Assembly: GCA_009787085.1 (NCBI GenBank)
Contig: WRGR01000041.1
Span: 1 to 64,000 of the forward strand
Source: Actinomycetes bacterium
GTDB lineage: Bacteria > Actinomycetota > Coriobacteriia > Coriobacteriales > UBA8131
DNA: 64,000 nucleotides
Reading direction: 5' to 3'
The position numbers were made by a program, and so were the translations under genes. A model generated the notes under the pieces. The model saw nothing but the letters and a program-made list of their open reading frames with translations, ran no database searches and was not told the origin of the DNA. Below, one piece after another: positions 1-64,000 of the stretch; positions within the stretch are counted from its first letter, which is position 1, and each line of letters starts with the position of its first letter.

Positions 1-629
1 GTGGCTGTGGCGGCGGTCGCTGCCGTGGCTGTGGCGGCCCTGTCCGCTGCTGCCGTGACACCGGCTTTGTTCGCCGCCAGCGCCTCAGTCGCTGCTGTTG
101 CTTTGTCTGCCGTTGCCTCACCGGCCTGAAGCCGCCGCCGCAGCCGCCGGTAGTCCTGACAGGTGGCCAAGCAGATCGGCGTGATCCGCCTAGCAACCTC
201 GATCAGGGTACGGGCTGCCCGGGCATCGGTAAAGGGGCCGAAATAGCGGGTTGTCGGAACGTGCCTCTCACGGGTGTACTTCAAAGCCGGATAAGTGTCC
301 CCCATGGTCAGTGCAACGAAGGGGTAACTCTTATCGTCTTTGAAATCAACATTAAAGGTCGGCGAGAACTGATGGATCAGGTTCTTCTCCAAAATCAACG
401 ACTCATGATCGTTATCGCATGTCACATAGTCAAAGCTGGTGACAGTGGCCATTAGCCGCGGTATCATCTCCCGACCGTCCTGTAGATTCACGTACTGCAA
501 CATGCGGGCACGTAAATCACGTGCCTTGCCCACGTACAGTACCTTGCCTTGGGCATCCTTCCAAAGGTAGACACCGGGATCCCGGGGAACAGACCGGAGT
601 TGTTCACGTATGCTGGGTACACTTGTCAT
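1..629 (-). CDS. uvrC: UvrC, excinuclease ABC subunit C (N-terminal part, cut by window edge)
   Basis: UvrC makes both incisions in UvrABC nucleotide excision repair. Only about 209 N-terminal codons are present; the frame runs off the left edge without a stop. The start is the ATG at 629-627. The GIY-YIG nuclease domain is clear: PGVYLWKD near residue 18, VLYVGKARDLR near residue 30, and the family pattern NLIHQFSPTFNV near residue 85. After the conserved RYFGPFTDARAAR stretch (about residues 127-140), the sequence from about residue 172 to the edge becomes an Ala/Thr-rich low-complexity run (bases 1-116). UvrC homologues normally have a Cys-containing linker there. It lies 440 bp beyond the end of uvrA on the same strand. 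Identity is certain; the nature of the Ala/Thr segment is not. Confidence 0.93.
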   Translation of the reverse strand, partial: MTSVPSIREQLRSVPRDPGVYLWKDAQGKVLYVGKARDLRARMLQYVNLQDGREMIPRLMATVTSFDYVTCDNDHESLILEKNLIHQFSPTFNVDFKDDKSYPFVALTMGDTYPALKYTRERHVPTTRYFGPFTDARAARTLIEVARRITPICLATCQDYRRLRRRLQAGEATADKATAATEALAANKAGVTAAADRAATATAATAATA

Positions 630-706
630 GCGCGTATGGTAACATGTCCATGACAGCAAGGGACGGATTGCTCCCAATTTGAAACAGAGTAGAGAGGACG
701 TTTGCA

Positions 707-862
707 ATGAAGTATGTCTGTACGATCTGCGGCTACACATTTGACACTGAAGAAGGCGATGCCAACTTGGGCATCGCCCCGGGTACTGCTTGGGAGGATG
801 TCCCGGACGACTTCCGCTGCCCGCTCTGCGGTGCAGGCAAGGATGCCTTCAGCCCTGCGTAA
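707..862 (+). CDS. Rubredoxin
   Basis: A 51-residue protein starting at ATG 707, behind an AGAGAGG ribosome binding site at about 691-697. It has both rubredoxin metal knuckles, YVCTICGY at residues 3-10 and RCPLCGAGK at residues 37-45, so four cysteines bind one Fe. The internal segment [15 protein letters not shown] is diagnostic. Rubredoxins are cytoplasmic one-electron carriers, in anaerobes often serving oxygen- or peroxide-reducing enzymes. The gene is divergent from uvrC with a 77-bp gap, and no partner such as rubrerythrin or a flavodiiron protein is next to it, so its redox partner is unknown. Confidence 0.95.
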
Positions 863-1068
863 CAAGCGCTGGATCATGGCTTGGCTTCCTTATGGAGGCC
901 CCGAATTAGAGCAGGGTCCATCTAGGGTCGCCCGAGCAAGCGGGGTCACTGCTAGCGGTAATGGCACCGTTTGCACGGACGGGTCTTAGGTGATCTTGCT
1001 TGCAAGATGCCGCAACAGCATTAATTAGGTGCTTCCCAAGGGGTGAGTCCTACCTGCAAGGGTAAGTC
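863..1068. repeat. Intergenic stretch with two direct copies of the solo repeat
   Basis: Between rubredoxin and the end of uvrA no gene is visible. Two related blocks lie in direct order. The first is TTGCAAGATGCCGCAACAGC followed by TTAATTAGGTGCTTCCCAAG (about 1000-1040). The second is TTGCAAGATGACGTGGCATG followed by ATCGGATTGGTGCTTTCTTA (about 1073-1112). The second block runs into the last codons of uvrA. Between them is a small imperfect tandem duplication, GTGAGTCCTACCTGCAAGG and GTAAGTCCTACTTGCAAGA. Both blocks belong to the dispersed solo repeat family, here in minus orientation. Confidence 0.7.
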
Positions 1069-3921
<2,853 letters not shown>

Positions 3922-3985
3922 ATGATGCTCCTGAAGTGCTCAAATGGCCGTCAAAAGGATGGCCGGGGCGGTTGGACCAAAAAAA

Positions 3986-4020
3986 TGGCGTGACATGATT
4001 AAATCGGTGCTTCCTTAAAG
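3986..4020 (-). repeat. Solo copy of the dispersed repeat over a stop codon
   Basis: The minus strand reads TTTAAGGAAGCACCGATTTA followed by ATCATGTCACGCC. The TAA at 4017-4015 that ends the 7TM-PAS gene is the first part of the repeat, so the repeat supplies or overlaps the stop codon. It lies in the 93-bp gap before uvrA. Confidence 0.75.
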
Positions 4021-5910
4021 ACTTAAGAGCGTGGGGACATCTGACGGCTGCTCTGTGGTATCCGGCTTGAAATAGCGCACCAGTAGATTTTTATCCATGA
4101 AATCCAACCTCCTAAACTGCATGCGCACCCTGATAGACCTCGATACCGCCCCAACGGTTTGGAACTCGAACTCCAGCTCTGAGCGGTCGCGCTTCTGCGC
4201 CTCTTCGATCTTTTGGAACAAAAGCTCCATGCTGTCTGATCCTTCACTTTGGAAGGTTGGAATAGTGTTCCAGTGGTCTTTGCAGTACTCCTGTTGGCTG
4301 TTGAACCCCAAGAGACTGACAGCGGCATAATTGACTTGAACGACTGCCATGCTGGTGTCCACCACATCGCAAGGCCAAGGAGCCTCATCGATAATGAACT
4401 GCAACAGCCGCTCATGGTTGGGGGGTGGGAAGATGTAGGCCGCCACACAAAACCCGGATTGTAACTGGATGCCGCGCATACTGAAATGCAGCAGGATGTT
4501 CTTATTGCGCAGACGAAAATCGACATAGAACTCGTCCCTGCCCCGGTCCTGCGCCTCCTGCAGATGCTTCATGAAGGGCTGTGCCGGCTCGCTGCCTAAA
4601 TGGGAGTCGACAAAACCCTGAACCAGCAATTCCGGTAGCTCTTTGCGCACCATCTTCTTGTCGCTCATCCCAAAGAAGCGCAAAGCGGCAGTGTTGCAAT
4701 CAATGATGTTGGACTGGGCATCGAATACTAGGCAGATAAAAGGCGAGCTGTTTATCAGCTTGGTGGTATTAGACTCCAAATGCTGCCTGATCCTCAGCTC
4801 GTTGGCCTCCACACTGTCAGTGTCATCATGGATGACAATGGCCTGCCCCACATTACGGTTGAAGATATCCAACTGGGTGTGGGTGATTAAATAGTGTCGA
4901 GACTCACTGAAGTTCGGAGCCTGGTACACCAAGTCGTGGACCCGTTGGTCAAGTATCTCAGAAGGAAAGCCGGGCACACCTAGCAACAGCCGTCCAGGCT
5001 TAATGCCTTCTAAAGACGGAAAGCAGATCTGGGCCTGTCGGTTCAAATCCACCAAAAAACAGTTCCGGTCGACGATAAGGTAGGCGTCCTGCATATTCTG
5101 CACGACCTCATAGCGTCCTAAGACCTCCCACTCAGGGAGCTGCCATCGTGTCACATAAATACAGATGACAAAGATGGCCAAGGTGCCGGCCAAGGGCATT
5201 GGGTTGTAGCTGCCCGGCAAGACATTGCCTAGGTATAACAGGGCGGCAACCACCGGTAAAGCCATGATCAGCAAAAATACAGGTATGATCAATTGAGCAT
5301 GCCACTTGGCATGGGCGATATAGCTCACGTAGTTGATGCAGGCAAGGAGCACGAGCACGAAACTAACAAAGCTGAAGATGAGAAACATTGCCCCGGGCAA
5401 AAAATAGGCCTGGCCTGCGACGAGCTGGGCATTGAAAATACTGTCCAAGGGATAAACCACCATCAGCGCCGCCGACATTGCCGCCCAAGCTGCCAATACC
5501 ACCGACTTAACCAGTGTGATTCGGCGCATCGTATAGTCATGAACGAACAGGTAGATCAAAATCGCCGCCAGCTGGCCTAACACCAGGCTGATGCGCAGCA
5601 TCAATGTCATCTGGCTTATGGTAGTGGCGGTCTGTATGAGCAGGGCGCAGGTAGAGATGAGGCAAGAAGAGAAGGCCGCAGCAAACAAGAATCTCATTCG
5701 CGGCTGACGCAAGGCCTTGCCAATGATCAGTATGGAAACGATCCCCAAGAGTAGGCCGCAAAACTCAAGCAACGTGTAGAGCTGCTCAATACCCCACGTG
5801 ACTGGCAGCGGGTTCACCGAGTCAGGCAGGATGCCCTTCAGGTCATTGAGTATATTCAGGCTCGAGTTTGCGCCCGTTAGCAACTGTGCTGCCAATATCA
5901 GATATCCCAT
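4015..5910 (-). CDS. 7TM-PAS membrane sensor protein lacking a recognisable output domain
   Basis: 631 residues. The first ~260 residues hold about seven hydrophobic helices (for example LLEFCGLLLGIVSILIIG near 48 and LVLGQLAAILIYLFV near 110), resembling the 7TM sensor module found at the N-terminus of some histidine kinases. Three PAS-like segments follow: near 285-370 (DAYLIVDRNCFLVDLN), 385-490 (SSPFICLVFDAQSNIIDCN) and 500-620 (WPCDVVDTSMAVVQVNYAA). No H-box, HATPase, GGDEF, EAL or effector domain follows; the protein ends shortly after the last PAS. It may signal through a separate partner or be a truncated kinase. No response regulator is adjacent. The stop codon lies in a solo repeat, consistent with a repeat-associated truncation. 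Confidence 0.75.
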   Translation of the reverse strand: MGYLILAAQLLTGANSSLNILNDLKGILPDSVNPLPVTWGIEQLYTLLEFCGLLLGIVSILIIGKALRQPRMRFLFAAAFSSCLISTCALLIQTATTISQMTLMLRISLVLGQLAAILIYLFVHDYTMRRITLVKSVVLAAWAAMSAALMVVYPLDSIFNAQLVAGQAYFLPGAMFLIFSFVSFVLVLLACINYVSYIAHAKWHAQLIIPVFLLIMALPVVAALLYLGNVLPGSYNPMPLAGTLAIFVICIYVTRWQLPEWEVLGRYEVVQNMQDAYLIVDRNCFLVDLNRQAQICFPSLEGIKPGRLLLGVPGFPSEILDQRVHDLVYQAPNFSESRHYLITHTQLDIFNRNVGQAIVIHDDTDSVEANELRIRQHLESNTTKLINSSPFICLVFDAQSNIIDCNTAALRFFGMSDKKMVRKELPELLVQGFVDSHLGSEPAQPFMKHLQEAQDRGRDEFYVDFRLRNKNILLHFSMRGIQLQSGFCVAAYIFPPPNHERLLQFIIDEAPWPCDVVDTSMAVVQVNYAAVSLLGFNSQQEYCKDHWNTIPTFQSEGSDSMELLFQKIEEAQKRDRSELEFEFQTVGAVSRSIRVRMQFRRLDFMDKNLLVRYFKPDTTEQPSDVPTLLSL

Positions 5911-5947
5911 AGCCTAAACTCTCCCTATCGTAATGCCACGTGTCCGC

Positions 5948-8176
5948 CTATTCTAGCGCAAGAACAGACTCTATATGCTGACTGAGGTCGAACCATTCCT
6001 GTTCCATCTGGGGAATGCGCTGTTTTAGGGTTTGATACTCCGCAAGCGCCAGATTGAAGGCCTCAGTGTCTTGATACAAGCTCTCTTCGGCCATCTTGGC
6101 CATCAGCTCATCATAACGGGTGTTATCCCGAGCGAGTTGTTCTTCCAGCTCGGACAAACGCCGACGCTCGTCTTTGAGCGTCCGGTAGGCCTTATTCCGA
6201 GCCTCGGCCTCGGCTCGTTTCTGCTCTTTGGACTTCGGGGCGCCTTTCGGGACGCCTTTATTCTCTGAGCTGGCTTCGGTTGGTTCGGGGGTCGCCTTGG
6301 CTTCCGTACCAGTTTCGGCCGCCGCCGGACTGGCCTTAGCCTTGGCTGTGACCGTCTCACTGGCCGTCTGCGTTTTGCGCAGGTAATAAGCGTAGCCTTC
6401 CGGGAAGCTGTTGACCTTACCGTCTTTGACCTCAACGATACGGTTGGCAATAGAATGAATCAGGTGACGGTCATGGGTAATAAATACTAATGTGCCGTCA
6501 AAAGCCCGCAGGGCATCCTCCAAAACATCAGAGCTGGCGATATCAAGGTGGTTGGTCGGCTCGTCCAAACAGAGCAGCGGTGCCGGCTGCACCAGCATCT
6601 TGGCTAGCGCCAAGCGGCTCTTCTCGCCACCAGAGAGCACCGAGACCCGTTTTTGCACATCGTCGCCGGAGAACAGGAAGGCACCGAGCAAACTGCGCTG
6701 TTCGGACTGAGTCCAAGTCGGCGAGACACGATCCAGCTCTTGGAGCACGGAGTTGGCCGGACTCAGCCCTTCCAACTGGTGCTGGGCGTAGTAGGCACAG
6801 CTGACCTTAGAGCCCAGTTTGCGTGTGCCAGCATCATAGTCCAAGGCACCGGCGATGATCTTTAGCAGGGTTGACTTGCCGGCACCGTTCGGCCCGACCA
6901 GCGCAACCTTTTCGCCACGGTAAAGCGTCAAGTCGATGCCGGGGCTACCGCCGCCACCGTAAACCTGCTTGTCTCCATAGGCTTTCTCAATGCCTTTCAG
7001 TTCGACCACCACATCACCGGTGCGCTCGGGTTGGCGGAAGCGGAAACGAACCTTCTTGTGCGCCTCGGGCAGCTGAATCAGTTCCATGCGCTCTAGACGA
7101 TGCAGCCGCTCCTGGGCTTGCCGCGCCTTGGTGGCCTTGTAGCGAAAACGTTCGACAAAGGCCTTTATTTCGGCGATCTCGGCCTGTTGGCGCTGGTAAG
7201 CTTGACGCAACTGGATAAGGTGCTGTTTTCGTTGGCGCTGGTAGTCGCTATAGCCACCACGATAGATGGTGACCCGACCGTCTTCTAGCTCCAACACATG
7301 GTCGATCATAGCATCCATAAAGGCGCGATCGTGGCTGACCAACACCACTGCCCCCTCGTAACCGCGCAAAAAACCCTCCAGCCAGCGAACACTCTCTAAG
7401 TCCAAGTGGTTGGTCGGCTCATCAAGCAGCAGGATATCGGGGCGGACCAATAACAGTTGGGCAAGCGAGATGCGCATCTGCCAGCCGCCGGAGAATTCGG
7501 CTGTCGGGCGGGCAAGATCGTCTTCCTTGAAGCCCAACCCGAAGAGCACCGACCGGGCTTGGGACTCCAAGGTATAGCCGCCGCCGTGTTCGAATGCATC
7601 GGCGAGGCGGCCATACTCGGCCAACAGCTTCTCCAAGGTGGCAGCGGCATCGGCAGCATCGCCGCGGTCAGTGGCAGCGGCATCGGCAGCATCGCCGCGG
7701 TCAGTGGCAGCGGCGTTCAGGCCAGTGGCTGCGTATGCCTGTCCGGCGGCGCCCTTGCCATGCGGGCGAGCAGCAACAGGCAGCTGGTTGGCGGTGTGAG
7801 CGGCGGACGCAGCGGCAACGGTTGTAGCGCCAGGCACCTTGGCTCCCAAGGCACTGATCCGTGTTTCCAAGAGCGTCAGCCGCTCGCTGATATCCACCAA
7901 GCGGGAAGCGGCCCGCATCACGCACTCCAACAGCACGCCGTCCTCTACCTCGATGGCGTTTTGCTCTAGGTAGCCGATACGGGCATCCTTGGCCAGTGTC
8001 AAGGTGCCGTCGTCAGCCTCGTCTTGACCAGCGATAATGTTCAGCAACGTGGTCTTGCCAGCCCCGTTCGGCCCGACCAGCGCCACCCGGTCACGCTCGT
8101 TGACGTGAAAACTGACATTTGCGAACAGCACACGTGCTGCAAAGGATTTGCTCAAGTTGTTGACTGAAAGAATCAT
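5948..8176 (-). CDS. ABC-F family ATPase (ribosome-associated, Uup/YdiF type)
   Basis: 742 residues from the ATG at 8176, chosen because [12 protein letters not shown] is the canonical N-terminus; upstream in-frame Met codons at 8194 and 8245 are less likely. Two ABC domains without membrane segments: Walker [10 protein letters not shown] and GPNGAGKST, signatures [15 protein letters not shown] and [15 protein letters not shown], and Walker [13 protein letters not shown] and [12 protein letters not shown]. The P-site tRNA-interaction linker ([20 protein letters not shown]) lies between them and a charged coiled-coil domain forms the C-terminus (residues ~650-742). ABC-F proteins act on stalled or antibiotic-bound ribosomes. 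Oddity: an Ala-rich insertion at about residues 125-195 contains a perfect 33-bp tandem duplication (7638-7703, [11 protein letters not shown] twice). Confidence 0.93.
7638..7703. repeat. 33-bp perfect tandem duplication within the ABC-F gene
   Basis: Two identical 33-base units in direct order (7638-7670 and 7671-7703) encode the repeated peptide [11 protein letters not shown]. The unit is a multiple of three, so the frame is kept. It sits in the Ala-rich insertion of the first ABC domain. Confidence 0.9.
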
Positions 8177-8307
8177 CAACCGATAATTGTACATGAAAGC
8201 CACGTCTCGCACTAACGGCCAGAGTATCCGCAGGTTACTGGGCATCTGCCCTTCCGCTCACTCATCAAAAGTCAGCATTTGGCCTATCCGGCAGCTGGGC
8301 GTATTCC

Positions 8308-8447
8308 CCAAGGAGACGCCGATCAATCCCAAATTGCAGTCATTGTCGGCTCAGGGCGGCAATCTTTCCCCGGATCAGCGCAGGATTAGAGATTGCGGCG
8401 CGAAGCCGTGTGGGACGGAATTGCGAGTTGATCGGTGCCTCCTTAGG
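8308..8447 (+). mobile_element. MITE-like dispersed element, copy 1 (about 140 bp)
   Basis: Terminal inverted repeats: left CCAAGGAGACGCCGATCAA (8308-8326) and right TTGATCGGTGCCTCCTTAGG (8428-8447). The interior has no open frame of note and carries GCAGTCATTGTCGGC and GGCAATCTTTCCCC, which recur in the two other long copies at 23884-24034 (same orientation) and 53238-53375 (reversed). It lies between the ABC-F and DUF3786 genes. No transposase is encoded, so any movement would need one elsewhere. Confidence 0.8.
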
Positions 8448-8458
8448 AAAACGAGAGC

Positions 8459-9127
8459 CTACAGAAGCTTGTTCGCAGATACGTAGTTATTGAACTTCGC
8501 CATTGCGAAATCTGGCAGTGCAGCTAGGTCCTCAAGGGGTAGGTAATCTTGGGCGTAGGCATCAAATAAAACCGTGCACTCCGGCGGTATGATGTCGTCT
8601 TCTCCAGCCCATATCGTAAACACAACAGGAACACGCGGGCAAAGATTGACCTTAATTGAAGCGTCACCCAGCTCAGTGCGTTCACCCGGGAACTCTTCTA
8701 AAAGCTGATACAAAAGCTCGGGCTGGGATCCGAAGTACTGGATAAAAGCATTTGTGACATTCTTCTTCATGCCCGGGCCGCCCGCCCGTCCGACTTTGCG
8801 GAAATCGGCAAAAGTGACGAGTCGTCCGCTCAGTTCGCGTCCGCTAGCAACAATCAAGTTGTGCAGTACGACGGAAGACTCGATGCCCTGCAACTCGGTC
8901 GCATGCCCCTTAGGTTGAACAGCGCCAGTGCTGCAATCGATGCTATAGGGGCGACCAATAAACACAGTCTCGATAGAATCAGAGCCGGGATCGTAGCTCG
9001 CTCCGGCGCATCTAGCCATTACTTGTTTGTCGCCCGCCAAAAAGTCTGACACTGCCTTTTCCATACAAGTAGAGTAGACTTTTGGAGCTTTGGGGTTTTG
9101 ATAAACCGACAATTTGGCACCTCGCAA
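8459..9127 (-). CDS. DUF3786 domain protein
   Basis: About 222 residues from a TTG at 9127, or 201 from the ATG at 9064 (MEKAVSDFLAG), which looks more natural; neither has a good ribosome binding site. The C-terminal half has the pattern I associate with DUF3786: VPVVFTIWAGEDDIIPPE followed by TVLFDAYAQDYLPLEDL. An earlier segment, VLHNLIVASGRELSGRLVTF, also fits. DUF3786 proteins occur in anaerobic bacteria and archaea and have no assigned function. The gene sits in a decayed accessory stretch beside a MITE-like copy, but its own frame is intact. Confidence 0.7.
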   Translation of the reverse strand: MRGAKLSVYQNPKAPKVYSTCMEKAVSDFLAGDKQVMARCAGASYDPGSDSIETVFIGRPYSIDCSTGAVQPKGHATELQGIESSVVLHNLIVASGRELSGRLVTFADFRKVGRAGGPGMKKNVTNAFIQYFGSQPELLYQLLEEFPGERTELGDASIKVNLCPRVPVVFTIWAGEDDIIPPECTVLFDAYAQDYLPLEDLAALPDFAMAKFNNYVSANKLL

Positions 9128-9697
9128 TTTTGGTCATCTGTAGCATATGGGAGGTCGCTTTTAGCCCGCATCCACCCAGTATAGCAAAACCCCTTTATTC
9201 GTGAGATACCGGGGAGATGCCGATTTTTCTCTATGGCGCGGGCGTAACGGCCACATAATCCCGCCAGCCATGTGACCTCAGTGAACACCGTTCGGAGAGT
9301 GATTTCAACCTGCAAGTCGCTGACTATTTCTCGTGGGCGATACAAAGGAAATGGGAGCGTGCCGACTGGCGTTCTTTCGATTTGGTAAAGAAAGCCATAT
9401 GCAACGAATGGGACTTGTTCAGGAAAGGTGACTGGACATATTACTGAAAAAACTGACCCCCCCACCTATCCGGTCAAGGAAAAGCCCGGGGGCTTTTATC
9501 AGCAGGGGGGAACGTTTTCCCTCTTAGTTTACTACAGGAAGCGACAAGAGAACAAAACCGTTACCTCAAGGCTAGCCGCTTCCAGCCCGAGTTGCCAGTG
9601 GGAGCGACTACCAAAAAAGCTCCGATCCGAATCGGCGGGCGTTTACAAAGCATGGAACCTTGCAGTTGTCGAAAGTGATCTTTGGGAGGATGGAGCA
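9128..9697. other. 570-bp stretch without a convincing gene
   Basis: Short open frames exist on both strands but none has a recognisable family pattern or ribosome binding site. It holds a terminator-like hairpin at 9480-9497 and, at about 9211-9225, a short GGAGATGCCGATTTT match to the ends of the dispersed repeat. It looks like degraded sequence. Confidence 0.5.
9480..9497. terminator. Terminator-like hairpin
   Basis: Perfect inverted repeat AAAAGCCC-GG-GGGCTTTT. The A and T tracts at both ends could let it work in either direction. It stands in a stretch without clear genes, so what it terminates is unknown. Confidence 0.5.
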
Positions 9698-10071
9698 ATG
9701 ATCTAGCCGCCAGAGGCCAGGACTATCGCCCGGTACTTGCGCACCGAAGTCCTCGGTAAGCGGGTTGACACTGTCGGCGGTAACTTCGGCGGCCACAAGT
9801 TCACCTTCTACCTCGGCGACCCCAACGGCTACCAGGGGCTTTTGGCCGACAAGGAAGTATGGGCGGTCAACGACCGCAACTGCTACGTTGAGCTGGAGGT
9901 CGGCAACTGCCTGTTGCTAGCACGTGACGGTGCCAACATCCGCTACCTCGGAGGCGGCGATGCGCCCCGGCAGAAGAGCAGGCTGCTGCTGAGCTTCACC
10001 GACAGCAGCATGCTCAACTTCACCGCCTCGGCGGCAGCATCTACTTTTGCCCGAACTGCCAGAGGCTCTGA
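9698..10071 (+). pseudogene. Broken Fpg/Nei-like DNA glycosylase gene
   Basis: A good ribosome binding site (GGGAGG, 9684-9689) precedes ATG 9698, but codon 3 is TAG (9704-9706), where related Fpg-like proteins have Glu (M-I-E-x-P-E). After it the frame reads PPEARTIARYLRTEVLGKR, then KFTFYLGDPNGYQGLLADK and LLLARDGANIRYLGGGDAP, all typical of the N-terminal beta-sandwich of the family. The homology stops near 10020. Directly after, in a different frame, comes GGSIYFCPNCQRL and a stop (10031-10071), the usual C-terminal zinc finger. The whole helix-two-turn-helix middle, over 100 residues, is therefore missing. Two independent lesions mark it as a pseudogene; downstream initiation at TTG 9737 would still give a truncated protein. 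Confidence 0.85.
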
Positions 10072-10247
10072 GCACACAGGTTGTCATTCTTTGTCGTCTG
10101 TCTGGTCGCTTTTCCCAGACGAAGGGGCAGTCACTGGCAAAGAGCACGGAGCTATGCAGAGCATGCGATGCAGCAGGGCATCTCTCTGCAGATCTTCGAG
10201 CCATCATAACCACTCAATACCTTGTTGCCACAAATCTACTCTGAAGA
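10072..10247. other. Gap without a supported gene
   Basis: A plus-strand open frame crosses here (ending 10244) and includes CRACDAAGH, but I recognise no family and see no start signal. It is probably debris between two pseudogenes. Confidence 0.4.
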
Positions 10248-10698
10248 TTAACGGCTTTGCTGTCTGTTCTCCCTCTGTTGCAGGAAATCCGCAGGTGACC
10301 GGGCTGGCACGGGAGACTGGCTGAAATCCCGATCATTGCTGGTGATTATCTGCTCTGCCTTTTCTCGCCTTGCGGTCGCCGCGAGTATGGCATCCTCGAA
10401 ATCGCAGACTTTGAGTGTGAGGGCAGCAGTGGCATCGGCTGCCGCCGTATCGCAAACTCGGACGATCTGAAGAAGCGCGGCGATGGCATCCTTGGTTTCG
10501 ACCGCACTCTTCCCGCCCTTGCGGACGATGCAGTATGCGTCGGCGATGCTCCCAGCGGGAGTGACTGCATCCAGCGGGGGTGACTGCATCCAGCTTGCCC
10601 TCCGCAGCAAGCCGCACGACCGCATAGGAGTCGTCAAAGAATGCCTCGCGGCGCCCGAGTACATCAGCGAGAACGTTAGTGCCTATGAGGACCTTCAT
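10248..10698 (-). pseudogene. PIN-domain (VapC-like) toxin gene disrupted by a 19-bp tandem duplication
   Basis: From ATG 10698 the frame reads MKVLIGTNVLADVLGRREAF and LDAVTPAG, the N-terminal PIN pattern with the first catalytic-site region (here G-T-N where D-T-N is usual). At 10556-10593 a 19-base unit (CTGGATGCAGTCACYCCCG on the minus strand) is present twice. 19 is not a multiple of three, so the frame breaks. The other half continues in the next frame: AGSIADAYCIVRKGG, CDFEDAILAATARRE and IITSNDRDFSQSP, the C-terminal PIN pattern with its acidic residues. Removing one unit restores one frame of about 143 residues. PIN toxins are ribonucleases. The start overlaps the end of an antitoxin-like frame. 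Confidence 0.85.
10556..10593. repeat. 19-bp tandem duplication causing a frameshift
   Basis: Units 10556-10574 and 10575-10593 differ at one base. They lie inside the PIN-domain gene and shift its frame. Confidence 0.9.
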
Positions 10699-10868
10699 TT
10701 GCCGGCCAGTCTCTCTCCCCGGATCTCTTCTGCAGTGAGATTGACATCACCAGCAATTCCCACGAGGCTGTCGAGCAGGGCGACCTTATCCCTTACGGGG
10801 CTTGATATTTTTGCAATGATTTTTCCCTTACGGCTGATGTACCTGATGCGGTAGGGCGGCGGCTTCCC
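10695..10868 (-). pseudogene. Antitoxin-like remnant preceding the PIN toxin
   Basis: An open frame of 57 codons ending in a TGA that overlaps the PIN ATG (ATGA arrangement, typical of toxin-antitoxin pairs). It reads ISRKGKIIAKISSPVRDKV, then LLDSLVGIAGDVNLTAEEIR and GERLAGK. The C-terminal pattern of DIDL-like residues followed by EEIRxERL is common in RelB/VapB-type antitoxins, where it wraps around the toxin. No ATG, GTG or TTG precedes the conserved part after the upstream stop at 10869-10871, so the N-terminal DNA-binding part appears lost. It is most likely a remnant. Confidence 0.6.
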
Positions 10869-10871
10869 TCA

Positions 10872-11273
10872 CAGCGCCGAACGCATTTTTGGTAAGGCCA
10901 AGGAGCCAAATGCAGCGCACATGGAGGACAACTGGTGGAGACTCTGTCCCAGAAGCGATCTGTCTGACTGATCTACGCGCACAGGCCGACATCGACCTAG
11001 GCCTTAAGAACATGACCTTGGCCGAGATCCAGCTGATCATCTGGCACCCCCAACAGCTAATCCTTCCCCACTAAAACCCAATGATCCGGTGCCACGCCCA
11101 TTTGCAATTGCCTTCAGTGGTGCCTCCCCCATGATCATTATACTGACAGTGTGCCTAGCTATCGGATGTATCACAAATTTCATAATATTTTGAATAAGCA
11201 AATCGATCAAAAAAAAGGGATATGCTTACGGAACGTACACGAGTCCTGCATTTGGGGTGGCAGACAAACGTCG
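10872..11273. other. 400-bp stretch with no recognised gene; AT-rich near its end
   Basis: A plus-strand open frame at 10889-11074 (about 61 codons, ending QLIIWHPQQLILPH) has no recognisable family. A weak similarity to the dispersed repeat is seen near 11084-11130. From about 11140 to 11225 the DNA is clearly more AT-rich than its neighbours. It ends at the ilvD stop. Confidence 0.4.
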
Positions 11274-13031
11274 TCATTGCCCGGCCGCCGATGGTGCCGC
11301 CCCTGCGCCCGTCGCCGCCGCTGCCCCTGCGCCCGTCGCCGCCGCTGCCCCTGCGCCCGTCGCCGCCACTGCCGCTGCGGAGCCCAACGCCAGCACCGCG
11401 CCCTTGTCTGCCGAGAGCACGCTTTGCTGGTAGCGCCTCAGATAGCCTTTGAGCGCGGCTTGGGGCTTGAGCGGTGTGCTCTGCCGCCGCCGCTCGATCT
11501 CGCCCTCCCCTACCAACAGCTCGATCGAATAGTTATTGATGTCGATGCTGATCTGGTCACCGTCTTGGATGTAGGCGATCAGGCCGCCGGCAGCGGCCTC
11601 TGGGGAGATATGACCGATGGCCGCGCCCCTAGTAGCTCCGGAGAAGCGCCCGTCAGTGATCAGGGCAACGTCAGCATCCAGCCCCATGCCGGCAATAGCC
11701 GAGGTGGGCGAGAGCATCTCCCGCATACCCGGGCCACCGGCCGGTCCCTCGTAGCGGATCACCACCACGTCGCCTTTCTTGACCTGCTGGCCATAGATAG
11801 CCTGAATCGCCTCTTCCTCGCCATCGAAGACCCGGGCGCTACCGGTGAAGCACATCATCTCTGGCTTCACAGCGGAGCGTTTGACCACCGCGCCGCAGGG
11901 GGCGAGATTGCCAAAGAGCACGGCCAAGCCGCCAGAGGCCGCATAGGGGCCAGCACAGCTCCTGATGACCTCAGCATCAAGGATCGTCATGCCTTGAACA
12001 GCCTCACCAATGCTCTGACCACTGACCGTGCGGCAGCTGCGGTCAATCAGCCCAGCACTCACCAGCTCGGCAATCACAGCATAAACCCCGCCGGCGGCAT
12101 CCAAGTCTTGAATGTGATGGGCACCGGCAGGTGCCAAGCGACAGAGGTTCGGGGTCTTCTCGCTGATCTCGTTGACCGTCTTCATCTCGATGGCCATACC
12201 GCACTCGTTGGCAATGGCGATCAGGTGCAGCACGGAGTTGGTGGAGCAGCCCAAGGCCATATCGACAGTCAGGGCGTTGCGGAAGGCCGCCGCGCTAAGT
12301 ATTGCCGATGGCCGCAGGTCGAGCTGCCAAAGCTCCATCACTTGGCGGCCAGTCACCTTGGCCAGCCGGGTGCGTTTGGCAGAGACTGCCGGGATGGTGC
12401 CGTTTCCCGGCAAGGCTAGGCCGATAGCCTCGGTGAGGCAGTTCATGGAGTTGGCCGTGAACATACCGGAACAAGAACCACAGCCCGGGCAGGCGCTGTC
12501 TTCGATGTCTGCCAGGGCAGCCGCATCGATCTGCCCGGAGACACAGGCCGCCGCAGCCTCGAACACCGTGTTCAGGTCACGCGACTTCTCCGAGAGCATT
12601 GGGCCTCCGGAGACAAAAATGCAGGGCAAGTCGAGACGTGCCGCCGCCATCAGCATCCCCGGTACAGTTTTGTCGCAGTTCGGGATGAAGACCAGAGCGT
12701 CGAAAGCATGGGCACGAGCCATGCATTCGACGCTGTCAGCGATCAACTCCCGCGAGCAAAGCGAGTACTTCATACCCTCATGGCCCATGGACAGGCCATC
12801 GCAGACGGCGATGGTGTTGAACTCCATCGGCGTGCCACCGGCCTCCAAAACGCCGTCTTTGACCGCTCGGGCAATCATGTTCAACTGGTAGTGTCCTGGC
12901 ACCACCTCGTTAAAGGAATTGACAATGCCGACCAATGGCTTTTTGATCTGCTCGTCAGTGTAGCCAACAGCCTTCAGCAGCGCCCGTTTCGGCGCATTCT
13001 CCACCCCAGTTTTCATGACATCGCTTTGCAA
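11274..13031 (-). CDS. ilvD: Dihydroxy-acid dehydratase
   Basis: Third common enzyme of isoleucine/valine synthesis; dehydrates dihydroxy acids to 2-keto acids using an Fe-S cluster and Mg. 585 residues. Cluster and active-site motifs: [11 protein letters not shown] near residue 119, [18 protein letters not shown] near residue 187, and a C-terminal [15 protein letters not shown] segment. The start [18 protein letters not shown] is typical. It is the last gene of ilvB-ilvN-ilvC-ilvD, 112 bp after ilvC. Oddity: after the normal end (about residue 550) there is a tail of near-perfect ATGAGAAA repeats, encoded by 24-bp units at about 11293-11370, which the family does not have. Confidence 0.97.
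11293..11370. repeat. 24-bp tandem repeats encoding the IlvD tail
   Basis: About three units with core GCCCCTGCGCCCGTCGCCGC in direct order. On the minus strand they encode an Ala/Gly/Thr tail of eight-residue repeats beyond the normal end of IlvD. The unit length keeps the frame. Confidence 0.85.
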
Positions 13032-13143
13032 ACCAGTTGCCTCCTAAAAATTGTTCCTGTCTTTCCCAGGCCTCATGTCCATCGGCCAGCAGCGTTTAAG
13101 GATTGCGACCCTGAACCTGTACAGAACTGGCCTTGTGTGCTTT

Positions 13144-14139
13144 TCAGTCCTCGGCCTTCCAGCTCATCTTCTGGCGCAGCTCCCGACCGACCTGGTTCAC
13201 CGGATGATCAGCCTCGATGCGTCGCTTGGCCAGAAACGAGGGGCTGCCAGCCTTGTTCTCCAGTATCCAGCTGCGGGCAAACTCGCCGTTTTGTATCTCT
13301 TTGAGAACTTGTTTCATCTCCTTTTTGGTATCTTCGGTGATGATCCGACTGCCAATTGAGTAATCGCCAAACTCAGCGGTGTCGCTGACCGAGTAGCGCA
13401 TGAAGTCCAAGCCGTCTTGCACCACCAAGTCGATGATCAACTTCATCTCGTGGATGCATTCAAAATAGGCGCTTTCCGGCTGATAGCCGGCCTCCACCAA
13501 AGTCTCAAAGCCTGCCTTCATCAGAGCAGTGACACCGCCGCAAAGCACCGCCTGCTCACCAAAGAGGTCGGTTTCCGTCTCTTCTTTGAAGGTGGTCTGA
13601 AGCACGCCTGCCCTAGCACCGCCAATTCCGGCGGCATAGGCCAAGGCAATGTCACGGGCATTGCCGCTGGCATCCTGATAAACGGCCACCAAGCAGGGTA
13701 CGCCCTTGCCTTCGACAAACTGGCTGCGCACAGTGTGACCAGGACCTTTGGGAGCGATCATAACCACATTCACCGAATCCGGCGGCACGATCTGGTTGAA
13801 ATGGATGTTGAAACCGTGTGCGAAACATAGCGTCATGCCGTCGCGTAGGTTAGGGGCGACACTGCTCTCATACAAAGCTGCCTGCTTCTCATCGTTGACC
13901 AACATCATAACTACGTCGGCCTGTTTGGTGGCCGCATCGGCATTGAGCACCTGAAAGCCATCGGCAGTGGCACGCTCTGCGCTTTTCGAACCCTCGTAAA
14001 GCCCAATGACCACATTCAGACCGCTGTCCCGCAGGTTCTGGGAATGGGCATGTCCCTGGCTGCCGTAACCGATGACCGCGATGGTCTTGTTCTTGAGCAA
14101 GGAGAGGTTACAGTCTTTCTCATAATACATAACTGACAT
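13144..14139 (-). CDS. ilvC: Ketol-acid reductoisomerase
   Basis: Isomerises and reduces acetolactate or acetohydroxybutyrate with NAD(P)H and Mg. 331 residues, class I (short) length. Nucleotide fold [19 protein letters not shown] near residue 22; the catalytic domain has [19 protein letters not shown] with the metal-binding acidic residues near 190 and [10 protein letters not shown] near 250. It follows ilvN by 125 bp in the operon. The cofactor loop after the Rossmann motif ([11 protein letters not shown]) has Ser residues of the kind usually linked to NADPH preference; this is inference. Confidence 0.97.
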
Positions 14140-14264
14140 ACTGGATCACTTCCTTTTCCCAGCACTGCCGTGCAAGCAGTGCTGATTATTCCCAACGTCG
14201 GCTTCTGCGCGGCGTCAGTTTCCTCAATTTGGCCAACTACTTGGCCAACCGTTTACCGAACAGC

Positions 14265-14789
14265 TTAGCCAATCCGAAAAGCGTCATCAACACTCAACAC
14301 GTTGTCAAGACCGTGGCTCAGGGCGATGCTGCCGCTGCGGCAAAGCTCCATGATCCCCAGCGCCTCGGCCTTGCAGATAAACTCGTCGATCTTCTCCGAT
14401 GGCCCAGTGATCTCGGTGGTAATGAATGTCTCGCCGAAATCCATGACCCTGCCGCCGTAAGAGTTGATCAGCGAACTGATCGCAGCCTTACCGTTGCCTT
14501 CGGCTCGCATCTTGATCAGCATCTGCTCGATACCAACCATGTTACCATTCTCCAATAACATCACCAGCTTGACATCGTGCAGCTTCTGCAGTTGTCGTTC
14601 CACCTGCTCTTTCATGTAGTCATCGCCTGTGGAGACAATCGTGATTCTTGAGTACTGAGGGTTCTCCGTGACCCCGACGGCCAAGCTGTCGATGTTGTAG
14701 CCGCGCTTGGCATACAGCCCGGCCACCCGGTTCAAGACACCGGCATGGTTGGCCACGATCAGGCTGACTGTGAACTTCTTATCCATCAT
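14265..14789 (-). CDS. ilvN: Acetolactate synthase small (regulatory) subunit
   Basis: 174 residues. An N-terminal ACT domain begins FTVSLIVANHAGVLNRVAGL, where valine feedback inhibition is sensed, followed by RGYNIDSLAVGVTENP. The C-terminal domain contains GGRVMDFGETFITTEITGP. It partners the large subunit IlvB, whose gene ends 6 bp upstream, so the two are surely co-translated. The full-length small subunit (about 160-175 residues) is the form typical of Gram-positive bacteria. Confidence 0.97.
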   Translation of the reverse strand: MMDKKFTVSLIVANHAGVLNRVAGLYAKRGYNIDSLAVGVTENPQYSRITIVSTGDDYMKEQVERQLQKLHDVKLVMLLENGNMVGIEQMLIKMRAEGNGKAAISSLINSYGGRVMDFGETFITTEITGPSEKIDEFICKAEALGIMELCRSGSIALSHGLDNVLSVDDAFRIG

Positions 14790-14795
14790 CTCACC

Positions 14796-16499
14796 TCAAT
14801 CCACCATGATATCGCTGACAGCACCGCCGGGTGGGATCATCGGCAGCACTTCTTCATTGACATCGATCTTGCAGTCAATCAGATAGGGGGTATCACTCGG
14901 CAGCTTTTGGCTAAGAATCTCCATCAGTTCCTCCAAGCATGCAGCCTGGCTGCCTGCGGCACCAAAAGCCTGAGCCAACAGCGAAAAGTCAGTCTTCCTG
15001 TCCAAGGTGGTCTGCGAGAAACGGCGCTCGTAGAAGCGTCCCTGCCATTGGCGAACCATACCCAAAACCCCATTGTTCAGCAAGACAATGACCAAGGGCA
15101 GCTTTTGGCTGACTGCCGTCGCCATTTCGTTTAAGTTCATGCCGAAGCTGCCGTCACTGGTAAAAAGAACCGTTCGCTTGCAGTTTTTGGCCATGCAACC
15201 ACCGATCGCCGCCCCTAGGCCATAGCCCATAGCACCCAAGCCTCCGGAGGTCAGCAGGGTATGCGGCTTTTCAAAGGGATAACTTTGAGCCACCCACATC
15301 TGATGCTGGCCAACATCGGTAGCCACTACCGTGTCGTCACCCAGCGCCGCATGCACGCTACGGATGATATTTTGCGGAGTGAAGCCGGTGCGGAACGGAA
15401 TTTTCCGCATCTCTTCTTGTTTCAGCTGGTCGATGTGGGCCATCCACTGCTCGTGCGGTAACAGCGGAAGCTTGGCGAGCAGTGCGCTCAGCACTTCCTT
15501 GACGCCGCCACAAAGCCCAATCGTCGCCGCCACGTTCTTGCCGATCTCAGCCAAGTCGATATCGATATGGATGATCTTGCATTTCTTGCGGTACTCGTCG
15601 ATGTTGCCAGTCGCCCGGTCGCTGAAGCGGACGCCGACTGCCACCAGCAAGTCAGCCTCGGACTGGGCGACAGTCGCAGCATAACGCCCGTGCATACCGC
15701 ACATGCCAAGGTTTAGGGGGTAGGAGTGCGGCACTGCGGTCAGACCCATCAGGCTAAGGCCGATGGGTGCCGTCAGGCGGTGGGAGAGCTCCAGTATCTC
15801 GGCTTCAGCATGTGCCGCCAAAACCCCGCCACCGCAGTAGATAAAAGGCCGCTCGCAGCTTTGGATAGCGCTGAGAGCCTCTTCCAGCTCGGCCGGGTCG
15901 AGCGGTTTGGCGGGCGATAGGGCAACTGACTTGGCGGACGGCATGGTGATCTGCCCGACCGCTGAACGCGGCTGCTGCCCCAAGTACTCAGCCATAGCAG
16001 CCTGGATATTCTTCGGGACATCAATCAGCACTGGGCCTTTGCGACCAGCATTAGCAATCCGGAAAGCCTCGCGGATGGTCGGCTCCAAATCCTCTACTTC
16101 CCGAACCAAGAAGCTATGCTTGACCACTGGCTGGGTGATGCCGATAATGTCTACCTCTTGGAAGCTGTCACGGCCAAGCAGGCCGGTGGGAACGTTGCCA
16201 GTGAAGGCGACGACCGGAACAGAGTCCAGATAGGCGTTGGCAATACCGGTTACCAAGTTGGTTGCCCCCGGCCCGCTGGTGGCAAAAACCACACCGGTCT
16301 TGCCCGATGCCCGGGCATAGCCGTCAGCAGCGTGGGCAGCACCCTGTTCGTGGGCACTGAGCACGTGCTGGATACGGTCGGAGCTTTTGTAAAGCTCGTC
16401 GTAAATGTTGAGCACTGATCCACCCGGGTAGCCGAAGATGGTTTCCACTCCCTCACTGATCAAAGTCTCGATTAGGATTTGCGCTCCGTTCATCTGCAT
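14796..16499 (-). CDS. ilvB: Acetolactate synthase large (catalytic) subunit
   Basis: ThDP- and FAD-dependent enzyme that starts branched-chain amino acid synthesis. 567 residues. It shows IFGYPGGSVLNIYDEL near residue 21, HEQGAAHAADGYARASGK with the catalytic Glu near residue 50, and the ThDP signature GDGSFGMNLNEMATA near 450 followed by LLNNGVLGMVRQWQ. The start ATG 16499 has a GGGAGG ribosome binding site. First structural gene of the ilvBNCD operon; it lies about 110 bp downstream of an attenuator hairpin. Confidence 0.98.
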   Translation of the reverse strand: MQMNGAQILIETLISEGVETIFGYPGGSVLNIYDELYKSSDRIQHVLSAHEQGAAHAADGYARASGKTGVVFATSGPGATNLVTGIANAYLDSVPVVAFTGNVPTGLLGRDSFQEVDIIGITQPVVKHSFLVREVEDLEPTIREAFRIANAGRKGPVLIDVPKNIQAAMAEYLGQQPRSAVGQITMPSAKSVALSPAKPLDPAELEEALSAIQSCERPFIYCGGGVLAAHAEAEILELSHRLTAPIGLSLMGLTAVPHSYPLNLGMCGMHGRYAATVAQSEADLLVAVGVRFSDRATGNIDEYRKKCKIIHIDIDLAEIGKNVAATIGLCGGVKEVLSALLAKLPLLPHEQWMAHIDQLKQEEMRKIPFRTGFTPQNIIRSVHAALGDDTVVATDVGQHQMWVAQSYPFEKPHTLLTSGGLGAMGYGLGAAIGGCMAKNCKRTVLFTSDGSFGMNLNEMATAVSQKLPLVIVLLNNGVLGMVRQWQGRFYERRFSQTTLDRKTDFSLLAQAFGAAGSQAACLEELMEILSQKLPSDTPYLIDCKIDVNEEVLPMIPPGGAVSDIMVD

Positions 16500-16609
16500 C
16501 TGTTGGCCTCCCTCATCGTTTTTGCCGCTTTCATCTTGCTGACTCCTTCATCGTCGTTGCCTCCTTCACTGGTTTCATTGCCCTGACGGTTGCCGCCTTC
16601 GGCCAACAC

Positions 16610-16643
16610 AAAAAACAAGCCTCACAGTTTTGGCTGTAAGGCT
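16610..16643 (-). terminator. Attenuator (terminator) hairpin of the ilv operon
   Basis: On the minus strand AGCCTTACAG (16643-16634) pairs with CTGTGAGGCT (16627-16618) around a short loop, followed by a T-rich run at 16616-16610. This is a Rho-independent terminator between the leader peptide and ilvB. Its first arm can instead pair with the leader segment GTAAGGCT at 16708-16701, giving the mutually exclusive antiterminator. Confidence 0.85.
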
Positions 16644-16673
16644 CGTGTGTGTTGAGTTGGTATGAGGTATCGT

Positions 16674-16772
16674 CTAACTTTTTCCAGCACAACCCAAAAC
16701 AGCCTTACCGCCGCCAGCGGTAATGCCTACTACTACGATTGTGCCCAACAAAGAGTGCTGCATCTGACGCAT
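16674..16772 (-). CDS. ilv leader peptide (transcription attenuation)
   Basis: A 32-residue frame, ATG 16772 to TAG 16674, reading HSLLGTIVVVGITAGG in its centre. Two Leu, one Ile, three consecutive Val (GTA, an unusual codon choice in this GC-rich DNA) and a further Ile match the end products of the operon, as in known ilv leaders. Right after the Val run come segment 1 (TTACCGC, 16723-16717) and segment 2 (GCGGTAAGGCT, 16711-16701), which pair with each other. Segment 2 also pairs with the first arm of the attenuator. This is the classical 1:2, 2:3, 3:4 layout. The ribosome binding site is weak. An overlapping frame from ATG 16788 lacks such codons. Confidence 0.8.
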   Translation of the reverse strand: MRQMQHSLLGTIVVVGITAGGGKAVLGCAGKS

Positions 16773-16815
16773 CTGACCAATCTTTCATAACTCCAAAGGA
16801 AAACACTGCCCAAGA

Positions 16816-16844
16816 ACTTTACAGTCAATCAGCCGCCCTGTCAA
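16816..16844 (-). promoter_or_regulatory. ilv operon promoter
   Basis: Minus strand TTGACA (16844-16839), 17-bp spacer, TAAAGT (16821-16816). The expected transcript start near 16809 leaves about 37 nt before the leader peptide ATG, a sensible leader length. Confidence 0.7.
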
Positions 16845-16927
16845 GCGGTAAGACCACCAAGCCGTGCAAAGGCAGAAATTGGGGAGGCCAGCGGTGCAAA
16901 GTGGATGGCTGTGCTCCACAAACTTCC

Positions 16928-17551
16928 CTAACTGTTCTTCAAGGCGATGGTGGCCATCATGTCGGTAACGTTCTCGCAGGAGTCAACGCAACGCTCCATG
17001 CGCAAGAAGACATTGCCCCAGCCCATGATGAAGACCGGTGACTCCACGTAGTTCTTATAGAGGTTACGGACGGATTGGGAGTATATCTGGTCGGCCTCCT
17101 CCTCGAGGTTGTTGACTTCGATGATCATGCTGGAGAGGGTCTTGGACTTCTTGAAGTTCCTGAACTCATCCAGGGCCTTCACCAATGCCGCGGTTGAGCG
17201 TTCGATGATCTTGGCCATGTCGATGGCCGGCGGGTAGACCTCTTGGATGTCATACATATACAACTGCTGTGCCACGTCCTCCACGTAGTCGACGATATCG
17301 TCTAGCCTTTGTGCGGTCTCGGCAATGTCCTCGCGGTCGATCGGGGTCAAGAACTCGGTGGCGATGTGAGTGAATATCTCATGGTTTTGCTTGTCGGCGG
17401 CGTTCTCGATCTCATGCATTGCCTCGACTTGCTGCGGCAGCGTGTTCGGGTCGAAGTCGTTCAAGATCATCGTCAGCATCTGCGCCTCTTGCAAGGCAAA
17501 CTTCCCTTGATTCATCATTGCGTCAAAGTAGTCGAACTTATCCTTGGCCAT
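16928..17551 (-). CDS. DUF47 (PhoU-like) protein, partner of the phosphate transporter
   Basis: 207 residues from ATG 17551, chosen because of its AGGAGG site (about 17560) and the natural start MAKDKFDYFDAMM; a longer in-frame extension overlaps pit. All-helical, acidic protein with PhoU-like repeats: HEIENAADKQNHEIFTHIA and NNLEEEADQIYSQSVRNLY, each containing an ExxxD metal-binding pattern. DUF47 proteins are commonly encoded with Pit permeases and are thought to modulate them. The gene lies 17 bp after pit on the same strand. Confidence 0.92.
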   Translation of the reverse strand: MAKDKFDYFDAMMNQGKFALQEAQMLTMILNDFDPNTLPQQVEAMHEIENAADKQNHEIFTHIATEFLTPIDREDIAETAQRLDDIVDYVEDVAQQLYMYDIQEVYPPAIDMAKIIERSTAALVKALDEFRNFKKSKTLSSMIIEVNNLEEEADQIYSQSVRNLYKNYVESPVFIMGWGNVFLRMERCVDSCENVTDMMATIALKNS

Positions 17552-17568
17552 TGAAAACCTCCTTTTTC

Positions 17569-18594
17569 CTAAACATGGAATACGAACCGGATGACCAGCA
17601 CGAACAATGCACCGAGGGCCATCGAGGCCGGCAGGGTGACAACCCAAGTGATGAGGATGTCCTTGGCCTTGTTCCAGTTAACGGCCGAGAGCCGGTGGGC
17701 ACTGCCAACACCCATTACGGCAGCGCTGATGGCCTGGGTGGTGCTGATCGGAGCATGCAGAGCCGTCATCACCTGGATCACGGTGGCCGACGAGGTTTCG
17801 GCGGCGAAGCCCTTTACCGAATCCAACTTGGTCACGCCATGCCCCATTGTCCGCATGATCCGATAGCCGCCGGCAGAGGTCCCCAAAGCCATGGCCAAAG
17901 CGCAGACCAGCTTAACCCAGAAGGGGATGTGTGCGGCATCACCCAACACGCCACTGGTGAACAGAGCCAGAGTAATGATGCCCATCGTCTTTTGGGCATC
18001 ATTGGTGCCATGGGCGAAGGCCACCGCTGCCGCCGAAACTACCTGCAGACGGGAGAAGACCTTGGATGTCTTACGATGGTCAAAGGAGGCGAACAGCTTA
18101 TAGATCAGCTTCATGACCAGAAAGGCCAGCGCAAAGCCGATAATCGGCGAGGTGAGCATAGGAATCACCACTTTTTGCAACAGGCCATCCCACATAATGC
18201 CGTCAACGCCAACACTCAGGACACCGCTGGCCACAGTGTAGTAGGCAATCGCCGCTCCAATCAAGGCACCGATCAGGGCATGCGACGACGACGAGGGGAT
18301 ACCGCGCCACCAAGTGAATAGATTCCAACAAATCGCGCCGATCAAGGCGGCCAAAATCACATAGTCATCAAGCGGTGCTGCCGGGCTGACCAAGCCCTTG
18401 GAGATAGTTTGAGCAACCCCTTCGCTGACAAAGGCGCCTAGGAAGTTCATGCAAGCAGCCAAGGCAATCGCCCAAGCGATAGGCAGTGCCTTGGTAAAGA
18501 CGGTAGTGGCAATGGAGTTCGCAGTGTCGTGAAAGCCATTGATGAACTCGAATGTCAAAGCGAATATTACCACCAGCACGATAATAGCACTCAA
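17569..18594 (-). CDS. pit: Low-affinity inorganic phosphate transporter, PiT family
   Basis: 341 residues of hydrophobic helices. It has the PiT signature twice: FEFINGFHDTANSIATTV near residue 12 and VAFAHGTNDAQKTMGIITLA near residue 190, the paired halves that form the substrate path. Start is TTG 18594 with AAAGGAG 12 bases upstream. PiT carriers take up metal-phosphate with H+ or Na+. Followed by the DUF47 gene. A promoter-like TTGAAC with TTTATA 18 bp away lies just upstream, and a 13-bp tandem repeat array lies upstream of that. Confidence 0.95.
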   Translation of the reverse strand: MSAIIVLVVIFALTFEFINGFHDTANSIATTVFTKALPIAWAIALAACMNFLGAFVSEGVAQTISKGLVSPAAPLDDYVILAALIGAICWNLFTWWRGIPSSSSHALIGALIGAAIAYYTVASGVLSVGVDGIMWDGLLQKVVIPMLTSPIIGFALAFLVMKLIYKLFASFDHRKTSKVFSRLQVVSAAAVAFAHGTNDAQKTMGIITLALFTSGVLGDAAHIPFWVKLVCALAMALGTSAGGYRIMRTMGHGVTKLDSVKGFAAETSSATVIQVMTALHAPISTTQAISAAVMGVGSAHRLSAVNWNKAKDILITWVVTLPASMALGALFVLVIRFVFHV

Positions 18595-18613
18595 TAAACT
18601 ACTCTCCTTTGAG

Positions 18614-18643
18614 GTATAAAACTTCCTTGCATAGTTTAGTTCA
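18614..18643 (-). promoter_or_regulatory. Candidate pit promoter
   Basis: Minus strand TTGAAC at about 18643, an 18-bp spacer and TTTATA at about 18614-18619. The spacing and -10 element are tolerable rather than ideal. Confidence 0.4.
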
Positions 18644-18690
18644 AATGACTGATATGTACATCAGGAAAACCCAAGAATTTTCTTGCCGGG

Positions 18691-18781
18691 GCCTTCTACC
18701 GGAGCCTTCTGCCGGAGCCTTCTGCCGGGGCCTTCTGCCGGAGCCTTCTGCCGGGGCCTTCTGCCGGGGCCTTCTGCCGGG
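18691..18781. repeat. 13-bp tandem repeat array, seven units
   Basis: Seven units of GCCTTCTGCCGGR (first unit with one change) between the end of the MaoC-like gene and the pit promoter. 13 bp is not a multiple of three and the array lies outside genes. Such arrays usually vary in copy number between strains. Confidence 0.92.
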
Positions 18782-18802
18782 CCCCTCAATCATCACCGTA
18801 CA

Positions 18803-19279
18803 TTAAGCCGTTTGCGGTCGCTTCTCAAAGCAGATATCAGCTCCGCCAGCCATGCAAAAAACCCCGTCTTGGTTGTAGCCTTTGATCTCCATGGCCACCT
18901 CGCCGTTGTAGCCGTTGCGCGAATGGACAGCGATCACGCTCACCGTACCTTGCAGGCTGTCGCCCGGACGAGTCGGCAAGAACCACTCCATGCGGTTGCG
19001 CAAGCCAGCGATCAGCCCCGAGTCCAAGGCACCGCTGGTTCTGAAGAACTCCGTCCAAAAAAGCATAAAGCTCATCGGCCCAGAAGCAATCAGCCCGCCG
19101 AAGCGCGATGTGCGGGCATATTCCTCGTCAACATGAATCGGCAGTGGGTCATAGCGCGAGGCAAAATCGATGATCTGTTCCCGGCTGATCTGAAAAGGGG
19201 CGATCTGCCAAGTCTGACCAACATAAAAATCCTCAAAATACACGTCTTCTCCTGCTCTCCTAGTTACCTTGGGAAACAC
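18803..19279 (-). CDS. MaoC-like acyl dehydratase (hotdog fold)
   Basis: 158 residues. The MaoC/R-hydratase pattern is visible: VYFEDFYVGQTWQIAPFQIS at the start, then ISREQIIDFASRYDPLPIHV with the Asp/His catalytic pair, then RFGGLIASGPMSFMLFWTEF. Members hydrate trans-enoyl-CoA or have related thioester substrates. It stands alone between the ECF transporter genes and pit, with no fatty-acid or PHA genes nearby, so the substrate is unknown. A start at the Val of VYFEDF is possible, but the ATG at 19279 is kept. Confidence 0.85.
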   Translation of the reverse strand: MFPKVTRRAGEDVYFEDFYVGQTWQIAPFQISREQIIDFASRYDPLPIHVDEEYARTSRFGGLIASGPMSFMLFWTEFFRTSGALDSGLIAGLRNRMEWFLPTRPGDSLQGTVSVIAVHSRNGYNGEVAMEIKGYNQDGVFCMAGGADICFEKRPQTA

Positions 19280-19407
19280 CGGTCAATGCAACTCAGCCGG
19301 GCTGCGGGCCAACATGACCCACTTTTAGCAAGCCAGCATGACCCGTCGTTACCCATATCAGCAGCCCGAAAGGTTATGCGGCAAGCCCGTGTTGGCCAAA
19401 CCTGCGG

Positions 19408-19430
19408 GCATTGATCGGGGGCTCCCTTAT
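19408..19430 (-). repeat. Partial solo repeat over the stop of the ECF S-component gene
   Basis: Minus strand ATAAGGGAGCCCCCGATCAA followed by TGC. The TAA that ends the upstream S-component gene (19429-19427) is part of the repeat. The right third of the usual element is not conserved. Confidence 0.6.
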
Positions 19431-20245
19431 CTTACCATCTCGTTTGGGGCACGGGAAATACCCTCACTACCAATACCGTACTTCTGCTTGATGCGATCCA
19501 ACTGCTTCATCCATGGCCGATAAGTCAGCCAGAGGAAGGCCGCTGTGGATAAAATATGAACGACATTGAACGCAAACCCGCCGCTGTATACCGCTAGGAT
19601 GGTAGGCAGGGTCGAGGCGTTGAAAAAGGCGAATACTGAGTAGGTGTCCAGCACCAGCCCATAGAACTCGGCGGCGATGCCGCCGAAGATACAGACCTGC
19701 CAGCGCTGGCGAAACCAGCTGGTGGTGGCCAGAGCACCAGCCGCATAGCCCATCATGCCCCAGACATACATCTGCCAAGGCGTCCAAGGGCCTTGACCCA
19801 TGAAGAGGTTGCTGACCAGGGCGGCCAAAGCACCGGTCATAAAGCCGCTACGGCGACCGAAGCCGATGCCAGTGATGATAACTATCGCACTGACCGGCTG
19901 GAAGTTGGGGAAGGGGGTGAGGAAGATGCGCAAGGCAACAGCGATGGCCACCATCACCACGATGGGCATAATGTCACGCGGCTTGACCTGCAGTCCCTCA
20001 AACCGCAGCATGAAGAAGGCCAGCGCCATCAGCACAATCAGTGCCGAAAGCAGACCGGTTTGCCTGACCCGAAACAGTGCACAGCAGGCCAAGGCGACCA
20101 ATACGGAGATCAATAACAGCGGCTCCAGTACGTTCAGCAGTCGGCTGCCTAGCGGCTTCGGCAATCGGCAAGCCTTTGGCGGTCTGCCAGGCTTCGGCTG
20201 TCGATAAGCCTTTGGCGTTCGGTCAGCTGACATGGGGGTAGACAT
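19427..20245 (-). CDS. ECF transporter substrate-binding (S) component, probably for a corrinoid
   Basis: 272 residues from ATG 20245, or 268 from ATG 20233, whose codons overlap the end of the ATPase gene. After a 35-residue Pro/Lys-rich N-terminus with an internal repeat (PKAYRQPKPG, PKACRLPKPLG) there are about six to seven hydrophobic helices, including TLPTILAVYSGGFAFNVVHI. The pattern FPNFQPVSAIVIITGIGFG followed by GRRSGFMTGALAALVSNLF is typical of S components. It is last in a DUF4430-EcfT-EcfA-S operon preceded by a cobalamin riboswitch, so cobalamin or a precursor is the likely substrate; the specificity is inferred from context only. Confidence 0.85.
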   Translation of the reverse strand: MSTPMSADRTPKAYRQPKPGRPPKACRLPKPLGSRLLNVLEPLLLISVLVALACCALFRVRQTGLLSALIVLMALAFFMLRFEGLQVKPRDIMPIVVMVAIAVALRIFLTPFPNFQPVSAIVIITGIGFGRRSGFMTGALAALVSNLFMGQGPWTPWQMYVWGMMGYAAGALATTSWFRQRWQVCIFGGIAAEFYGLVLDTYSVFAFFNASTLPTILAVYSGGFAFNVVHILSTAAFLWLTYRPWMKQLDRIKQKYGIGSEGISRAPNEMVR

Positions 20246-21896
20246 CCTGAAGCCGCACACAGCCCTCCAAAAGGCCACGGGTGATGCGGTAGATGGCAGT
20301 AGTATAGAAGAGGTTGCCGGCGAAGAACTCCCGGGCATCGCCAGAGCCAACCAACGTACCGTTAAAGAGCATACTGCAATCGTCGGCCACCGAGGCGACG
20401 AACTCCAAGTCATGACTGACAATAACGATACTTTTGCCCTCTGCCGCGAGGCCGCGCAGCACTCCCAACAGGTCGGCCTTGGTAAAAGCATCCAAGCCCT
20501 TGGTCGGCTCGTCTAACAACAGCAGTTGTGGTTGCCGCAACAACAATTTAATCAACGCTGCCTTCTGCTGTTCACCGCCAGAGAGGTCATAGGGGTGTCG
20601 CTCCTGCATATCTGTTAACTTGTAGCGTTCGAGCCAGTATGCTAGCCTATCATCTGAGTGTTGGCCGCCGTTGCCATTATCGGCCAGCTCCTGACGTAGC
20701 GTTGGTTGGTTGAACAATGCTTTGGGATCCTGCGGCAATGCCGCGCTGATTAGCCCACGAAGCCGTTTGACGTTGCCACGTTGAGGTTTACGGATGCCGG
20801 CCAGAAGCGACAGCAAAGTGCTCTTACCACTGCCGTTGGTGCCGATAATGCCGTAGATGCCGCCGGGTTTAAGCTGCAAGCTGAGGTCTCGGAGCACCGG
20901 TGCGACAGTGCGCTCATAGGCAAACCACGCCCGGTGGATTTTTAGGAGCGGCTCTGTGTCAGAAGCGGATGCGGCGGACAAACCAGGGATAGGGCCAAGC
21001 GTCGGGCTTTTATCTGCAGGCACTTCTGTGTGTAAGTTGCTGCGCTCCTTTAGCCGCCTAAACAGCCATTCCCGACCGTCGCGGACAGTCAGCGGCAGTG
21101 GCCGACTGTCCGGACAAACGAGATGGGCAAGCTGGGTAGCAGCGGGCAAGGCAGGCAGGTACTCCGTTTGGCAGCGGCTGCAGTAGTCGATGAAGCCTTG
21201 GAAGCTACCTTGGAAGGCCACGCTGCGGTTGGCGATAAAGGCCACCTCGTCAACTAGCGGTGCCACTTCCTCCAGATTGTGCTCGATAATCATCACAGTC
21301 ACGCCCAGCTCTTGGCTCACCCGGTGCAAGGCGGTGAGGAATTCCTTAGTGGCCAACGGGTCAAGCTGGGCGGTCGGCTCGTCTAGCAGCAGCAAACGAG
21401 GCTGCATGACCATGATCGAGGCCAAGTTCAATAGCTGCTTCTGGCCACCGGAGAGGTCGGCAGTCTTGCGGTCAAACCAGTTGTTGATACCAAAGAAGCT
21501 GGCCGTCTCAGCAATACGTCGCTGCATTTCATGCTGGGAGGCACCGATGTTCTCCAAGCCGAAGGCCAGCTCGTGCCAGACACTGTCCATGACGATCTGC
21601 GCCTCGGGGTCTTGGAGCACATAGCCGATGTCTGCCGCTTGACGGCTGGACACCGCCATATCGAAAACCAGCTCTTGGCCGAAGACCCTGATGCTCCCCG
21701 AACGCTCACCCATTGGAGCCAGCTCGGCCTTCAAACAACGCATCAGGGTGCTTTTGCCACTGCCAGTCATTCCGGCCAACAGCATGAAGCTGCCCGACTC
21801 CACACGCATCCGCACCTGGCTCAGCGCCTGAAAACCACTGCCGGCCGTTTGGACGGGGTAACTGAAGGAGAAGTCTAGAATTTCGACAGCCGCCAT
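20223..21896 (-). CDS. ECF transporter energising ATPase, two ABC domains fused (EcfA1A2)
   Basis: 557 residues from ATG 21896 (MAAVEILDFSFSYPV). First ABC domain: Walker A AGMTGSGKSTLMRC, signature DLSGGQKQLLNLASI and Walker B LLLLDEPTAQLD. Second: GTNGSGKSTLLSLLAG, YDLSGGEQQKAALIKLLL and LLLLDEPTKGLDAFTK. In ECF transporters the two ATPases are usually separate; here they are one chain. The start overlaps the end of the EcfT gene by 22 bp and the end overlaps the S-component start, indicating translational coupling. Confidence 0.93.
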   Translation of the reverse strand: MAAVEILDFSFSYPVQTAGSGFQALSQVRMRVESGSFMLLAGMTGSGKSTLMRCLKAELAPMGERSGSIRVFGQELVFDMAVSSRQAADIGYVLQDPEAQIVMDSVWHELAFGLENIGASQHEMQRRIAETASFFGINNWFDRKTADLSGGQKQLLNLASIMVMQPRLLLLDEPTAQLDPLATKEFLTALHRVSQELGVTVMIIEHNLEEVAPLVDEVAFIANRSVAFQGSFQGFIDYCSRCQTEYLPALPAATQLAHLVCPDSRPLPLTVRDGREWLFRRLKERSNLHTEVPADKSPTLGPIPGLSAASASDTEPLLKIHRAWFAYERTVAPVLRDLSLQLKPGGIYGIIGTNGSGKSTLLSLLAGIRKPQRGNVKRLRGLISAALPQDPKALFNQPTLRQELADNGNGGQHSDDRLAYWLERYKLTDMQERHPYDLSGGEQQKAALIKLLLRQPQLLLLDEPTKGLDAFTKADLLGVLRGLAAEGKSIVIVSHDLEFVASVADDCSMLFNGTLVGSGDAREFFAGNLFYTTAIYRITRGLLEGCVRLQDVYPHVS

Positions 21897-22777
21897 CTTA
21901 GCCGCACACCTCCCTCGTAGATCACAGGAAAACACATCAGCGCGGCTCCCGGCAAATACTGCCAAAAGCCGCCGAACGACCCAATCTCGGGGTAGAAACC
22001 GAAGCCGTCCATCAGCTGTACCTCACAGACAATCGCCGCTGCCACCAGCACTGCAACCACCGCCGACAGCACCCCGTCTCTGAATGTCCAAGATAGCAGC
22101 AAGTAGCTGGTACGGCGCTGAGTGCCATAGCCACGCGCCCGCATCGAGGCCGCCGCGATCAGCCCGGTCTCCATGCTCCAACCCATCAGCACTGAGGACA
22201 GGCGCACTGGCCAGCGCAGCCGCTCCAAGATTCCCCGAGAAGAGCGCCGATTAATCGCCGTTCCTCGGTCGGCGGCAGTATCGTCAACAAGGCTGGGTGC
22301 AATGGCCTTGTAAGCATCACTGACCTGTCGCGCCCTTCTCATCATACCCGGCACGTAATTGAAGACCATCGACACCATCATCGAAGTGGTGGGTAAAAAA
22401 CGGGAGAAGAGACTGAGAAAGCGGTCTGCGCCAACAGCCTCTTGATAACAGCTGAACCAGATAATTACGGCTGTTAACATCTCCGCCATGCTCAGCCCGG
22501 CCAACAATGCCTCCAGTGTGTAACGGCTAGAGCCGATGCAGAACAACACGGTATTTCCCAGATGGGAAGTGAGCATCTGAAAGCAGACCACGATCAAGAT
22601 AACAGCCAACGCCATGGCCAGCATACGCAGAGCCGGCCTCGGCCCCTTCAGCACCAACAGGTAGATCAGGGCCGAGGCCAGCGAGACCGCGCCGATCAGC
22701 GGCTGCAAGGCACACATGGTCAGGGCGATAATCGCCACGAAATAGCAAAACGAAAACAGCGGGTGCGTGCTGTTCAT
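21875..22777 (-). CDS. ecfT: ECF transporter transmembrane (T) component
   Basis: 300 residues from ATG 22777 (MNSTHPLFSFCYFVAI). Several membrane helices, then a cytoplasmic coupling region with the Ala-Arg-Gly box AASMRARGYGTQRRT near residue 210, which engages the ATPase grooves. The order DUF4430 lipoprotein, EcfT, EcfA, S component on one strand shows a dedicated (group I) ECF transporter. Confidence 0.92.
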   Translation of the reverse strand: MNSTHPLFSFCYFVAIIALTMCALQPLIGAVSLASALIYLLVLKGPRPALRMLAMALAVILIVVCFQMLTSHLGNTVLFCIGSSRYTLEALLAGLSMAEMLTAVIIWFSCYQEAVGADRFLSLFSRFLPTTSMMVSMVFNYVPGMMRRARQVSDAYKAIAPSLVDDTAADRGTAINRRSSRGILERLRWPVRLSSVLMGWSMETGLIAAASMRARGYGTQRRTSYLLLSWTFRDGVLSAVVAVLVAAAIVCEVQLMDGFGFYPEIGSFGGFWQYLPGAALMCFPVIYEGGVRLRWRLSKF

Positions 22778-22932
22778 CCGCGTAGGAGTCCCGATTCGAG
22801 GCACCTGGCAAAACAGGGCCTCATGCCACTACTCGTCGTTCCCATAACGGGCTTTCGAGCAGGATGTATGGCCCGTGCCTGAGCCAAGTGGCAGCCTGCC
22901 GGTCAGAAACGTCAGTCAGTCAGAAACATCAG

Positions 22933-23574
22933 TTACTGAAAGGAAGTGACATACTGCCAGTCGATCCTATCACCGGCTTTAACTTTGGCCACATCGGCAC
23001 CGTCCATGGCCATTTCGCCGTTTATGTTGAAGATCCAGCCGGCCTCAGCACTGACCGCACCTGACGCCAAGCCATTGATTGCCGTCACATATTCACCTAT
23101 AGAAGCGGAATTAGTCGTTACATCCAATCCACTAGCCTTGGTCACCGCGAGCACGGTGCTCTCGGATTCCACTGGCACTTTGAGAACAAAGCTTGCGCCA
23201 CCTTTCTCGGCAGCAATGTTCTTGGCCGTGCTGTTGTCGGCTGCGACTGCTGCAGAGACATCAACTGTGACAGTAACTTCTTGGCCAGTGGCTTCCTGGG
23301 TGTCAGCGCCAGTGGTCTCGGCAGTGGCAGTCGAAGAACCTGCTGTACTGCCCTCTGTGCCCTCGGTTGTAGTCGAATTGCTTGCTGTACCCGTTGTGCT
23401 GGCCGCAGCACCGCCTGCTCCATCAGTTGTACCGCCGGAGTTTCCTGAACTGTTGGTGCTGCAGCCGGCCAACGCCAACATGCCCAAAGCCGACACCAGC
23501 AGCAGTGCCCAAACGACGATAGCGCTATTGACCCGACTGCTTACCCGCTTACTTGCCTTGACTTTCCCTTGCAT
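22933..23574 (-). CDS. DUF4430 lipoprotein (transcobalamin-like domain), predicted corrinoid capture
   Basis: 213 residues. The N-terminus has a lipoprotein signal (VWALLLVSALGMLALAGC, lipobox LAGC), so it is probably anchored outside the membrane. A Ser/Thr/Gly linker of about 60 residues follows. The C-terminal ~110 residues end GWIFNINGEMAMDGADVAKV and AGDRIDWQYV, the DUF4430 pattern related to the C-terminal domain of transcobalamin. The riboswitch upstream and ECF genes downstream suggest it captures cobalamin or a precursor. Ribosome binding site AAGGAGG before ATG 23574. Confidence 0.85.
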   Translation of the reverse strand: MQGKVKASKRVSSRVNSAIVVWALLLVSALGMLALAGCSTNSSGNSGGTTDGAGGAAASTTGTASNSTTTEGTEGSTAGSSTATAETTGADTQEATGQEVTVTVDVSAAVAADNSTAKNIAAEKGGASFVLKVPVESESTVLAVTKASGLDVTTNSASIGEYVTAINGLASGAVSAEAGWIFNINGEMAMDGADVAKVKAGDRIDWQYVTSFQ

Positions 23575-23715
23575 TGTTCCTCCTTAAGACCATGGCACCA
23601 CCGACCGAAAACAAAAACCCCCAACGGGTCTCCGTCGCGGGCCGTTTTTCCGCGCTTATGATTGGCAGTGCTGATTATTCGGCTGCCCTGGACAATAGCT
23701 CGTTGCCCGACACCC

Positions 23716-23804
23716 TATCTTTTCCGGTCATCTGGCTCGCCCCACAGGGGCACACAGCGGCGGCACCACACGGGATTCACACCCGTTTCCCACGGTAAAG
23801 ATAT
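23716..23804 (-). promoter_or_regulatory. Cobalamin riboswitch (aptamer)
   Basis: On the minus strand ATATCTTT (23804-23797) and AAAAGATA (23723-23716) close the outer stem. Between them are the family's conserved pieces: GGGAAACGGGTGTGAATCCC, then GGTGCCGCCGCTGTG, then the B12 box GCCAGATGACCGG (about 23736-23724). The transcript continues about 140 nt to the DUF4430 start, space enough for an expression platform. A GC-rich segment followed by GGGGGTTTTTGTTTT near 23625-23600 may form a terminator, but I cannot fold it with confidence. Expected effect: repression of the transporter operon when cobalamin is plentiful. Confidence 0.85.
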
Positions 23805-23814
23805 TAACCCTACC

Positions 23815-23843
23815 AGTGTAGCGAAGCCAGGCGACGGATTCAA
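23815..23843 (-). promoter_or_regulatory. Promoter of the cobalamin riboswitch-ECF operon
   Basis: Minus strand TTGAAT (23843-23838), 17-bp spacer, TACACT (23820-23815). It places the start of transcription just before the aptamer. Confidence 0.65.
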
Positions 23844-23883
23844 GCAACTTTATGGACAAAATATGGCGAACTGAGGCAAGATG

Positions 23884-24034
23884 CCCAAGGAGATGCCGAT
23901 TTGAAGCCAACTTAACGCCCAAATCCGGTCATTGCCGGTTTGACCGGCAATCTTTCCCCTAATCAGCAGGGCGAAAGATTGCGACTCGGAGCCGGGCGGG
24001 GCAAAATCGCCAGTCAATCAGCATCTCCTAGCAA
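23884..24034 (+). mobile_element. MITE-like dispersed element, copy 2 (about 151 bp)
   Basis: Left end CCCAAGGAGATGCCGATTTG, right end TCAATCAGCATCTCCTAGC. The interior shares GGTCATTGCCGG and GGCAATCTTTCCCC with copy 1. The centre forms a hairpin, CAATCTTTC pairing with GAAAGATTG across CCCTAATCAGCAGGGC. It lies between the TsaC-like gene and the riboswitch promoter. Confidence 0.75.
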
Positions 24035-24072
24035 AGATGCCGATGGCAGACAGCATCCAGGGTGTCAGCCAG

Positions 24073-24777
24073 TCAGTCCTCGAACAGCAGCTCGACGGGC
24101 AGGGCACCAAGCCGTAGAATCTGCGGGGTATCCGAAAGGCACGAGACAATAGTAGATGGCAGCGGCGGGGCGGCGGGCGGCAACTGGCTAACAATAACGG
24201 ACGGCGAGTTAGCAGCAGCAGACAACGAAGCGCTGCCGCCGACCTCTTCGTGTTCGAGCAACACCCAGCCCACTCGGGCAAGCAGTGCCTGGGAAAGGTA
24301 CTCTGCCCGGGTCACCGGCACCTCTCCGGAGAGGTTGGCGCTGGTGCAGGCCAAGGGCGCTCCGAGCGCCTGTATAAGCTGCAACGCCTGCTCGTGTCGG
24401 GGCATGCGCAGGGCAAGCGAGCCGTCAGCCGCCACGAACTGAGGGGGTACGGCAGCAGCAGCCCTGACCACCAGCGTCAAGCCCCCCGGCCAGTGACGCT
24501 CGGCCAGCCGCCATGCCCAGGTCGGCAAGTCACAGCTGAAACGGCACAGGTCATCAAGTGATGCCACCAGCCAGGGGATGGCCTTCTCTGCAGCTCTGCC
24601 CTTGATAAGGTAGAGGGGTTCCGGACTGGTTTTGGAACTGGCCATCACCGCCAAGCCGTATACAGTGTCGGTAGGGACGCACACCGCCTCGCCTTTGCCC
24701 AAGGCAGCGACACAGCTCGAGACAGAGGCACCGCCCGGCATCTTCCCAAGCTTCAGGCCATGGTTGCCGCCACTCAC
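24073..24777 (-). CDS. TsaC/Sua5/YrdC-family threonylcarbamoyl-AMP synthase
   Basis: 234 residues. Conserved features: VCVPTDTVYGLAVMASS near residue 33, IKGRAAEKAIPWLVAS near 58, RHWPGGLTLVVRA near 93 and PLACTSANLSGE near 135. The family makes threonylcarbamoyl-AMP from threonine, bicarbonate and ATP for the t6A modification of ANN-decoding tRNAs. The start overlaps the end of ffh by 4 bp (ATGA), so the two are coupled. Oddity: an Ala/Pro/Ser-rich stretch at about residues 180-210 replaces the usual end of the domain. Short single-domain form, more like TsaC than Sua5. Confidence 0.9.
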   Translation of the reverse strand: MSGGNHGLKLGKMPGGASVSSCVAALGKGEAVCVPTDTVYGLAVMASSKTSPEPLYLIKGRAAEKAIPWLVASLDDLCRFSCDLPTWAWRLAERHWPGGLTLVVRAAAAVPPQFVAADGSLALRMPRHEQALQLIQALGAPLACTSANLSGEVPVTRAEYLSQALLARVGWVLLEHEEVGGSASLSAAANSPSVIVSQLPPAAPPLPSTIVSCLSDTPQILRLGALPVELLFED

Positions 24778-26198
24778 TTCAGCAGCTCCTCCAGCCCCTT
24801 GAGGTCAGCTGGGGAGAAGCCTGCCGCTGCCGGCCCGAGGTTCGGCCGACTGGTGCGCTTGCCTTTCTTGCCCTTGCCTTTCTTGTTCTTGCGAGTGCTG
24901 CCGGTTACCGCATTGGTCAGACCCATCCGCTTGATCATCCGCCGCGTCTCATCGAACTGCTTGAGTAGCTGGTTGACTTCGAATACCTCAACGCCGGCAC
25001 CGCTAGCGATACGGCTACGGCGTGAGCCGTTGATAATCACCGGACGCGCCCGCTCGGCCTTGGTCATGGAGTTGATGATCACTTCCATGCGGTCGAGCGT
25101 ACCCTCGTCCACCTTGCCGCCGGCCATGGCCTTGTCGCCACCGGGCAGGGCACGCATCAAGCTGGCCATACCGCCCATCTTCTTGATCTGCCGGTTCATG
25201 GTGATAAAGTCATCGAAGGTCAGCTCAGCGCGAGCGATACGCTCGGCCTCCGCCTCGTCGATCTCGTCTTCGGCGGCGGCCTGGGCCTTCTCGATCAGCG
25301 ACACCACGTCGCCCATACCGAGAATCCGCTTAGCCATGCGGTCAGGATAGAACTCCTCCAGTGACGACGGCTTTTCGCCCTCGGAGGTGAACTTGATCGG
25401 CTTGCCGGTGATCGCCCGAATCGAAAGGGCACCGCCGCCCCGGGCATCGCCGTCCATCTTGGCCATGATGACACCGTCGAAGTCAACGCGCTCAGCGAAG
25501 GCCGCTGCCACATTGACTACGTCTTGGCCGGTCATGGCATCGACCACCATCAGTATCTGATCGGGCTTGACCGCAGCCTTGATGGCCTCGGCCTCCGCCA
25601 TCATCTGCTCGTCTACGTGCAGCCTGCCGGCCGTGTCGATGATCACCACGTCTTTGAGGCTATCGATAGCCTCCTGCACGCCGGTGCGGGCGATCTTTAC
25701 AGGGTTGGCACCGTCGCCGCGAAAGACCTTGACACCAATCTCGCCGCCCAGTGTTTCCAACTGGTCGGCAGCCGCCGGACGATAGACATCAGCGGCCACC
25801 AACAGGGGGCTATGCCCCTCGTTCTTCAAACGGTAGGCCAATTTGGCCGCCGCCGTGGTCTTGCCTGAACCCTGTAGGCCAACCAGCATCAGCACGTTAG
25901 GGATGCGCGAAGAGAGGCTGAAACGCGCCGATTCGCTGCCCAAAAGCTCGGTCAGCTGATCTAAGACGATACGTACCACGTTTTGTGCCGGAGTCAACGA
26001 CTCCAGCACATCGGCAGAGAGGGCAGCCTGTTTAACGGCCTCGACGAAGCCCTTCACCACCTTGAAGTTGACATCGGCCTCCAACAAGGCCAAGCGGATC
26101 TCGCGCATCGCCGCATCGATGTCAGACTCGGTCAGGCGCCCCTTAGAGCGCAGGCCGGTGAAGATGCCCTGTAGACGATCGGAAAGGTTCTCAAACAT
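24774..26198 (-). CDS. ffh: Signal recognition particle protein Ffh (SRP54)
   Basis: 474 residues from ATG 26198, with AAGGAG upstream and the canonical start MFENLSDRLQGIF. GTPase NG domain: GLQGSGKTTAAAKLA (G1), DTAGRLHVDEQMM (G3) and an AKMDGDARGGGALSI segment. The C-terminal Met-rich M domain binds signal peptides and 4.5S RNA (MNRQIKKMGGMASLMRALPG). It targets ribosomes to the membrane via FtsY, encoded about 6 kb away. No ylxM is adjacent. Confidence 0.98.
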   Translation of the reverse strand: MFENLSDRLQGIFTGLRSKGRLTESDIDAAMREIRLALLEADVNFKVVKGFVEAVKQAALSADVLESLTPAQNVVRIVLDQLTELLGSESARFSLSSRIPNVLMLVGLQGSGKTTAAAKLAYRLKNEGHSPLLVAADVYRPAAADQLETLGGEIGVKVFRGDGANPVKIARTGVQEAIDSLKDVVIIDTAGRLHVDEQMMAEAEAIKAAVKPDQILMVVDAMTGQDVVNVAAAFAERVDFDGVIMAKMDGDARGGGALSIRAITGKPIKFTSEGEKPSSLEEFYPDRMAKRILGMGDVVSLIEKAQAAAEDEIDEAEAERIARAELTFDDFITMNRQIKKMGGMASLMRALPGGDKAMAGGKVDEGTLDRMEVIINSMTKAERARPVIINGSRRSRIASGAGVEVFEVNQLLKQFDETRRMIKRMGLTNAVTGSTRKNKKGKGKKGKRTSRPNLGPAAAGFSPADLKGLEELLK

Positions 26199-26346
26199 GC
26201 GAAAACTCCTTGGCGTTAGGTTTTTTATGGAGCGGCAGCACAACATGCCACCGCGCAGCGGTGCTAAGCATCACCATACAGCGGCGCAACACGCCACCGT
26301 GCAGGACTATTATCGCATGGCTTTATTTCTTTAGGGAAACACCGAG

Positions 26347-27168
26347 CTACAGCTTGAGCCATAAAACAGGGCGGACACCGCCTTCGTAGTAGTCGGCAAA
26401 ACCACCGTTAACATAGATGCCGCCGCCAACCTCACAGGTTGCTACAAGGTTGGCGTGACCTCCGGGCGAGCGCAGCCACCACCAAATGCCTGTGCCTTCA
26501 TACAATACAACTCTGTTCTTATCGTATTGATCGTTTATGTACCAATTGTCCGCTGCGTCCGCTGGCTTGTTTGCCAGCTGGCCGCTATCGCCAAAATACT
26601 TGACTACCTCATCTAAGCTGAGCAAGAACACCTTGTCCTTGGTGTCGTTACCGCCCGGCGTACCATACCACTGGTTGTTCGCATTGGTATTGCTGACCTC
26701 CAGCACCTGCTCCTGTTCCTGGGCGCTTAGCTTATCGAGAAAATCGCCGTTCAGGTAGCGGCGCAGACTGCAGGTCTCCCACGTCACATCAACATCCTCC
26801 ACATTGTAAGGGTGCCTCTCAATGACATCCTCAGTGATCAGCAGCGCCCGTTGCTGATCACTTTGCACCTGAAGCACCCGCCACTTGTAGCCCCCGAACT
26901 CCAAGTTACGGGTGTTGCCCTGCTTGATGTCGGTGCTGATAACGCCGGTGGCGACAGCGTCAGAGGGCTCCGGAGCTGTGCCCTCCGTGCCAGTGCCCGC
27001 CGCCGTTGTTGCGGTCGAGTCACCTGTCGGCGCTGCGGCCGGGGGCTCAGACGCAGGCACCGTGCTACCGGTGCTGCTGTTGCCTGCCGCCTGACAGGCA
27101 CCTAGGGACAAACCCAGCGCCAACTGCAAGGTCAGCGCCACAGCCATCAGTTTCTTTGAAGCAGCCAT
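26347..27168 (-). CDS. DUF6273-domain lipoprotein
   Basis: 273 residues. Lipoprotein signal with lipobox LSLGAC near residue 21, then a Ser/Thr/Ala-rich linker of about 50 residues. The domain that follows starts FGGYKWRVLQVQ and contains TWETCSLRRYLNGDFL, GIWWWLRSPGGHANLV and GGVRPVLWLKL, the pattern of DUF6273 (a C-type-lectin/FGE-like fold in related proteins). Function unknown; an extracellular binding role is plausible. Good AAAGGAGG site before the ATG. Just after the stop, GGGAAACACCGAG (26335-26347) resembles the dispersed solo repeat. Confidence 0.8.
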   Translation of the reverse strand: MAASKKLMAVALTLQLALGLSLGACQAAGNSSTGSTVPASEPPAAAPTGDSTATTAAGTGTEGTAPEPSDAVATGVISTDIKQGNTRNLEFGGYKWRVLQVQSDQQRALLITEDVIERHPYNVEDVDVTWETCSLRRYLNGDFLDKLSAQEQEQVLEVSNTNANNQWYGTPGGNDTKDKVFLLSLDEVVKYFGDSGQLANKPADAADNWYINDQYDKNRVVLYEGTGIWWWLRSPGGHANLVATCEVGGGIYVNGGFADYYEGGVRPVLWLKL

Positions 27169-27352
27169 ACTTCCTCCTTTTGTCCAAACGATCCGGCCGC
27201 CAGCCCGAGCGCACCCGGGCCGGCGGGCGGGTAGAATACGCGTCCCATTCTAGTCGAACAGAACGGACAAAGCCACCCAAAATCTTAAGGAAATACCGAA
27301 TTTCAAGACGGTAAATGGCCACTGCCGCCGCCCTGCGGCCACTGCCGCCGCT
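27169..27352. other. Intergenic region between the DUF6273 gene and cysK
   Basis: No gene. TTAAGGAAATACCGAATTT at about 27285-27303 is a weak match to the solo repeat. Next to cysK there are two imperfect copies of GGCCACTGCCGCCGC. Confidence 0.4.
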
Positions 27353-28285
27353 CTACTCGAACAACAAAGTGGAGAGGTACCGCTCACCGGTGTCCGGCAA
27401 AATCACCACTATCTGGCGGCCTTTGCTTTCGGGCCGTCGGGCAACCTGCACAGCCGCCCAGAGTGCTGCCCCCGACGAGATGCCCACCAACAGGCCCTCG
27501 GCGCGAGCGGCCTCACGGCCGCACTTGAAGGCATCCTCATTGGCCACTGGGATGATCTCGTCATAGATCGCAGTGTTCAGGGTGTCCGGCACAAAACCGG
27601 CCCCGATACCTTGGATCTTGTGAGCGCCGGAGCGACCTTCGGAAAGCACCGGCGAGTCGGCAGGCTCCACAGCGACGATCTTGATATCCGGGTTCTGTGA
27701 CTTCAGGTATTCTCCAGCGCCAGAAATCGTACCACCAGTGCCGATACCGGAAACGAAGATGTCCACCTCGCCACCAGAGGCTTCCCATATCTCCGGCCCG
27801 GTAGTCTCGCGGTGAACCTTGGGATTGGCCGGGTTCACGAACTGCCCGGGGATAAAGGCACCGGGTACCTCGCTGGCCAGCTCCTCGGCACGGGCGATGG
27901 CACCCTTCATGCCCTTGGAGCCCTCGGTCAGTTCCAACTCGGCACCATAGGCAGCCAAGAGCTTACGCCGCTCGATGCTCATCGTCTCCGGCATGGTGAG
28001 GATAATCCGATAGCCACGGGCAGCAGCCACGGATGCCAAGCCAATACCGGTATTGCCGCTGGTCGGCTCAATGATCACAGAACCGGGTTTCAAGGCACCG
28101 CTTCTCTCCGCATCGTCGACCATGGCCAAGGCAATACGATCCTTGACGCTGCCTGCGGGGTTGAAGTACTCCAGCTTGCCGACCAGCTTGGCACTTAGGC
28201 CAAGCTCCTTTTCCAAGTTCCCGAGGCGCAGCAGCGGGGTGTTGCCGATCAGCTCGGTCAGACTGTTCTTAATGTTTAACGCCAT
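27353..28285 (-). CDS. cysK: Cysteine synthase A (O-acetylserine sulfhydrylase)
   Basis: PLP enzyme making cysteine from O-acetylserine and sulfide. 310 residues. PLP lysine in [16 protein letters not shown] near residue 46; phosphate and substrate loops [15 protein letters not shown] near 73 and [18 protein letters not shown] near 177. It is divergent from a PatB/MalY-like gene and close to an Rrf2 regulator. Its promoter overlaps the region upstream of the divergent gene. An AGGAGG site precedes the ATG. Confidence 0.97.
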
Positions 28286-28319
28286 AATGACCTCCTTCTA
28301 TTTCAAAAAGCATATATGT

Positions 28320-28348
28320 ATAATATGATTGTTCTGAGGTTTTGTCAA
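28320..28348 (-). promoter_or_regulatory. cysK promoter
   Basis: Minus strand TTGACA (28348-28343), 17-bp spacer, TATTAT (28325-28320); near-perfect housekeeping promoter in an AT-rich 100-bp island. The divergent aminotransferase start is 39 bp from the -35, so regulation of both genes from here is possible. Confidence 0.85.
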
Positions 28349-28386
28349 TAAATTATTTTTCTGATATGTTTAGGATGTTTTTTTAC

Positions 28387-29547
28387 ATGCACTATGACTT
28401 CGACGCACCTATAGACCGTCGTGGTACTGGCTCGATAAAGCATGACTTCCTTCTGGAGAAAGGCATGCCGGCGGACATTTTGCCGATGTGGGTGGCAGAC
28501 ATGGACTTCGCTGCGCCGCCTGAGGTACTGGATGAGCTGCAACAGGCAGTCAGTCGCGGGGTGTTCGGCTACACCAAGCCTAAATGCAGCTATTATAACG
28601 CTGTACTGGACTGGTTTGGGTCACGCTACGGCTACCGTGCCGAGGCCGACGACATCGTCCAAACCCCAGGCGTGGTCTGCGCCTTGGCCGAGTCCGTCCG
28701 TGCCTTTACCGACCCCGGTGCGGCAGTGATGGTGCAGCCGCCGGTCTATTACCCCTTCTACGATGTCATACTGCGCAACAACCGGAAGCTAGTGACCAAC
28801 CCGCTGCTCTACTCAAACGGTCGCTATTCCATCGACTTTCAGGACTTCGAGCGCAAGGCCACAGAACAAGACGTGCGAATGTTCATTCTCTGTAGCCCCC
28901 ATAACCCTGTCGGCCGAGTCTGGACACGCTCGGAGCTGGAGCGCTTGGGAGAAGTATGCCAACGTCTGGGTGTGCTTGTCGTTGCCGACGAGATCCACTG
29001 TGACTTTGCCTGGCCGAACCATCCACACACCTGCTTTGGATTGCTGGACGATGAAGCCGTTATTGCCACCGCGCCGAGCAAGACCTTCAACCTAGCCGGT
29101 CTCCAGGTCGCCAACGTCTTCGTCAAGAACTCCGGGCTGCGCAGCAAGCTGTGCGCCGAGGCCGGTCGTAACGGCCTCGGGCAGCCGAACCTGCTAGGCC
29201 TGCTGGCCTGCCAAAGTTCCTACAGCAAAGGTGGGCAGTGGTTGGATGCCCTACGGTCTTATCTTTTGGATAACATCGCCTTGCTGCGGCAGTTTTTGAC
29301 CGAACGCCTACCCCGCATCAAACTGGTGGAGCCGGAGGGCACCTATTTGGCTTGGCTGGACTTCACGGACTTTGGGCTGAGCCAAGCCAGCATCGACCGC
29401 CGTCTGCGTGATGGCGCCAAGCTCTGGTTGAACAGCGGCACGATGTTCGGGCCGGAAGGCCAAGGTTTCCAGCGCATCAACATCGCCTGCTCCCGATCTG
29501 TATTGAGAGAGGCGCTCACTAGGCTAGAAAAGGAGTTTGCGGGATGA
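28387..29547 (+). CDS. PatB/MalY-family aminotransferase (cystathionine beta-lyase type)
   Basis: 386 residues from ATG 28387, chosen because AGGA lies 11 bases upstream and the family begins near YDFDAPIDRRGTGSIKHD; a longer frame from TTG 28342 would overlap the cysK promoter. Fold-type I PLP enzyme with DILPMWVADMDFAAPPEV near residue 29, LCSPHNPVGRVWTRSEL near 165 and the PLP lysine in TAPSKTFNLAGLQVANV near 230. PatB/MalY proteins split cystathionine or cysteine to pyruvate, ammonia and a thiol or sulfide. The pairing with cysK suggests control of the cysteine pool. Confidence 0.88.
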   Translation: MHYDFDAPIDRRGTGSIKHDFLLEKGMPADILPMWVADMDFAAPPEVLDELQQAVSRGVFGYTKPKCSYYNAVLDWFGSRYGYRAEADDIVQTPGVVCALAESVRAFTDPGAAVMVQPPVYYPFYDVILRNNRKLVTNPLLYSNGRYSIDFQDFERKATEQDVRMFILCSPHNPVGRVWTRSELERLGEVCQRLGVLVVADEIHCDFAWPNHPHTCFGLLDDEAVIATAPSKTFNLAGLQVANVFVKNSGLRSKLCAEAGRNGLGQPNLLGLLACQSSYSKGGQWLDALRSYLLDNIALLRQFLTERLPRIKLVEPEGTYLAWLDFTDFGLSQASIDRRLRDGAKLWLNSGTMFGPEGQGFQRINIACSRSVLREALTRLEKEFAG

Positions 29548-29567
29548 TTGCACAAGGAAGATGCGCG

Positions 29568-29740
29568 GGCGGCGGCGCTGGTGGCGGCGGCGGCGCTGGC
29601 GGCGGCGGCGCGGGCGGCGGCGCTGGCGGCGGCGCTGGTGGTGGTGGCGGCGGCGCGGGCGGCGGGCGCTGGTGGCGGCGGCGGCGCTGGCGGCGGCGCT
29701 GGTGGTGGTGGCGGCGGCGCGGGCGGCGGGCGCTGGCCAT
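29568..29740. repeat. GGC/GCN trinucleotide-rich tract
   Basis: About 170 bp of nearly pure GGCGGCGSTGG-like repeats between the aminotransferase stop and the Rrf2 gene. All frames are open (poly Gly/Ala or poly Arg) because of composition, not selection. Within it a ~60-bp block (GGCGCTGGTGGTGGTGGCGG onwards) occurs twice. I see no start signal supporting translation. Confidence 0.85.
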
Positions 29741-29784
29741 CAATCAGGTATCATGGACAACTAACAGTAATGTGAGGTTTATTT

Positions 29785-30231
29785 ATGCGTGTATCGGCAA
29801 AAGGGCGCTACGCCTTCGCAGCATTAATCGAGATTGCCCGGCAGACCAGTATCGGCGAGATAGTCTCGGTCGTCAGCATCTCGGAGAAGTTGGGCATTTC
29901 CAAGATCTTCTTGGAGCAAACTGCGTCGGCGCTGAAAAAAGGCGGTATCATCCTCTCTACCAAAGGGGCTAAAGGGGGCTATCAACTTGCCCGGGAGGCT
30001 CACACCATCACCGCGCTCGACGTGCTCTCAGCTGTGGAGAACACGATGTTGGAGAAGGCCGACGCCACAGTGGCAGAACAGTCACCGTCGATCGAGGCCG
30101 CCTTGCGCGAGCGGTTGCTTGACAAGCTGGACAAGGTAATCGAGGACTGTCTGGTCAAAATAACCATCCAAGACCTAGTGGAGTACGCCGACCAACAGAA
30201 CAGCGACTCGGCGTTCATGATGTACATGTGA
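29785..30231 (+). CDS. Rrf2-family transcriptional regulator, possibly CymR-like
   Basis: 148 residues. Winged-helix DNA-binding part: MRVSAKGRYAFAALIEIARQ, ISEKLGISKIFLEQTASALK, then the wing GIILSTKGAKGGYQLARE. The three-cysteine cluster of IscR/NsrR is absent (only one Cys, near residue 118), so it probably lacks an Fe-S cluster. Its nearness to cysK and a PatB/MalY gene suggests a cysteine-metabolism regulator like CymR, which acts together with CysK. It could alternatively control the adjacent cooS. Both assignments are inference. Confidence 0.85.
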   Translation: MRVSAKGRYAFAALIEIARQTSIGEIVSVVSISEKLGISKIFLEQTASALKKGGIILSTKGAKGGYQLAREAHTITALDVLSAVENTMLEKADATVAEQSPSIEAALRERLLDKLDKVIEDCLVKITIQDLVEYADQQNSDSAFMMYM

Positions 30232-30299
30232 GCGCATTTTTTATACTATGATGAAAATAAATAGAAGGATACCGGGCAACTAGAATCAGGGGTAATGAG

Positions 30300-32339
30300 A
30301 TGAGCGTCAACACAATCAACATCCGTCAGCACCATCGACCGTTCAACGAATCAGCAGCGAACCACACTGCGGACGGCAGCCATCCGGGCAGCGGCGGCAG
30401 TGCAGCGGTCAACGACTACGATGCGGCAGTAGCCGCTTACCGCCAAACCTTCCCCTCCAAAGCCGAGGTCATCGAGCAGACTCCCGATCCAGCCGTTCGG
30501 GAAATGCTTTTGCATATGCAGGATGTCGGTTGTGACAGTGCCTTCGACCGCTTCGATGCCCAGCAGCCGCAGTGCTCCTTTGGCATGGCCGGGGTCTGCT
30601 GCCGCAACTGCATGATGGGACCATGCAAGGTGACCGCCAAAGCCCCCAAAGGGGTCTGCGGCGCCGATGCCGACCTGATCGTCTCGCGCAACCTGCTGCG
30701 CCATATCGCCGGCGGCGTGGCTGGCCATGCCGGGCGTGGTCGCGAGACCATGCTAGCGCTGAAGCTGGCCGCCGAAGGCAAGATCAATATCCCCATTGGC
30801 GGCGAGGCCAAGGTACGTGCCACCGCCGCCGTCTTCGGCTTGGAGAGCGAAGGCAAAACGCTGGCCGAGCTGGCCGGCGAGATCGCCGACATCTTGCTGG
30901 AAGACCTCTCCCGCACCATCCCGGGCAAGCACCGCACCCTGCATGCCATAGCCGCCGAAGAGCGCATCGAGCGCTGGGGCGAGCTGGATATCCTGCCGAT
31001 CAGCGCCTACCACGAAACCTTCGAGGCGATGCACCGCAGCGCCAGCGCTACCGACGGCGACTGGCACAACGTCATGAAGCAGTTCGAGCGCTGCGGCCTA
31101 GCCTACGCTTGGTCTGGCGTGATGGGCAACTCGATAGCCAGCGACTGCCTCTTTGGGCTGCCGCAGCGCGATACAGTGCGCGTCAATCTCGGAGCCTTGG
31201 AGCGTGGCTATGTGAACATCGCGGTACACGGCCACGCGCCGCTGCTGGTCAGCGAGATCGTCCGCTGCGGGCACAGCGAAAAATTCGCTGCCCTGGCCAA
31301 ACAACACGGCGCAGCGGGTATCCGCTTCTACGGCATCTGCTGCTCCGGCCTGTCGGCCATGTACCGCTATGGCGGGGTGGTGCCGCTCTCCAACTCGGTG
31401 GGTGCCGAACTGGTGTTAGGTACCGGTGCACTCGACCTCTGGGTGGCCGATGTCCAAGATGTCTTCCCGGCCATCATGGACGTGGCGGCCTGCGTCAAGA
31501 CCACGGTGATCACCACCAACGATGCTACCCGGCTGCCCGGAGCCGAGCATATCGGCTTTGACCACGACCACTCCAACATCGGTCAGACCCAGCAGCTGGC
31601 AGAAAAGATCTTGCAGCGAGCGGTCGAGAGCTTCGCCGGCCGCCGCGACGTACCGGTGTTTATCCCCCAATACGAGATCACCGCAGAGATCGGCTTCTCC
31701 GTGGAGTATCTGACCAAGTATTACGGCGGCTCGCTGCAGCCGCTGGTAGACGCACTGAAGAGTGGCCGGATCAAGGGCATTGTCAACCTCGTCGGCTGCA
31801 ACAACCCCCGGGTGGTGTTCGAGAAGGGCATCGCCGAGGTGGCGGACATCCTGCTGGCCAACGACTACCTGATCCTGACCAACGGCTGCGCCTCCTTCGC
31901 GCTGATGAAGCTCGGGTTTTGTCGCTTGGAGGCAGCCGAGCGCGCCGGAGCTGGCCTGCGCGAGTTCTTAGGCGGTGGGCTGCCACCGGTCTGGCACATG
32001 GGCGAGTGCATCGACAATGCCCGGGCATCGGCGCTGTTCAAGGCAGTGGCGATGGCCGCCAAGAGACCTTTGCGCCAGATGCCCCTCGCCTTTATCAGCC
32101 CAGAATGGTCCAACGAGAAGGGCCTGGGCTCGGCGTTCAGCTTCCGGCTTCTGGGCATCAACTCCTACCACTGCGTCTATCCGCCCGTTCAAGGCTCAGA
32201 CAACGTGCAGGAGTATATGCTGAATGGCTGCCAAGAGCGCTTCGGATCGCGCATGGCCGTAAATCCCGACCCCCGGGAGCTGGCCTACGAACTGATGGCC
32301 GACCTAGACGAGCTAGGCAGCAGGTTTAGGGACAAATAG
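30300..32339 (+). CDS. cooS: Anaerobic Ni-Fe carbon monoxide dehydrogenase catalytic subunit
   Basis: 679 residues. Interconverts CO and CO2. The N-terminal Fe-S region (B and D clusters) reads QPQCSFGMAGVCCRNCMMGP then CKVTAKAPKGVCGAD. C-cluster ligands are all recognisable: AVHGHAPLLVSE (His), YGICCSGLSAM, DVAACVKTTV, NLVGCNNPRV, LTNGCASFAL and HMGECIDNAR. A Lys in WSNEKGLGSAF fits the catalytic base position. The first ~65 residues are a variable extension. No cooC, cooF, acsB or corrinoid protein gene is adjacent, so it is a stand-alone CODH. It starts 69 bp after the Rrf2 gene with an AGGGG site. Confidence 0.96.
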   Translation: MSVNTINIRQHHRPFNESAANHTADGSHPGSGGSAAVNDYDAAVAAYRQTFPSKAEVIEQTPDPAVREMLLHMQDVGCDSAFDRFDAQQPQCSFGMAGVCCRNCMMGPCKVTAKAPKGVCGADADLIVSRNLLRHIAGGVAGHAGRGRETMLALKLAAEGKINIPIGGEAKVRATAAVFGLESEGKTLAELAGEIADILLEDLSRTIPGKHRTLHAIAAEERIERWGELDILPISAYHETFEAMHRSASATDGDWHNVMKQFERCGLAYAWSGVMGNSIASDCLFGLPQRDTVRVNLGALERGYVNIAVHGHAPLLVSEIVRCGHSEKFAALAKQHGAAGIRFYGICCSGLSAMYRYGGVVPLSNSVGAELVLGTGALDLWVADVQDVFPAIMDVAACVKTTVITTNDATRLPGAEHIGFDHDHSNIGQTQQLAEKILQRAVESFAGRRDVPVFIPQYEITAEIGFSVEYLTKYYGGSLQPLVDALKSGRIKGIVNLVGCNNPRVVFEKGIAEVADILLANDYLILTNGCASFALMKLGFCRLEAAERAGAGLREFLGGGLPPVWHMGECIDNARASALFKAVAMAAKRPLRQMPLAFISPEWSNEKGLGSAFSFRLLGINSYHCVYPPVQGSDNVQEYMLNGCQERFGSRMAVNPDPRELAYELMADLDELGSRFRDK

Positions 32340-32353
32340 GATAGTCCCGTCTG

Positions 32354-33286
32354 CTATCCTTCACGACCGACTAGGGCGCTGGCGAAGTCCAGGGCGTTGA
32401 AGGGTCTGAGGTCGTCTATCGACTCACCGATGCCGATGCGTAGGACGGGCAGTCCCAGCTCATGTGATATTGCCACTGCAATGCCGCCTTTGGCAGTGCC
32501 GTCGAGCTTGGTTATCACCACTCCGTCGAGCTTGAGTGCGCGGTTGAACTCCTTGGCCTGTTGTAGGCCGTTTTGGCCGGTTGTGGCATCGATCACCAAA
32601 ACTGTCCGTACCGGCAGCGCCCCTGGTTTCCACTCCCCTGCCCGTTTGCGCGTCACCTTGGCCACCTTGGCCAGCTCGCGCATCAAGTCGTCGGAAGTGT
32701 GCAGGCGCCCGGCGGTGTCCACTAAGATAAGGTCGGCGGCGGCGGACTCGGCCCGCTCGATCACTTCGTAGGAGACACTGGCCGGGTCGGCACCGCGCTC
32801 CCGTTTGACCACTGGCACACCAGCGCGGCGGGCCCAGACATCCAGCTGCTCGATGGCTGCGGCTCGGAAGGTATCGGCGCTGCCGAGCAGCACCCGCCGC
32901 CCCCGTTCCACGCCGTCTTTGGCCAGCTTGCCTACCGTAGTGGTCTTGCCCGAGCCGTTGACGCCCACGAACAATAGACAGACCGGCTTAATCTCTAAGG
33001 GGTCGGGGTCAGCTGGTGTGAACTGGGCGGCAATGGTCTCGGCCATCCGCTCTAACACCGCACGACCGTCGGCCAAGGCCAAGCGCTGGGCGGAATCCTG
33101 TAGCTGCTCGATGATCTCCAAAGTGGCCGGGCCACCAAAATCGGCTAAGATCAGCGTCTCTTCTAGCTCTTCCCAAAAATGGTCGTCTATTGCCAGCCCA
33201 CGGTCGAAGATCACGTTCAGCTGCTCGCTGAAAGTCTCCCGAGTGCGGGCTAAACCTTCCTTGAGGCGCTCAAAGAATCCGGCCAT
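32354..33286 (-). CDS. ftsY: Signal recognition particle receptor FtsY
   Basis: 310 residues, short acidic N-terminus. NG GTPase domain: FVGVNGSGKTTTVGKLA near residue 107, DTAGRLHTSDDLMREL near 192, TKLDGTAKGGIAVAI near 258. It docks SRP-ribosome complexes on the membrane. Its ATG shares the final A of the smc stop (TAATG), so translation is coupled. Confidence 0.97.
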   Translation of the reverse strand: MAGFFERLKEGLARTRETFSEQLNVIFDRGLAIDDHFWEELEETLILADFGGPATLEIIEQLQDSAQRLALADGRAVLERMAETIAAQFTPADPDPLEIKPVCLLFVGVNGSGKTTTVGKLAKDGVERGRRVLLGSADTFRAAAIEQLDVWARRAGVPVVKRERGADPASVSYEVIERAESAAADLILVDTAGRLHTSDDLMRELAKVAKVTRKRAGEWKPGALPVRTVLVIDATTGQNGLQQAKEFNRALKLDGVVITKLDGTAKGGIAVAISHELGLPVLRIGIGESIDDLRPFNALDFASALVGREG

Positions 33287-36200
33287 TATCCTACACTCCC
33301 TGCCGATACGGTGGCTTGACCGTCACTGCTCCCGTCATCGCCGCCGCCTCGGGCATCATCACTGTCACCCCAGCCGCTGTTATAGCCCGGGGTATCACCA
33401 CCCCAGCCGCTACCGCCTTGGTTGGTCGCACCACCATCATCGGCAACGGCGGCATCCTCACCACCGCCACTGCTGTCCTCGCTGGCATAGCGCAGCGCCT
33501 GGTCAAGCCGCTGGCTGACCAACTTGCTGACACCGGCAGCTTGCATGGTCACACCGTAGAGCACATCGGCGGACTCCATGGTGCGCCGCTGGTGGGTGAC
33601 CAATATCAATTGCGTACCATGGCGCAGGGTTCCGAAGTATTCCATCAGGCGGCCAAGGTTGGTGTCGTCTAGCGCCGCCTCCACTTCGTCGAGGATGTAG
33701 AAAGGCACCTTGCGAATGCGATAAACCGCAAACAGCAAAGCCAAGGCGACCAACGCCTTCTCGCCGCCGCTCATCAACGAGAGCTTGGTAATCTTCTTGC
33801 CCTTGGGCTGGGCGGAAACCTCTACGCCGTTTTGCTCAGGGGTTTCCCCCTCACAAAGCAACAGCTGGCCGAAACCGCCGGGGAAAAGCGTACCGAATAT
33901 TTCTTGGAAGTTCTGGTTGACCTGCTCGAAGGTCTCGAGAAAGCGATTACGCATCTTGCGGTCAAGCGCCCGCTCAATGCGGGTCAGGGCCTTGCGGGCC
34001 TCACTTAAATCCTCGATCTGAGACAGCATGTAGTCCCGACGCGCCTTCAGGGCGCGGTACTCGTCGGCGGCCACATGGTTCACAGCCCCCATCGTCGAGA
34101 GCTTGCGGCGCAGACGGCCGGCCTTGTCCTCGGCGGCACTGCGGTCCTCGGGCGATGGAGTCTCCAAGGCCAGCTCCAAGGGGGTCTCATTACCCTCGGT
34201 AACCCGGGTGACGGCATGCTCCACATCTGTCTCCAGACGCGCCTTCTCCACCCGCAGCTCGGTCAAGCGGGTGTTGATCTCCGCCAGCTCGTCGCGAGCC
34301 TGCTCCAAAGCCGTCGATGCCTCGTTGATCACGCAGCGCAGGTTCTCGGAGTCGGACTGCTCCAACTGCGCCTGATCACGCAGCTTCTCCGCCCAAATGC
34401 TGGCACCGGCGTGCAGTTGATCGTACAGTTGGTAGAGCGGGTCAACCCGCTTGGCCGTGATATCCAAAGCCAGCTCGGTGGCCGCTGAAACCGCTAGCCC
34501 CTCATCCAACTCCTTGATCTCGCGCTCCAAGTCGTCATGGCGTGAGCTGAGGTAGTTAGCGGAACCGGAGGCCGTCTCGAAACGCAGTTTGCAGTCCGCC
34601 AGCTGCTCCATAACCGTAGAGCGTTCCTCCTGTGCCCGCTTCAGTGCCTCGGCTGAGGCGGCAGCTTGCAAGTCCAAAACGGCGATGTTTTCCTGTAGGC
34701 CGGCAATTCGCTGCTCGTATTCTGCCGCCATCGGCTCGGCGGCCAGACGGCGGCTCGCCAAGTCGGATAAGCGCTTCTCATTGCCTTCGCGTTTGAAGAT
34801 CAACTGGGTCAGGGACTCCTCAATCCGCCCGACTTCCTCCCGTATCGCGGCAGCATCGCCTTCCAACTTGGCCGCTGTCTTGGATATCTCGAAATCCTGG
34901 TTTTGCACCTCTTCCAGCAGTTTTTCAGCCTTTGACAGCTCCATTTCGGCATCCGCCACAGTGGTGGTGGCCGTCTCTTCCTCAACGACTAGAGTGTTCA
35001 GACGACGCCGGCGCTCCAAAACGCTCTTCGTGTTGGCAAGCTGGATGCCCACAGTCAGCTTGCCGCTCGGCCAAACCACCGCAGCTTCTGGGCTAACAAA
35101 ACGTGCGCCGCTTTTATCTCGGATGCGCTCCTTTTGTGCCTCGGATATTGTCTCCACCAAATAGACATCGCCGAGCAGGGCCGCCATGGCCTGGCGCTGC
35201 TCATCCGGGCAGTCTAGCAAACTTAGCAGGGCAACACCGTGGCCGGCGGGAGATTCCGCTGCCCGGCTGCCCGCTAAGGGCAGCAATGTGATCTCGCCTT
35301 GCTGCTCCTCGGCCTTGACCAAGCCCTCGGCGATCAGTCGGGCAGAGCTGTCGTCCTCGACCAACAGGCCATGGAGGTCGGCTCCCAACAGCCGCTCCAC
35401 CAAAGCCTCCAGATCGGCAGCTTGCATCCCAAAGGGCAGTTCGACCCGTTCCTTGACGCTTAAACTAGCTGATATCTGACCGATCACACCGGTGCAACGC
35501 TCACGGTGCTCCTGAATCCAGCTCAAGGCCGGGCTGGCGCTCTCAAATGCCCGATCCACCTCCTCCAAAGCGTGAATCTCGGCTTGGATGGCTGCCAACT
35601 TATCGCGCTCGGCCTCTAATCGGCGGCGGCGGTCGTCCAGCAGGCGCACCCGTTTGTCCACTTCGGCCTTGGTCTGCTTTGACGAAGCACGGGCAGCAAG
35701 CAACTGGTTGTCGAAATCCTCAAGATGCGCCCGTCGCTCAGCTAGCACCGACTGGGTGCCGGCGAAGTCATGGTCGAACTGCTTGGCCTGTTCGGCGAGC
35801 AGCTGTTCCTCCATATCCAAAGCGCTGAGCGACTCGGTGGCCTTGGCCAACGCCAAACGCGCCGTGTCCAAAGCCTGAAGCCGGGAGCGCTGCGATGCCA
35901 ACAAACGGTCGTGTTCTTCCTCGGCTTGTTTGCGGGACTTCAAGGTGGCCTCAGAGCTGCGAATCAACTCATTGTACTCGCCGGTCAGGGCGCGTTGTAC
36001 AGCCTGGCCGGCAGACAAGCGCTCGGCAATGTCTTGATGCTCGGAGCGGGCGGCAGCTAGCCGACTGCGCGATCCATGTTGGGCGTTACGCAGGTCGGAG
36101 AGGCGCGAGATCAGGTGCTTGCCCTTCTCCTCCAGCACCAACATGCCGGCATCCAGGCGTTGGATAATCGACTGGCAACGAATACGCTGCTCGTTCAGGT

Positions 36201-37053
36201 CGCCAACGAACAACCCCCGCTCCTCCAGTACCCGTTGGCGCTTGGCCAGTTCAGCCTCCCGCTCGTTTAGGCGGAAGTGCACCAGCTCGGCCTCGGCCTG
36301 CACCTCGCGCTCCTTGCGATCAAGGATGCTCCAGTCGGCCTTCAGGCCACGCAGCTCATCGACCGCCAGCACTAGGTCCAGCTGTTTTAACTCGTCGGCA
36401 ATCTTTTGGTATTGCTGGGCCCGGGTGGCCTGTCGCTCTAGCGGCTTGAGCTGTGACTCTATAATCCGGATCAGGTCATCGACGCGAGCTAGGCTGGCAT
36501 CCATGGCATCCAGTTTGCGCGAGGCTTTCTCCTTGCGACGCTTGTGCTTAAGGATGCCAGCAGCCTCTTCGATCAGTGCCCGTCGGTCTTCGGGACGGCT
36601 TTCCAGCACTGCTGTCAGGTTGCCTTGGCCAATGATGGAGTGGGTCCCCTGACCGATGCCCGAGTCGTAAAGGATGTCGATAATGTCCATGCGGCGGCAG
36701 GGCGCACCATTTAGGAAGTACTCGCTCTCACCGCAGCGATACATCCGCCTAGAAACTGACACTTGGTCAAACTCCACCGGCAGGGTCTGGTCAGAATTGT
36801 CCAAAACCAGCTCGACCTCGGCCACGCCGACCGGCTCTCGTGCCGATGATCCGGAGAAGATCAGCTCCTCCATGGACTGGACACGCAGACTGGTGACCTT
36901 CTGCTCCCCCAGTACCCAGAGCACAGCCTCAGAAACATTGGATTTTCCTGAGCCATTGGGGCCGACAATGGCTGACACCCCCGGCTCGAAGTTGATCACC
37001 GAACGGTCAGCAAACGATTTGAAGCCCCTGATGGTCAGACTCTTTAAATACAC
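33286..37053 (-). CDS. smc: Chromosome segregation protein SMC
   Basis: 1255 residues. N-terminal ATPase half: MYLKSLTIRGFKSFADRS and VGPNGSGKSNVSEAVLWVLG. Long coiled coils at about 170-500 and 680-1010 flank a hinge near 510-660. C-terminal half: LMSGGEKALVALALLFAVY (signature) and FYILDEVEAALDDTNLGR (Walker B). SMC with ScpAB compacts and organises the chromosome. Beyond the normal end (about residue 1185) is a ~65-residue Gly/Asp/Ser-rich tail (GGATNQGGSGWGGDTPGYN), not a family feature. Confidence 0.97.
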   Translation of the reverse strand: MYLKSLTIRGFKSFADRSVINFEPGVSAIVGPNGSGKSNVSEAVLWVLGEQKVTSLRVQSMEELIFSGSSAREPVGVAEVELVLDNSDQTLPVEFDQVSVSRRMYRCGESEYFLNGAPCRRMDIIDILYDSGIGQGTHSIIGQGNLTAVLESRPEDRRALIEEAAGILKHKRRKEKASRKLDAMDASLARVDDLIRIIESQLKPLERQATRAQQYQKIADELKQLDLVLAVDELRGLKADWSILDRKEREVQAEAELVHFRLNEREAELAKRQRVLEERGLFVGDLNEQRIRCQSIIQRLDAGMLVLEEKGKHLISRLSDLRNAQHGSRSRLAAARSEHQDIAERLSAGQAVQRALTGEYNELIRSSEATLKSRKQAEEEHDRLLASQRSRLQALDTARLALAKATESLSALDMEEQLLAEQAKQFDHDFAGTQSVLAERRAHLEDFDNQLLAARASSKQTKAEVDKRVRLLDDRRRRLEAERDKLAAIQAEIHALEEVDRAFESASPALSWIQEHRERCTGVIGQISASLSVKERVELPFGMQAADLEALVERLLGADLHGLLVEDDSSARLIAEGLVKAEEQQGEITLLPLAGSRAAESPAGHGVALLSLLDCPDEQRQAMAALLGDVYLVETISEAQKERIRDKSGARFVSPEAAVVWPSGKLTVGIQLANTKSVLERRRRLNTLVVEEETATTTVADAEMELSKAEKLLEEVQNQDFEISKTAAKLEGDAAAIREEVGRIEESLTQLIFKREGNEKRLSDLASRRLAAEPMAAEYEQRIAGLQENIAVLDLQAAASAEALKRAQEERSTVMEQLADCKLRFETASGSANYLSSRHDDLEREIKELDEGLAVSAATELALDITAKRVDPLYQLYDQLHAGASIWAEKLRDQAQLEQSDSENLRCVINEASTALEQARDELAEINTRLTELRVEKARLETDVEHAVTRVTEGNETPLELALETPSPEDRSAAEDKAGRLRRKLSTMGAVNHVAADEYRALKARRDYMLSQIEDLSEARKALTRIERALDRKMRNRFLETFEQVNQNFQEIFGTLFPGGFGQLLLCEGETPEQNGVEVSAQPKGKKITKLSLMSGGEKALVALALLFAVYRIRKVPFYILDEVEAALDDTNLGRLMEYFGTLRHGTQLILVTHQRRTMESADVLYGVTMQAAGVSKLVSQRLDQALRYASEDSSGGGEDAAVADDGGATNQGGSGWGGDTPGYNSGWGDSDDARGGGDDGSSDGQATVSAGSVG

Positions 37054-37162
37054 GAATCGCCTCTCCTGGTTTTAGCCGTGCCAGCTCCAAGCCAGCCGAC
37101 TCACGCTTTGACTGCCTCGGCCACGCCGCCGTCGGCTTTTCGACCACAGCGCACTCAAGCTC

Positions 37163-37960
37163 CTATTCTAGTGCATCTGGCGCAGGTTCGCCGCGCTGCT
37201 TGCCAAAACCGCTGTTCCTGATAGTTTTTAAGGCAGCGGCAGCGGCAGTGGTCTCGGCATCCTTTTTAGAACGGCCATCGCCACTAGCCAGTATCTTGCC
37301 ACCAGCCATCACTTGGCAGGTGAACGAGCGGTTATGGGGCGGCCCTTCGACTTGGATAAGTTTATAAGTCGGCGTGATATGCTTCTCTTGCAGCAGCTCC
37401 TGCAAACCGGACTTGGGGTTCTCGGGCAGCACCGATGCCTCTAGCGAAACCTCTGGGGCCAGTACTTGCAGCACCCACTGCCTAGCAACAGCGAAACCGC
37501 CGTCCAACACCAATGCCGCTATCAGAGCCTCGAAAACGTTTTCCAAGGCCGAGCGCAAGCCGCGCTGGCCGGTTCCCATCTCTGAGGACCCAAAGATGAT
37601 GAGGTCCGCCAACCCCAGTTCTTCGGCCTTGCGGGAAAGAGTCTCCCCCGACACCAAAGCCGTTTTCATGCGGGTCATGCCGCCTTCGTCCAGTTGGGGA
37701 AAACGTTTGAAAAGCATCTCGGCCACCATCGAACCCAAATAGGAGTCACCGAGGAACTCCAAGCGCTCGTAGGAACCATCGATCATATTGTCCTCGGCAG
37801 CCGAAGGATGGGTGATGGCTTGTAGCAGCAATGCCCGGTTTACGAAGCTGTAGCCGAGGATCGCCTCGGCTGCCTCGATGCGGTTTTCGTTCTCTGTGAT
37901 CATCGTCGTCAACTGCTCTGTTTGCCCGATTTGGCCGCTGTTGTCACACACGGCGCTCAT
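37163..37960 (-). CDS. rnc: Ribonuclease III
   Basis: 265 residues. Cuts double-stranded RNA in rRNA and mRNA processing. Catalytic motif SYERLEFLGDSYLGSMVAEM near residue 62 (usual ERLEFLGDAVL) and the second acidic site ENVFEALIAALVLDGGF near 134. The C-terminal dsRNA-binding domain starts NPKSGLQELLQEKHITPTYK. Start ATG 37960 overlaps the plsX stop (ATGA); an internal start at MITENENRIEAAE is possible. A 109-bp gap separates it from smc. Confidence 0.95.
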   Translation of the reverse strand: MSAVCDNSGQIGQTEQLTTMITENENRIEAAEAILGYSFVNRALLLQAITHPSAAEDNMIDGSYERLEFLGDSYLGSMVAEMLFKRFPQLDEGGMTRMKTALVSGETLSRKAEELGLADLIIFGSSEMGTGQRGLRSALENVFEALIAALVLDGGFAVARQWVLQVLAPEVSLEASVLPENPKSGLQELLQEKHITPTYKLIQVEGPPHNRSFTCQVMAGGKILASGDGRSKKDAETTAAAAALKTIRNSGFGKQRGEPAPDALE

Positions 37961-38988
37961 TGCCGCACAGCCTGTTCAATAACTGCCGGCAGACCGACCT
38001 CAGCCGCTCGCCAAGTGGCTAGGATGCCGTTGGCAATGGCCTCCGGGGTCGACGAGCCATGGCCGATCAGGCAGCTCCCCTTGACCCCCAGCAATGGTGC
38101 GCCGCCGACGGCATCGGCGGAGAGCTTCTGTTTCAGCCCCTTCAAACCGGGCTTGATAGCGGCAGCAGCCAGCTTGCGCAAAACATTGGCCGTGAGCACC
38201 TGTTTGAGCTCGGCAAAAATCAAGTCAGCCAAGCCCTCAATGGTCTTCAAAGTCACATTACCGGTAAAGCCGTCGCTGACCACCACGTCAAAGTCGCCGG
38301 ACAAAAGCTCTTTTCCCTCAACGTTGCCTACAAACGACGGCAGCTTGTCACGCATCAGGACATAGGCGGCCTGAGCCAGCATTGACCCTTTGCTCTCTTC
38401 CGCACCGATGTTCAAGAGTCCGACCCGCGGTGCGGCCACGCCCAGCAGCTGACGGGCATAGACCTCTGCCATCTGCGCAAACTGCAGCAGGTACTCGGGC
38501 TTGACATCAGCGTTGGCACCAACGTCGGCCAGCACCATATGGCCTTTAGCGGTGGGCAGAACAGATGCAATAGCCGGACGGGCAATGCCAGGTATTCGAC
38601 CGATGATCAATGTCGCAGCCGCCATGCATGCCCCGGTGGAGCCAGCGGAGAAGAAGCCACCAGCACGGCCTTCGGCCACCAGCCGACAGCCGACCACGAT
38701 CGATGAGTCCTTCTTCTGACGGACAGCCTCGGCCGGGTGCTCGGCCATGGTGATATGTTCAGTGGTGGCCTTAGCTTGGCTGCGTTGCCCGACAGTGGCG
38801 GTAAACGGCTCGACCACCTCAGCCGGACCGCAGAGGATCAACTCCAACTGCGGCTGCCGCTGCAAGGCCAAAGTCACGCCTTCTAGCACCACTGATGGGG
38901 CCTGATCGCCACCCAATGCGTCAACTGCGATCTTCAACTGGCCGCTGGTTCCTTCCCTGAAAGCAAAAGAGCCCCTGTTGCCAGGCAC
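37957..38988 (-). CDS. plsX: Phosphate acyltransferase PlsX
   Basis: 343 residues. Makes acyl-phosphate from acyl-ACP for phospholipid synthesis. Pattern: LKIAVDALGGDQAPSVVLEG near residue 19, GFFSAGSTGACMAAATLIIG near 110, VVSDGFTGNVTLKTIEGLAD near 235. It lies between rpmF and rnc; the acpP gene found there in many Firmicutes is missing. Confidence 0.96.
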   Translation of the reverse strand: MPGNRGSFAFREGTSGQLKIAVDALGGDQAPSVVLEGVTLALQRQPQLELILCGPAEVVEPFTATVGQRSQAKATTEHITMAEHPAEAVRQKKDSSIVVGCRLVAEGRAGGFFSAGSTGACMAAATLIIGRIPGIARPAIASVLPTAKGHMVLADVGANADVKPEYLLQFAQMAEVYARQLLGVAAPRVGLLNIGAEESKGSMLAQAAYVLMRDKLPSFVGNVEGKELLSGDFDVVVSDGFTGNVTLKTIEGLADLIFAELKQVLTANVLRKLAAAAIKPGLKGLKQKLSADAVGGAPLLGVKGSCLIGHGSSTPEAIANGILATWRAAEVGLPAVIEQAVRQ

Positions 38989-39006
38989 TCTTTATTGATT
39001 CGGAAT

Positions 39007-39040
39007 CCAAGGGGAGCGCCGATCAATGCTGTCACGCCAT
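39007..39040 (+). repeat. Solo copy of the dispersed repeat between rpmF and plsX
   Basis: CCAAGGGGAGCGCCGATCAA followed by TGCTGTCACGCCAT. Two bases from the rpmF stop (39043-39045), but in the opposite orientation to rpmF. Confidence 0.75.
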
Positions 39041-39042
39041 CT

Positions 39043-39222
39043 TTACTTGGTAACGATGACTTCACGCCCTTTGTAGTAGCCGCAATTGCCACAAACATAA
39101 TGGGGCAGCTTGACGGCACCACATTGTGGGCAAACGGAGCGCGGCGCCGGCTTTAGCTTGGAGTTGGCGCTGCGGCGGGAATGGGTGACCGCCCGACCGG
39201 TTTTTCTCTTAGGTACTGCCAT
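39043..39222 (-). CDS. rpmF: Ribosomal protein bL32
   Basis: 59 residues from ATG 39222 (MAVPKRKTGRAVTHSRRS). Two CxxC zinc pairs, CPQCG and CGNCG, mark the zinc-containing form. It precedes plsX, the usual order, but no yceD (DUF177) gene lies upstream. Confidence 0.97.
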   Translation of the reverse strand: MAVPKRKTGRAVTHSRRSANSKLKPAPRSVCPQCGAVKLPHYVCGNCGYYKGREVIVTK

Positions 39223-39560
39223 AGGTGTATCCTTCCTCTGCACAAAGGGCAATGCCCTTTCTGATTGTTGTCAAACAGGATGTCCAAAGCCACGTCGTGG
39301 CACCCTAAAGGATGCGCGCCCATAACGGCTGGCCTCTATCTGGACACAAACGTAAATTTTACCACGAGCTAGCCTACTTGTGTAGAGCACAGCAGCGGTA
39401 AAATGCCCACAGGCTGGCATAGATCTCCGTCCACACCAACTTGCTCTAGGGAAGCACCGACTGATGCTGTCGCGCCAGTTATAATTGTTCTGCCGATCTG
39501 TAAATCGCGCCACTGGTCGGCATTGGCGTCCACACGAACACAGACTGAGGGTCTAAAGCC
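39223..39560. other. Divergent intergenic region between rpmF and the cysteine desulfurase gene
   Basis: 338 bp without a gene. It holds a solo repeat at 39446-39478; promoters for both flanking genes should be here, but I see no strong match. Confidence 0.5.
39446..39478 (+). repeat. Solo copy of the dispersed repeat
   Basis: TCTAGGGAAGCACCGACTGA followed by TGCTGTCGCGCCA; one of the best matches to the consensus. It lies about 80 bp upstream of the cysteine desulfurase start. Confidence 0.8.
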
Positions 39561-40829
39561 ATGCAAGAAAGTAATTTTGAGGGAGCATACCTTGATGCGG
39601 CGGCTACTATGCAGCCTTATCCGGAGGTGGTGGAGGTGGTTGCCCGAACACTACGTGAGGTTTGGGGCAACCCCTCATCCAGCCATCGCCTAGGTGCCGA
39701 GGCCAAAGCGGTTCTGGAGTCCAGCCGCACCACGATCGCCGAGGCGCTGGGGGTTGCCCCAGACGAGCTGTTCTTCACCTCCGGCGGCACCGAAGCCAAC
39801 AACTTGGCGGTCACTGGCAGCTGCCTAGCGCACATCGGCCGAGGGCGGGGGGTGGACGGGGGGACAGCTCCTGTGTCCCGCCGTCCGCGCAGCAAGGCAC
39901 AGGAGCTGTCCCCCCGTCTCCGAGGCAGCACGATCATCACCTCGGAGCTGGAGCACCCCTCAGTGACCAAGGCCGTTCGCAGCCTGAAACGGACGGGCTG
40001 GCCGGTGGAGTACCTCGCCGCCGCCGCCGGCCAGCTTGACCTCGGCCACTTGGAGACGGTGTTGCGCGACTTGGCAGACGGATTTGGAACAGGATCCCTG
40101 ATCACCATAATGTACGTACAAAACGAGTTGGGCTACCTCTTCCCGCTGAAAGCCGTGGCCGAGCTGCGCGACCGGCTGGCCCCGCAGGCGCTTTTCCATA
40201 GCGATGCGGTACAAGCCTTCGGCAAACTGCCCTTCCGGCCGCACCAGATTGGCCTCGACCTGGCCAGCATCAACGCCCATAAGATCGGCGGGCCCAAGGG
40301 GGTCGGGGCGCTGTTCGTGAAGGCCGGATGCGAGCTGTTCAGCACGGCGTTGGGCGGCGGCCAAGAGCGCGGCCTACGCTCGGGCACCGAGGCCGTGGCC
40401 TTGGCGGCCGGCTTCGCCAAAGCGGTGGAGATCAGCATGGCCGGCCAAGATGCGGCCTATCGCCGCGCCGTGGCGCTTAAGGGTCAACTCGCCCAGCTGA
40501 TCTGCCAGCACTTCAAGGCGGCGACTGTCAACTCCCGCGACGACGGCTCACCTTTTATCCTCAGCTTCAGCCTTCCCGGTATCGACAACGAGCAAGCTAT
40601 GGCAAAGCTCAGCGCCGCCGGGATCTACCTCTCCAGGGCATCGGCCTGCACATCCAACCATAGCACCGTGCCACCCGGCACTTGGCGCGAGAAACACCCC
40701 TTGGTATTGCAACTGGCCGGCCTGCCCAAGAGTGCCTTACGCAACACCTTCCGGGTCAGCTTCTCCACGCTGAGCAGCCAGCAAGACATCGAGCGGCTGG
40801 TCGAAGCGCTGCTAGCCTTGCGGGACTAA
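39561..40829 (+). CDS. Cysteine desulfurase (NifS/IscS family)
   Basis: 422 residues. Class V PLP enzyme that takes sulfur from cysteine for Fe-S clusters or cofactors. Pattern: AYLDAAATMQPYPEVVEV near residue 9, FFTSGGTEANNLAV near 72, FHSDAVQAFGKLPF near 214, PLP lysine in INAHKIGGPKGVGALF near 236, and an active-site Cys loop SRASACTSNHSTVPPG near 360. Oddity: residues ~99-120 (GRGVDGGTAPVSRRPRSKAQ onwards) are an in-frame insertion formed by a 21-bp inverted repeat at 39855-39918. First of a plus-strand group facing the Mo-hydroxylase operon; sulfuration of molybdenum cofactor or Fe-S supply is plausible. Confidence 0.92.
   Translation: MQESNFEGAYLDAAATMQPYPEVVEVVARTLREVWGNPSSSHRLGAEAKAVLESSRTTIAEALGVAPDELFFTSGGTEANNLAVTGSCLAHIGRGRGVDGGTAPVSRRPRSKAQELSPRLRGSTIITSELEHPSVTKAVRSLKRTGWPVEYLAAAAGQLDLGHLETVLRDLADGFGTGSLITIMYVQNELGYLFPLKAVAELRDRLAPQALFHSDAVQAFGKLPFRPHQIGLDLASINAHKIGGPKGVGALFVKAGCELFSTALGGGQERGLRSGTEAVALAAGFAKAVEISMAGQDAAYRRAVALKGQLAQLICQHFKAATVNSRDDGSPFILSFSLPGIDNEQAMAKLSAAGIYLSRASACTSNHSTVPPGTWREKHPLVLQLAGLPKSALRNTFRVSFSTLSSQQDIERLVEALLALRD
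39855..39918. repeat. 21-bp inverted repeat inserted in the cysteine desulfurase gene
   Basis: CGGGGGGACAGCTCCTGTG (39857-39875) and its exact complement CACAGGAGCTGTCCCCCCG (39898-39916), with two or three more pairing bases outside. It encodes a segment absent from the enzyme family and keeps the frame. Confidence 0.9.
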
Positions 40830-41146
40830 CAGCATCCCAGGGAGGCGCCGGCTCGCTGCTGATCCTTGGCAGTGAACCAGATATGCCTCCAGCCCCTGCA
40901 AGCAGACCGGACAAACGCTGGCAGTTCTATCGTTCACAGTACCCTTTCCACATTCTAAGCCTCAGCAGGTCTAAGCCTCAGCAGGGCTAGGGAGGCGGTT
41001 TTTGGTGCACTCCAAGGCAATGCAGGCACTCCCCGCCCGCCGGTCTTGCTATACGCGCCCTTGCTGCTTGGTCTATCATGAAGGCTGACGGCGGTCGTCT
41101 GTCAGGGCGGCCAGCAAGTGTGGCCACTTGACCCCAAGGAGGTGCA
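40830..41146. other. Intergenic region before the C-GCAxxG-C-C-like gene
   Basis: 317 bp, no gene. Ten bases after the desulfurase stop, CCCAGGGAGGCGCCGGCTCG weakly resembles the dispersed repeat. CTAAGCCTCAGCAGG occurs twice at 40955-40969 and 40971-40985. Confidence 0.5.
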
Positions 41147-41572
41147 GTGAGCGATTTACAACGGATGCTGGAGCTTTCCAACCAAGGCTTGGCTTGTGCA
41201 CAGATCATGATGCAGCTGGCGCTGGACGCTGACGGCCAAGAGAACGCCGACCTGATCCGCAGTTTGGGGGCGCTGAACAACGGCGTAGGCAACTGCGGCC
41301 TGGTTTGCGGTTCCCTCACCGGTGCGGCCTGCGTGATCTCCTTTTTTGCCGGTCAAGGTGCAGCCGAAGAGATGGCCGACCCGGCTTCGGACGCTATGAT
41401 CCAAGAGCTTTTCGCTTGGTTCAAAAATACGGTTGGAGAAACTTACGGTGGCATCACTTGCCCGGAGATCCTGCAAGGCAAAGAGGCGAACAAGCTTGAC
41501 CGCTGCCCAAAAATCGTCGCGGCCAGCATGGACAAGACCATCGATATCCTGCAAGAACAGCAGTTGCTATAA
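41147..41572 (+). CDS. C-GCAxxG-C-C-family redox protein (DVU_1555-like)
   Basis: 141 residues from GTG 41147, with AAGGAGG six bases upstream. Small helical protein with spaced cysteines: NQGLACAQIMMQ, GNCGLVCGSLTGAACVISFF (the C-GCxxxG core, here slightly changed), GGITCPEILQG and DRCPKIVAASMDK. Such proteins are redox-active and often sit with molybdenum hydroxylases. I recall that the Desulfovibrio Mop cluster carries a member (DVU_1555 family). It lies 13 bp before a class V aminotransferase gene. The role is inferred from context. Confidence 0.75.
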   Translation: MSDLQRMLELSNQGLACAQIMMQLALDADGQENADLIRSLGALNNGVGNCGLVCGSLTGAACVISFFAGQGAAEEMADPASDAMIQELFAWFKNTVGETYGGITCPEILQGKEANKLDRCPKIVAASMDKTIDILQEQQLL

Positions 41573-41585
41573 GCGCGGAGCAATC

Positions 41586-42854
41586 GTGGAGCAATACATC
41601 TACCTGAACAACGCCGCCACCTCTTGGCCGAAACCGCCGGCGGTGGCAGCGGCTTCGGCACAGGCGCTGGCAGGGCTACCAGGGGCGGCCATGCGGGGTG
41701 GCATCGAGGACTTCGATGTCATGGCGGCGGTGCGCCTTGAGCTAGCCGAGCTGTTCGGCCTAAAGAACCCCGCCCGCCTAGCACTGGGAGCCAATTCCAC
41801 TTGGGCCTTGAACTTGGCAATCTTCGGCCTCGGCCTGAAGCCCGGTGATACTGTGCTGAGCACCAAGGCCGAGCACAACTCGGTGTTGCGGCCACTTTTT
41901 GCTCTTGAGCAGCAAGGTCTGCGAGTCTGCTACTTGGACACCGACTGCAATGGACGTATCGCAGTCGCCGACTGGCAACAGGCATTGCAGAAGCTAGAAC
42001 CCAGACTGGCCGTGTTTACCCACGCCTCAAACGTCACCGGTGCCGTGAACGACGCTGCCGAACTGGCCAAGGCGGCTCACGACTGCGGTGCCATGACCAT
42101 CTTGGATGCCTCCCAAACCGCAGGCTGGTGCCCGGTCAAGCTTGAAGAATGGGCAATCGACATGGCAGCCTTCACCGGCCACAAATACCTGCTTGGCCCA
42201 CAGGGCACTGGCGGCCTCTATGTTCGGGAAGGCCTAGAACTCACGCCTCACCTGCTCGGCGGCACCGGCATCCATTCCGATATGCACACCATGCCGCCGG
42301 AGATGCCAACCCACCTAGAAGCCGGCACCGGCAACGAGCCCGGCTTTTACGGCCTACTGGCGGCCTTGGAGTGGGCGCGGGAAAACCCCGTCACAGCCGA
42401 ATGGCAGCGGGTCGACACCGGCCTTGAGCGCCTTAAGAATCACCTGTTGGATATCGGTGCCACAGTTCTGGACGGCACCGTCGGGGATACCGGAAACGCC
42501 GTGTCGGCCGCAGCCACCAAGGCCGACGGGGCCACCAAGGCCGACGGGGCAAGGGCTGCTGGGGGTGCCGGAACAGGAGCTGCGGGGACCGTCAGCCCGC
42601 CGGGCCACATGCCAGTGCTCTCCTTCGTGCTCCGGGGCATCTCTCCCCAAGACAGCGGCGATGCCCTGCGCGACAGCTATGACATCATCGTCCGCACCGG
42701 GCTACACTGTGCGCCGCACATCTTCAGTTGCCTAGGGCTCGACCCAAGCAGCGGCAGTGTGCGCGTCAGCCTCTCCCGTTTCACCAGCCAAGCCGACATC
42801 GACCAGTTAATGGCAGCCTTAAGCGACATCGCCACCACAGCGGATGCCTTCTAG
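41586..42854 (+). CDS. Class V PLP aminotransferase (cysteine desulfurase/sulfurtransferase-like)
   Basis: 422 residues from GTG 41586 (preceded by GGAG); the family begins at YIYLNNAATSWPKPP. Pattern: KAEHNSVLRPLFALEQQGL near residue 97, TILDASQTAGWCPVKLEEWA near 170, PLP lysine in AAFTGHKYLLGPQGTGGLY near 198, and RTGLHCAPHIFSCLGLD near 372 where the active-site Cys is expected. Paired with the preceding redox protein. It could sulfurate the Mo cofactor or mobilise sulfur or selenium. Oddity: a low-complexity insertion at about residues 307-335 with two TKADGA units (18-bp repeats, about 42517-42552). Confidence 0.85.
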   Translation: MEQYIYLNNAATSWPKPPAVAAASAQALAGLPGAAMRGGIEDFDVMAAVRLELAELFGLKNPARLALGANSTWALNLAIFGLGLKPGDTVLSTKAEHNSVLRPLFALEQQGLRVCYLDTDCNGRIAVADWQQALQKLEPRLAVFTHASNVTGAVNDAAELAKAAHDCGAMTILDASQTAGWCPVKLEEWAIDMAAFTGHKYLLGPQGTGGLYVREGLELTPHLLGGTGIHSDMHTMPPEMPTHLEAGTGNEPGFYGLLAALEWARENPVTAEWQRVDTGLERLKNHLLDIGATVLDGTVGDTGNAVSAAATKADGATKADGARAAGGAGTGAAGTVSPPGHMPVLSFVLRGISPQDSGDALRDSYDIIVRTGLHCAPHIFSCLGLDPSSGSVRVSLSRFTSQADIDQLMAALSDIATTADAF

Positions 42855-42871
42855 GCAAGCAATCTGAAACC

Positions 42872-43153
42872 ATGGAATTCGCAGTCAAAAAGGCCGAGAA
42901 CTGCTTCGCTGCTGCCGAGAACTACGAGTACCGCATCGCGCTCGCCGACCAAGACTTCTTGAAGTTGCTGGAAGACAACGGTGCTGACGTGCGCGTCAAT
43001 GAGCAGTTGCGCCGCCCGACGTTCGTCGCTGAGCTGCCGGGCGGGGTGCGCATCAAGGGGCTGCTGGCCAGAAATGTCATCAAGGTCGGCTACCTGCCAA
43101 CCGCCGCTGCCACCCAGAAAGCCGACTTCGAGTCATGGTTGAGCAGCCTTTAA
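42872..43153 (+). CDS. Small unrecognised protein
   Basis: 93 residues from ATG 42872, starting 18 bp after the aminotransferase gene and probably in its operon. It reads MEFAVKKAENCFAAAENYEY, EDNGADVRVNEQLRRPTFVA and GGVRIKGLLARNVIKVGYLP. Soluble, mixed alpha/beta, one Cys. I recognise no family. Codon use matches the neighbours and the frame is likely real. Position suggests a part in the Mo-hydroxylase maturation group. Confidence 0.65.
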   Translation: MEFAVKKAENCFAAAENYEYRIALADQDFLKLLEDNGADVRVNEQLRRPTFVAELPGGVRIKGLLARNVIKVGYLPTAAATQKADFESWLSSL

Positions 43154-43155
43154 GC

Positions 43156-43188
43156 CTATGGAAGTGCCGATTCAATGTTGTTGCACCC
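43156..43188 (+). repeat. Solo copy of the dispersed repeat
   Basis: CTATGGAAGTGCCGATTCAA followed by TGTTGTTGCACCC, starting 3 bases after the stop of the small gene. It lies between the converging gene groups. Confidence 0.65.
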
Positions 43189-43264
43189 GACCGCGAAGCA
43201 TGGCAACCCGCCTTTCCCCTGCCCAGCAAGGCAAACCAGCAAGGCAAAAGTATGTAGACACGCT

Positions 43265-44179
43265 CTATTCTCCGGCCAACTCCTTCATGGCCACCCGGAC
43301 ATTGCCATAACGGCCACTGGAGCTTGCTAGCCATTCAGCCACTTGTTGGCGCTGGCACTCTGGGCAAAGCGGTGGCGCGGGCAGGGCATCCGCATCCGCT
43401 ACTACACCTGTCCGCCCCTGCCCAATTGCACCCGCACCTGCACCAGCACCCGCACCCGCATCCGCACCCGCATCCGCACCTACGCCCACGCTGGCCGCTT
43501 CGCTAGCGCTGCTCAGCGCACTGAACTCCCAAGCCGCTGCCGTTGCGAACTGCTTGCCACAGGCTGCACAGGCCACGTAGTCGAAGTATCTGCCCCAGAT
43601 GGTCACACCCTGCTCGTCTTGCTGGTACTCTATCTGACCGGTCGGGCAAACGTTGGCACAGGCCGTACAGCCAATGCACTCTGCGGAAGGGCGGTGATAG
43701 GGCGTTGCAATCTCTTTCTCCACCCCCCGGTTGACCTTGGCGATCGCCCCAGTGCCAACCTGTTCGCAAGCTACCACGCAAAGGCCACAGAGAATGCATT
43801 TGTCACCGCCGGGCCTCTCGGCTAAACGCGGCAGATCGGCACCCATGAACTTGGCCATCTGGGCGATAGTTTGGCTTTGCGGTGCCAAACGAGCGAGCAG
43901 CGCGACGATCACGCTACGCTGTTCGACAATGCTGTTTGTTTGGGTTTGCACTTCTATCTCTGCTTCTACCGGGTAGATGCAGGAGACGACGGTCTGGGTG
44001 CGACCGCCCCGGGTGACCTCAACGATACAGAGGCGACAGGCACCTAGCCCCTCCAAGCCCTCGTGGTTGCAGAGGCTGGGGATGAAAATGCCGTTGCGGC
44101 GCGCCACTTGCAGCAGGTACTCGCCCTTCTCGCAAGCACAAGCCTTGCCGTCAATGCTGATGATCAGCTTTTCACCCAT
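43265..44179 (-). CDS. NuoG/HydA-like iron-sulfur subunit without an H-cluster
   Basis: 304 residues. N-terminal [2Fe-2S] domain: IPSLCNHEGLEGLGACRLCI and VVSCIYPVE. Then two [4Fe-4S] motifs: CILCGLCVVACEQVGTGAI near 130 and CIGCTACANVCPTGQIEY near 170. The His-Cys3 cluster of NuoG and the catalytic H-cluster domain of FeFe hydrogenase are absent. The end has two CxxC pairs (CAACGKQF and CPECQRQ) split by a Gly/Ala-rich stretch with repeated ADAGADAGAGAG (about 43430-43500). It directly follows the NuoF-like gene (0 bp). It most likely carries electrons between the NADH module and the oxidoreductase; it is not a hydrogenase. Confidence 0.88.
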   Translation of the reverse strand: MGEKLIISIDGKACACEKGEYLLQVARRNGIFIPSLCNHEGLEGLGACRLCIVEVTRGGRTQTVVSCIYPVEAEIEVQTQTNSIVEQRSVIVALLARLAPQSQTIAQMAKFMGADLPRLAERPGGDKCILCGLCVVACEQVGTGAIAKVNRGVEKEIATPYHRPSAECIGCTACANVCPTGQIEYQQDEQGVTIWGRYFDYVACAACGKQFATAAAWEFSALSSASEAASVGVGADAGADAGAGAGAGAGAIGQGRTGVVADADALPAPPLCPECQRQQVAEWLASSSGRYGNVRVAMKELAGE

Positions 44180-46051
44180 CTAGGCCACCTCTTCTTTCCT
44201 CATCGCGATCACTGCGTCGAAGCGACAGGCATCACGGCATGATCCACAGGCGATACATTTCTCAGACTGGATGCTGTAGGGGACTTTCTTCTCACCGCTG
44301 ACTATCCCTACCGGACAGGCGCGGCTACAGGCACCGCAGGAGGTGCATTTCTCAGCATCGATCACATACACCGTAAGCGCCGGACAAACCCCGGCAGGAC
44401 AGGAGCGGTCACGGATGTGAGCCTGGTACTCGTCGCGGAAATGCCGGATGGTCGAAAGCACGGGGTTGGCAGCCGTCTTGCCTAACGCACAGAGCGAGGC
44501 TGCGGTCATGGTGGCGCAGATCCGCTCCAAAAGCTCGATGTCGCCGACTTGACCGCGCCCCTCGGTGATGTCCGTCAAGATCCCCAGCATCTGACGCAGC
44601 CCTTCACGGCAGGGGGTACACTTGCCGCAGCTCTCCTCGGCCAACAGCTTCACGTAGTAGCGCGCCACCTCGACCATGCAGTCGTGCTCATCCATCACGA
44701 TCATGCCGCCAGAGCCCATCATTGCGCCCTCGGCATCCAAGGTGTCGAAGTCCACGGCTAAGTCGAGCTGGCCCTCTGGGATGCAGCCGCCTGAAGGGCC
44801 GCCGGTCTGCACGGCCTTAAACGGTCGGTCGCGCTTGATGCCGCCGCCGATGTCGTAGATCATGTGCCGCAGACTGGCTCCCATTGGCACTTCGATCAGG
44901 CCAGTGCGGTTGACCTTGCCAACTAGGGAGAAGACCTTGGTGCCGGTCGACCCCGCAGTGCCGATCTTGGCAAACTCGGCACCACCGTTAAGGATAATAT
45001 AGGGTATATTGGCCAGGGTCTCAACATTGTTCAGCACTGTCGGCTGGCCCCAAAGGCCCTTCTCGGCGCTGCGGACGTATTTGGCACGCGGCTCGCCTAC
45101 CCGACCCTCAATCGAAGCCATCAGCGCTGTGGACTCGCCACAAACGAAAGCACCGCCACCCCGGACGATTTCCAAACGCAGCTTGCGGCCGCTGCCGCAG
45201 ATATCGTCGCCTAGGTAGCCATCGGCCTCGGCAACCGCAATGGCAGCGGCAATATTGCTCAGCGCCAAGCCATACTCGTCGCGGATGTAGAGAAAGCCCT
45301 GCTCAGCTTGAATCGCCAAGGCCGCGATGGTCAGCCCTTCGATCACCGAGTGTGGGTCGCCCTCAAGGATGGAACGATCCATAAAGGCACCGGGGTCGCC
45401 CTCGTCGCCGTTGCAGATCACATACTTCGGCTTAGCGGGATAACCGGCTGCCGTCTGCCATTTGATGCCAGTCGGAAAGCCAGCACCGCCACGGCCACGC
45501 AAGCCAGAAGCGATGACTTCCTCGACAATCTGCTCCGAACTCATCTGTAGCGCCTTTTTCAAGGCTTGGTAGCCACCAGCAGCGACATAGTCCGCAATGA
45601 CCAGCGGGTCGATTTCGCCGATGTTTCGCAGTGCCAGCTTCTGTTGGTGGGCGTAGAAGGGGTTGTCGATCTGCCGGGTGAGGCGCTGGCGCATCTCACC
45701 GCGATATAGCAGCCTGGCCACAGGCTCGTTGCCCAGGCTGGCAATGATTGGCTCCGCATCCTCCGGTTTCACCTTGTAATAAGAGATATCGTCAGGGTGG
45801 ACCTTGACTATCGGTCCGTTCTCACAAAAGCCGTTGCAGCCGGTGCGCTTGATCTGGGGGGCATCGCTGCTGACGGTAACATCTAGGCCGGCATCCCGGG
45901 CAGCGGCCTCTAGGGCATCGGCTAGCCCCATGGCATTGTTGGCCCGGCAACCGGTGCCGCAGCAGACCAGCAGGCAACGGCGAGGGGTGACTGCCGTCGC
46001 AGCGCCAAAGGCCGTCGGCGGCGTGCCGCAGACGGTTGTTCGCTCACTCAT
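44180..46051 (-). CDS. NuoF/HydB-like NADH-binding FMN flavoprotein
   Basis: 623 residues from ATG 46051, which overlaps the end of the NuoE-like gene (a longer frame upstream is unlikely). N-terminal thioredoxin-like [2Fe-2S] domain: LLVCCGTGCRANNAMG and KRTGCNGFCENGP. NADH/FMN region: GLRGRGGAGFPTGIKW and CNGDEGDPGAFMDRSILEG. SLBB region, then the N3-type [4Fe-4S] ESCGKCTPCREGLRQML. At the C-terminus are two ferredoxin clusters, CTSCGACSRACPVGIVSG and CIACGSCRDACRFDAVIA. This is the architecture of HydB in bifurcating hydrogenases and of related NAD-dependent formate dehydrogenases, so bifurcation is possible but not shown. Confidence 0.95.
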   Translation of the reverse strand: MSERTTVCGTPPTAFGAATAVTPRRCLLVCCGTGCRANNAMGLADALEAAARDAGLDVTVSSDAPQIKRTGCNGFCENGPIVKVHPDDISYYKVKPEDAEPIIASLGNEPVARLLYRGEMRQRLTRQIDNPFYAHQQKLALRNIGEIDPLVIADYVAAGGYQALKKALQMSSEQIVEEVIASGLRGRGGAGFPTGIKWQTAAGYPAKPKYVICNGDEGDPGAFMDRSILEGDPHSVIEGLTIAALAIQAEQGFLYIRDEYGLALSNIAAAIAVAEADGYLGDDICGSGRKLRLEIVRGGGAFVCGESTALMASIEGRVGEPRAKYVRSAEKGLWGQPTVLNNVETLANIPYIILNGGAEFAKIGTAGSTGTKVFSLVGKVNRTGLIEVPMGASLRHMIYDIGGGIKRDRPFKAVQTGGPSGGCIPEGQLDLAVDFDTLDAEGAMMGSGGMIVMDEHDCMVEVARYYVKLLAEESCGKCTPCREGLRQMLGILTDITEGRGQVGDIELLERICATMTAASLCALGKTAANPVLSTIRHFRDEYQAHIRDRSCPAGVCPALTVYVIDAEKCTSCGACSRACPVGIVSGEKKVPYSIQSEKCIACGSCRDACRFDAVIAMRKEEVA

Positions 46052-46559
46052 CACTGCCCCCCTCCTGCTCGTCACGGTACTCCTCGATGACCTGCGGTAA
46101 CTGCCCCATCGTAACCTTGCCATGGTAGTCGTCGTCAACGATCATCACCGGTGCCAAAGCACAGGAGCCAACACAGTTCACCAGCTCCAAGGAGAACTTG
46201 CCGTCAACAGTGCGCTCATCGGCGGCAATGCCCAACGTCCGGCCCAGCTCACCAAGCAAGTTGTTGGTGCCACGCAGATGACAGGCCGTACCGTCGCAGA
46301 GTTTGATGATGTGCTGCCCTTTAGGAGTCAGGCTGAGCGCCTTGTAAAAGGTGGCCAAGGCGTAAAGCTGACCTTCACTGACACCAACATGCCGTTTAAT
46401 CAGCGGTATCGCTTCTTCAGGAATGTATTTGAACTCTTTTTGGACATCCTGAAGAATCGCCAGCGAGTAGCGCCGTTGCCCGGGATACTTGAGTATGATC
46501 CTGTGAATTCCCTCTGCCACAGAACCCGTCTCCGTTGCCTTACTGTTTTCATCAACCAT
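46044..46559 (-). CDS. NuoE/HydC-like [2Fe-2S] subunit
   Basis: 171 residues. Helical N-terminus ending EEAIPLIKRHVGVSEGQLYA, then a thioredoxin-like fold with the four cluster ligands in KLCDGTACHLRG and LVNCVGSCALAPVMIVD. It partners the NuoF-like protein, whose start overlaps its end by 8 bp. GGAAG site before the ATG; 14 bp after the large flavoprotein gene. Confidence 0.95.
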   Translation of the reverse strand: MVDENSKATETGSVAEGIHRIILKYPGQRRYSLAILQDVQKEFKYIPEEAIPLIKRHVGVSEGQLYALATFYKALSLTPKGQHIIKLCDGTACHLRGTNNLLGELGRTLGIAADERTVDGKFSLELVNCVGSCALAPVMIVDDDYHGKVTMGQLPQVIEEYRDEQEGGSDE

Positions 46560-46573
46560 GCTGACTTCTTCCT

Positions 46574-49327
46574 TTACAGTATCTTCATTCTGTGGCTGTA
46601 GGCACTGAGCACCTTAAAGCCATCAGCGGTCTTTTGGTAGCGCACCCAATAGGTCACGAACTTTCGCCGCTTAGATGCCAGCAAGCTGCCGTCTGCTGGG
46701 TTCAAAAAGCAACTGATGCTGCCGTCTTCAACACCCTGGATCACATCGGCGATGTCTTCCAGCAAAATCAGGCGCTGTTCCATGGCCGCTTGCACCTCGG
46801 GGTCAATCTGGATCAAGCCCCGCAGGCCGCCGAGGCCAGATGGCGGAGCATCCATAGGCTCTTCTTGCCAAAATTCCATAAGCATCCTCCTTTTCAAGTC
46901 CATTCGGTTACAGTGGCGCTCGGACAGGGTGGGCATCGGGCGGCAAGCGTAGGCTTCCGGCTCGGAGGCGTAGAGCAACTCAAGCAGGTGGAAGCAGCGG
47001 CGGCCTTGGCCGACAAAAAGGTCTTTGCACATCGCGCAGTAAACTAACAGGTCGTCTGAGCCAGCCTGGGCGCCATCGCGGGCAAACTGGTCGGCTTGTT
47101 CGCGGTTAGCGTACCACACAGCACCGCCATAGCCACAGCATTTAGCGGCATCACGCGCCCAGCGCTGCTCGTTTACCTGGCAGCCGCAGCTGGCGGCCAA
47201 GAACCGGACGCTATCCTGCATGGCCGGGCGGCTACGGCTGGTGCAGGCATCGTGGATACTCAGGCAAGGGCGCTGTGGAGACGACCCGGGCGCTGTGTCA
47301 GTCAGGGCAGCGGCGCTCGCAGCGGCATCGCTGCTCGGAGCAGCGGCGGTGTCGGGAGGGTTCGATATGTCGGGCAGACCGTCCGCCGTACCCGCATCAG
47401 CCAACAAGTCGGCAGCCAATAGCTCCCAAAGCGAAGTGACCTCGATCTGGGGCAGATAGCGGCTAAAAACATCCAAACAGCTCGCACAGGCCATAACAAA
47501 GAGCGGCTGGCCGAGCTGGTACCATACCTGACGCAGCTGGTCGGCCGTCTCGGCCATCAAATCGTCGCGACCAGCCCAGTCGGCAGGAGCACCGCAACAA
47601 CCAAGCACCAGCCCCGTTGCCGCACCACCCGGAGCCGCCAGCAACTGGCGATAGGCCGCCTCGACCAGCTCCGGGCTAGATGCCGCCAACTGACAGCCAG
47701 GGAAGAAAACACGGTCAGTCACTACCGCTGACGAGCGCATGGCAGGAGGAAAAGGCTGCCGGTCAAGCCCGCAATGACGGTGATCTCCACGTACGTCGGC
47801 CTGTGCCTCCACCTGACAGACCGTGTCCCCATCTGTATCCCCCGGACAGACCACACCCCCCGGACACACGCAATTCTCTCCCAACGGTGTCCCGCGAGCC
47901 AAAAAACAGTGCTCCGAATTAGAAAAGGCCAAGTCGCGCAAGGCGAAGTCATGGGCCGAGGGTGGCATCTTATCCGTCGCCACCATCGTCCGTCGCGCTT
48001 GGCGCACCAGATCGGCCATTCCCAGGCTGATCGGGCAACGTTCTTTGCAAAGTCCGCAAAGCGTACAGGAGTTGATCATCTTGTTGGCATAGCGGGTTCC
48101 CAAAAAGACGTTCTCGTTGGTATAGACCTCCCGGGCGTAGGTCTTCGGCTTACGTCCGAAGCTCTGCAGGTGGGGGCAAGCCCGAACACAGGCATCGCAT
48201 TCACAGCGCCAGCAGCGGGCAGCTGCCAGAGCCGCCTCAACCGGCGTGAAAACCTCACCGGCAGCCACCACTGCGGGCAGGGACAAAACATATTCCAAAC
48301 TAGGTACAGGCTGCAGGGTCTGAAACGCCCCCTCGCGTTCCCGCCCGGCTAAAAGCGAGGTCTTTTTGACAAAGCGTTCGACGGAGGCCGCCGCCCGCTT
48401 AGCCGAAGACACCGCAGCAATCAGTGACCCTCGGGCAACAGCCAGCGCGCCGGCTAAAAAGAGGTTATGGTCGGCAACTTGAAAGGTGTTGGGGTCGGCC
48501 ACCAGCCGCTCCGACCAGCTACCGCTGGCCAAGAGCACTGCATCAAAATCGGAGCAGAGCTGCTCCAACCCAAGCTTGTCCACCGGCTGTCGCAGATGCA
48601 GCACACAGCCTAGCTCTTTGAGGCAGGCCAGCTCGGCCTCGATATCATCACTGCCAAGCCCGATGCCATGGTCGGCGGCAACGGTGGCAGCCGCACCGCC
48701 GGCACTAGCGCCAGCAACGGCAACGGTGGCAGCAGCGCCAGCAATGCCGGCGGCGGCACCACTGCTGCCACCATGGCCGGCGCCGGCACCGACAGCCGCC
48801 GTCCCGGCAGCGCCGCCGGAGCCATTGCCAGCAGCAACATCACTGGCATTGCCAGCGCCGCCGCCAGCTGCCGCCAGTTCCCAAAGGCTGCCGCCAATAC
48901 GCTCAGCAGCTTCCAGCACTTCCACCGAAAAGCCCTTGTTTACCAGCTCGAAGGCTGCACAAAGGCCGCTCAGGCCGCCGCCGACCACAGCAACTCGACC
49001 CTTTTTCCCAGTCGGCTTGAACTTCGCCTTGAATGGTGAACGGCCGTAAACCACTGCTGCCCGCTCAATCTCATGGATTTGCACCGGCACGTCCAAGCCA
49101 CCTCGCACACAGGCCGCCTCGCAGGGATGATCACAGAGTAGACAAACAATGGCCGCCAAAGGCACTCGGCGGCGCAGTTCGGCAAAAGCGGCATCGAAGC
49201 TCTGCTCCGCCACTGCCGCGCAGAGCTTCGGCACATCAACATGGAGCGGGCAGCGGGCAGTGGTCGCTGCCGGCTCGTCTTGTAAGCAGCGCTCGTAATC
49301 TTGGAATAGACCTTTCTCAACCGCCAC
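46574..49327 (-). CDS. GltD-like FAD oxidoreductase fused to dicluster and HdrB-like CCG domains
   Basis: 917 residues from a GTG. Order: N-terminal [4Fe-4S] region (VCLLCDHPCEAACVRGGLDV near 62), FAD fold (VAVVGGGLSGLCAAFELVNK near 112), two ferredoxin clusters (CWRCECDACVRACP and CTLCGLCKERCPISLG), then two Cys-rich CCG segments (VFFPGCQLA with GLVLGCCGAP, and IHDACTSRSRP with AAKCCGYGGAVW). It resembles the pyridine nucleotide-disulfide oxidoreductase/dicluster proteins encoded beside Mop-type enzymes. Oddities: a Gly/Ala-rich low-complexity block at about residues 155-235, and a foreign-looking insertion at about 476-535 (GTPLGENCVCPGGVVCPGD to HCGLDRQPFPPA) containing a fragment of the MITE-like element. 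Probably links aldehyde oxidation to the NuoEFG-like module. Confidence 0.85.
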   Translation of the reverse strand: MAVEKGLFQDYERCLQDEPAATTARCPLHVDVPKLCAAVAEQSFDAAFAELRRRVPLAAIVCLLCDHPCEAACVRGGLDVPVQIHEIERAAVVYGRSPFKAKFKPTGKKGRVAVVGGGLSGLCAAFELVNKGFSVEVLEAAERIGGSLWELAAAGGGAGNASDVAAGNGSGGAAGTAAVGAGAGHGGSSGAAAGIAGAAATVAVAGASAGGAAATVAADHGIGLGSDDIEAELACLKELGCVLHLRQPVDKLGLEQLCSDFDAVLLASGSWSERLVADPNTFQVADHNLFLAGALAVARGSLIAAVSSAKRAAASVERFVKKTSLLAGREREGAFQTLQPVPSLEYVLSLPAVVAAGEVFTPVEAALAAARCWRCECDACVRACPHLQSFGRKPKTYAREVYTNENVFLGTRYANKMINSCTLCGLCKERCPISLGMADLVRQARRTMVATDKMPPSAHDFALRDLAFSNSEHCFLARGTPLGENCVCPGGVVCPGDTDGDTVCQVEAQADVRGDHRHCGLDRQPFPPAMRSSAVVTDRVFFPGCQLAASSPELVEAAYRQLLAAPGGAATGLVLGCCGAPADWAGRDDLMAETADQLRQVWYQLGQPLFVMACASCLDVFSRYLPQIEVTSLWELLAADLLADAGTADGLPDISNPPDTAAAPSSDAAASAAALTDTAPGSSPQRPCLSIHDACTSRSRPAMQDSVRFLAASCGCQVNEQRWARDAAKCCGYGGAVWYANREQADQFARDGAQAGSDDLLVYCAMCKDLFVGQGRRCFHLLELLYASEPEAYACRPMPTLSERHCNRMDLKRRMLMEFWQEEPMDAPPSGLGGLRGLIQIDPEVQAAMEQRLILLEDIADVIQGVEDGSISCFLNPADGSLLASKRRKFVTYWVRYQKTADGFKVLSAYSHRMKIL
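47725..47900 (-). repeat. Repeat-derived insertion inside the large flavoprotein gene
   Basis: Minus strand GTCATTGCGGGCTTGACCGG followed by CAGCCTTTTCC (about 47783-47753) matches the interior of the MITE-like copies, which read GGTCATTGCCGG and GGCAATCTTTCCCC. Upstream of it are two imperfect copies of TGTCCGGGGGGTGTGG. The segment is translated in frame. Confidence 0.6.
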
Positions 49328-49357
49328 AGATACCCCTACATCTCACAGACCCAAGAA

Positions 49358-49403
49358 CCTAGGAGGATGCCGATTTAGCGTATGTAGCAGCACCGCTCGC
49401 GCC
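49358..49403 (+). repeat. Degenerate copy of the dispersed repeat
   Basis: CCTAGGAGGATGCCGATTTA, then about 20 bases later ACCGCTCGCGCC. It lies in the 108-bp gap between mop and the large flavoprotein gene. Confidence 0.45.
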
Positions 49404-49435
49404 AACAACTCCTATCATCAACTCTGCCGCAGCAG

Positions 49436-52156
49436 CTACTGCAGCCCTGCCAGGATCTTCTCCGGATAGGCTGGCAGGTGCGTAATACGCACACCGCAGG
49501 CATCATAGATCGCATTGATGATGCTAGCATGTGGCGAAGAGAGCGGCATCTCGCCAACACCGGCCATCCCCCATGGGCCGAGCGGCCGTGGGGTTTCTTG
49601 ATGAATCAGGGTGATGTCGTCGGTGACATCCAAAATGTTCGGGAAGCCACACTTGTTCAGCGTGGTCTGGCGCTTGACATCCTCAAAGTCCTCGGACAAG
49701 GCCAAACCGATACCCTGGGCAAGGCCGCCATAGAGCTGCCCGTCCAGCACAGTACGGTTGGCGATAATGCCACAATCCGAGACGATGGTCAACTTCTCCA
49801 CCATCGCCTTGCCGGTGGTGGTGTTTACCGCCACCTCGGAGAGCAAGACACCGTACATGTACACTGGGAAAGGCTCACCCTGGCCAGTCTCAACATCAGT
49901 CGCCGTGCAAGGAGCCGCCCAAGTACCCGTGACTCGGGGCTCAAGGCCAGCAGCGATGACCTCTTGGTAGCTGCAGTAGCTGCCGTCGTCTTTTTTCAGC
50001 ATCGCCAGCATGTTCTCACAGGCCACCCGGATGGCGTGGCCGGTCATCACCGTCGAACGGCTGCCACCAGCCGGGCCGGAGTTCGGGGTGAGGTCCATGT
50101 TGTTCAGCACCAGTTTGATGCTGTGGTAGTCGATGCCCAAAGGTTCCAATCCGGCGGTGACCGCCGTCAGAACACCCATGTCCGCACCTTGGCCGTGGTC
50201 TTCCCAAGAGGCACCAACCGTGAAGCCGTCAGCGGTGATCTCCAGCCAAGCCTCGGAGCTGTCCGCGCCGTCCAAACCGCAGCCATACTCCAGCAAGCTG
50301 AGGCCGATGCCCCGACGAACCGGTCCGCCCTTGGCGTTTTTGGCGGCCGCGTCGTCTTTGGCCGCAGCATAAATCGGTCGAATGGTGTCCAGCGCCTGAG
50401 GGAAGGCAATGACATCCGGAGCCTGGCCGGTCGGCGTGGTCGAACCCTCGCGATAGACGTTCAGATAACGGAACTCCAACGGATCCATGCCGACCTTCTC
50501 TGCCAGCTCATCGATCAAGACTTCGGAGGCAAAAAGGCTTTGCGGTGAGCCGTAGGCACGGAAGGCCGAGCCCCAAGCATGGTTGGTGGCCACTGTGCGG
50601 CCAACACCCCGGATGTTCGGAATGTCATAGCCGGCACCGATAAACTGCTGTCCACGCATCGTCAGCAGGTCGCCGAACTCGCAGTACGGGCCATGGTCGA
50701 CCGTCCAGTCGCTTTCCATGGCGACGATCTTGCCATTGGCATCGGCACCCATCCTGAGGTGCACGAACCACGGTGAGCGCTTGCCGGTCGCCACGATCTG
50801 CTGGTATTGGCTGTAGCCGAGGAAGACCGGTCTGCCGGTGACTAAGGCGGCCACACCAAGTAGCCCCTCCATCGTCGGGCTGAACTTGTAGCCGAAGGTA
50901 CCGCCGGCGTTGGTCTGGACGATCTTCAGATTATCAGGGGCAATGCCAATGCCGCCGGCCACCATCAAGGCGTGGAAATGCAGGGCGATGGACTTGGAGT
51001 GAATGAACATCTTCTCGCCATCCATGTAGGCATAGCCGACATCCGGCTCCAGCGGCATATGCGGCTGGCGCTGGACGTAGAACTCGTCAGCCACCACGTA
51101 GGGCAACTTGTCTAGCAAAGGCTCAGTGTCCTCGCCTTTGATGATGCCGTTATGGAAATAGACATTGGGGGTGCCGGGGTGGATCTCGATGGCATCGTCA
51201 GCCATGGCATCCAAAGCATTCATGTAGGCCGGCAGCTCATCCAGCTCCACCTTGACCTTCTCGGCAGCCGCCAGAGCGATCGCCGGATCCTCGGCCAACA
51301 CCATGGCGATGGAGTCACCAAGCTGGAAGACCTTCTCGTCACAGAGAATCGGCCGCTCCATACCGTCGCCCAAGTTAGCAGGGAAGGCCAAGCCGTTGAT
51401 GCGGTTGGTGCCCGGCACGTCCTTGGCCGTGATCACCTTGTAGACACCGGGGGTCTTCTCGGCCTCGCGGGTATCCACAGAGATGATCTTAGCATGCGAA
51501 ACCTTGGCCTGCACCAGCTTGATATGCAGGGTGCCGGCCGGCAGGTTCTTGATCACGTCATCGGCTCCAAAGTCCCAAGTGCCGGTGACCTTGGCCAACG
51601 CCGAGGGACGGGGCACACTGGAGCCGACCAGGCTCTCCCCTACTTCGATCTGCGGCCACAGCTCCTCGGCCCCCAACTCGCCGCGCATCACCTTGGCAGC
51701 AGTCATCACCGCATCGACCAGCGGTATATAGCCCGTGCAGCGACAGAGGTTGCGGTTGCGTTGGAAGTGGTCGCGCACCTCGGCACGGGTCGGATTGATG
51801 TTTTTCTCCAGCAGCGCCTTGGCGCTGACAATGAATCCCGGGGTGCAAAAGCCACATTGGGCAGCACCATGGATCATCCAGGCCAGTTGCAAGGGGTGGA
51901 GGTTGTCCGGGTCGCCGACACCTTCAATGGTGACAATGTTGGCGCCGTTGGGGATGCGCTCCATCGGGTAGAGACAAGACCGCACCGGTTTGTTGTCCCA
52001 AAGGACGGTGCAAACGCCGCATTCGCCCAGCCCATCGCAACCGATCTTGGTGCCGGTCAGTTTGAGCTGCCCGCGGAGCACCTCGGCCAAAGTAGCCTTC
52101 GGGTCGACCTCCAGCGCCAGCTCCTTGCCGTTGATGATCAGCTTTCTTTTTATCAT
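49436..52156 (-). CDS. mop: Molybdenum hydroxylase, aldehyde oxidoreductase of the Mop type
   Basis: 906 residues from ATG 52156 (MIKRKLIINGKELALEV), virtually the length of the Desulfovibrio gigas enzyme (907, from memory), and similar along its whole length. Two N-terminal [2Fe-2S] clusters: KIGCDGLGECGVCTVLW and AAQCGFCTPGFIVSA with RNLCRCTGYIPLVDAV. The Mo domain follows: PRPSALAKVTGTWDFGADD near 196, VQRQPHMPLEPDVGYAY near 390, and the active-site Glu in GVGEMPLSSPHASIINA near 868. Such enzymes oxidise aldehydes to acids with a molybdopterin-cytosine dinucleotide cofactor and no FAD domain, so electrons leave through partner proteins. GGAGAAG precedes the start. modABC lies 8 kb away. 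Confidence 0.95.
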   Translation of the reverse strand: MIKRKLIINGKELALEVDPKATLAEVLRGQLKLTGTKIGCDGLGECGVCTVLWDNKPVRSCLYPMERIPNGANIVTIEGVGDPDNLHPLQLAWMIHGAAQCGFCTPGFIVSAKALLEKNINPTRAEVRDHFQRNRNLCRCTGYIPLVDAVMTAAKVMRGELGAEELWPQIEVGESLVGSSVPRPSALAKVTGTWDFGADDVIKNLPAGTLHIKLVQAKVSHAKIISVDTREAEKTPGVYKVITAKDVPGTNRINGLAFPANLGDGMERPILCDEKVFQLGDSIAMVLAEDPAIALAAAEKVKVELDELPAYMNALDAMADDAIEIHPGTPNVYFHNGIIKGEDTEPLLDKLPYVVADEFYVQRQPHMPLEPDVGYAYMDGEKMFIHSKSIALHFHALMVAGGIGIAPDNLKIVQTNAGGTFGYKFSPTMEGLLGVAALVTGRPVFLGYSQYQQIVATGKRSPWFVHLRMGADANGKIVAMESDWTVDHGPYCEFGDLLTMRGQQFIGAGYDIPNIRGVGRTVATNHAWGSAFRAYGSPQSLFASEVLIDELAEKVGMDPLEFRYLNVYREGSTTPTGQAPDVIAFPQALDTIRPIYAAAKDDAAAKNAKGGPVRRGIGLSLLEYGCGLDGADSSEAWLEITADGFTVGASWEDHGQGADMGVLTAVTAGLEPLGIDYHSIKLVLNNMDLTPNSGPAGGSRSTVMTGHAIRVACENMLAMLKKDDGSYCSYQEVIAAGLEPRVTGTWAAPCTATDVETGQGEPFPVYMYGVLLSEVAVNTTTGKAMVEKLTIVSDCGIIANRTVLDGQLYGGLAQGIGLALSEDFEDVKRQTTLNKCGFPNILDVTDDITLIHQETPRPLGPWGMAGVGEMPLSSPHASIINAIYDACGVRITHLPAYPEKILAGLQ

Positions 52157-52199
52157 CGCAGTTCTTCTCCTTTCAGACTGTGGAATACAGATCGACCGG

Positions 52200-52649
52200 T
52201 TATTCCAACTCAAAGATATCCTTGAACTTCATGGCCAAGGCATTCTTCTTCGCTAGGTTGGAATCGGTGGCACTGACGTACTCGATAGCCCGGGTCGGGC
52301 AGTACTTCGCGCAGTCCGGGGCACCATCGCAGAGGTCGCATTTGACGATCTGCTTGCTTGAATAGTTGTACTCGATATTGCCAAAAGGACAAGCATTGAC
52401 GCAAAGCTTGCAGCCAATACATTTCACAGAATCGACCAGCACTGTGGAGTTATCGTCCCGGTAAAGGGCGTTGGCCGGGCAGACATCCAAACAGGCAGCG
52501 TCTTCGCACTGCATGCACATAATCGGAACGGAAACCGAAACATCGTCGTCCTCAAAAGTGAAGACATCCACCGCGACTTGGTCGCAGACCGACTCACAGG
52601 TACCACAATTGATACAGAGCCTTGGTGTTACCAGCAAATTCATGTTCAT
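52200..52649 (-). CDS. Four-cluster ferredoxin-like electron-transfer protein (HycB/CooF type)
   Basis: 149 residues with four [4Fe-4S] cysteine sets: CINCGTCESVCDQVAVD, CMQCEDAACLDVCPANAL, CIGCKLCVNACPFGNIEY and CDLCDGAPDCAKYCPTRAI. This is the arrangement of DmsB/HycB/CooF electron-transfer subunits. It lies 43 bp upstream of mop, so its likely job is to take electrons from the Mo enzyme. A role with CooS (as a CooF) is an alternative, but cooS is 20 kb away. Confidence 0.93.
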   Translation of the reverse strand: MNMNLLVTPRLCINCGTCESVCDQVAVDVFTFEDDDVSVSVPIMCMQCEDAACLDVCPANALYRDDNSTVLVDSVKCIGCKLCVNACPFGNIEYNYSSKQIVKCDLCDGAPDCAKYCPTRAIEYVSATDSNLAKKNALAMKFKDIFELE

Positions 52650-52828
52650 GATCGTCGGGCAATACGGCTCCTACCGCACTGCCGCTCCACCTCCTTTATC
52701 CATGATGGAAACTAAGGAAACAAGACATTTAACGTACATTGGAAAGCTTACACTACACAAACTGAATCGGGGCCGACGCTCCACCATCCTCTCTTGGTTT
52801 GTCGCTTTCGCTTGCTTATCAGTTCCGC
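52650..52828. other. 179-bp gap inside the Mo-hydroxylase operon
   Basis: No gene and no clear terminator; no strong promoter found. Confidence 0.4.
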
Positions 52829-53035
52829 CTACTTGTCTTCCAAAGACCTCTCAACCTCGAACATCTTGCCAAGGGCGAGGGACTCGTCGATAAACACCTG
52901 CCCACACTGCGGACAGCACATCAGCTCGTGCTCGAAGTCTTTGTTCAGGTAGTTCAACCTGACCGTTTTGGCCACCAGCGCTACGTTACAGTGCGCACAG
53001 ACCCAAGCCTCAGCGTCTTTCAGCTCATCGCTCAT
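52829..53035 (-). CDS. Small CxxC-paired redox or zinc-ribbon protein (DVU_1557-like)
   Basis: 68 residues with two CxxC pairs, WVCAHCNVALVAKTVRL near residue 11 and ELMCCPQCGQVFIDES near 37, a zinc-ribbon or rubredoxin-like spacing. From memory it resembles the small redox protein encoded beside Mop in Desulfovibrio (DVU_1557 family). First gene of the minus-strand operon, about 90 bp after a palindromic operator candidate. Confidence 0.75.
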   Translation of the reverse strand: MSDELKDAEAWVCAHCNVALVAKTVRLNYLNKDFEHELMCCPQCGQVFIDESLALGKMFEVERSLEDK

Positions 53036-53124
53036 AGCTGCGAGGGGCTTGGGAAGTGCTGGGGGGCAAGGTGGAGCCTGACAAGCATTGCGAACACGGA
53101 TAAGACCTCACTTTTGTGGGCGGT

Positions 53125-53151
53125 GTGATTATCGCGAAAAGCGATAATCAC
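53125..53151. promoter_or_regulatory. Perfect 27-bp palindrome, candidate operator
   Basis: GTGATTATCGC, five-base spacer GAAAA, GCGATAATCAC. It starts 8 bp downstream of the predicted -10 (53160-53165), covering the expected transcript start of the Mo-hydroxylase operon, which suits a repressor operator. It could also fold as an RNA hairpin, but lacks a T run. Confidence 0.65.
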
Positions 53152-53159
53152 CTTGGTTT

Positions 53160-53188
53160 ATCTTACAGCGGATAATCCAGGAAGTAAA
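53160..53188 (-). promoter_or_regulatory. Predicted promoter of the Mo-hydroxylase operon
   Basis: Minus strand TTTACT (53188-53183), 17-bp spacer, TAAGAT (53165-53160). Each box has four of six consensus bases. A palindrome lies immediately downstream. Confidence 0.55.
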
Positions 53189-53237
53189 TACGCCACGCCC
53201 CAAAGCGCCCAATGGCTCGGTCATAGCCCGGGCATAG

Positions 53238-53375
53238 CCAAGGAGACACCGATTAACTCGCAATTTTGTTCCACGCGACCCCCGAGCCGCACTCTCCCAC
53301 CCTGCTGATCAGGAGACAGATTGCCGATCAAGCCGGCAATGACTGCGGCTTGGGATCAATCGGCATCTCCCTAAG
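53238..53375 (-). mobile_element. MITE-like dispersed element, copy 3 (about 138 bp, reversed)
   Basis: Ends CCAAGGAGACACCGATTAAC (left) and GATCAATCGGCATCTCCCTAAG (right, 22 bases including the flanking G-A). Its reverse complement aligns along its whole length with copy 1, including GCAGTCATTGCCGGC, GATCGGCAATCTGTCTCC and AAAATTGCGAGTTAATCGG. It lies between degV and the Mo-hydroxylase operon promoter. Confidence 0.82.
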
Positions 53376-53447
53376 TTATGGCACCAGCATTTTGCGGGCG
53401 GAATGCCTCTGGTATAAGAGAACGTGCATCCTGACGTACGTCTGCTC

Positions 53448-54329
53448 CTAGCGTACCCCGTCAGTGAAGAAAAAGACTGCCAGTGTTCCGGGGCCGGCGT
53501 GGGCGCCGATTACCGGGTCGAGGTCGTTGATCAGAAAATCGATGTCCGAAAAGCGCTCGGCCACCAGATCACGCAGCCACTCAGCATCCTTTAAACAGTC
53601 GGCATGGCTGATGTAGACCGACTGGCCGGCTGTCGGGCGACGGATGCCCTTCTCCAACCGCTCGAACATCGCTTGAACAGCTTGGCGGCGGCCACGGATC
53701 TTGGCCACCGGAACCAGCCGCCCCTGATCATCGACATGCAGCACCGGCTTGATGTTTAACAGGGTGCCAGCAAAGGCCGCGCCCTTGGAAAGGCGGCCAC
53801 CGCGCTGCAGGTACTTCAGCTCATCCACCGTGAACCAATGGGCAACGCTTAGGCGGTTGTCACCCAGCCAGTCGGCCAGCTCGTCTAGGCCGCTGCCGTG
53901 CTCACGGCGGCGCACTGCCTCAGACACCAACAGCCCGTGCCCCAAAGCAGCAGCCAAGCTGTCTTGGCAGCGCAAACGGCGTTGGGGGTAGTCCCGCGCT
54001 TGGATTTGGAAGAAATGCTCGCTCATCGCGTCATAGTGCCCGGAGAGCGCCGAGTCAAAGCCAAGATAAAGAACATCCTGACCGGCCGCGAAGCTGGCAC
54101 AGACCGCTGCCTCGGCATCCTGAAGGCTGGCCAGAGAGGTCTGCACTGTCTTGCCTTGGCGCATCATCTCGTAAAACTGCTTGTTGTCAGTTTTCACGAC
54201 CGGGTCGTAGCTCTTATACGTCTTGCCATCGACGATGAACTCCAAAGACAATATCTTTAGCTGCCAGTTCCTGATCACGGCATCCGGAAGGTTTGCCGTC
54301 GAGTCGGTGATGATATCGAATCCGGCCAT
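53448..54329 (-). CDS. DegV family fatty-acid-binding protein
   Basis: 293 residues. It starts FDIITDSTANLPDAVIRNW, has KTVQTSLASLQDAEA near 60 (the TSxxS loop) and ends IGAHAGPGTLAVFFF. DegV/FakB proteins bind a fatty acid; FakB works with the kinase FakA, not seen here. Ends next to a MITE-like copy and starts 8 bp after divIVA. Confidence 0.93.
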   Translation of the reverse strand: MAGFDIITDSTANLPDAVIRNWQLKILSLEFIVDGKTYKSYDPVVKTDNKQFYEMMRQGKTVQTSLASLQDAEAAVCASFAAGQDVLYLGFDSALSGHYDAMSEHFFQIQARDYPQRRLRCQDSLAAALGHGLLVSEAVRRREHGSGLDELADWLGDNRLSVAHWFTVDELKYLQRGGRLSKGAAFAGTLLNIKPVLHVDDQGRLVPVAKIRGRRQAVQAMFERLEKGIRRPTAGQSVYISHADCLKDAEWLRDLVAERFSDIDFLINDLDPVIGAHAGPGTLAVFFFTDGVR

Positions 54330-54336
54330 TGTTCAG

Positions 54337-55185
54337 CTAGTCGATCTCTTCGATCTCAAGGTCTTCGTCCATCTGGAAGGCGCTCTTCGGCATGGCCGTC
54401 GTCGCTCCCGGGTCATCGGTGGCAACTGCTGTGCCCGCCGCTACTGCCGGTATGGCAACGGCCGCTTTACGGGCACCGCTCCCCGAACCCGCAGCCTTGT
54501 CACCCGACACGGCAGCATCCCCTGCCGAAGCTGGCCCGCCGTTCTCGTCGAACAGCGAGTCCATGTCCAGTGCGCTCATATCGATGCCCGGAAACTCCGG
54601 CACCAGGTCCTCAAAGGCATTGAAGCGCTTCTTGGCGTCGGCAGAGAAGTGGTTGAGCAGAGAAAGGAAGTCAGTGCGGAACTTCTCCGATGAGCTACGC
54701 AGGTGATCGATCTCGCCGATGATCTGCTGCTTTTCGGTATGGGCATCGCGCACGATGTCCTTGGCCTTGGCATCGGCCTCGCGGTAAAGCTTCTCGGCCT
54801 CTTTACGTGCCTCTTCCTTCAGTTTATCGGCAGAGAGCTGGGCAGCAATGAAGGCCTTGGAGATCGCTTCCTCGGTCACCGAGGCGGCACTGGTCGCTAC
54901 GGACGGCTCATGCGTCCGGGACTCTGCGGCCGCTTTAGCCGGGGACTCGGCCAAAGCTGCAGCCTGTGCCTTGATCTTGGCCTCGGCTTGGGCTAGCTTC
55001 TCATCTGCCTCCCGGGTGCGCTCTTCGGCAGACTTGATGCGGCTGGCAGCCTCGGCAATCGCCCGGTTCAGGGTATCGACATCGGTGGCTACCCGCTCTA
55101 AGAACTCATCGACCTCGTCGGGGTTGTACCCCTTTCGCACCTCGCCAAACTTAACTTGTTGTATTTCAGCGGCAGTTATACTCAT
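54337..55185 (-). CDS. divIVA: DivIVA domain protein
   Basis: 282 residues. The N-terminal membrane-curvature domain contains VKFGEVRKGYNPDEVDEFLE near residue 11, followed by long coiled coils (about 30-95 and 110-190). It marks cell poles and septa. It is extended by an Ala/Gly-rich and acidic C-terminus (DMDSLFDENGGPASAG to LEIEEID). Typical place at the end of the ftsZ-sepF-yggT cluster. Confidence 0.95.
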   Translation of the reverse strand: MSITAAEIQQVKFGEVRKGYNPDEVDEFLERVATDVDTLNRAIAEAASRIKSAEERTREADEKLAQAEAKIKAQAAALAESPAKAAAESRTHEPSVATSAASVTEEAISKAFIAAQLSADKLKEEARKEAEKLYREADAKAKDIVRDAHTEKQQIIGEIDHLRSSSEKFRTDFLSLLNHFSADAKKRFNAFEDLVPEFPGIDMSALDMDSLFDENGGPASAGDAAVSGDKAAGSGSGARKAAVAIPAVAAGTAVATDDPGATTAMPKSAFQMDEDLEIEEID

Positions 55186-55264
55186 GAGAAATCCTCTCCA
55201 AAATCGCGCTGTTCATAGCTGATAGTATATCGAAAACCAAGGCACCAACACCACCTGCAACGCC

Positions 55265-55591
55265 TTAAATAAGCAAACGGATAACTAACTGCAACACCAA
55301 CAAAGCGACAAACGGCGAGAGGTCGAGGCCACCGACCGGCTTGATGAAGCGCCGGAAAATGTTGACATAGGGGCTGACAATGGTGTCTATCGCCTGGTAG
55401 ACATCCTTCATGAAGCCCTTACTGTGGTCGAACCAAGACATCAGCGCCCAAACGAAAACCAATAGGCAGTAGAGGTTGGCCACTGCGATGATGATGCCGG
55501 CCGCCGGCCCCAACAAAGGGCGCAGCACAGCCAGCAGTGGCAGCGGCATGGCAGCCGCAGCAACCCCAACGACCATAGCCAAAACAGTCAT
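55265..55591 (-). CDS. YggT family membrane protein
   Basis: 108 residues with two pairs of hydrophobic helices, including LYCLLVFVWALMSWFD and LSPFVALLVLQLVIRLLI. The family pattern SPYVNIFRRFIKPVGGLDLS is present. YggT proteins are linked to division or osmotic stress without a settled function. The start overlaps the proC stop (ATGA). Confidence 0.92.
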   Translation of the reverse strand: MTVLAMVVGVAAAAMPLPLLAVLRPLLGPAAGIIIAVANLYCLLVFVWALMSWFDHSKGFMKDVYQAIDTIVSPYVNIFRRFIKPVGGLDLSPFVALLVLQLVIRLLI

Positions 55592-56430
55592 GTTAGCTCC
55601 TTTGCACGCCGCACGCAGGCTTGGAAGGCTTCATGCACCAAGGCACCCAAGCCACCGGCAGAGAAAGCCTCTAGGGCCGCCTGTGTGGTGCCATTGGGAC
55701 TGGTAACGCTTCGCCTTAACTCTTCAGGACGCACATCCATAAGGTCCAGATAACGCCCGGTGCCGATAATCGTCTGGCGCGCCAGCCGCTCTGAAACCTC
55801 CGGACACAACCCGGCCGCAACACCGGCTGCCGTTAGCTCTTCGGCCAAAAGCGCGAAATAGGCCGGCCCCGAGCCGCTGACAGCAGTAGCTGCATCTATC
55901 TGGGACTCTTCAATAACCAAGGCATCGCCCATGCAAAAAAACAGCTTTCGCACCAGCTCGGTCTCTCGCGCCGACACCCCAACAGCTGCCGCCACCACGC
56001 TCATCCCAGCAGAGACGCTGAGGGCGACGTTCGGCATCACCCTGACCACCGCTGCGCCGGGAAAGTAGCCTTGGACGGTAGCTGTGGACACGCCGGCCGC
56101 AATGCTGATCACCCGTTGCGGGTCGAAATCCTCGGCAGCAGCCAGGCCAGCGGCCACCTCGCGCAGCTTCTGTGGCTTAACCGCCAGTATCGCCGTGTTC
56201 GGGTGCTTGATTTCGCTGCCGTCGGCATAACAGCGCAAGCCGTATCGTTCGCTCAGGTAATCGCGGCGGCCTTGGGAGGGGTTAGCCACCACTATGCTCT
56301 CGTCCGCAAAGAAGGCACCCTGCACCAAGCCGGAGACGATCGCCTCGCCCATCCGGCCGCCGCCAATGATGGCGATCAGGCCAAGCTGCCCTCTTATCTC
56401 GTTTAAATCAATCAACCTGTTTAACACCAT
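55588..56430 (-). CDS. proC: Pyrroline-5-carboxylate reductase
   Basis: 280 residues from ATG 56430 (the longer frame from 56472 is less likely). NAD(P) fold IAIIGGGRMGEAIVSGLV near residue 17; KPQKLREVAAGLA near 85; the C-terminal signature ATAVSGSGPAYFALLAEELT and SVTSPNGTTQAALEAF. Last step of proline synthesis. Its place in the division cluster is common in Gram-positive bacteria. Confidence 0.95.
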   Translation of the reverse strand: MVLNRLIDLNEIRGQLGLIAIIGGGRMGEAIVSGLVQGAFFADESIVVANPSQGRRDYLSERYGLRCYADGSEIKHPNTAILAVKPQKLREVAAGLAAAEDFDPQRVISIAAGVSTATVQGYFPGAAVVRVMPNVALSVSAGMSVVAAAVGVSARETELVRKLFFCMGDALVIEESQIDAATAVSGSGPAYFALLAEELTAAGVAAGLCPEVSERLARQTIIGTGRYLDLMDVRPEELRRSVTSPNGTTQAALEAFSAGGLGALVHEAFQACVRRAKELT

Positions 56431-56482
56431 GCCTTTCTTTTGATCCCACTGCAATTGGCATATGCCGACCAAACTGCACGGC

Positions 56483-57286
56483 TCAAGCGCCGCTGAGTGT
56501 CGCCATCTCCGCTTCGGTGAGGCTGCCGTTACGGGTTAGAATATAAACGCGGTCAGCATAGCGATCGACTTGGCCTTGGAATGCCGAGGTCACACCGAAT
56601 GAGAAGTCCAGCAAGCGCTTGGCCAGCTCTGGCCGCACCCCCGTCAAGTCAAGAATCACCGCCGCCCCTTCCCGCAGCTGCTGGGCAATGGCCTCGGCAT
56701 CGGCATAACTGGCCGGCCGTAGCTGCTCGATATGACGGCGGCCACGATAGCTCGGCGCTGGCTTCAGCGAAGCCCCACGGCCGGGCGCGGCGACCCCGGC
56801 AGAACGCGGCGACACCCTGCCCGAAACAACGGTCGCCGGGAACTCCGGCAGGTCGGCAGCCTCCATCCGCAGCCGCTCTTGATGCAGATGGATCAATGAG
56901 TTTTGGCCAGAACGCGCCAAGTCGTCCCGAAAGGCGTCTTGGGAATTGGCTGGCACCGAGGAAGGGCTGTAGCCGGACTGCCGTTGATAAGGCACCGGCT
57001 GATGTATCCGGTCGCGCCGCATACCTTGGGGCTCATCGATCGGGATGCGCTGTGAGCGGATATCTGTCATGCTGACCAGTGGCGTATAGCCGTCCGAGTC
57101 ATTTTGATCCTCCCATGCTTCATAGTCTGCAGGTTCTCCCGTACCCTGCTCGTCGTATGCCGGATAATCATTGCCTTGATCATTATCGCCGTAATTGTCC
57201 GGATACTCAACATCATCATCGCGGCCACGTGACCGAGGTGCCGGCCCGCCGCTGAGACGACCCTTGAGGTTATCCCAAATACCCAT
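56483..57286 (-). CDS. sepF: Cell division protein SepF
   Basis: 267 residues. The N-terminal amphipathic helix MGIWDNLKGRLSGG binds membrane. Then comes a long acidic, Tyr/Asp/Gln-rich linker (about 20-180), longer than usual. The C-terminal SepF domain has ADAEAIAQQLREGAAVILDL near 193 and LLDFSFGVTSAFQGQVDRYA near 222. SepF anchors FtsZ to the membrane and is typical of Gram-positive bacteria. Confidence 0.95.
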   Translation of the reverse strand: MGIWDNLKGRLSGGPAPRSRGRDDDVEYPDNYGDNDQGNDYPAYDEQGTGEPADYEAWEDQNDSDGYTPLVSMTDIRSQRIPIDEPQGMRRDRIHQPVPYQRQSGYSPSSVPANSQDAFRDDLARSGQNSLIHLHQERLRMEAADLPEFPATVVSGRVSPRSAGVAAPGRGASLKPAPSYRGRRHIEQLRPASYADAEAIAQQLREGAAVILDLTGVRPELAKRLLDFSFGVTSAFQGQVDRYADRVYILTRNGSLTEAEMATLSGA

Positions 57287-57354
57287 AGTTCTCGCTCCTG
57301 ATCCTTTTCTCCCGGCGCTTGTTCCAAGTCAGCTGTTTGTACGCCGAATCGGTA

Positions 57355-58047
57355 TCAGAGCCAAACGCTCCGTCCGATGCGTACTATTGTAGCACCTTCC
57401 TCAATAGCGATCTCAAAATCATCGGACATGCCCATCGACAACTCGTGTAGCTCGACATTGCCATGCCCTGAATAACAAGAACTCATAGAGTCACGCAGTT
57501 CACGCAGAGCGGCAAAGGTTTGCCGCACCACGCTTTCGGGGGCAATCGGGGCCATAGTCATCAGGCCAACGACCTTGACCGCAGCAAAGGCAACTGCCGC
57601 GTCCAGCAGCTGCGGCAACTCAGCGGGGCGAACGCCGTCCTTGCTGGCCTCACCTGATGTGTTCACCTCGATCAGGCACTTCTGCACCTCTCCCAAGGCC
57701 TGAGCCTTCTCCGATATACAGCGAAGCGCCTTCTCTGAGGCCACTGAGTGGACAAGTGCGGCTCTGCCGGCAAAGTCCTTGACCTTGTTGCTTTGGATAC
57801 GACCGATAAAATGCCAGTCTTGCCCAGGAAAAGCCGCCGCCCTCTCGCAGAATAGCTGGCTGCGGTTCTCACCGAAGTCACAAACACCGGCCTCGATGGC
57901 CGCCGCCACCAGGTCCGCTGCCACCGTCTTGCTCACCGCTACCAGCCGCACCTCATCCGGCTGCCGTCCGGCACGAGCGGCGGCCAAGCCGATGCGCTCA
58001 CGCAGCGAGACGATATTGGCGGCTATTTGGCTAGCCTCAGTAGTCAC
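57355..58047 (-). CDS. YggS family PLP-binding protein (PLPBP)
   Basis: 230 residues, alanine racemase-like barrel. [20 protein letters not shown] near residue 32 holds the PLP lysine; [14 protein letters not shown] near 58; [20 protein letters not shown] near 75; [17 protein letters not shown] near 200. It takes part in PLP homeostasis. Overlaps the ftsZ end by 11 bp. Confidence 0.95.
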
Positions 58048-59200
58048 GTCTCAAAAAGTCGGGGATATAGTCATCATCCAAGACGCTCGGCATATGCTCC
58101 CCGTCTGCTGCAGCATAAGCCGCATTGCCATAGCCGAACGCATCCGCATCCTGGTGGGCAACAGCCTCGCCAGGAACGGCCCCTTGAGCGCCCTGGGGCT
58201 TCGCCGCCCTTTGCCCGGAACCGAAGTCCAAGGCGCCTTGGGCGTTTTGGCGGGTGAAACCGGTAGCAATCACCGTAATGCGCATCTGATCGTCCAAGGT
58301 GTCGTCGATCACTGAGCCAAAGATAATCGTGGCATCGTTGTCGGCTGAATCGGTCACGGTGTCAGCAGCATCTGAAACTTCCTGCAAAGCCATATCGGAA
58401 GCCCCGGCCACCGAGATCAGAATACGGTTGGCACCAACGATCGAGGACTCCAGCAGCTTGCTGGATATGGCAGCAGTAGCCGCCTCTACCGCCCGGTTCT
58501 CTCCCGAGGCAATGCCGATGCCCATCATGGCGGTGCCGGCGTTTTTCATGACTGTACGAACATCGGCAAAGTCCAAGTTGATCAAACCGGGAATGGTGAT
58601 CAAGTCGGTGATGCCCTGGGTGCCTTGGCGGAGAATATCATCCGCGATGCGGAAGGCATCGAGCATCGATACCTTCTTATCAACAATTTGTAGTAATCGA
58701 TCATTGGGAATGACGATCGAAGTGTCCACCCGCTGGGAGAGCAAGGCGATACCTTCCTCGGCTTGGGAGCGGCGCTTGCGGCCTTCGAAGCTGAAAGGCT
58801 TGGTCACCACACCGACCGTCAGTGCACCGATGTCGTCGCGGGCGATCTCAGCGACTATTGGCGATGCGCCAGTGCCGGTGCCGCCGCCCATGCCGGCGGT
58901 TATGAATACCATGTCCGCCCCCGTAAGGGCCTCTTTCAGTTCGTTGCGGCTTTCCTCGGCAGCTTGTGCCCCTATCTCGGGGTTCGCACCGGCTCCAAGG
59001 CCCCGCGTTAGATCCTCCCCAATGTGCACGGTGACATCGGCATCGGACATTAACAAAGCCTGGCGGTCAGTGTTGATGGCGACGAACTCGACGCCCCTGA
59101 TGCCGGCCTCGATCATGCGGTTAATGGCGTTGCTTCCCCCGCCTCCGACACCGACTACTTTAATGACCGCCAGATTTTCCCTTACGGTGAGATCAGGCAT
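58037..59200 (-). CDS. ftsZ: Cell division protein FtsZ
   Basis: 387 residues. Tubulin-like GTPase: [20 protein letters not shown] near 13, the tubulin signature [20 protein letters not shown] near 101, and T7-loop region [18 protein letters not shown] near 198. After a 60-residue linker the C-terminal peptide [13 protein letters not shown] binds SepF and other partners. Ribosome binding site AGGAGG before ATG 59200. Confidence 0.98.
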
Positions 59201-59471
59201 TTCATCCTCCTACTGCAATTAGACAACGTTATTTGGGACTTCGCGGCCTGCGTGGTCCATTCATCTATTTAGGTATAGTAACAGTCATGGCAGCTAGTCA
59301 CAAGATATCGTTGTATATTCTTTGGAAACAATCTTAAAAAAGATGCCCCGATACCGTGACGGAGCACGGATTTTGGCCAAAAACCGCTATTTGGCGGCCA
59401 TAAAGGTGTTTTCTGGCGGCAAACCGTTCGCGCCAAGACCAGCAAAAAGGCCAATGGCAGCAATGCCGCCG
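59201..59471. other. Intergenic region between ftsZ and modC
   Basis: 271 bp. It contains the ftsZ promoter candidate; no gene or clear terminator for the mod operon is seen. Confidence 0.5.
59275..59303 (-). promoter_or_regulatory. Candidate ftsZ cluster promoter
   Basis: Minus strand TTGTGA (59303-59298), 17-bp spacer, TACTAT (59280-59275), about 75 bp before the ftsZ start. Confidence 0.5.
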
Positions 59472-60524
59472 TCAATGGCTGACAAGGTAAATGTCGCTGG
59501 GGTCTAGATAGATGCGCACATTTTGGCCGGGCTGCGGCAACTGCTCGTCCGGCACCATCAACTTGTCCACGTTCCAAAGCAGGCTGCCACATGCCCCAGA
59601 CAGCACCGCTTGCCGCTCGAAGCGCGAATCGGCACAGCGCAGCACCTGGGCGACCAGGACATTCTCAGACTGGCCGTCGGCCGGCTTGAGCCTGAACGCC
59701 CGGATGGCACAGTGGCTGACATCGTCCGGGACGGCGGCGGCCGAGTTCAAAGCCAGCCCCCAGTCCTCGGCAAACAGCCGATGCTCGGCGATCTTGCGGG
59801 CGGCAGAGATGTTCTTAACACCAGAGACCTTGATCGCTGCCAGTGTCTGCGGATGGTCGATAAGCTCGCCCGGCGGGGATATCTGATCGATATGGCCGTC
59901 GTCAACAATGGCTATGCGGTCGCTGAAACGGCAGGCCTCGTCGATGTCGTGGGATACCAAGATGATCGAACCTTGGTATTCGCTGAAGCGCTGCAACAAG
60001 TCTTGCTCCAAAGCCGCTTTGAGGTGGGCGTCCAAGGCAGAGAAGGGTTCGTCCAGCATCAGTATCGGCGGCCGGGCGGCCATCATCCGGGCCAAGGCCA
60101 CCCGCTGCTGCTGCCCGCCCGAGAGCTGCAAGGGGTAGCGTTTACCGAAGCCCTTGAGATCGAAACGCTGCAGGTAGGTGTCCACCAGCTGATGCGCCTC
60201 TGGCTTGTCTAGGCCACGCGGCAGACCGGCAGCGATGTTGGCGGCCACGGTAAGGTTCGGGAAAAGTTGGTAGTTCTGGAACAGCAGCGCACACTTCCGT
60301 TTTCGGGCTGAGAGGTTGATGCCCCGCTCAGAATCGAAGAAGACCCGGCCGTTGACCTCGATGCGGCCAACATCCGGCTTGACCAAGCCGGCAATAGCAC
60401 GCAGAGTGAGGGTCTTGCCGCAGCCGGAGGCACCGAGCAGGGCGAGCGTCTCATCGGCGGCCTCAAAGGCGATGTCTAAGCAGAAATCCGCTATGGTCTT
60501 TTTGATGCACACTGAGATGCTCAC
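59472..60524 (-). CDS. modC: Molybdate ABC transporter ATPase
   Basis: 350 residues. ABC domain: LLGASGCGKTLTLRAIAGLV near 30, signature PLQLSGGQQQRVALARMMA near 128 and LMLDEPFSALDAHLK near 155. The C-terminal region (about 285-350) is a single MOP-like oligonucleotide/oxyanion-binding domain. The start overlaps modB by 4 bp. Order on the transcript is modA-modB-modC. Supplies molybdenum for the hydroxylase encoded nearby. Confidence 0.92.
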   Translation of the reverse strand: MSISVCIKKTIADFCLDIAFEAADETLALLGASGCGKTLTLRAIAGLVKPDVGRIEVNGRVFFDSERGINLSARKRKCALLFQNYQLFPNLTVAANIAAGLPRGLDKPEAHQLVDTYLQRFDLKGFGKRYPLQLSGGQQQRVALARMMAARPPILMLDEPFSALDAHLKAALEQDLLQRFSEYQGSIILVSHDIDEACRFSDRIAIVDDGHIDQISPPGELIDHPQTLAAIKVSGVKNISAARKIAEHRLFAEDWGLALNSAAAVPDDVSHCAIRAFRLKPADGQSENVLVAQVLRCADSRFERQAVLSGACGSLLWNVDKLMVPDEQLPQPGQNVRIYLDPSDIYLVSH

Positions 60525-61912
60525 TTGGCCACCTTCCCATTAGTATCCTTTTTGCGCAGTGGTCGCCGGTAGCGTTGGACATGGGCGGCATACCAGTTAA
60601 TGAACAAGATGACCACGAAGGAGATCAGGACGACCACGAAGACCCAGAAGACGGCAACATCACTATGCCCGCCCATCCACTGGAAGTAGATGGCGATAGG
60701 GATGGTCTGAGTCACCCCGGCGTAGTTGCCGGCTACAAAGAGGGTCGCTCCGAACTCGCCCATCGCCCGGGCGAAGGCCAGCACCGCGCCTGCCGCCACC
60801 GAAGGCCAAGAGAGCGGCAGCATCAGGCGAAAGAATATCCGCCAAGTGCCCCAACCGAGACTACGGGCGGCATCCAGCAGGTCTTCGTCTAATGCCTCAA
60901 AGGCACCTCTGGCAGTGCGATACATCAACGGAAAGGCAACCACCGTGGCCGCCAGCACGGCGGCCGGCCAGCTGAAGATGAGCTGGATGTTGTGCTCCAG
61001 CAGCCAACGCCCGAAGGCCGTGGAGTTGCCGAAGGCCACCAACAACAAAAAACCGCAGACCGTCGGCGGCAAGACCATCGGGATGGTGAAGACGGAGTCC
61101 AAGACCGCCTTTAAGCGGCTAGACGAGCGCACAGTAAGCAGCGCCGCCGCCAGCCCGAACACAAAGGTAAAAAGCAGGGCCACCAAGGAAGTGCGCAGCG
61201 ATACCCAAAATGGCCGGTAGTCCATCGAGATGAAGAAGGCCTGGACTTGTTCGAGAAAGCTTGGCGGCCGAGGGGCGGCCACCTGTCCAGAAGCAACCAA
61301 GTTGCCGCTTAAGCAGAAAAGGGCAGGAGTGGCTGTCGATGCGGCTACCGGTGTGCGGCCATCTTCCCCCGGTTTTTGCGTAGCCTTGATGGTCGTATAG
61401 TAATACCCGGGTTCAACTTCCTGGCCGAAGCTGTAGACTGTCTGACCGATAGTGACTTGGGGCTCGAAGCCGAAAGAGCAGTCCGGCTGCATGGCGGCCA
61501 AGCTCAGCCCGCCGTTGCCCAGACGGGCATCTGCGGCCTTCAGTTGAGCTAGGAAAGCCTGTTGCTGGCTTTTATCCGTAATGTCGATCCCCAGTTCCGC
61601 AGCCTTGGCTGCAGGCAGATAAACGATGGCTTGGGTATTGCTGAGAACCAAAACTACGAAGCTCTGGGCATTGGCCTGAGGGTAGCGGTAGCCGTAATCG
61701 ACACCCTGATAGGAACGTGCCGTACCACTGTTAGCACGCTGGATGTCGGCCAAGGCAAAGCTGGCTTCAGGTGATCCGGCACTTGAGCCATCGGCGGCGG
61801 CCCAAACCGCTGCTGTTAGCGCCTGGCCGGGTAAAAACAGGCTCGCAGCCAGCACCAAGGTGACGGCTACGAGCCGAATTCTGCTAAAACTTGGGGCAGT
61901 GAAGGCTCTCAT
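60521..61912 (-). CDS. modB: Molybdate ABC transporter permease with an unusual extracytoplasmic N-terminal domain
   Basis: 463 residues from ATG 61912 (471 from 61936). The C-terminal ~230 residues are a normal ModB: SLRTSLVALLFTFVFGLAAA near 235, MVLPPTVCGFLLLVAFGN near 285, and the EAA loop AARSLGWGTWRIFFRLMLPL near 355. Before it stands a signal-like helix (VAVTLVLAASLFLPGQAL) and about 190 residues of soluble sequence (FALADIQRANSGTARSYQG, YYYTTIKATQKPGEDG) that ModB proteins lack and that I do not recognise. It may be a substrate- or partner-binding domain outside the cell. Confidence 0.9.
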   Translation of the reverse strand: MRAFTAPSFSRIRLVAVTLVLAASLFLPGQALTAAVWAAADGSSAGSPEASFALADIQRANSGTARSYQGVDYGYRYPQANAQSFVVLVLSNTQAIVYLPAAKAAELGIDITDKSQQQAFLAQLKAADARLGNGGLSLAAMQPDCSFGFEPQVTIGQTVYSFGQEVEPGYYYTTIKATQKPGEDGRTPVAASTATPALFCLSGNLVASGQVAAPRPPSFLEQVQAFFISMDYRPFWVSLRTSLVALLFTFVFGLAAALLTVRSSSRLKAVLDSVFTIPMVLPPTVCGFLLLVAFGNSTAFGRWLLEHNIQLIFSWPAAVLAATVVAFPLMYRTARGAFEALDEDLLDAARSLGWGTWRIFFRLMLPLSWPSVAAGAVLAFARAMGEFGATLFVAGNYAGVTQTIPIAIYFQWMGGHSDVAVFWVFVVVLISFVVILFINWYAAHVQRYRRPLRKKDTNGKVAK

Positions 61913-61959
61913 ATTATGATTATAGAGAAACGCCAACCGCTGATGCCAGCGACACTCGC

Positions 61960-62865
61960 TTACTGAACCTCAAAACCGTATTCTGCCCAAATCTTCAAGG
62001 CATCGGGGTCGCTCAGGCAAAAACTCAAGAAATCCTTGGCCGCAACGGCATGTTGGCTGGCCGCCCCGACCGCACCGGGATAGATGATCGGCTTATGGCT
62101 GTCGGCAGGCACGGTGTAAGCGCTCTCGATGCCATCATAGCGGTAAAGGTCGCTGGTATAGACAAAGCCGATTTGGCAGTCACCAGTGGCCACATAATTG
62201 GCAGCAGTGCCCACCTTGTCGGCGATAATCATCTTTTTGACGATCGCATCATCATAAGTGCCATCCTTGCCCGAGGCCTCACTGTACAGCTTAATGCTGT
62301 TCAGTGATTGGTTGGCGTACTGGCCAGCGGGAACCGTGGCACCATCGCCAATGGCGATGCGGGTGATGGCCGGATCCTTGACGATATCCAAAGAATCAAC
62401 CTTCAGCTCCGAGTTCTTGGCCTTGACGATGATCAGGTCGTTTTTGAACATATCCACCCGGGTGCTGCTGTCAACGTTGCCGTTACTGGCCGCCGTATCC
62501 ATGCTCCCGGATGATGCGGATATAAATACATCACAGCTACCACCTGCCTTCATCTGCTCCACAAGATCGCCGGAGGCCTTGAACTGGGTATCGGCGAAGG
62601 TCACCTCGGGGTGCTTACTGGTATAGAGGGCTTGCACTTGGGGCATGGCCTTCTCCAAGGAGTTGGCCGCGAAGATTTGCAGTTGCACTGGCTCGGCGGC
62701 TGGGGTGCTAGTGCCGCTGGCTGTGCCGCTGCTGGGGTTTTCAGATCCATTGCTAGTGCTGCTGTTGGCACCGGAACAGCCGGCTACCAATAGCATGGCC
62801 GTCAGCATGGCCGCCGCAAATGCCAGCAGCACTGCCAATCCATTACGCTTCGAACTGTTGCTCAT
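61960..62865 (-). CDS. modA: Molybdate-binding lipoprotein
   Basis: 301 residues from ATG 62865 (GAAGGAG upstream). Lipoprotein signal FAAAMLTAMLLVAGC, then a Ser/Thr/Gly linker. Periplasmic-binding fold of the ModA type: LQIFAANSLEKAMPQVQALY near 62, CDVFISASSGSMDTAASNG near 113, GDCQIGFVYTSDLYRYDG near 222. Captures molybdate (possibly tungstate) for ModBC. Confidence 0.92.
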   Translation of the reverse strand: MSNSSKRNGLAVLLAFAAAMLTAMLLVAGCSGANSSTSNGSENPSSGTASGTSTPAAEPVQLQIFAANSLEKAMPQVQALYTSKHPEVTFADTQFKASGDLVEQMKAGGSCDVFISASSGSMDTAASNGNVDSSTRVDMFKNDLIIVKAKNSELKVDSLDIVKDPAITRIAIGDGATVPAGQYANQSLNSIKLYSEASGKDGTYDDAIVKKMIIADKVGTAANYVATGDCQIGFVYTSDLYRYDGIESAYTVPADSHKPIIYPGAVGAASQHAVAAKDFLSFCLSDPDALKIWAEYGFEVQ

Positions 62866-62970
62866 TTTTCTCCTTCTGATCGTTTCGGTGCTTGCTTTTA
62901 CTCGCTGCCGTTTCGGAAGTTTGCCGCCCAACAGCGCAGATTGCCTTGAAGCCTGTTGACTCCAGGCTTT

Positions 62971-62999
62971 ATATTATTCTTATTTGAACATATAGTCAA
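62971..62999 (-). promoter_or_regulatory. mod operon promoter
   Basis: Minus strand TTGACT (62999-62994), 17-bp spacer, TAATAT (62976-62971), in an AT-rich island. No clear ModE-type palindrome was found. Confidence 0.8.
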
Positions 63000-63054
63000 T
63001 CCCCAATATTTATATATGAGAAGAATTACGATGTCGGTGCGGATGGAGCCCAAA

Positions 63055-63084
63055 ACAAACAAGACCCTTGCGGGTCTTGTTTGT
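63055..63084. terminator. Strong terminator after the infC-rpmI-rplT operon
   Basis: ACAAACAAGACCC, loop TTGC, GGGTCTTGTTTGT: a 13-bp perfect stem. On the minus strand it is followed by TTTG and so ends the ribosomal protein transcript; it may also act on the other strand. Confidence 0.85.
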
Positions 63085-63122
63085 GGTTGAGGTCTTATTC
63101 TCGCACGGCCACTCTTGGAAGC

Positions 63123-63156
63123 TGGCGCAACAGCATTAGATCGGTGCTTCCCTAAG
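63123..63156 (-). repeat. Solo copy of the dispersed repeat over the rplT stop
   Basis: Minus strand CTTAGGGAAGCACCGATCTA followed by ATGCTGTTGCGCCA. The TAG ending rplT (63154-63152) is part of the repeat. Confidence 0.8.
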
Positions 63157-63508
63157 CTCGCGCCTTCTTGGCAACATCGGCCAAGGCGCTGAAGGCCGGA
63201 GCATCGCGCACGGCAATGTCGGCCAGCACCTTGCGGTCCAACTGAACCCCAGCCAGCTTCAGTCCGTTCATGAACACCGAGTAAGACAGGCCGTTTTGGC
63301 GGGCGGCAGCATTGATGCGGGTGATCCAGAGCCTACGGATTTCCCGCTTCTTGTTACGCCGGTCACGATAGGCGTACTGCAGCGAATGCTGCACCTGCTC
63401 TTTGGCGGCACGGTAGGAACGGGATTTGGCACCGTAATAGCCCTTGGCACGCGCCAAGACCACCCTGCGCTTCTTCTTTGCGGAAACTGAACGCTTTACG
63501 CGGGACAT
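63152..63508 (-). CDS. rplT: Ribosomal protein bL20
   Basis: 118 residues, full length. [20 protein letters not shown] start, then [20 protein letters not shown] near residue 48 and [20 protein letters not shown] near 74. Follows rpmI by 12 bp. The stop codon lies within a solo dispersed repeat. Confidence 0.98.
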
Positions 63509-63520
63509 ATCACATCACTC

Positions 63521-63718
63521 CTATCGTAGGCCAAGGCTGCGGGCGATTACCTTGCGATCCGAGACGGCCACCTCGGTTTCGTGGCGGAAATTACGCTTAC
63601 GTTTCTGGGACTTCTTCTCCATGATATGGCTCTTGTAGGCTTTGGCTCTGACTATCTTGCCACTGCCAGTCAAACGGAAACGCTTGGCCGAACCTTTATG
63701 CGTCTTCATTTTGGGCAT
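63521..63718 (-). CDS. rpmI: Ribosomal protein bL35
   Basis: 65 residues. [20 protein letters not shown] start and [17 protein letters not shown] core. The start overlaps the infC end by 23 bp, more than the usual gap in this operon. Confidence 0.97.
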
Positions 63719-64000
63719 TCTTGGTCTCCTTTTCCTTCTTCTTCAACGGCGCAATCAACATGAACATGTTGCGCCCTTCCATTTTCGGCTGGTTCTCAAT
63801 GGTTGCCTCGTCTTTGAGATCATCCGCTAGTTTCTCCAGAATGTTCAGGCCAAGCTCCGGATGGGTCATCTCCCGGCCTTTGAACATGATGGTCACCTTG
63901 ACTTTGGCACCGTCGGCCAAAAAACGCAGGACATGTTTCTTTTTCGTCTGATAGTCGCCAACATCGATCTTGGGACGGAACTTCATCTCCTTGATCTCCA
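63696..64000 (-). CDS. infC: Translation initiation factor IF-3 (C-terminal part, cut by window edge)
   Basis: About 100 C-terminal codons; the frame is open to the right edge ([19 protein letters not shown] is continuous with the edge, so the internal ATG at 63986 is not the start). C-terminal 30S-binding domain: [19 protein letters not shown], then [16 protein letters not shown]. The N-terminal domain lies beyond the window. Confidence 0.97.

Follow-up and report, generated by a model that had tools for sequence, protein, structure and literature searches.

A predicted leader-peptide attenuator upstream of ilvBNCD, likely responding mainly to valine

The ilvBNCD operon lies on the minus strand of the window (the whole 64,000-nt stretch of DNA that was analysed). 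Upstream of it we find a promoter-like site, a short open reading frame (ORF) rich in BCAA codons, four short segments capable of alternative pairing and an intrinsic terminator ~110 nt 5′ of the operon (Table 1). An earlier note made from the sequence alone had described these parts, and each lies where it was placed: the promoter, the 32-codon leader containing LLGTIVVVGI and three GTA codons in a row, and segments 1 to 4 with the T run. The promoter agrees with the consensus at 10 of 12 positions and is the sole match in 800 bp, with 0.4 expected. Valine, leucine and isoleucine make up 9 of the 32 residues of the leader peptide, including IVVV at residues 12–15. In leader numbering, the GTA codons occupy nt 37–45 and segment 1 nt 50–56; segment 2 starts at nt 62 and the stop codon is at nt 97–99.

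Table 1. Features of the ilvBNCD leader region and operon in the window.
Feature	Positions	Strand	Basis
Sigma-70-type promoter, -35 TTGACA, 17-nt spacer, -10 TAAAGT	16844-16839; 16821-16816	-	Consensus match
GGAG, sole Shine-Dalgarno-like site	16791..16794	-	9 nt from in-frame ATT (16781), 18 nt from ATG 16772
Leader peptide ORF, 32 codons plus stop, MRQMQHSLLGTIVVVGITAGGGKAVLGCAGKS	16674..16772	-	Sequence; like leaders in 11 other family genomes
Control codons GTA GTA GTA (Val13-15), immediately 5′ of segment 1	16728..16736	-	GTA codon bias
Segment 1, TTACCGC, partner segment 2	16717..16723	-	Fold and compensation across relatives
Segment 2, GCGGTAAGGCT, partner segment 1 or 3	16701..16711	-	Pairing and covariation
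Segment 3, AGCCTTACAG, partner segment 2 or 4	16634..16643	-	Pairing
Segment 4, CTGTGAGGCT, terminator 3′ arm	16618..16627	-	Terminator prediction
Intrinsic terminator stem, 13 pairs, then T run	16646-16615	-	Sequence
T run of terminator	16610..16614	-	Sequence
ilvB, acetolactate synthase large subunit, first gene of operon	14796..16499	-	NCBIfam TIGR00118 above cut-off
ilvN, acetolactate synthase small subunit	14265..14789	-	NCBIfam TIGR00119 above cut-off
ilvC, ketol-acid reductoisomerase	13144..14139	-	NCBIfam TIGR00465 above cut-off
ilvD, dihydroxy-acid dehydratase	11274..13031	-	NCBIfam TIGR00110 above cut-off

The spacing of GGAG suits the in-frame ATT better than the ATG at 16772, which has no well-placed Shine-Dalgarno sequence (−2.2 kcal/mol) and is therefore only a putative start. 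A 9-bp tandem duplication, GTCAGATGC-GTCAGATGC, spans the leader start (16777–16760, minus strand), so that the start codon is doubled (ATG 16772 and 16763). Among relatives, the Shine-Dalgarno sequence is recognisable or better in most, and several leaders have TTG or GTG as their start codon, downstream of AAGGAG-like sites.

The pairings 1:2, 2:3 and 3:4 had been called mutually exclusive and exact. Exclusive they are; exactness holds for 1:2, in which segment 1 (16723–16717) pairs with 16711–16705 of segment 2 (7 bp, 8 in the fold), but not for the other two, as the 2:3 duplex consists of 8 contiguous pairs, one G/A mismatch and 3 further pairs, and the 3:4 duplex carries one U–G inside the quoted segments. 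Calculated energies are −13.7 kcal/mol for the 1:2 duplex, −19.6 kcal/mol for the 2:3 duplex and −18.0 kcal/mol for the terminator fold. RNA folding, which the earlier note had suggested as a check, returned 1:2 plus 3:4 as the minimum-energy structure of the leader, and the whole-leader fold surpasses 199 of 200 dinucleotide shuffles in stability (z = −2.8). Against such shuffles, the 2:3 pairing of the window leader gives p = 0.013, and the identical test yields 0.002 for thrL and 0.064 for ilvL, both proven attenuators of E. coli K-12. Individual 2:3 p-values are modest, and that of the window falls inside the range of proven E. coli attenuators. Permuting synonymous codons inside the window leader gave no significant result (p = 0.28), the few codons leaving little to permute.

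Equilibrium folding of the window leader with all four segments present favoured the terminator at every ribosome position modelled and showed no switch. Folded free, the proven attenuators thrL and ilvL of E. coli behave similarly, with terminator values of 0.96 and 0.85; because these controls fold alike, we count stalled-ribosome folding neither for nor against attenuation. As the terminator wins at equilibrium in every state, antitermination would have to be kinetic.

Because one sequence alone could not settle the antiterminator, we turned to relatives. The family of the source genome comprises 33 genomes in 19 genera, 26 of which (genomes) have a strong ilvB match. A leader ORF rich in BCAA codons, with an intrinsic terminator behind it, precedes ilvB in 12 of them, from eight genera (the source genome of the window and L003, L005, L006, L007, L008, L009, L019, L120, L121, L122 and L132), the terminator being present with all 12 leaders; examples of the peptides are MRLSKVINVVVSVAGVVASAAGGLRDKVSQS (L132) and MLLFANIIVVLLVGLLIIGTGSPRRAAELI (L003). 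About half of the ilvB genes of the family are without a leader, in many cases owing to a different gene immediately upstream or to an ilvB of more distant lineage. Outside the family, like leaders with terminators precede ilvB in Oribacterium sinus, Oligosphaera, a Lentisphaerae MAG and several Clostridia. In the Lentisphaerae MAG (L040), two BCAA leader ORFs, each with a terminator, lie in series from ~430 to 40 nt 5′ of ilvB, a possible tandem attenuator.

The earlier note had pointed to relatives as the place to look for conserved leader codons and compensatory stem changes, and they supply both: BCAA leaders in the 12 family genomes, and compensation in the 1:2 and 2:3 stems. From a MAFFT alignment of the 12 leaders, RNAalifold retrieved no more than part of the terminator, so the arms were paired by hand on the same alignment. 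With arms picked in this way, which favours the covariation figures, 55 of 56 pair positions of the 1:2 stem hold across eight diverged leaders, whereas re-dealing the 3′ arms gave a mean of 44.6 and reached 55 in none of 20,000 trials; for 2:3, 70 of 90 pairs hold across ten leaders, a score equalled in 163 of 20,000 re-deals. Two-sided changes occur at six of the seven 1:2 positions, for example C–G to T–A at position 7 and G–C to C–G at position 5. In a comparison with arms that were not hand-picked, the pairing of leaders with their own segment 3 surpassed that with the segment 3 of other genomes (p = 0.0015 when each family cluster contributed a single leader; p = 5e-5 across all 20 leaders). 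What is conserved among the leaders is the BCAA content of the peptide, the codon choice and the pairing; loop and linker sequences vary.

The codon choice is specific. In the family genomes, GTA accounts for 48 of 68 valine codons (71%) in the leaders versus 40 of 409 (10%) in ilvB, with a Fisher p of 8e-26 that overstates the evidence because related leaders are not independent. The bias is seen in 12 of 12 leader genomes; across the genes of the window, GTA makes up 6% of valine codons. The tRNA-Val anticodons found in the source genome are UAC, GAC and CAC, and by standard decoding GUA is read solely by the UAC anticodon. Since GTA is both favoured and read by one tRNA, valine, and its UAC isoacceptor, is likely the main signal, and the strong preference for an otherwise rare codon strengthens the earlier proposal that valine plays this part. 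More tentatively, and with somewhat less than even confidence, we suggest that the leader monitors how well tRNA-Val(UAC) is charged and not the whole valine pool, GTA being otherwise the rarest valine codon and yet kept across eight genera. In the selective-charging model, codon rarity alone is insufficient to explain which codon is the best sensor (PMC1183508). The ilvB leaders of two MAGs from outside the family, L043 and L040, use GTA for 6 of 9 and 3 of 9 valine codons, compared with 4% and 7% in their ilvB genes; this over-use suggests that the codon choice may be recurrent.

The features seen in the sequence (a promoter, a BCAA-rich ORF carrying GTA-GTA-GTA just 5′ of segment 1, a set of three mutually exclusive stems and a terminator before ilvB) very probably make up a leader-peptide attenuator, of the ribosome-mediated type, that governs transcription of ilvBNCD chiefly in response to valine. 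With ample charged tRNA-Val, the ribosome would reach the stop codon; because this codon lies beyond segment 2, a finishing ribosome would let 1:2 re-form behind it, the 3:4 terminator would then form and transcription would end before ilvB. With charged tRNA-Val (UAC) scarce, the ribosome would stall at Val13–15, covering segment 1 and leaving segment 2 free. A ribosome footprint extends ~14 nt ahead of the A site, so a ribosome at Val14–15 would cover most or all of segment 1. The free segment 2 would pair with segment 3 before segment 4 is made, and transcription would go on. Ile12 and Ile17, together with Leu8 and Leu9, are possible weaker inputs.

Several other readings were weighed against valine-responsive attenuation. 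The hairpin could be an ordinary constitutive terminator serving the upstream phosphate-transporter and DUF47-like genes, with the ORF and the stems coincidental: it is a strong intrinsic terminator, those genes are co-directional and the Shine-Dalgarno sequence of the leader start is poor. The hairpin, however, lies ~300 nt beyond the upstream gene and past the promoter-like site; leader, stems and terminator are kept before ilvB in 12 genomes with covariation; and the GTA bias would be left unexplained. We consider this reading highly improbable. The same very low standing goes to a reading in which the RNA senses a metabolite or tRNA (as a ppGpp riboswitch, a T-box or an aptamer of some other kind) in place of the ribosome. 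Although ppGpp riboswitches and T-boxes are frequent ilv regulators in other bacteria, and the source genome has a T-box match before trpE, an Rfam search of the leader returned no T-box, ppGpp riboswitch or other relevant element, and the conservation lies in peptide content, codon choice and pairing rather than in loops and linkers. T-box RF00230 had no match in the window. A match of the leader to rnk_leader at a permissive Rfam threshold, at 25 bits versus a cut-off of 50, was rejected as chance. The only Rfam family above its cut-off in the window is a cobalamin riboswitch at 23726–23791 (minus strand).

It is also conceivable that the leader ORF is real and acts otherwise, for instance through re-initiation or by sensing slow translation in general, without valine-specific stalling. 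Leucine and isoleucine codons are present too and the initiation signal is weak; moreover, a comparable arrangement did not stand up to experiment in Streptomyces coelicolor, where mutation of leader codons upstream of ilvB was without effect (reviewed in PMC1262725). Against this, transcription attenuation needs just such a terminator and compensated alternative stems, and the GTA enrichment is strong and specific. We regard such action as unlikely, if a little less so than the two readings above, and retain a valine-responsive attenuator as the preferred one.

Comparison with known systems places the locus among several relatives in design. E. coli ilvL, which precedes ilvXGMEDA, shares a BCAA-rich 32-codon leader, 1:2, 2:3 and 3:4 stems and a terminator just 5′ of a BCAA operon, but its valine codons are mostly GTG where the window leader has GTA; the likeness of the two peptides may be convergent. 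For Corynebacterium, Mycobacterium and Streptomyces, candidate leader peptides of ilvB have been predicted (PMC1262725). Tests were made in Corynebacterium, where an ilvB-II motif reporter is repressed in rich medium (PMC10272879). These leaders share a BCAA-rich uORF and a terminator before ilvB; they belong to other lineages and exactly how they regulate was called unclear (PMC1262725), whereas the explicit alternative stems of the window system covary. The ilvB-OMG and Leptospira ilvB motifs (PMC10272879) likewise have BCAA-rich uORFs before ilvB; the window leader matches no Rfam 15 model. In S. aureus, ilvD has a Leu-rich attenuator peptide (PMC5794164), with a terminator and an antiterminator before a Gram-positive BCAA operon as here; that peptide is Leu-centred and its operon is also under CodY, unlike the Val-centred window leader. 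For leader-peptide attenuation under the name stem Coriobacteri-, nothing was found among open-licence papers, judged by titles and abstracts, and a search for a leader-peptide attenuator before ilvB in Clostridia found no paper.

The family probably belongs to Coriobacteriia (Actinomycetota), because its RpoB gives a single uninterrupted alignment (62%) to an Atopobiaceae MAG and fragmented ones to Clostridia; the 23S rRNA insertion was unusable as a taxonomic sign, as no LSU rRNA was found. The nearest IlvB sequences from named genomes are from Clostridia and Lentisphaerota, several of them also with such leaders, which suggests that the ilv operon may have moved between phyla, together with its leader.

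Elsewhere in the source genome, leuA (contig C38, L137:1219-1317) has a Leu-rich leader of its own, with a TTG start behind AAGGAG and the peptide TASQKTLFLIISLPSLLISDGLYWHVARQRS, followed by a terminator, CCCCTGCGGCAAGTGCCGCAGGGG. Two further genera of the family have leaders of similar sequence before leuA (L144 and L146); the antiterminator of the source-genome leuA leader, tested alone, was not significant (p = 0.23). By its predicted layout, this leader is a second leader-peptide attenuator, a device of the same kind. A T-box-like RNA adjoining trpE (L119, contig C22:6503-6818) scores 63 bits, below the cut-off of 93, and is the sole T-box match of the genome. As predicted from these elements, the source genome mixes T-box and leader-peptide control.

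Ribosome-mediated attenuation is a textbook mechanism, to which the window locus adds a well-supported predicted case in a poorly studied family. It bears on the question of which synonymous codons sensitise attenuators, the rarest valine codon being favoured about sevenfold here. Classical attenuation for valine (ilvB) and leucine (leuA) would thereby be placed, beside a predicted tryptophan T-box, in a family for which we found no such report.
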